DNA from: a virus
IMG/VR virus record: IMGVR_UViG_3300005915_000957
Span: 1 to 21,419 of that record
Length of the DNA: 21,419 nt
Strand: one strand, 5' to 3'
The notes beneath the pieces are model-generated. The model was not told the DNA's origin. It worked only from the letters and a program-made list of their open reading frames with translations, and ran no database searches. The position numbers were made by a program, and so were the translations under genes. Positions 1 to 21,419 of the stretch are shown one piece after another. Position 1 is the first letter of the stretch; each line of letters opens with the position of its first letter.

Positions 1-920
1 TCCATAATATTAAAGGTGTCAGTTGCAGTTTGCGTAATAACCTTCGGTGCATCAGTAGTACCATATATAGAGGTACGTTGGTTGTTAATATGCGCATCAA
101 TAAGTCCGTTATTTATATCCTTAGTACCTATTTTAGTTTCCCTGTTCTTATTAGCATCTTTCCCAACACCAAACCGCAAGTCGTATTCTTCTTTAGCAAG
201 CATTTCTTCCATACCAGTTATTTTTCCACCAACTGCATTGTAGACAGCTTGCATACTGTATTCAATATCAAGTATTTGTGATTTAGTGAAGGTGTTATTG
301 GGATTTGTGTTTATATGTTGCATAAACTGACTCAATGCTTCTTGATTCATTGTGCCATCTGGACTTTTAGCTATGATTTCATTGAATCCATCTTCCATAA
401 CTTTCATGCCTTCGGGAGTTGCCATAGCTTGGAATGTTCCAATGAGTTTTGTATTTGATTCGAGTTGAAGTAAACCCATCTCAATCTTTTTAAACTCCCT
501 CATGGCTTCATTGGTTCCTACTTGGTCTATACTCTCAGCTATCTGCTGTTTAGATACTGCTATAGATTGAGTAAGCCCCTCAAGTTCAAGCCTAATTTTC
601 TCTCCCTGATTTTCATTTGTGACCTTTTGTGCATCAGCAAGTAAAATTTTCATACGCTTTTCTGCTCTAGCAACATCTACTTGTATCGGCAACAGAGTAT
701 CTATTTCTTGACGTGTTAATTCTGTAGCAGTTTCCGATGCAAGTATTTTCGCTGTTGATTCACGTTCACCAGCAGAAACTCTACGTTCCTCTAACGCAAG
801 CTGCTTGTCCTTATAATCTTTATCAGCAGCCATTAGATTGTATTGATGTAGAGCTTGTGCCATTTGAGGTAACGCATCACCTATACCAGCCATAAATTGT
901 CGGAATGTCAGTTTAGCCAT
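1..920 (-). CDS. Long helical, coiled virion protein (partial, runs off the left edge)
   Basis: An open frame of 306 codons on the minus strand, from ATG at 920 to the left edge with no stop. The start overlaps the upstream stop (TAATG). The visible part begins MAKLTFRQFMAGIGDALPQM and is charged and helical, with probable coiled coils (LALEERRVSAGERESTAKIL, EIDTLLPIQVDVARAEKRM, FKKIEMGLLQLESNT). Farther on it becomes less regular (MQHINTNPNNTFTKSQILD). No enzyme motif is seen. The context with two preceding helical or hydrophobic genes suggests a third internal or ejected protein, or a tail fibre/tape-like protein; the missing C-terminus may decide. Confidence 0.8.
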   Translation of the reverse strand, partial: MAKLTFRQFMAGIGDALPQMAQALHQYNLMAADKDYKDKQLALEERRVSAGERESTAKILASETATELTRQEIDTLLPIQVDVARAEKRMKILLADAQKVTNENQGEKIRLELEGLTQSIAVSKQQIAESIDQVGTNEAMREFKKIEMGLLQLESNTKLIGTFQAMATPEGMKVMEDGFNEIIAKSPDGTMNQEALSQFMQHINTNPNNTFTKSQILDIEYSMQAVYNAVGGKITGMEEMLAKEEYDLRFGVGKDANKNRETKIGTKDINNGLIDAHINNQRTSIYGTTDAPKVITQTATDTFNIM

Positions 921-1300
921 TATTCAGTTCCCCTTTCAGTAAACGGAACTTTTTGTATCATATCTCGTGTGTTTGCGAATCCAACATCTGTAACCTTATC
1001 AGGTGTAACACCACGATAACCAGCGACTATTGAACGCATAGCATCTTGTCGCTCACCCATTCGCCCATAAAACTTAGTCATACGCTTGAACGCTATCTCT
1101 TGCGGTGTCAGTTGTCGAGGTGGTTCTTCAGCGAACATAGATGTTAGTATACCGCCAGCTAATTGCATTAGACCGACAGCTATTGCGCCACCACCAGTAC
1201 TAGATAGGAATGCACCTGCTCCTCCAAGCAATCCACCACCAACTTTTTCGGCAACGTCTGGTGCTGCACCTGTATATAATTCATCATATGGATTTGGCAT
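920..1300 (-). CDS. Gly-rich hydrophobic virion protein, ejection-protein candidate
   Basis: A 126-residue protein. Residues about 18-58 are Gly/Ala-rich and hydrophobic (VGGGLLGGAGAFLSSTGGG, then IAVGLMQLAGGIL), able to insert in or cross a membrane. The second half is a charged helical region (FKRMTKFYGRMGERQDAM). The N-terminus MPNPYDEL repeats the NPYD motif of the larger preceding gene. Small glycine-rich hydrophobic proteins beside long helical ones are typical of podovirus ejection sets. Ribosome site GGAGGG; both ends overlap their neighbours by one base (TAATG), so three genes are translationally chained. Confidence 0.6.
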   Translation of the reverse strand: MPNPYDELYTGAAPDVAEKVGGGLLGGAGAFLSSTGGGAIAVGLMQLAGGILTSMFAEEPPRQLTPQEIAFKRMTKFYGRMGERQDAMRSIVAGYRGVTPDKVTDVGFANTRDMIQKVPFTERGTE

Positions 1301-2907
1301 TAGGTAGCCCTCCTTGACGCAAATTTACGCCATTCATCACCATCACCATAGTAGGCTCTAAAAGTAGCTTGGTCTTCTGATGATAATGACCTGTATTGTT
1401 GGTCGGTTATTTTAGTATTCTTAGGAGGTAATATCGTATCTCCACTATTTGTCGTTGCTATCATATCATTCACTAAATTATTCAAATCTACTTGTGTTAA
1501 ATCTCCGCTACTAAGTGACAGTTGGCTATTGAATACCTCAGTCATTACTGCGTCAGTAAATGCACCAGCAGCTTCTAATCCTGCCTTACCTTTCTTAGAC
1601 AACCCATCGAGATACGCAACGATAGCAGGATTCTCAAGCACTTGTAGCTGTATACCGATAGCTTTACCAATTTCATCAGTGGCGTGTTTCTCTTGCTGTA
1701 TCTTTAGTGCAGCGTTCTGTATCTCGCTACTCTGAGCAAACGTCAAGTCGAATTGTTCTGCTGTTTCAATAAAAGTAGTCTGGTACTGATATAAATCATT
1801 AGTAGAAGTTATATTAAACTCTCTTGCTTGTTCTAACAGATAGCTTCTTTGTAATTCCTTTATCCTCGTTTCTTCTATGCCATGTTTATCTTTTGCCCAT
1901 TGGAGTTGAGCATTGAACTGTTCAGTCGACCGCATAAGTGACTTGTCGAATTGTTTTATACCTACGTTGATAGTCTGTTGTGCTATTGACCTTTCCCACT
2001 CATCTCTATTTTCTGTAATCTCAAGTTGGTCATACATTAGTTCAAGGTTTTTATCAAACTGTTCTACTTGAGTAGCATTAGTAACATCAAATGTACGTGC
2101 TGATTCAGTTATACTTGCATTAAACTGTCTTACCTTTTCATCAAGGGTTAATAAATTAAACGCATCACTTGACACCCAATTCTTTATACCATCATTAGTA
2201 AAGAAGTCAAATCCGGCTGCTTGCATAGTTTCCGCAGATGTTGTCGAGATAGTAGTAGTTTCAATAGCTGCTGACTTATTAATTTCGGCAACCGCTTTTG
2301 AAGTAGTACTGTTTATATTAGCAATCTCAATCTGTTTCTGGAATCCACTGAGAGTAGTATTAGCATTTATCTGTGCTATTCTTTCAGACGATGCAGTATT
2401 GATATTAGCTATATCTCGCTGAGTCTGTGTTGTTATACCAGTACCATATATATCAGCACCAATAGCTGATTTCTGTGCAGCTTCCGCACCGACATCTCGA
2501 TAGATTTCACCGAGTCCCTGAGCATATATGCCTTCAGATTGCAACTTAGTAGCTTCACTAACGTCCAGTAATCCACCTTCACCGTACACAACTGCTGATG
2601 AACGTGCCTTACCCTGTTTCTGGAATGTACGTCTTGCTTGCTCACTGCCCTTTATTATAGCAGCTTCACCGACAGCTTCGACACCAGTACGCAATGTTTC
2701 TGCACGTCTTGCTATCTCTGGCTCACGTCCTGCTGCTGCCGATTGGAAGAACGCATTTGCTACACCCCCCGTATTCCCTGTTCTTAAATCCGATTGGAAT
2801 TGTGCGCTAATGACAGGGTCGATAAAGGGGCTTGTTTCCTGAAATGATGTTCCTTCCTGTCCTGTTTCTATTGGCACATCGTCATACGGATTGATATTAT
2901 CAGCCAT
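1300..2907 (-). CDS. Long helical virion protein with 11-residue repeats (ejection-protein candidate)
   Basis: A 535-residue, almost wholly helical protein rich in Gln, Glu, Thr and Ala. It shows 11-residue spacing of hydrophobic positions. The (I/V)-A-x-I-N motif occurs at about residues 166-170, 177-181, 195-199 and 206-210. Aromatic Phe recurs at 262, 273, 284 and again at 320 and 331, in QF(N/D)-type contexts. Hendecad helices either make right-handed coiled coils or lie on membranes. An internal protein ejected with the DNA, as P22 gp7/gp16/gp20 or T7 core proteins do, would suit the sequence and the location; it could also be a stiff tail fibre stem. The N-terminus MADNINPYDD shares NPYD with the next protein. 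It overlaps that gene as TAATG. Confidence 0.65.
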   Translation of the reverse strand: MADNINPYDDVPIETGQEGTSFQETSPFIDPVISAQFQSDLRTGNTGGVANAFFQSAAAGREPEIARRAETLRTGVEAVGEAAIIKGSEQARRTFQKQGKARSSAVVYGEGGLLDVSEATKLQSEGIYAQGLGEIYRDVGAEAAQKSAIGADIYGTGITTQTQRDIANINTASSERIAQINANTTLSGFQKQIEIANINSTTSKAVAEINKSAAIETTTISTTSAETMQAAGFDFFTNDGIKNWVSSDAFNLLTLDEKVRQFNASITESARTFDVTNATQVEQFDKNLELMYDQLEITENRDEWERSIAQQTINVGIKQFDKSLMRSTEQFNAQLQWAKDKHGIEETRIKELQRSYLLEQAREFNITSTNDLYQYQTTFIETAEQFDLTFAQSSEIQNAALKIQQEKHATDEIGKAIGIQLQVLENPAIVAYLDGLSKKGKAGLEAAGAFTDAVMTEVFNSQLSLSSGDLTQVDLNNLVNDMIATTNSGDTILPPKNTKITDQQYRSLSSEDQATFRAYYGDGDEWRKFASRRAT

Positions 2908-3159
2908 TTATACCACCCCTCCTGTAATTAATCTAACAGCAGTGTGATAAACTGCCGTTACAATAGCAGTTCCTATTCCTATTACATACTTCATATTTGA
3001 TTTAAATACCTTTAGTTCCGTTTTTATATCGTTTTGAGAATTATGTATTTTCTCCAATACCTCTGTTTGTTTTTGGTTCGTTATGTCAATGGTATCAAGA
3101 CGCTGGTAAATAGCCAGCTTATGTTCGTTCCAACCATTCCCATCGTCAGCTTTGTTCAT
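2908..3159 (-). CDS. Small membrane protein, holin/XhlA-like layout
   Basis: An 83-residue protein from ATG at 3159, chosen because GGAG lies 8 bases upstream. A GTG six codons earlier has no such site. Residues about 10-55 form a charged, probably coiled helix (YQRLDTIDITNQKQTEVLEK), and residues about 57-77 a single membrane helix (YVIGIGTAIVTAVYHTAV). Cytoplasmic coil plus C-terminal membrane helix is the layout of XhlA-type lysis accessory proteins and of some holins. No endolysin is visible nearby, so lysis is a guess; a membrane anchor for the ejection proteins that follow is possible. Its TAA abuts the next ATG directly. Confidence 0.6.
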   Translation of the reverse strand: MNKADDGNGWNEHKLAIYQRLDTIDITNQKQTEVLEKIHNSQNDIKTELKVFKSNMKYVIGIGTAIVTAVYHTAVRLITGGVV

Positions 3160-3220
3160 CGTACATTCTCCGTTCACTTATGCAGATTTGGGTTTGTGTT
3201 CGTACCAATCCATTTCAACA

Positions 3221-3249
3221 GGGTGCAGATGTGATTACCACCTACACCC
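3221..3249 (-). terminator. Hairpin at the end of the accessory cassette
   Basis: On the minus strand GGGTGTAGGTG (3249-3239) pairs with CATCTGCACCC (3231-3221): eleven base pairs with two G-U pairs and a 7-nt loop. On the plus strand the same positions would give two mismatches. The stem lies 15 bases after the stop of cassette protein C. The following sequence (TGTTGAAATGG) has no U tract, so this is more likely an attenuator, mRNA-stability element or processing site than a complete terminator. The rest of the 87-base gap holds nothing clear. Confidence 0.45.
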
Positions 3250-3264
3250 CGATTATAATAGCGA

Positions 3265-3858
3265 CTACGATACGACAGAAACTTCTTCCCAAACATAATA
3301 AAACACATAACAAGCCGTTGTTGCAAGTGTAGTATATGAACACACTGCCCTGCCTGGAGGTATAACTAGACTTCCATTTAAAGGATATATATTAGGAAGA
3401 GGATTCTCGCCTGCTGCCGCAGCATCATCATACGAACTAAATACTCTCTTTAGCACAGGACTTACAAGAGTATCAGCATTAACAGCCATACAAACTGAAG
3501 CTGTGCTTGAACCATCAAGACAGTTGTAAATTGTCAAGTCGGCAGTAGGAGCAGCTATCGAAGCTGTCTGTAGCCCGATTGCACCGATAGTGTCAGCAGC
3601 TAACATCTGACCAAAACCGAATTCATGGAGTATGACATTTTTCCCACTTGTAGATGGGTTATTAATTCCAAGTCCTGTCCATGTGGCTGTTACACCAGCA
3701 GTTGTGGCAACCTTTGTGCCACTTGATGCTGAGAATAATCTACCCGCAACGGCAGCAGTTTGGAGTGGGCCACCTTGTGATAATGCGATTACTTGTTTAT
3801 ACTGGTCGGCTTCCATTGGAACTTGTGAGCCTGTTTTAACATTACGTGCTGTAAACAT
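3265..3858 (-). CDS. Cassette family protein C: core domain plus C-terminal module
   Basis: A 197-residue paralogue of proteins A and B: YKQVIALSQGGPLQTAAVAG, VATTAGVTATWTGLGINNP, NVILHEFGFGQ. The middle diverges (LTIYNCLDGSSTASVCMAVN). The C-terminal module (NGSLVIPPGRAVCSYTTL, then ACYVFYYVWEEV) is recognisable but the most diverged of the three, so this copy is the oldest or most rapidly changing. Strong GGGAGG ribosome site. It closes the cassette and is followed by a strand-specific hairpin. Function unknown; a repeated decoration or fibre-associated protein is the likeliest reading. Confidence 0.7.
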   Translation of the reverse strand: MFTARNVKTGSQVPMEADQYKQVIALSQGGPLQTAAVAGRLFSASSGTKVATTAGVTATWTGLGINNPSTSGKNVILHEFGFGQMLAADTIGAIGLQTASIAAPTADLTIYNCLDGSSTASVCMAVNADTLVSPVLKRVFSSYDDAAAAGENPLPNIYPLNGSLVIPPGRAVCSYTTLATTACYVFYYVWEEVSVVS

Positions 3859-3890
3859 TTAATTCCTCCCTTTGAGTGTGTGTGTGTTGC

Positions 3891-4943
3891 TTAACTTCGT
3901 TCAATTTCTTCCCATAGAAACGAGAAGATAAATGCTGCTGTTGTGTCTAGTGTTGTGTATGTTGCTACGAATTGTCCAGGTTCTAAGATTAAACTTCCAT
4001 CAAGGTTGTAAGTGTAATCGCCCTGTACTGAAGGTGTAGAAGATGGTACTGACAGATATTCACAAGCACCGATAGTCCAGTTGACTCTTGTCACTCCGAA
4101 GAAATCAGTTGTGAATGTACCGCTTAAATCTTTACCCGCAGTACCGACAACTCCCTCAACGGTGATGGTAAAATCATCTCCAGCAAGGTTGTTAAAGGGG
4201 TCTGCAATACTACTTACATTATTAGCACCGCCACCGCCCCAATCAGCATCTTCGCCTGTTCCATCACCGTCAGCATTGTTATTACCCTCTGCATTAACTA
4301 TATACTGAAAATCAGCAGTATCACTTCCATAAATAAGATTATTCTCAGAAGTCGAAACAACATTACCGAAGTAAATACCAACATCTTGACCAACAATAGT
4401 ATTATTTGCCAGAATAAAGTTAGTTAAAGCAAAATTCCACTGTATCCCAAAACTAGCACCAGCATAGATAATGTTATTATATATTTGAAGACCTTCAACA
4501 TCTTTATCTGATATATTAATTCCAACCGCTAAGCCTTTAAGGATATTTCTTCTGATTATAAAAGTGAAGTCTGTTGAAATACCTACCGTATAAATACCAA
4601 TAAGAGGGGCCGAGGTTCCTTCCATAAGAACTATACCCTCTATAATTACAGTACCGGCTCCCTCCATTTCCATATCTAAACATTCACCGGTGTAATTACA
4701 AGTGAATCTTGCTCCCGTAGAGCCATCAGTAGTAGTTGGGAAACTTGCAGGTAGAACATGAAGCGTATATCCACCTAATGTTTCGGTAACAGCCGATGGG
4801 CAAGATGATTCAGTAAATGCACTTGCGTCAACAGTACAGGTTACATCGCCAGTAAGATTTCCTAAATCATCCCAGAAACTTGCCCAAGATGAATATGTTC
4901 CTGCTGAGAGTTTTATTGTGACGTTCCCTGTAGTTAATGGCAT
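3891..4943 (-). CDS. Beta-helix-like virion protein carrying the cassette C-terminal module
   Basis: A 350-residue protein. Residues about 1-100 are Thr/Ser-rich strands. Residues about 100-210 show the short-strand and Asn-rich repeats of a right-handed parallel beta-helix: IIRRNILKGLAVGINI, LQIYNNIIYAGASFGIQW, ILANNTIVGQDVGIYFG and SENNLIYGSDTADF. Such folds form tailspikes and surface-binding fibres, but no catalytic pair is evident. Residues about 305-350 (YTYNLDGSLILEPGQFVATY, then TTAAFIFSFLWEEI) are clearly the same module that ends cassette proteins A and C. Thus this is a fusion of a beta-helix and a module borrowed from the neighbouring family. Ribosome site GGAG; the ATG overlaps the upstream stop. 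Confidence 0.72.
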   Translation of the reverse strand: MPLTTGNVTIKLSAGTYSSWASFWDDLGNLTGDVTCTVDASAFTESSCPSAVTETLGGYTLHVLPASFPTTTDGSTGARFTCNYTGECLDMEMEGAGTVIIEGIVLMEGTSAPLIGIYTVGISTDFTFIIRRNILKGLAVGINISDKDVEGLQIYNNIIYAGASFGIQWNFALTNFILANNTIVGQDVGIYFGNVVSTSENNLIYGSDTADFQYIVNAEGNNNADGDGTGEDADWGGGGANNVSSIADPFNNLAGDDFTITVEGVVGTAGKDLSGTFTTDFFGVTRVNWTIGACEYLSVPSSTPSVQGDYTYNLDGSLILEPGQFVATYTTLDTTAAFIFSFLWEEIERS

Positions 4944-5296
4944 TATATTTTCTCCATAGTAAGAACTCCACTACTTTGCGCTATAAATATAGAGCTGTAT
5001 TTGCTTATGTCATTCCACGTATTAAGCGTTTTTATAGGAATATTCGCATCAACATCATATGTTTGTTTCCTGTATTTTTTAACAACAGTCATACCCAATA
5101 CAAGAGCAGTTTCAGGCTCACACATAATGTTTGCTTCTTTCTCTGTGCAGTCAATACGTACAATACCATAATGTTTACGCTCGTTTGTGCCCCAGCTCCA
5201 CCCATTAGGTTTGTATGTGATAAAATCACCCTTTTTCGATACTGCACCTTTACCTGGTTTGTCTGGTTTATCTTCAAGCCTTACGAGAAATTCCAT
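4943..5296 (-). CDS. Small basic protein of unknown function, inserted in the paralogue cassette
   Basis: A 117-residue protein from ATG at 5296. A TTG one codon upstream is possible, but the ATG has better spacing (7 nt) from AAGGA. It is Lys-rich with mixed strands: KGDFITYKPNGWSWGTNER, HYGIVRIDCTEKEAN, then MCEPETALVLGM and VDANIPIKTLNTWND. The G-D-x-I-T-x-x-P-x-G-W-x-W-G segment followed by I-V-R-I-D recalls small phage proteins that recur beside structural genes, but I cannot give a named family. Its stop overlaps the start of the beta-helix gene (TAATG), so the two are probably translated together. No relation to the paralogues is visible. Confidence 0.6.
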   Translation of the reverse strand: MEFLVRLEDKPDKPGKGAVSKKGDFITYKPNGWSWGTNERKHYGIVRIDCTEKEANIMCEPETALVLGMTVVKKYRKQTYDVDANIPIKTLNTWNDISKYSSIFIAQSSGVLTMEKI

Positions 5297-5312
5297 CAAG
5301 AAATCCTTTTAT

Positions 5313-5744
5313 TTATGTTATATCTGTTGTACCGTATACACCGAACACGTCATACAGTACGGGTGTATCTATAGTCTGACCTGCGGTGGTTACTGCGATA
5401 GATGGTTTGCCACTTGCCAATCGCTTATTTGGTGTCAACGATTCTGTTAATGATGTTTCGCCCACCATAAGCCCTACTGCACCCGCCTTACTTCCTGTTG
5501 TTGCTAGTGCGTATCCAAACTTATGTATAACAATGTTCTTACCGCTACCAGCAGGATTGCCAATAGCTAACCCAGTGAATGTAGTCGCTAGACCTGCGGT
5601 GGTTGCTACAGCCGATTGGTTAGCGATACTGAAGAGTCGTCCTTCTTCACTTGCTTGTTGTAGATTCCCGCCTTGTGAAAGGGTTATTGTTTTTTGATAA
5701 CCATCAGATTCAGGCCGCCCTATGGGTTTTGCTTTAGCTGTCAT
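5313..5744 (-). CDS. Cassette family protein B: core domain only, C-terminal module missing
   Basis: A 143-residue paralogue of its upstream neighbour: KTITLSQGGNLQQASEEGR, TTFTGLAIGNP, IVIHKFGYALATTGSKAGAV, then DTPVLYDVFGVYGTTDIT and stop. It matches the core of protein A closely, but ends just where the shared C-terminal module would begin. The end looks clean rather than frameshifted. The missing module is found instead at the end of the beta-helix gene downstream, so a recombination event probably separated them. Start overlaps the preceding stop; ribosome site GAGG. Probably a virion protein like its relatives. Confidence 0.7.
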   Translation of the reverse strand: MTAKAKPIGRPESDGYQKTITLSQGGNLQQASEEGRLFSIANQSAVATTAGLATTFTGLAIGNPAGSGKNIVIHKFGYALATTGSKAGAVGLMVGETSLTESLTPNKRLASGKPSIAVTTAGQTIDTPVLYDVFGVYGTTDIT

Positions 5745-6328
5745 CTATCAACCTCTTCAAAAAGAAACGAGAACACAAATGCTGCCGTAGTAGCAAGTGT
5801 CGTATACGTTGCCACAAACCTACCGGGCTCAAGTATAAGACTACCGTCCAAATCGTACATGAAATTACCTTGTAGACTTAACCCTGTGTCGGTGCCCTCT
5901 GTGCCATAGGATGCAAAAGTATCATATAATACTGGTGTTCCTATAGTCTGTCCAGCTGTTGCTATAGCTACTGATGGGTTACTGCTTGCTAACCGCTTTG
6001 CAGGTATTAGCGAAGCTGTCAATGATGTTGCCCCAACCATAATACCTACTGCACCCGCTGCTGAACCTGCAAGCGACAAAGCATATCCAAACTTATGGAT
6101 AATTAGATTTTGCTTGCTATCGTCAGGATTACCCACTGCTAAACCTGTCCAAGTTGTAGCAAGAGCAGATGTAGTCGCCACTGCTGCTTGATTCGCTATA
6201 CTATATAATCTTCCTTCTTCCGCAGCCCGTTGCAACTTACCACCTTGCGACAGCGTAATCAGTTTACTATACTGGTCAGCTTCGGGAGAAACAAACGAGC
6301 CAGTAAAGATATTTCTTAATAGCCTCAT
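5741..6328 (-). CDS. Cassette family protein A: core domain plus C-terminal module
   Basis: A 195-residue protein and one of three paralogues in this window. The core (about residues 1-145) has the signature SKLITLSQGGKLQRAAEEGR, then VATT...TWTGLAVGNP and LIIHKFGYAL, and ends in GTPVLYDTFASYG. It is followed by a module of about 45 residues (FMYDLDGSLILEPGRFVATY, then TTAAFVFSFLFEEV). Beta strands dominate. No known family is recognised. Similar small beta-rich proteins near the end of structural operons often decorate head or tail. The gene starts with AAGGGGAAA, and its stop overlaps the ATG of the next paralogue (ATGA). Confidence 0.7.
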   Translation of the reverse strand: MRLLRNIFTGSFVSPEADQYSKLITLSQGGKLQRAAEEGRLYSIANQAAVATTSALATTWTGLAVGNPDDSKQNLIIHKFGYALSLAGSAAGAVGIMVGATSLTASLIPAKRLASSNPSVAIATAGQTIGTPVLYDTFASYGTEGTDTGLSLQGNFMYDLDGSLILEPGRFVATYTTLATTAAFVFSFLFEEVDR

Positions 6329-6340
6329 AATTGTTTCCCC

Positions 6341-6541
6341 TTATGAAAGTTCGATTGCTTTAGAGATTGCCCAGAACATTCGCAGGTCAACTTCCCATGT
6401 GCCATTATTCCAGATATATACTGCGCCTGTGTCAAGTTCTGTGAACTTACTTCCAGCACCCATACCTGTTGTCGGTTTTTCATCACCAGAGCTTCCAACA
6501 AAGTTGTGGACACTTTCCATATTTATTCTAGAAACTGTCAT
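6341..6541 (-). CDS. Short virion accessory protein with fibre-tip-like motif
   Basis: A 66-residue protein. The central region (DEKPTTGMGAGSKFTELDTG followed by AVYIWNNGTWE) matches a motif common in phage tail and baseplate proteins, in which K-P-T...G-S-x-F-x-E-x-D-T-G forms a small beta domain before a Y-x-W/N-G turn. AGGAGG stands four bases before the ATG. A different frame starting at 6513 overlaps it but has no ribosome site and an implausible reading. It opens the block of paralogous genes that follows and may attach to the same structure. Confidence 0.65.
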   Translation of the reverse strand: MTVSRINMESVHNFVGSSGDEKPTTGMGAGSKFTELDTGAVYIWNNGTWEVDLRMFWAISKAIELS

Positions 6542-6591
6542 GTTACCTCCTGCTGTTGTGTGTTAGTTTGTTCATTATGCTTTCAATATCT

Positions 6592-6672
6592 TTATTGTAG
6601 TACGAGTGATTTCCATTCTGTTGCAACATATACGTATAATGTGGTTAATATTGTAATTACTAATTTCTGCAT
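6592..6672 (-). CDS. 26-residue membrane peptide
   Basis: A 27-codon frame in an otherwise empty 155-base gap. It starts at an ATG with an extended AGGAGGAG ribosome site (6685-6678) five bases upstream. The peptide begins MQKLVITILTTLYVYVA, a hydrophobic helix, and ends with a mixed polar and hydrophobic tail (TEWKSLVLQ). A single short membrane segment of this size could belong to a small holin-like, antiholin or toxin-like peptide, but nothing identifies it. The ribosome site is among the strongest in the window, which argues that it is translated. Confidence 0.5.
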   Translation of the reverse strand: MQKLVITILTTLYVYVATEWKSLVLQ

Positions 6673-6677
6673 GTAAT

Positions 6678-6685
6678 CTCCTCCT
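6678..6685 (-). promoter_or_regulatory. Strong ribosome site supporting the 26-codon gene
   Basis: AGGAGGAG on the minus strand lies five bases before the ATG at 6672. It is stronger than the sites of several certain genes here and is the main reason to accept the very short frame. Confidence 0.6.
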
Positions 6686-6696
6686 GTTAAATTACT

Positions 6697-6900
6697 TCAA
6701 CTCAACAATGTTATCTTTTCTCCAACAGTCATGTTCTTAACCTTGTCTACTGCTTGGTCGTTAAGGTATTGTAGTATTTGATTCCTCATGGTATTCTTTG
6801 CGTGAGTATTTACTATTTCTTCAGGTGTCTTGCCTAGTAACTCAGCAATCTTGACCAGCACATCATTTTCTGTTTCCGTTAAACTGATTGCATAATCCAT
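6697..6900 (-). CDS. Small helical protein of unknown function
   Basis: A 67-residue protein with no membrane segment, predicted by eye to be a bundle of helices: TETENDVLVKIAELLGK, TPEEIVNTHAKNTMRNQIL and QAVDKVKNMTVGEKI. A good AGGAG ribosome site lies 5 bases before the ATG. Length and charge pattern resemble small phage chaperone or linker proteins, but no family is recognised. It separates larger beta-rich virion genes and precedes a 26-codon membrane peptide gene. Confidence 0.6.
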   Translation of the reverse strand: MDYAISLTETENDVLVKIAELLGKTPEEIVNTHAKNTMRNQILQYLNDQAVDKVKNMTVGEKITLLS

Positions 6901-6912
6901 TATAGCTCCTGT

Positions 6913-7479
6913 TTAAGTTTCAAGTCCTTGATAATATGATACGCCAACATAATAATCAACTGTATTATTATCTGAATTTGATACTCTTGCTGCAAGTCTT
7001 GCACTTGCTGCTACCTTTATCGGTATTGGCAATGTGAAAACAGTAGCTGGTGCAATTCCAACAGCACTTTCAACTCCAAACCCACCAGAAAATCTAATCT
7101 TTGTTACTTCAGCTGCTCCTGCTCCGACACCAACTTCTACAACAAAACTTGCATCAACAGTAGTCGTCTGTCTAGTAACACTTATTGAGCATATCCAACT
7201 ATCCGCAGAAAGTGATGCGTCAACCTGCACCCACGCACCAAAAGTATTAACATTAGCAGATGCACAAACAACCGCAGTAGGTGTACCAGTTGCTCCGTCT
7301 TGAACTATAGTTCCTGTTGTTGTCGTAGATGCGGTAGATACATTTGTGTCTATAGCGTCAACTGCGGTTTGTAAATTCACTATATCTGTTGACACATCTG
7401 TATCAGTAGGTGTACCAATTAAACCATTGATTAAATCTTTTACTTTCCGCCACAGTTCCCAAGATGATTTCATTGCCAT
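6913..7479 (-). CDS. Virion protein with helical stalk and beta-sandwich C-terminal domain
   Basis: A 188-residue protein. Residues about 1-60 are helical, including a probable coiled segment (STDIVNLQTAVDAIDTNVST). Residues about 62-188 are beta-rich (WICSISVTRQTTTVDASFVV, VFTLPIPIKVAASARLAARV, VDYYVGVSYYQG). The short N-terminal helix plus beta sandwich is the architecture of a small trimeric or decorating virion protein. The motif order PIPIKV...RLAARVS...YY resembles beta-sandwich domains of phage accessory structural proteins in general terms. The ribosome site AAGGAGAT is near perfect. Function is inferred from shape and location only. Confidence 0.65.
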   Translation of the reverse strand: MAMKSSWELWRKVKDLINGLIGTPTDTDVSTDIVNLQTAVDAIDTNVSTASTTTTGTIVQDGATGTPTAVVCASANVNTFGAWVQVDASLSADSWICSISVTRQTTTVDASFVVEVGVGAGAAEVTKIRFSGGFGVESAVGIAPATVFTLPIPIKVAASARLAARVSNSDNNTVDYYVGVSYYQGLET

Positions 7480-7491
7480 AATTTATCTCCT

Positions 7492-7857
7492 TTATGTCTG
7501 GTCGGGAAGTGTGAAACCATCAGCCCAGCAATTTACTTTGCTTGCAGTAGCAGCATAAACCTGTATGGTATCATTTGTGTCATTTAAAGGTATAGGCACA
7601 TCATATACTGCAGTGTCACTTGCTGCCACACTCTGTTGCCAAACCTCATCGTTTATATCAGCCGTGTCTACCGAACCACCCGATGCAGCTACACGGCAGA
7701 CAGTGCATACAATAGCTGATGAATGTGTATTGTGAAATGTGATGGCAGTAACAACAGTATCAAGTGTGGTTGCGTTTGTTACAATAGTTTCCGCAGCGCC
7801 AACAGTTGTTTGAGTTATGTATGCTACCTTTCCGAGTTGTTTGCTAATTAATCCCAA
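7492..7857 (-). CDS. Small beta-sandwich-like virion protein
   Basis: A 121-residue protein with a TTG start. It begins LISKQLGKVAYITQTTVG and has alternating beta strands (TVVTAITFHNTHSSAIVCTV, DTAVYDVPIPLNDTNDTIQVY) and a final WADGFTLPD. The pattern is that of a compact beta sandwich. As I recall, proteins of this length ending in W-A-D-G recur among the small structural genes of environmental tailed phages, but I cannot name a family. It could be a head or tail decoration protein. It sits in a run of small genes, each with its own strong ribosome site, suggesting high expression. Confidence 0.65.
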   Translation of the reverse strand: MGLISKQLGKVAYITQTTVGAAETIVTNATTLDTVVTAITFHNTHSSAIVCTVCRVAASGGSVDTADINDEVWQQSVAASDTAVYDVPIPLNDTNDTIQVYAATASKVNCWADGFTLPDQT

Positions 7858-7865
7858 AGTTGTAA

Positions 7866-7871
7866 CCTCCT
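7866..7871 (-). promoter_or_regulatory. Ribosome binding site supporting a second TTG-type start
   Basis: A perfect AGGAGG lies 8 nucleotides before TTG at 7857-7855. No in-frame ATG exists nearby, so the 121-residue gene should start at TTG. Confidence 0.75.
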
Positions 7872-7887
7872 GTTTATATTAAGCATG

Positions 7888-8130
7888 TCACGCATAGCCT
7901 CCCATGATTTGGCCAACTAGAACCTCTAGCGTTGTAAGACTTCCTATTCCAGCAGACACACTTTTACTATTAGAACCATCATGGTTATGTCCCGTAGCAT
8001 TGTCCATACTTAAATTATACTTTGTAACTATTTCAGTGTTTGATGTATTGACATCAGCGGCAGCATTTTCTGTATCATCCTCGATAGTAATAATTACATT
8101 TGTGTCAATGGCAAATTCTCCAGCACCCAT
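7888..8130 (-). CDS. Small virion accessory protein with GHNHDG motif
   Basis: An 80-residue protein. Two ATGs follow each other. The AGGAGG site (8140-8135) leaves only one base before the first and four before the second, so I take the second (8130). The protein is Asn/Asp/Thr-rich with a beta-like start (FAIDTNVIITIEDDTE) and the motif TGHNHDGSNSKSV. That short His-Asp motif is common in phage fibre and baseplate-like proteins, where such segments often precede a trimeric region or bind a metal. The C-terminus is a helix (LTTLEVLVGQIMGG). The ribosome site overlaps the stop of the upstream gene. Function unknown. Confidence 0.65.
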   Translation of the reverse strand: MGAGEFAIDTNVIITIEDDTENAAADVNTSNTEIVTKYNLSMDNATGHNHDGSNSKSVSAGIGSLTTLEVLVGQIMGGYA

Positions 8131-8139
8131 CATTCCTCC

Positions 8140-9783
8140 TTATCCGTATGCCCTTATAACATTTCTAATCTGATACGACAGCTCCCCGCCTCCGTATCTC
8201 ATTGCGTCCTTTGCGTTTACACCATCATTCCTTATAATTATCTGTAAATATCTGAATGGTTCTTTGACTCCTAATGGTCGTGAGATATACGGGTGATTAG
8301 TCCAGACAGATTTTCCCCATAGGGTTGTAGTCGTTGTATTATCCGTATCGTTCCAAAACGGTATATCACTTTGTAGTGTCAAATATCTATCGGTTCTCGG
8401 CATGATTTTACTACCATCAATTAACCACTGAACATATGTAGAGTTGTTATAATATTGTGATATAATAGGAGTATATAGTTGTAACATCTTTGTGGCAGAT
8501 ATGCCAGATGGAATCGCTGCACCAGTCACAATTTCAGTCTTAATATCGGACGCTGTTGCGGCAGTATAATCTTTAAAGTATCTGTAGCTACCCTCACTAT
8601 CAGTTTCCTCATATAGGTAAACATAACCAGAACTATCACCGCACCAAATTTCAGGTGTTCCATCCGAGTTAAGTATTGCCCCGTAGGTATGTGGCTCATA
8701 AGCAGCACCATTATCCCACCAACCAGACCATACATCTGACCATCCTAATGAAGTTCTGTTCCCACTATGTTCCAGAGAATATACAAGGGCAGTGTCTTTT
8801 AGGTCGCCAACATTACAATTAACTCCCCACAATATCTCATCGTTATTCTTATCATACACGCTCACTATATCAGAATGTTCATCAACGGAATTATATTTCC
8901 GTCTAATATTTCTATCAATCGGTATTATTTCCATACCATTCTCAACAGCTTGTCGCAATATCCCACGATACAAGTGACTCTCATCAGCAAAATAAACGGC
9001 ATTACCTACGCTTTGAATACTCCAGTGAGATGTTGAGCCAAAGCTGTTCGCAACCGTAATTTGTTCAGTGTCAGTATCAGTAGTATCAGCACCAGTAATA
9101 ATGTTTACAGTATTCTTTTGGAAGAACATTGCAAAATTATACGCTAATGCAAGTCCTGTTATACGGTTTCCGCCAACATTAGAATTGACACTCCAGTTAT
9201 GTGATACGTCAGGGTCGCCCCATGTCCACGCAGTGCCGTTTAGCGTGGCACTCACGTACACATCGTAAGGTGCATCGTCCATACCCGCTGCAAGCATTCT
9301 ATCATCGTATACAATGATGTATCGAGGTGCATCAAGACCTGACACAAATGTAATTGAGGTGAATGTGTTCCCATCGTAACGGAAAAAGTCAGTACCATTA
9401 CACATATACGCTTGCACACGACCGTTTCCTTCATAGAATGTTGCCCATGTCGGACGGTCAGATGAATTTAAATCCTTTATAGCCTCAAATGTATCGTTGT
9501 CTGTACGCCATTTGTACAGTTTGTTACCAGCAGTAACCAATGTTGTCTGGTCTTGGTCTGAACCTTCTGGTTGCCAATAGTCATAGATTGATGTTACTGC
9601 ACCATCGAGAGCAGTTGCATTCAACGTGCGACAGCCACCACGAGTAAACAAGTTTCCACTCTCATCGAGGTGGCAATTCTTCGCACGGTAGACCTGATTA
9701 GGCATGACGCTGAATAAATCATTTGAGTTATTTACACCGAGAGAAGGTGACGGCATGCTTGTTCTATATAATTGTTCTGGCAA
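8140..9783 (-). CDS. Large beta-rich tail hub / packaged-DNA stabilisation protein candidate
   Basis: A 547-residue protein with a TTG start. It is beta-rich throughout, with repeated W/Y-G-x strands (KLYKWRTDNDTFEAI, FFRYDGNTFTSITF, DVYVSATLNGTAWTWG, TYGAILNSDGTPEIWCG, GYVYLYEETDSEGSYRYF), suggesting a beta-propeller followed by a C-terminal beta domain. An early segment (LFTRGGCRTLNATALDGA) resembles the R-x-G start of P22 gp10-type stabilisation/hub proteins, which close the portal after packaging and hold the tailspikes. Its length is also close to that family (about 470-550). Position after the adaptor agrees. A receptor-binding tail protein is the main alternative. No enzyme motif is visible. 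Confidence 0.5.
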   Translation of the reverse strand: MPEQLYRTSMPSPSLGVNNSNDLFSVMPNQVYRAKNCHLDESGNLFTRGGCRTLNATALDGAVTSIYDYWQPEGSDQDQTTLVTAGNKLYKWRTDNDTFEAIKDLNSSDRPTWATFYEGNGRVQAYMCNGTDFFRYDGNTFTSITFVSGLDAPRYIIVYDDRMLAAGMDDAPYDVYVSATLNGTAWTWGDPDVSHNWSVNSNVGGNRITGLALAYNFAMFFQKNTVNIITGADTTDTDTEQITVANSFGSTSHWSIQSVGNAVYFADESHLYRGILRQAVENGMEIIPIDRNIRRKYNSVDEHSDIVSVYDKNNDEILWGVNCNVGDLKDTALVYSLEHSGNRTSLGWSDVWSGWWDNGAAYEPHTYGAILNSDGTPEIWCGDSSGYVYLYEETDSEGSYRYFKDYTAATASDIKTEIVTGAAIPSGISATKMLQLYTPIISQYYNNSTYVQWLIDGSKIMPRTDRYLTLQSDIPFWNDTDNTTTTTLWGKSVWTNHPYISRPLGVKEPFRYLQIIIRNDGVNAKDAMRYGGGELSYQIRNVIRAYG

Positions 9784-9786
9784 TAT

Positions 9787-9794
9787 CTTCCTCT
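9787..9794 (-). promoter_or_regulatory. Ribosome binding site supporting a TTG start
   Basis: AGAGGAAG on the minus strand ends 3 nucleotides before TTG at 9783-9781, with the GAGG core 6 bases away. The next in-frame ATG, 27 bases downstream, has only TATATAGAACAAGC in front of it. TTG is therefore the better start for the 547-residue gene. The site overlaps the TAG stop of the preceding gene. Confidence 0.7.
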
Positions 9795-10326
9795 ATTTAA
9801 GCATTTCGGCTAATTTAACTTTACTTGTTCCGACTGGAACTGTGATGCCTTTTTCTTTAGCTATTGCACGAAGGTCTGTCATATTCACTTCTGCTACAGG
9901 TTTCGGTTCTGGTTTAACTTCAACAATAGGTGGTGCTTCAGCTTGCGCTTTTCCAATCTGCTGTCCAGCCAATAGTATAGCCAATGTATTCTTCAGTTCA
10001 GCAACTTCAGTTTCCAGTTTCGAGGCATTGAGTACAATTTCTTCTTTCGATTTCGGGTCAGGTTTCGGGTCATATATATTCTTACCAAGTATAGCTTCTA
10101 CTTCTCTGTCCTCACGTTTCGGATTAGCTATAGTCGTACCTCTTTGCTGATACGAATGTCCAGCAGGTAATGACGGGTGTGGCCCAACTGCTATCGGTGC
10201 TCCCGAACCAATCACAGGCATCTCTGACCGTTCATGTGTTTCGACACCTACCTTACTACCAAGTTTCTTAGCACCTTCGATAAACGATGCTTTAATTATT
10301 TCTTTTGTTACCATTGGATTACTCAT
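9793..10326 (-). CDS. Virion-associated protein with coiled coil and HeH/LEM-like C-terminal domain
   Basis: A 177-residue protein. Residues about 1-30 are basic and helical; 35-75 are Pro/Gly-rich and probably disordered (GSGAPIAVGPHPSLPAGH). Residues about 95-120 form a short coiled coil (LNASKLETEVAELKNTLAI), followed by a Pro/Glu linker (EAPPIVEVKPEPKPVAE). The last 31 residues (MTDLRAIAKEKGITVPVG, then SKVKLAEMLK) match the two-helix HeH/LEM/SAP-like fold often found at the ends of phage head and tail proteins, where it may bind DNA or protein. Its stop codon lies inside the ribosome site of the next gene. Role unknown; a linker or assembly factor at the neck would fit. Confidence 0.7.
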   Translation of the reverse strand: MSNPMVTKEIIKASFIEGAKKLGSKVGVETHERSEMPVIGSGAPIAVGPHPSLPAGHSYQQRGTTIANPKREDREVEAILGKNIYDPKPDPKSKEEIVLNASKLETEVAELKNTLAILLAGQQIGKAQAEAPPIVEVKPEPKPVAEVNMTDLRAIAKEKGITVPVGTSKVKLAEMLK

Positions 10327-10349
10327 AATGTTTCCTTCCTATTGGGTTT

Positions 10350-11222
10350 TTACCATACTCTTTGATTTTGCTTTCTAATCTTTCTTGGGGCTTGTGATGT
10401 CTTACGAGATAGCTTATTCTTCATTCGGCTACTATTTTCAAAACTGTACCTTGCGAGTTGAGAATCATCTTGCTGATTTCCGATGAGTGTTCTGCGGATA
10501 GCTTTATCAACAATTTCATCGAGATAGTGTTCTGGCATTGGACTCATTAAGTCAAATATCGTTGAACTATCAATAGCAGTATCTTGGGCATCAAATGTGA
10601 ATGTCCGTGTGCTTGCTACAAAATCAGTTATGCGAGTCATCTGAGTGTTAGTCACACATTTCATTCCAATGTAATAGTCATCTTCGAGTACAAGTTGTCC
10701 ACCAGACATTGTTTCTGGTAACACCGCAGTCGTTGTACTTCCAGATTCAGCAGTAGCATATAAGAACCCAGTCGGTCTACGTGTGTACCATATGCGTAAT
10801 GTACCACTACTGTTCTTCGTAGGAATATTCAATGTGTTGCCGTTCAAGCTCCACTCAATTCCATCGCTGTAATACTCACTCCAGTTGTTTCTGTAAAGTA
10901 ACCTATCTCCCCAAATAGTATAGATTGTCCCAACAGGATTATCTACTCCAGCCGTAATATTTTCAATCATCGTGATTATTTCATGGTCAAACTTGAATAA
11001 GTCTGGCAAGTAATATGTTTCACTGCCGTCAAGTGTTAAGTCATATGATGTTGAAAGTATCAAGGAATCAGTAAGCGTCATCTCATCACACAAAATATTC
11101 TGTGCATTATCAAGTCTGCTCACTATGAGATTTTCCATGTTGTCATCAAGCGTTGCTAGTTCCATTGAGAAACCAGTGTCTGCTTTAACCTCTAATATGA
11201 GTTGCCGTGTTGTTTTGAGCAT
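10350..11222 (-). CDS. Probable head-to-tail adaptor (connector) protein
   Basis: A 290-residue protein. The N-terminus is helical (TTRQLILEVKADTGFSMELA, then MENLIVSRLDNAQNILCDEM), the pattern of ring-forming adaptors whose helices dock under the portal. The middle is beta-rich (SETYYLPDLFKFDHEII, TIWGDRLLYRNNWSEYY, GTLRIWYTRRPTGFLY), and the C-terminus is again helical and basic (LDEIVDKAIRRTLIGNQQ ... RKIRKQNQRVW). This helix-beta-helix layout and the position after capsid and before the stabilisation protein match podovirus adaptor or tail-accessory proteins such as the P22 gp4 class in role, though I see no decisive motif. Its start overlaps the preceding stop by one base (TAATG). Confidence 0.6.
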   Translation of the reverse strand: MLKTTRQLILEVKADTGFSMELATLDDNMENLIVSRLDNAQNILCDEMTLTDSLILSTSYDLTLDGSETYYLPDLFKFDHEIITMIENITAGVDNPVGTIYTIWGDRLLYRNNWSEYYSDGIEWSLNGNTLNIPTKNSSGTLRIWYTRRPTGFLYATAESGSTTTAVLPETMSGGQLVLEDDYYIGMKCVTNTQMTRITDFVASTRTFTFDAQDTAIDSSTIFDLMSPMPEHYLDEIVDKAIRRTLIGNQQDDSQLARYSFENSSRMKNKLSRKTSQAPRKIRKQNQRVW

Positions 11223-11758
11223 TATGGTTTTCCTTCACCATGTCCTGCAAATAAGAATTTACTTTTGCCGTGTGAACTATTTTTAGCATCACCAAGACTT
11301 ACTACTAATGGTGAAAGCTCCTTTGCTATATCTGTGTTGCGTTCTCTGTCTGCAATTTCTTGCCGTGCTTTTGCGTAACCTTCTTCATTTGCCATCATTC
11401 GTGCTTGACGTGCAATCCCTACTGAACTCCACCAAATACTCCGTCTAACCTGTTCTAACTCACGAGCATCAACGGTGCGATACGAACCATCGTCATTCTT
11501 TATAGGAGTAACAACATACGGAAGTTCGCCAATACGCTTGTGTACAACATTCCAACATAAATGTAGTCTGTCCCATTTAAACGATAGCGTTGATTCAATC
11601 TGTTTTAATTTAAACTGTAGGTGTTTCGGAATAGTCATGTGTTCACGAACCCCTATAATGTTTCCATTTAATTTAGTCCAGTAGCTTATCGTTCCCTTAT
11701 CGAAAGTACAGCGATGATACAGTACCTCTTTAAGTTTGTCAGACGCTTCTTTCTTCAT
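11222..11758 (-). CDS. Unknown phage protein between capsid and connector genes
   Basis: A 178-residue soluble protein. The first 90 residues are mixed alpha/beta (YWTKLNGNIIGVREHMTIP, LKQIESTLSFKWDRLHLCWN), and a central stretch ends in DDGSYRTVDARELEQVR. The rest is a charged helix (RRSIWWSSVGIARQARMM, ARQEIADRERN) and a Gly/Lys-rich tail. I recognise no family. It follows the structured non-coding gap, with AAGGAAA before its ATG. Its stop overlaps the next start as TAATG, so it is coupled to the probable adaptor gene. Proteins at this place in podovirus-like genomes are often minor head or assembly proteins; nothing in the sequence decides this. Confidence 0.7.
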   Translation of the reverse strand: MKKEASDKLKEVLYHRCTFDKGTISYWTKLNGNIIGVREHMTIPKHLQFKLKQIESTLSFKWDRLHLCWNVVHKRIGELPYVVTPIKNDDGSYRTVDARELEQVRRSIWWSSVGIARQARMMANEEGYAKARQEIADRERNTDIAKELSPLVVSLGDAKNSSHGKSKFLFAGHGEGKP

Positions 11759-11779
11759 TTATGTTTCCTTATTTATTAT

Positions 11780-12019
11780 GTAAGAGTTGACAGGATTCGA
11801 TACCTGCACGGTTATCATTTGTGGCTTTCCTCAGCGGTCAGTTCGCATCCATAAATACCGCTATCAGTTAAGTCGTCATTCCTACTTGACTTTACTACCA
11901 CCGTGTGTCAATGCGTTGATAATCTAGGAGTTAATAAGCGTCTCAGCTTGGCCTTGATACCCCGTAGTCAGGGCTAATAACCTCAACACGTTAGCGTCTA
12001 TCTTTCGCCACAACCTCAC
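11780..12019 (-). ncRNA. Candidate structured RNA of unknown class in the only large gap, with tRNA T-arm-like 3' end
   Basis: The 271 bases between 12029 and 11759 hold no convincing gene. On the minus strand the ends pair: GTGAGGTTG (12019-12011) with CAACTCTTAC (11789-11780), nine pairs with one bulge and two G-U pairs. Next to it TTGTGGC (12013-12007) matches GCCACAA (11825-11819) exactly. Just before the 3' strand is a hairpin CAGG-8 nt-CCTG (11806-11791) whose core GGTATCGAATCC is one base longer than the tRNA T-arm consensus GGTTCGAATCC. Inside are GTGTTGA/TCAACGC (11989-11983 with 11919-11913), AGCGGT/ACCGCT and AAGTC/GACTT hairpins. A possible pseudoknot is CACGGT with ACCGTG (11905-11900 and 11812-11807). 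Closing helix plus T-arm recalls a tmRNA, but no D-loop GG-TTCGAC, CCA end or tag frame is seen. A 5' leader controlling the next gene is an alternative. Confidence 0.4.
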
Positions 12020-12029
12020 ATTATTTAAG

Positions 12030-13412
12030 TTATACCTTCGCTAATGTTTCTTTCCTACCGAATATCGGTATGATTATTCCTTCGTAATCTATACTTGCTG
12101 TTGCACTCCGAATATCAATGATACGATTTTCAAAGTAAGTACCAGCTTTAGCACCGATGTCATTGTCAGCATCTTTATAGGCAATAAACACTTTACCATT
12201 ACCAGCATATACCATACCTTGTATACCGCCACCAGCAGAAGCAGTTTCAGTGAAGTTATCAGCCGATGCGTCCATAGTAACTGTTCTGTTTCCAGTACCA
12301 CTCAGCAAGAAACTAACAATTCTTCCACGTGTTCCATCGTCATACTTCAGGAACCCACGAGTACTATCACGCATACAAACTCCTGTGTCAGTATGTGTAC
12401 CAGCCTCCATAACAACTGCCGTACCTGCTGTAAGCGTTGTAGCTGCTGAAGTCAAAACCTGAACAGCAGCGTCACTTGAAGCATCAATAAATCCTAGTAC
12501 AATCGCTTGATTAGCTCCACTATATATAGCCTCAAGCTCAGTAGCAGCAACATTAGAACCGATAACTTTCTCAGTACCATATGACCCGATAACACCTGCG
12601 GCAGAAACAGTTGCAACTCTACCTTTGAGATATGTGTCATCATCAGTATAGCCAACAAATGCTTCATTGTTACCAGCAGGGCAAGCTACAAGTTCGGCGG
12701 GTGCAGAAGCACTTACTTCAACCTGTGAGCCAAGTGTGCCAATAACAAGACCAGAATAAGGTGCAGCTACAGAAGCAAGGTCGCCATCGCTATCGTGCCA
12801 TGCGAAAAACAATACACCTGCTCTTGGTTCGCAAATACCATAACCAATACCAGCAACCTCAGTACCAGCGTCAGTACCATCTAGGACTTTCTCGTCACCT
12901 AATGTAATAGTTGTTCCGTCTACGCTACAAATCTTGCCATAAACATAGTCGTCACCAACAGTATCACGGAAAATAATAGCAAAGTGTGTACCTGCTGTGC
13001 CAATAGCAGTAACACCAATACTATCTGTATCGCCATCAGTCAGCGATGTTATTGTTCCTCCAACGGGAACTGTTCCACTAAGGTCAACAACTGTGCCTTC
13101 GCACACTGCATTTGTTATATTTGATACCACAACATATTTCGTGTCCGTGAGTCTAACTGTACGAATTGTTACTGGATTGTCACCATCAATTTCGACAACC
13201 GCAGTAGGAAAATTTAAACCGTCACGAGGACTGTATCCATTTTCATTATATACAGCAGCACCAGTACCATTAGCATTAATGTAGTTTAAATATGCGCCCG
13301 TATATTCTCTGGGTAATACATTCTGTATAGATGCAGGTTCATTTGCACTTACAGATGTAGTACCTGTAAAATATGCATGTTCGCATCGTCTAAAATTTGT
13401 TCCTGAACTCAT
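12030..13412 (-). CDS. Probable seven-bladed beta-propeller virion protein
   Basis: A 460-residue protein starting at the ATG preceded by AAAGGA. An upstream in-frame ATG at 13457 lies inside the hairpin and has no ribosome site. The sequence is built from about seven repeats of 50-60 residues. Each opens with a beta strand and a Y/F-x-D-type turn, for example AIIFRDTVGDDY, LFFAWHDSDGDL, AFVGYTDDDTYL, GFLKYDDGTRG and VFIAYKDADNDI, followed by a strand and a Gly-Thr-rich hairpin. This pattern is that of a beta-propeller. Position directly after the capsid gene suggests a capsid decoration, neck or fibre protein. There is no enzyme motif. I recognise no named family. The repeat structure is seen in the sequence; the fold and role are inferred. 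Confidence 0.75.
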   Translation of the reverse strand: MSSGTNFRRCEHAYFTGTTSVSANEPASIQNVLPREYTGAYLNYINANGTGAAVYNENGYSPRDGLNFPTAVVEIDGDNPVTIRTVRLTDTKYVVVSNITNAVCEGTVVDLSGTVPVGGTITSLTDGDTDSIGVTAIGTAGTHFAIIFRDTVGDDYVYGKICSVDGTTITLGDEKVLDGTDAGTEVAGIGYGICEPRAGVLFFAWHDSDGDLASVAAPYSGLVIGTLGSQVEVSASAPAELVACPAGNNEAFVGYTDDDTYLKGRVATVSAAGVIGSYGTEKVIGSNVAATELEAIYSGANQAIVLGFIDASSDAAVQVLTSAATTLTAGTAVVMEAGTHTDTGVCMRDSTRGFLKYDDGTRGRIVSFLLSGTGNRTVTMDASADNFTETASAGGGIQGMVYAGNGKVFIAYKDADNDIGAKAGTYFENRIIDIRSATASIDYEGIIIPIFGRKETLAKV

Positions 13413-13429
13413 TTGATTTCCTTTATTAA

Positions 13430-13455
13430 GCTGACGGCAGTTTCCCACCGCCAGC
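13430..13455 (-). terminator. Strong hairpin between capsid and the next gene (attenuator or mRNA processing site)
   Basis: On the minus strand GCTGGCGGT (13455-13447) pairs with GCCGTCAGC (13438-13430): nine base pairs including two G-U pairs, with an 8-nt loop. Read on the plus strand the same positions give two A-C mismatches, so the fold is specific to the transcribed strand. The following bases are TTAATAAAGG, not a run of U, and the next gene's ribosome site lies within them. Partial terminator or mRNA stabiliser is more likely than full termination. Confidence 0.5.
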
Positions 13456-13461
13456 AATTAT

Positions 13462-13482
13462 TAGCCCTATAGCTTCTGGCTA
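13462..13482 (-). promoter_or_regulatory. Small hairpin just after the capsid gene
   Basis: On the minus strand TAGCC and GGCTA pair with an 11-nt loop, about 14 bases after the capsid stop codon and just before a stronger hairpin. On its own it is weak. As part of a tandem pair after the most abundant structural gene it may protect or define the 3' end of a processed capsid mRNA. Confidence 0.3.
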
Positions 13483-13495
13483 CCTGTGTTTGTGG

Positions 13496-14788
13496 TTATA
13501 ACTTCGTATCAGATACAACCGTAATGTCAGTAAGTTTACCATTCTTTGCACGGTTAGTAATACCGAGCGTCAGATAATGCATATACGTGGCAAACATCTG
13601 GTCTTTGTCTAACGTCTGATTACGTGAACCGCCACCGAAATCAATCCAGCCAGGCGAACCAGGTTGGTAGAAAGCGAGTGTTGACGGGTCAATGAAATAA
13701 ATCTCGTCCGCCAAATACGGGTCACGGAATACATTAATACCATTGAAGTTCAAGGTAGGCCATGCAGCATCAAGCGTAGGAGCATTCATAATTGTGTTAT
13801 TCTGGTCTTCCAGATTAGCATAAGTATTCCATACGCCAGGTGATGTTGCCATGAAGCCAGTCTGACCCTGAGCAACGATTTCAATCTGTGTAGCCATTTC
13901 ATTCATACGGAGAGATGTGAGAGCTTCCGCAGTTCCAGGAGTTGCGCCATAACCTACCTGTGAACGCCACTCTGGATATGTGTCAGCATTGATACCCTGT
14001 AGCGTTGTAGCTATTGTGGCATCATCAATGAGTGATTTAACACCCTGCATCTCATGTCCGTAGTTATCATTTGAAGCTGTGGAACTTGCAGCATTATAGA
14101 GATAAGAACCATCATCTATAGATGTCGAAGTACCACTTACCGTTAAGATTGCTGATGTTGATGGGAAAGCACCAGGAGTAACAGCAGTCACAAGTACACC
14201 AGCATTTTCTACAGTTCCGCCAGAATCACGGGATTGCAGATACATGCCTTTTGTAATATGACGTGCACCATTAACGTCAGAGTTATTATAGCCACTCCAA
14301 CCAGATGCGTTATCAACTGTTAAAGCTCCTGTGCCACTATCGTCACCGTCCATCTGACAGAGAATAGCAAGACCGTCACCACAAGACTGACGATTTAAAC
14401 TCTGTGCAAATGCTTGAGCTTTTGTGTCAATTTCTTCTGATAGAGCTTCGACAACGGCAAATTTACTTCCGCCCATTGTGGTAGCCATTGACTGACCACT
14501 GAGAGAAATCTTGAAATAATGCCAGTTGAATCCTACTTGCGAAAGGTCAATATTGGTTGCGGTTGCCTGTGGCAAGCTATCGCCTTCAGCAAGAGTACCA
14601 GTACCGCCATTATAATTATATCTTACATGAATATTAAATTGCTTTCCGCCATGTGCCATAGTCGGAATAGTTGTTTCTAATTGTTTCATAAACAAGTTCC
14701 GAGTCGGAATCTGTTTGTAAACTTGGTCACTATAGTACTCGTGAAGTAAATCAGTCAGAGTAGTTCTAGTCCCTGGGGTATCAGCCAT
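13496..14788 (-). CDS. Major capsid protein
   Basis: A 430-residue protein forming the capsid shell. It lies directly after the scaffold. The N-terminal part (TLTDLLHEYYSDQVYKQIP, ATTIPTMAHGG-like segment, then FNIHVRYNYNGGTGTLAEGD) resembles the N-arm and E-loop of HK97-fold coat proteins. A helix EALSEEIDTKAQAFAQSLNR resembles the spine helix. Residues about 150-235 are Ser/Thr/Gly-rich and beta-like (GVLVTAVTPGAFPSTSAILT) and may be an inserted surface domain. The C-terminus (DQMFATYMHYLTLGITN) is typical of the A-domain end. There is no cleavage-site or protease gene nearby, consistent with scaffold-driven assembly. AAAGG precedes the ATG by 9 bases. Which coat family it belongs to cannot be fixed by eye. 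Confidence 0.85.
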   Translation of the reverse strand: MADTPGTRTTLTDLLHEYYSDQVYKQIPTRNLFMKQLETTIPTMAHGGKQFNIHVRYNYNGGTGTLAEGDSLPQATATNIDLSQVGFNWHYFKISLSGQSMATTMGGSKFAVVEALSEEIDTKAQAFAQSLNRQSCGDGLAILCQMDGDDSGTGALTVDNASGWSGYNNSDVNGARHITKGMYLQSRDSGGTVENAGVLVTAVTPGAFPSTSAILTVSGTSTSIDDGSYLYNAASSTASNDNYGHEMQGVKSLIDDATIATTLQGINADTYPEWRSQVGYGATPGTAEALTSLRMNEMATQIEIVAQGQTGFMATSPGVWNTYANLEDQNNTIMNAPTLDAAWPTLNFNGINVFRDPYLADEIYFIDPSTLAFYQPGSPGWIDFGGGSRNQTLDKDQMFATYMHYLTLGITNRAKNGKLTDITVVSDTKL

Positions 14789-14816
14789 GATTCTTGCCTT
14801 TCAGTTTGTTAATATC

Positions 14817-15473
14817 TTACAGTAAATCGGCAAGTGCTTGATTAGCAACGTCACGTTCTTTTTGTGTTCCGAACGGGTTGCCCTTTATACCTTCTACCTT
14901 TTGACGAGGTAAATCACCGCCTGGGGCAGTGCCTTCGTATCTAGGTTTCTCGGTAAAAGTACCTGCCTTACGTGTTATTTCGAGTGTGCTGTCATGGCTA
15001 TCTTTTACAAATCCCTCTACAGTTACTTTATTAGCATGTTGACCTGTTCTATTGTAATAGTCTTTTATCGCAGATACGACTTCGCTTTTTTTAGCGAGGT
15101 TATATTTCGGTAAAACTCTATCCACAGAACCTAATGTTTCAGAAGCAGACCGTCTTTCCATTGCTAATTCCATGTCATTCTGTCTCTTCTTCAACTCGCT
15201 TAATTCAGCAAGCATCGGGTCAGGTGTCATAGCTTGAACTTTCGGAGTTGTCTGCTCAGTTTCAACATAGTTATCTTCCTGTGCTGTTTTCTGAACTAAC
15301 AATGATGGGTCGCCTTTAAATCCGCCATTCTTGTCCCGAACAAGTGGAACATAACTTTCCCATGCTTCTTGTGGATTGGAACTATACCAAGCAATATCCT
15401 TTTCTAGCCTAGCCTTGTTACTTGCACTAACAGCTTTCTCGGTTTCCATAGCTTCTTGGTGTTTCGTTTGCAT
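14817..15473 (-). CDS. Capsid scaffold, C-terminal part (-1 frame)
   Basis: A 218-codon frame if counted from the ATG at 15473, but it is open back to 15509 and has no clear ribosome site, so I read it as the continuation of the upstream fragment. The protein is highly charged and helical: QTKHQEAMETEKAVSASNK near the start, then LAELSELKKRQNDMELAMER, a likely coiled coil. A basic, probably helical C-terminus (GTQKERDVANQALADLL) could be the coat-binding end. Scaffolds guide coat protein into a prohead and then leave or are cleaved. Low sequence conservation is normal for this class, so the call rests on composition and position between portal and capsid genes. Confidence 0.75.
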   Translation of the reverse strand: MQTKHQEAMETEKAVSASNKARLEKDIAWYSSNPQEAWESYVPLVRDKNGGFKGDPSLLVQKTAQEDNYVETEQTTPKVQAMTPDPMLAELSELKKRQNDMELAMERRSASETLGSVDRVLPKYNLAKKSEVVSAIKDYYNRTGQHANKVTVEGFVKDSHDSTLEITRKAGTFTEKPRYEGTAPGGDLPRQKVEGIKGNPFGTQKERDVANQALADLL

Positions 15474-15637
15474 CCACTTTTCATAGTGTTTAGAGATTCT
15501 TTGATAACTTCAGCACTTGCGGAAGGAACTTGAATTGTTTTCCCGTCCCATTGAACCTCAACAAGTCCGTCAGTTGTTGTCTGATTCTCGGTAGATTCGG
15601 TTTTGGTTGCCTCTGTTCCTTCAGTTTCGTTACTCAT
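15404..15637 (-). CDS. Capsid scaffold, N-terminal part (zero frame)
   Basis: The frame codes for 77 residues from a good start (AGAGGAG ribosome site 8-9 nt before ATG). It is acidic and rich in Ser/Thr/Glu, and contains the segment VEVQWDGKTIQVPS, the DGK-x-x-x-VP signature I associate with phage scaffold proteins. After about residue 50 the reading becomes implausible (SGCKRNTKKLWKPRK) and soon stops. From 15509 the -1 frame is open and reads SKHYEKWMQTKHQEAM, continuing into the C-terminal part below. The two pieces together would be one scaffold of about 265-270 residues, lying as expected between portal and capsid. Either a programmed frameshift, a mutation or an assembly error separates them. 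Confidence 0.7.
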   Translation of the reverse strand: MSNETEGTEATKTESTENQTTTDGLVEVQWDGKTIQVPSASAEVIKESLNTMKSGCKRNTKKLWKPRKLLVQVTRLG

Positions 15638-15685
15638 TTTGTTGCTCCTCTAGGATTCCGTTTCGGTGTCTGTTGCGTTCATTCG

Positions 15686-17698
15686 CTATTGCGAACTCGC
15701 TTCAGTTCCACCTTCTTGGCTCGTCCCTTGGTTGGTTTCTTGTTCAGCTTCTGGAGGCGGTGCTAACTGTGCATACGCAGCCTGTTGAAGCTTTGCGGTT
15801 GCTTGAATATGTCCTACATACAATTGTGTTATACGGGAAGCATCTTCGTCAGCAGGCTGCCCGTTTGCATCTGGTTGTGCTTGTTTAAGTAATTCGGAAA
15901 ATCTCGGTGTATTCATTTCCTGATAGTGAACTCTTAGGTGAGTCGCATGGTCTTGCCACGGATATGGTATTGGCGCTTCACCGTCAAACATCTCTATGTT
16001 TTCAAGATACGCTTGGTTACTGTGCATTCTCATTCCTTCAAACACCGAACCTGGCAATGCAAATTCTAATAACTCAGTCGCTTTTCTTGCATCAGGTGCT
16101 CCTGTCAACGGGTCAACTATCAGACCAGCAGCAAAGAAATCGCCTATCTCTTGCTTGACTGCACCTGGACTTCGCATATTTGTTCCCGTCATCTTTACAT
16201 TTATACGGGCAACGCTGTCCAACATAGTTGCTTTGAAGTTGTTAATTACTATCGGTCTACCATCTCTGACAAATGACATCGCTTGGTCAGGTATCTTCTC
16301 TGCACGTATACGGAGAATCTTGTCGCCCATACGTGCCCAACCAGCAGCTTTAAAGTTGTCAAGAGTAGTATATGGTAACATGTCTTGGTCTTGAAGGTTC
16401 TGGGCATGTAAATCGCTTCGTACGCCACTGACAGCTCCACCTTGCGATGCACCATGCCATGACTGTATATCACGGATAGCACCTTTTAAATCTGAACGCT
16501 CTTGAGAAATCCACTGAGGAAGTGATTCAACTTTCAGCATATGCGGTGGTTGTACACCTTCATACTCTACTACCTCGCTAGTATTCCATATATCGGCTAC
16601 ACCAGCAGTTGTTGGTAATCCCCATTTCATGTGAGCCATGTTATCTACATTGTCAACCATACTGGAAACGATTATATTTAATGCTCTCTGTAATGGTATC
16701 TGAGTTTCAATAGAACTTCTTGCCCAGAACTCACCCGCACTCTTTTCTCCGTGAACATGAATTACTGGATAGCCCGTCATTGTTTCAAATTGCCAACGCC
16801 ATTTTCCTCTATTTTCTTCTAATAATTTCCCACTAGCATAAGGTATAACTAATCCATCGGGTGCTGTGTCATTTGGTTTCTGCATGAATATAAATTCATT
16901 AGTTGTATCTTTATGTAAACCATCACGTTTCCCACGAGAAATCCAATCTAAGCTTCCCTCATCTACGCTCTGCATTGAGTCTGGCGTTACTCCTTCGCCA
17001 AGTTTACCATATTTATCACGGAAATATCCAAGTGGTCGTGACTCTCTCCAGAAAATCCATTCCTTCTCATCGAGGTCACGAGGGTCAAGTGGACAACCTA
17101 AGTGGTGAGGTGGTCTGACATCTCCAGCGATTGCACCAATCTTAACAAGTGCTTTTACAGGCAATCCACTATCATCATATATTGGTTCGTCATTCTCATC
17201 GGTTACAATTTCGCCTTCAGATTCATCTTCATTATACCTTATAAAGATTAAGAAGTTTGCAAAGTCCATAAGGAAATCATTACCAGCTATTTCTTTCTCG
17301 GCAAATCGCCACTCGTCCCAATACGCATCAAGTATATCGTTTGCTGTACGTGCTGACATGATAGCATCTGCTGCTAAACTTTTCGGAACTGCTTGCCAAG
17401 TGGGTCTTCCTATAGAGAGGTTTGCAACCATAGCTCTTTTCCACGGGCCAATCATATCGTCAGTTACATAATTCAATCCTTCAGGTGCTTTAAGCGCAGA
17501 AAATACATTTGAGGTCGTGTCAACAACTCCCCACTGCTGTCCTCTTGAGAACGCTGCGTTGAGTAACCATTGGCGATACGTGGCATTATTCTGCTCGTTG
17601 TATATCCGTATCTTATCCTCAATATGACTGATGATTTCTGGAAGTGGTTCTTTTCCAGTTAGTACATATTTATCGGGAAATTCTTGTTTAACAGCCAT
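15686..17698 (-). CDS. Portal protein, P22-like long type
   Basis: A 670-residue protein forming the dodecameric ring at one capsid vertex, the channel for DNA entry and exit and the docking site of terminase and neck proteins. The N-terminal region has the aromatic SRGQQWGV segment seen in long podovirus-type portals, followed by PWKRAMVANLSIGRPTW. The middle contains a WxxRE-type segment (KEWIFWRESRPLGYFRDKYG) and the clip/stem region, followed by long helices. The C-terminal 60 residues turn Gln/Ala/Glu-rich (EQETNQGTSQEGGTEASSQ), resembling the extended barrel or disordered tail of long portals. The length is close to that of P22-like portals (about 700) and longer than HK97-type portals (about 400). 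A GGAG ribosome site precedes the ATG. Position directly after terminase and before scaffold and capsid strengthens the call. Confidence 0.88.
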   Translation of the reverse strand: MAVKQEFPDKYVLTGKEPLPEIISHIEDKIRIYNEQNNATYRQWLLNAAFSRGQQWGVVDTTSNVFSALKAPEGLNYVTDDMIGPWKRAMVANLSIGRPTWQAVPKSLAADAIMSARTANDILDAYWDEWRFAEKEIAGNDFLMDFANFLIFIRYNEDESEGEIVTDENDEPIYDDSGLPVKALVKIGAIAGDVRPPHHLGCPLDPRDLDEKEWIFWRESRPLGYFRDKYGKLGEGVTPDSMQSVDEGSLDWISRGKRDGLHKDTTNEFIFMQKPNDTAPDGLVIPYASGKLLEENRGKWRWQFETMTGYPVIHVHGEKSAGEFWARSSIETQIPLQRALNIIVSSMVDNVDNMAHMKWGLPTTAGVADIWNTSEVVEYEGVQPPHMLKVESLPQWISQERSDLKGAIRDIQSWHGASQGGAVSGVRSDLHAQNLQDQDMLPYTTLDNFKAAGWARMGDKILRIRAEKIPDQAMSFVRDGRPIVINNFKATMLDSVARINVKMTGTNMRSPGAVKQEIGDFFAAGLIVDPLTGAPDARKATELLEFALPGSVFEGMRMHSNQAYLENIEMFDGEAPIPYPWQDHATHLRVHYQEMNTPRFSELLKQAQPDANGQPADEDASRITQLYVGHIQATAKLQQAAYAQLAPPPEAEQETNQGTSQEGGTEASSQ

Positions 17699-17701
17699 TT
17701 A

Positions 17702-17926
17702 TTACTCCATTTTGTAAAAATCATCAACAGAAACGTCAGAAGGAATTTTTCCAACCCACCACCATTCTCCACGGTTTTTATGTTTTTCGTGTGGTTCGGT
17801 TACTAGTATTTTTAATTCCACCGATAGGTGATAATGGTCTTGGTCGTCTATGTAAATATCATCTTTCTTTTTAGGATGTATTGCAGCACAAAATATTTGT
17901 CCATTTTTGCGAATCCTAACAGCCAT
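17702..17926 (-). CDS. Small conserved-looking phage protein, function unknown
   Basis: A 74-residue protein with no membrane segment. It begins MAVRIRKNGQIFCAAIHP, then has an acidic stretch (KKKDDIYIDDQDHYHLS) and an aromatic patch (GEWWWVGK). The composition suggests a small beta-rich domain. As I recall it, similar short proteins occur beside portal genes in podovirus-like genomes, but I cannot name a family. The ribosome site GGGAG is well placed, and the stop is only 3 bases before the portal ATG, so the two are probably translationally coupled. It may be a minor structural or assembly protein. Confidence 0.7.
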   Translation of the reverse strand: MAVRIRKNGQIFCAAIHPKKKDDIYIDDQDHYHLSVELKILVTEPHEKHKNRGEWWWVGKIPSDVSVDDFYKME

Positions 17927-17940
17927 TCATTACTCCCTGT

Positions 17941-18231
17941 TTAGTCAGCACCTAATTGTATACCGAACTCAGCTATCTCTGCTTCGGTAGCTTCTCCCCG
18001 TGCTACCATATGCTTATATCTCTCGTGCTTCTTTGCTTCGTCACTTGCTTTCTTTTTCTCAGCCTTGTCATATCGCTTCTCATGAACGCTTTTCATAATT
18101 TCTACCGCAGCATGAGGACTCGTTGACATCATAATAAATGCCTGTGCTCTCATTAACATATAGACAAGACAACCTATAGTTGCTATGAGTCCGACTACTG
18201 ATACGATTGCGATAACGTCACCAATTCCCAT
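17941..18231 (-). CDS. Small membrane-anchored protein of unknown function
   Basis: A 96-residue protein. Residues about 4-28 form one strong membrane helix (VIAIVSVVGLIATIGCLVYML). The rest is a highly charged, probably helical or coiled tail (EKRYDKAEKKKASDEAKKHE). The start lies inside terL with a strong GGAGG ribosome site. A single-pass protein with a cytoplasmic coiled tail could be a lysis accessory, a membrane anchor or an assembly factor; I recognise no family. The position between terminase and portal is notable because packaging genes are usually adjacent there. Confidence 0.75.
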   Translation of the reverse strand: MGIGDVIAIVSVVGLIATIGCLVYMLMRAQAFIMMSTSPHAAVEIMKSVHEKRYDKAEKKKASDEAKKHERYKHMVARGEATEAEIAEFGIQLGAD

Positions 18232-20779
18232 AACGACCTCCAGCTACTCGTTTCTTAGTATCCGCCATTCTTGCTAACTGCATATCAACTAGACTCACTG
18301 GCTTTGTAAGTTTCATATTCGTGCTGAAATCTCTAGGGAATGCTGAGTCTATATATTTGAGTGCTGTACAATTATGTACAATCACACCGTTAGCAGCAAA
18401 ATTATGCGTATCTTCAACAAACATATTGTATACATCTGAATATCCGTATGGTTCAACCGAAACAACTTTGTGATTTAAGACGCCTTGATTTTTGAGCTTA
18501 TAATATTGACGTACGGACATGCCGTATTTCTCTCTAATATTTGTATGTACAGAACTCTGTCTACACTTATCATTACAATATTTAACCCTATTGACAAGGT
18601 GTTTATACGTCATAAATGCACTTCCACACTCGTGACACATAACTTCTGCATCCTTAGTCTCATCATCCCAAAACTTCTTAATACTGACATTCCTTAATTC
18701 ATCCAACTTCTCTGGATTTTCCTCTCGATATTTCTTGAAGTATTTAACCTGACCCTTACCACGGATACTCCGCAATCTTCTTGTTTCATCAGTAATACCA
18801 TTTGCCATATTTTCACGTTGTTTCTTACCGTGTACTTTGCCCTTACTGTGCATACTTGCGTGTTTTGCACGTGTTACTAATTCCAAATTGTCAGGAGAGT
18901 TGTTTAATTTATTACTATCCTTATGATGAACATTCCATGTCCACCCATCTTTTGGTAATTTTTCTACACAGTCGTTGTACACAACCCTATGTGCTGATGC
19001 CTGTACACCATTGTTCAATGTAAGAGTAAGGTGTCCGTGATGATTAATATACTTATACAATGGCATAACACTATCGCCAGTTTCCAACTCGCAGGCCTGT
19101 ACCCACTCTCCATTTCTAAGCATAATAGGGTGGCTAGGAGTACACACGATATAATTACCTTCACTAAACATAACCCTGATTACTTCTGCACCTTCTTGTG
19201 TTTTGCGCACATCGCTGAACTTGCTTGCTGTTATTCTTCCTTCTTGTTCATTATAGCAGTATACATGCCCTTCTTTCCCCACCAAATCTTCTATCTTTTT
19301 ATCGCCTAATGTTGTGTTTATAATGGTATTACCGTGCAAACAGATGTGGTCTCGTTGGAGCGCTTTTATTTTCTCATTATCGCCATATTCTAAACTTGCG
19401 TGCTCGCTGTAGGTATGTGTACATTTAGGACAAATCCTATACGTGCCATCTCGGAATCCAGAATCTACTGATTCAATCCCCTTAACCCAATCGTTATCGC
19501 CAGGTAGCAGTGGCATCTTCATTCCGATTAGTTTCGCTTCATACATGTATTTTTCTATTATAGTGTATTTAGTACCTTCCATTTTCCTACTCATTGACGG
19601 GTCACATCTCCACCACCGAACTCTCGCTCTCGTATCATCTGTGTATTGCGCCTCGGTCGGGTAGAACTCCATCTGTGCTATCTGAATACGTTTCAGCTTA
19701 TCGCTAATTGCTTTTACGGATTCCTTGATAGTAGATGAACTGAGATAAAGCTCATCGAAAATATACTTCATTGCTTTTTTACCAGCACGTTTATGATACG
19801 ATACGAAAGTGACTGCTGTGACACCAGTGCGAAAAGTTTTGTCTTCACCTGTGCCTCCATGATCCACCCCGATTCCTATGTCATCACTTGGGTGAGGAAT
19901 TAAATTCCTGTCTAATATAGTTTGTCTTGAACACCCTAAATAAACTTTACCTTCCCAAGCATCCCAAGAGCCTTCCACGTCACGAGCATATTCCCTAGCT
20001 GACTTGTTTCTTTTCTGTCTGCTAATATACTTGTCAGGAAGCCAATGTTTGTTTTCCATTACAGGAATGTGTATATACTTAAACTCAGGATTATATTTCT
20101 CGAATATATTCGGGTCTGTAGAATACTGATAGTCCTCATTCTCAAAGAACAACTCGTGAAGAAATGAGCCGTGTCTTGGATTACATACTCCAAATGCCGT
20201 ATGATATTTAACAACAGCATCTAATTTTTCTGGCTCAGTCGAAACACACTCACCAGTATTTTTGTCAAATTCTGGCACTATCATTGTCCCGTCACTATAA
20301 TATCTTCTAAATGATTTCCGTCTAATTCTTTCGAGAGCAAGTGCGTCCCATACTTCTCTTTGACATTGCTCCATTTGGTCAAATGCAGCGAAAGCAAGGT
20401 TGAAAGATTGCAGATGGTCAACCCCATCTAAGTGAGTAAAGTGTATTTCACTCCCATTAATTAATTCAACTTTCGAATCTTTATCCCAGTATTGCTTAAT
20501 CCAACTCCTTGGGAGCCAACGAAACAGTTCCGGTAGTGTTGTCTTCTTGAAGTCTAAGTGTTTATTTCTTCCGAGCACCCCGCAACTTCCTGCACAGTTT
20601 CCGAAAATTTCTGAGTCTACGCAAAGCAAAATTGTCCTACAAACAAGAGCAGTCGTTTTACCGCTGCCATACCCCCCACTCCCGAGCAAATACGGTTTTT
20701 TACTATATACGAATTTAGCTTGTGCCGGGTTTAGAGTAGGAAAAATTAACTGGTTACTATCAACTTCTATTTTAGGCAA
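18218..20779 (-). CDS. terL: Terminase large subunit, interrupted by an HNH intein
   Basis: The 853-residue precursor would give a mature terminase of 529 residues, normal for the family, after intein removal. It is the DNA-packaging motor: an ATPase that pumps DNA through the portal and a nuclease that cuts concatemers. The ATPase domain has a Walker A motif GSGGYGSGKT at residues 33-42, a Walker B-type segment LAFAAFDQME with D134 and E137, and a coupling motif FGVCNP at 196-201. The RNase H-like nuclease domain has GIGVDHGG with D306, CDPS with D393, and a third motif split by the intein (RDHI before it, CTALKY after it). A CPKC pair at 450-453 may bind a metal. The usual Asp of D-A-L-R-Y is Thr here, so the catalytic set should be checked by alignment. 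Translation starts at TTG. The 3' end overlaps the next gene by 14 bases. No small terminase subunit is visible in the window. Confidence 0.95.
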   Translation of the reverse strand: MPKIEVDSNQLIFPTLNPAQAKFVYSKKPYLLGSGGYGSGKTTALVCRTILLCVDSEIFGNCAGSCGVLGRNKHLDFKKTTLPELFRWLPRSWIKQYWDKDSKVELINGSEIHFTHLDGVDHLQSFNLAFAAFDQMEQCQREVWDALALERIRRKSFRRYYSDGTMIVPEFDKNTGECVSTEPEKLDAVVKYHTAFGVCNPRHGSFLHELFFENEDYQYSTDPNIFEKYNPEFKYIHIPVMENKHWLPDKYISRQKRNKSAREYARDVEGSWDAWEGKVYLGCSRQTILDRNLIPHPSDDIGIGVDHGGTGEDKTFRTGVTAVTFVSYHKRAGKKAMKYIFDELYLSSSTIKESVKAISDKLKRIQIAQMEFYPTEAQYTDDTRARVRWWRCDPSMSRKMEGTKYTIIEKYMYEAKLIGMKMPLLPGDNDWVKGIESVDSGFRDGTYRICPKCTHTYSEHASLEYGDNEKIKALQRDHICLHGNTIINTTLGDKKIEDLVGKEGHVYCYNEQEGRITASKFSDVRKTQEGAEVIRVMFSEGNYIVCTPSHPIMLRNGEWVQACELETGDSVMPLYKYINHHGHLTLTLNNGVQASAHRVVYNDCVEKLPKDGWTWNVHHKDSNKLNNSPDNLELVTRAKHASMHSKGKVHGKKQRENMANGITDETRRLRSIRGKGQVKYFKKYREENPEKLDELRNVSIKKFWDDETKDAEVMCHECGSAFMTYKHLVNRVKYCNDKCRQSSVHTNIREKYGMSVRQYYKLKNQGVLNHKVVSVEPYGYSDVYNMFVEDTHNFAANGVIVHNCTALKYIDSAFPRDFSTNMKLTKPVSLVDMQLARMADTKKRVAGGRYGNW
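18371..19342 (-). mobile_element. Intein with internal HNH homing endonuclease inside terL
   Basis: In-frame protein splicing element, residues 480-803 of the precursor (324 residues). It begins with Cys (CLHGNTIINT, block A). Block B is CTPSHPI with the T547-x-x-H550 pair. Block F is VYNMFVEDTHNFAANG with H792, and it ends in VIVHN with His-Asn at 802-803. The next extein residue is Cys804, so all class 1 splicing residues are present. Between the splicing halves lies an HNH domain (NVHHKDSNKLNNSPDNLELV, then H640 and H644) and a CxxC...CxxxC zinc knuckle at C715, C718, C735 and C739, a plausible DNA-binding element. The junction I479/C804 falls inside the third nuclease motif of the terminase, a conserved site where imprecise loss would kill the enzyme. 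Splicing should be autocatalytic and is expected to be active. Confidence 0.93.
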
Positions 20780-21359
20780 ATATCGCTCCTATATATTCTT
20801 CATACTGACTTGCGTTATTGTTCCTATACCCATACTGCTTATGGAAAGATATGTGACATTTCTCACAAAGAGTAATTCCGTTATTTTCATCAAACCGCAT
20901 TTCTTTATATCCAGTATAGCTATGTAAGTGATGTCCTATTAATTTACCACCAACCTTACCACATACTTGACAGGTATATTTGTCACGACCCAATACACTG
21001 TCGCGCCAATCTCTATAGTCGTCATTTTTTCTTCTGTCTGAGCGTTCTTCTTCTGTGAGTGATGGATTCCATTTCCAATGTTCCTCACCACAAAACATAC
21101 CCTTTCTCGCTCTACTCATACTGGCACAATGTTCCTTGGATAGTTTTATGCCAGTTTTAGCCCTTCTTATTCTTTCCCCGTGTATTGGTGATAATTTGAT
21201 TCCTTTGCTGATAGTCCTTATTTTTACGCCATTTCTACGTAGAGCACTAATAATTGCACCAACAGAGCAATTGAACTCTTTAGCAAGCATAGGGGAAGAA
21301 AATTCCTCACTATATAATTTGACAAGTTTTACGTTATCTAATATCAATCTTTTCGGCAT
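20772..21359 (-). CDS. Free-standing HNH homing-type endonuclease with NUMOD-like repeats
   Basis: A 195-residue protein. Residues about 20-45 resemble a helix-turn-helix (LAKEFNCSVGAIISALRRNG). Residues about 56-90 contain two copies of a NUMOD3-like motif (IKLSPIHGERIRRAKTG and IKLSKEHCASMSRARKG), which in homing endonucleases contacts DNA. Residues 130-173 form an HNH nuclease with two zinc-binding pairs (C130/C133 and C165/C168), the His pair H143-H144, N160, and H169/H173. Such genes cut a cognate allele so that their own DNA is copied in during repair. The gene abuts the preceding stop, and its last 8 bases overlap the terminase start, whose ribosome site lies inside it. HNH proteins that assist packaging also sit beside terminases in some phages, but the NUMOD-like repeats favour the homing class. 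Only a weak AGAAAG-like ribosome site precedes the ATG. Confidence 0.85.
   Translation of the reverse strand: MPKRLILDNVKLVKLYSEEFSSPMLAKEFNCSVGAIISALRRNGVKIRTISKGIKLSPIHGERIRRAKTGIKLSKEHCASMSRARKGMFCGEEHWKWNPSLTEEERSDRRKNDDYRDWRDSVLGRDKYTCQVCGKVGGKLIGHHLHSYTGYKEMRFDENNGITLCEKCHISFHKQYGYRNNNASQYEEYIGAIFA
20786..20790 (-). promoter_or_regulatory. Ribosome binding site that fixes the TTG start of the terminase
   Basis: AGGAG on the minus strand lies 6 nucleotides before a TTG codon at 20779-20777. There is no in-frame ATG until about residue 136, past the Walker A motif, so TTG must be the start. The site lies inside the 3' end of the upstream HNH gene. Confidence 0.8.
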
Positions 21360-21419
21360 CTATTTCTTTCTAAAGAATGCAATTAACATTATCACTGTAA
21401 TAGCAAATGCACTTGCGAA
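21360..21419 (-). CDS. C-terminal end of a small membrane protein (partial)
   Basis: The last 19 codons of a gene entering from the right edge, read on the minus strand and ending in TAG directly before the ATG of the next gene. The visible residues form a hydrophobic stretch (FASAFAITVIMLIAFF) followed by the basic tail RKK. This is a typical C-terminal membrane helix with a positive-inside end. A small holin-like or signal-anchor protein would fit, but nothing upstream is visible, so no function can be assigned. The zero-nucleotide gap to the next gene suggests translational coupling. Confidence 0.55.
   Translation of the reverse strand, partial: FASAFAITVIMLIAFFRKK

Follow-up and report, generated by a model that had tools for sequence, protein, structure and literature searches.

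A tRNA-like RNA element in a phage late operon and its relatives in unrelated bacterial viruses

Introduction

What occupies the one large non-coding gap in a phage structural-gene operon whose genes are otherwise closely spaced? The window analyzed here is the whole 21,419-nt stretch of IMG/VR virus record IMGVR_UViG_3300005915_000957, and the 271-nt gap at 12029-11759 on its minus strand is by far the largest non-coding gap of the operon, the remaining spacers being 0-87 nt long. No open reading frame of at least 50 aa lies within 11759-12029 on either strand, which bears out the original prediction, made from the sequence alone, that this is the only large non-coding gap of the operon. The gap is bordered on its 5' side by a 475-codon gene situated 3' of the major capsid gene, with a stop codon at 12032-12030 (minus strand), and on its 3' side by a 178-codon gene with its ATG at 11758 (minus strand). 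The second-largest spacer (6542-6696, minus strand) is apparently occupied by a small membrane-type open reading frame (MQKLVITILTTLYVYV...) with a good ribosome-binding site.

Elsewhere on the minus strand, the terminase large subunit gene (18218-20779) is interrupted in frame by an intein that carries an HNH endonuclease, at residues ~494-803 (Pfam Intein_splicing, 2.1e-21), and a free-standing HNH endonuclease gene (20772-21359) lies directly upstream of it. Three structural-type proteins encoded at 3265-3858, 5313-5744 and 5741-6328 are paralogous, with the common start 'LSQGG.LQ.A...GRLFS', apparently by local gene duplication. The major capsid protein (MCP; 13496-14788) shares only ~25% identity with its counterparts in Microbacterium, Arthrobacter and Cellulosimicrobium phages and in IMG/VR contigs. 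The window has no close relative in the databases searched, and as judged by sequence comparison the phage is an isolated lineage.

Results

Read alone, the window sequence does not prove a structured RNA. The folding stability of the gap is ordinary (z = -0.94 for the minus strand and -1.71 for the plus strand), and the Rfam scan that accompanied the original prediction as a proposed check gave no match in the window, either at the gathering threshold or at E<10. The tRNA covariance model (RF00005) has no window match at E up to 10, the group I intron model (RF00028) is unmatched, no tmRNA is found in the window by either the tmRNA model (RF00023) or ARAGORN, and at its default threshold ARAGORN calls nothing in the gap. 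Of the features of a tRNA, the gap has a 7-bp acceptor (6/7 pairs) abutting a 5-bp T-arm (5/5 pairs), and is without a 7-nt T-loop with TTCRA, a D-loop GG or an anticodon arm with a 7-nt loop. The best blastn matches of the 3' 53 nt among 50,697 phage genomes are mainly tRNA genes, and the 3' end agrees with T5 tRNA-Arg at 23 of 25 aligned positions, a similarity above that of 1000 shuffles; an exact 27-mer of this end has no match. Because neither of the proteins flanking the gap has a close relative in IMG/VR or INPHARED, the RNA itself was used as the search bait.

The element defined in this way has, in RNA order from position 12017, the organization GAGGTTG / TGGCGAAAGATAGACGC / 186 nt / GCAGG-TATCGAAT-CCTGT / CAACTCT, with the following parts.

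11783..12017, minus strand: whole tRNA-like RNA element, 235 nt, beginning 12 nt past the stop of the upstream gene; the sole window match of covariance model R1
12011..12017, minus strand: 5' strand of the acceptor-like stem, GAGGTTG; 6/7 pairs with CAACTCT
11994..12010, minus strand: spacer TG and D-arm-like hairpin TGGCGAAAGATAGACGC, with a GCG/CGC stem and a 9-nt loop without the tRNA GG; exact 16-mer shared with unrelated phage contigs
11808..11993, minus strand: variable middle, 186 nt, in place of an anticodon domain; no similarity to the middles of other members
11790..11807, minus strand: T-arm-like hairpin GCAGG-TATCGAAT-CCTGT, with a 5-bp stem and an 8-nt loop (7 in tRNA); pattern GCAGGTATCRAATCCTGY in at least 119 IMG/VR stretches
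11783..11789, minus strand: 3' strand of the acceptor-like stem, CAACTCT, abutting the T-arm; followed by T and then ACA, CCA not being encoded
11759..11782, minus strand: 24-nt leader of the 178-codon gene, with a ribosome-binding-like AAGGA ahead of the ATG; outside the RNA element, as read from the sequence

The register is that of a tRNA, with a 7-nt acceptor strand, bases 8-9, a tRNA-Leu-like D-arm, and a T-arm that runs directly into the 3' acceptor strand, and the departures from tRNA are the 8-nt T-loop TATCGAAT, the D-loop AAAGATAGA without GG, and the replaced anticodon region. In tRNA, the D-loop GG docks on the T-loop. Kissing pairs between the two loops (GATA/TATC) are complementary in the window and were rejected, since they are not maintained in members that combine this T-loop with another D-loop sequence (GTTA, GTCA or TAGA). 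The closing helix that had been proposed for the ends of the gap does exist, but its limits are redrawn to 12017-12011 with 11789-11783, with no extra bases before the T-arm; it has six of seven pairs, including two G-U pairs and interrupted by one A.C mismatch, and both G-U pairs form in the minus-strand RNA only, as predicted. The T-arm-like hairpin likewise lies where it was expected, directly before the closing 3' strand. Neither the exact 7-bp inner helix (TTGTGGC/GCCACAA) nor a pseudoknot is supported; the helix uses conserved acceptor and D-arm bases, and about two such Watson-Crick 7-mers are expected by chance in a sequence of this size (by arithmetic). The variable middle may form local hairpins such as GCCCUG-ACUA-CGGGGU.

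Relatives were recovered from both ends of the element. The D-motif 16-mer TGGCGAAAGATAGACG is present in 22 IMG/VR stretches, several of which have the same 8-nt T-loop 60-190 nt downstream and, after this loop, a sequence complementary to the 7 nt that precede the motif. Searching with TGGYGRAAGATAGACRC yielded 102 IMG/VR stretches, most with the full element, and the reverse search with the T-arm GCAGGTATCRAATCCTGY yielded at least 119. At 36 of 63 independent T-arm loci TGGYGRAA is situated within 240 nt upstream, compared with 0/63 control windows, and all seven acceptor pairs are formed at 31 of these 36. Covariance model R1, built from 16 members with the window left out, has a single match in the 21.4-kb window (11783-12017, minus strand; 48.6 bits, E = 3.5e-13), and E = 1.3e-14 with filters off and 801 nt searched; it has no match in 84 other phage loci (962 kb, fetched via MCP relatives). 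A Microvirus match (AAAGATAGACG) is without a T-arm and was judged to reflect chance.

Pairing was evaluated in 43 elements that have both the D and T motifs, chosen while ignoring the acceptor stem. The acceptor has 7/7 pairs in 33 and at least 6/7 in 41 of them, whereas swapped partners give 7/7 in 1.9% of cases and shifted registers never do. In an alignment of 29 sequences, 97.9% of cells are paired and double changes occur at 11 of the 15 pairs; the covariation is 0.695 versus 0.158 when shuffled (reached in 0/500 shuffles), with 110 versus 28 double-change cells, and sliding the stem partners abolishes it. The D-arm pairs are kept in 100% of cases, with one C-G to U-A switch, as are those of the T-arm stem, with covariation. 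In a second subtype, with a 7-bp T-stem and the loop TGNNAGT, the acceptor has 7/7 pairs in 17 of 27 (2.1% when swapped). The middles are only slightly more stable than shuffled sequences (mean z = -0.66 +/- 0.14, n=39; -0.17 for that of the window).

The match to the covariance model, the covariation, and the independent two-way recovery of the motifs together strongly support a structured tRNA-like phage RNA, and conservation in relatives makes the window element more than a chance arrangement. The original prediction, that the minus strand encodes a structured and tRNA-like phage RNA that may be undescribed, is thus correct as to the kind of RNA, though only in part as to its details, and covariation and conservation among relatives, whose absence had been named as grounds for dropping it, were both found. 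No published description of such a family was found in the literature searched, and by these searches it is an uncatalogued family present in scores of unrelated bacterial-virus contigs.

The T-arm pattern is found 35 times in 257 Gb of cellular genomes, which is about the chance level (~30 expected by arithmetic from the pattern length), a handful of these being true elements; the 18-mer D motif is absent from the same 257 Gb. Among 296 genomes from a single phylum, searched with a covariance model, seven contain the element, counting the seed genome. These copies may be prophages, and a small number of the short copies could instead be ordinary tRNA-Leu. These data bear on the idea that the element is a decaying tRNA pseudogene or an attP remnant of a host tRNA, which is in keeping with the tRNA-Leu-like D-arm and with the 23/25 alignment to T5 tRNA-Arg. 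However, unrelated phages share these departures from tRNA and show compensatory acceptor changes, and the 8-nt T-loop pattern is only at chance level in cellular genomes, so that decay is refuted at the level of the family and we give it almost no credence.

The element is 64-236 nt long across the family, with the D motif TGGYGRAA-(1-4 nt)-AGACRC and, in the main subtype, nearly always the T-loop TATCRAAT. The D-loop GG is almost always absent where the T-loop is unusual: it is found in four of six long elements whose T-loop is canonical (TTCRA), most of them array neighbors, and in 0/56 with an unusual T-loop, a comparison that the searches have partly preselected. Element L246 (acceptor 6/7 pairs) is an exception, and the overall pattern suggests that the D/T elbow may have co-evolved. 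CCA is encoded in three of 43 elements. The middles are 15-190 nt long, hypervariable and unrelated between most members, with shared middles in a few clusters (L167/L239/L246/L181; L192/L262). Those of L192 and L262 have an 80-nt internal motif in common (CTGTAAGACAAG..GGTAAATA ... GAAAATATTAA..ATATCCTC) despite their different T-arm subtypes, and certain middles may move between handles as modules.

Several stretches carry two or three elements, mostly with different middles (L198, L233, L234, L244, L258, L271, L163, L341 and L158), the two copies in L158 having an identical middle. Some array neighbors combine a canonical GG D-loop with a TTCRA T-loop, and one array member (L244:2778-3009, minus strand) has a large insertion within the D-loop. 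The flanking open reading frames are on the strand of the element in 56 of 66 cases and include portal, Erf, DNA polymerase, homing endonuclease and endolysin genes; with neighbors of so many kinds, the element has no fixed locus and is not confined to a single group of phages. In L173 it lies 3' of a portal gene, and the portal/170-aa gene pair there was considered as a counterpart of the window layout and set aside, the arrangement being similar but the proteins unrelated. An abiF RNA (Rfam RF03085; L126:3023-3059, plus strand) is situated ~107 nt upstream of a tRNA-like element, beside two tRNAs.

Members also occur in known phages. Phapecoctavirus phages of E. coli have the exact T-arm in an unannotated 76-nt element between tRNA-Asn and tRNA-Thr, within a cluster of genuine tRNAs whose transcript requires tRNA processing, and in Leptospira phage LE1 an element of 126 nt lies in the gap 3' of a tail-fiber gene in the structural region. 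The three best R1 matches in the T5 tRNA region are RNA1, RNA3 and RNA2 (16.7, 10.5 and 9.8 bits), which are weak and yet above every ordinary tRNA; these RNAs may be distant relatives of the family. These three are entered as misc_RNA in AY543070, with the descriptions 'tRNA-like stable RNA with unknown functions' and 'putative tRNA-like RNA'. Like the family, all three have a tRNA-like acceptor and T-arm around a non-decoding middle. RNA1 shares the tRNA-Leu-like D-arm and differs in its canonical T-loop and GG D-loop, RNA2 differs in its canonical T-loop, and RNA3 shares an 8-nt T-loop (CATCGAAT) and differs in its tRNA size and its D-arm TAGAGTTAAG.

An alternative is that the anticodon loop of a tRNA gene contains a self-splicing intron, which is how ARAGORN with a lowered threshold reads the gap (a 156-162-nt insert, with an equally good enclosing match in only 4/1000 shuffles). 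Group I models are unmatched, though, members of 69-76 nt could not accommodate an intron yet retain the odd T-loop, T5 RNA3 and the phAPEC8 RNA are without a 7-nt anticodon loop with U33, and the middles have no intron core in common. The intron is therefore mostly refuted, and we consider it improbable.

A tmRNA or tmRNA derivative has the same topology, in which an acceptor, a long insert, a T-arm and the acceptor follow one another, and tmRNA (RF00023) resembles the element in that tRNA-like ends enclose a long insert. This likeness, which formed part of the original prediction, does not extend further: neither the model nor ARAGORN gives a match, the D region is not of the tmRNA type, no shared tag reading frame is seen in the middles, and because the acceptor base pairs vary freely there is no conserved G3-U70 alanine identity pair. 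A tmRNA origin is accordingly very improbable.

Discussion

We have described here a recurrent tRNA-like element of bacterial viruses. Its stems covary, its D- and T-loops are conserved, it is spread over unrelated phages and present in tandem copies, and it has no consistent decoding loop. Its upper half (acceptor stem, T-arm and D-arm) is apparently derived from tRNA-Leu, a class II tRNA with which the family shares the acceptor register, the TGGCG..AGACGC D-arm and the position of the T-arm, and from which it differs in the D-loop without GG, the 8-nt T-loop, the lack of a consistent anticodon arm and of an Rfam tRNA match. T4 RNA C and RNA D (species 1 and 2) are stable phage RNAs of ~120-140 nt beside tRNA genes, and RNA C has a T-arm and acceptor-like stem at its end as the family does; unlike the family, they have no D motif, and their R1 scores are not above those of ordinary T4 tRNAs.

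We favor the interpretation that the window RNA is probably a stable, non-decoding, phage-specific tRNA-like RNA excised from the late mRNA, with a middle domain particular to the phage. Counting against this interpretation are the A.C mismatch in the window acceptor, the little excess structure in the middles, and the weak match of T5 RNA1. The main rival is pure punctuation of the operon, in which the element is a mere site at which RNase P and RNase Z cut the late polycistronic transcript, with filler as its middle. Its intergenic position on the coding strand (the two ends lie 12 nt past a stop codon and 24 nt short of a start codon), the hypervariable and barely structured middles, and the intergenic placement in the LE1 structural region and after the portal gene in L173 are all consistent with this. 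A plain processing site, however, needs neither near-invariant, non-tRNA D-loop and T-loop sequences nor tandem copies and placement within tRNA clusters, and a 186-nt filler would be expected to vanish from a compact genome; we thus regard punctuation alone as unlikely.

For an excised RNA, we propose that the element would be transcribed within the late operon mRNA, that RNase P would trim its 5' end and host tRNA 3'-end enzymes its 3' end, and that CCA would be added after trimming, as suggested by the rarity of an encoded CCA. Excision would yield a stable non-decoding RNA and separate the mRNA on both sides. The conserved top half would then be a handle for processing, stability and recognition by tRNA-binding proteins, and the middle a phage-specific payload that most likely binds or decoys a host factor, such as a tRNA-directed defense nuclease or a regulator. 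We suggest a binder or decoy on the grounds of a constant handle combined with a middle that evolves quickly and can occur in several copies, and a payload aimed at a host factor would account for this rapid change. In murine gammaherpesvirus 68, a viral tRNA-like handle serves the expression and processing of another RNA. The likeness to the phage element lies in the way of working, and the differences are that this is a eukaryotic virus and that a Pol III promoter and a microRNA payload are involved. For the tRNA-like RNAs of this virus we refer to Bowden et al. 1997, as cited in PMC6409571.

More tentatively, there could be a large unnamed class of phage RNAs built on the top half of a tRNA whose elbow has been rewired (T-loop TATCRAAT or TGNNAGT, and a D-loop without GG). 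This half would serve all of them as a handle for processing and stability, and the fast-evolving payloads attached to it, some in tandem arrays, would be directed against host defense or against tRNA-binding proteins of the host. The tRNA-like stable RNAs of T5 and T4 are annotated without a function and have looked like isolated oddities, and those resembling the T5 RNAs now stand beside a recurrent family for which there is a consensus that can be tested, together with a covariance model and with members in phages of laboratory E. coli. Processed RNAs overlooked by both gene finders and Rfam may accordingly be concealed in many of the large non-coding gaps of phage operons and tRNA clusters, and the long-standing question of the role of tRNA-like RNAs becomes directly testable.
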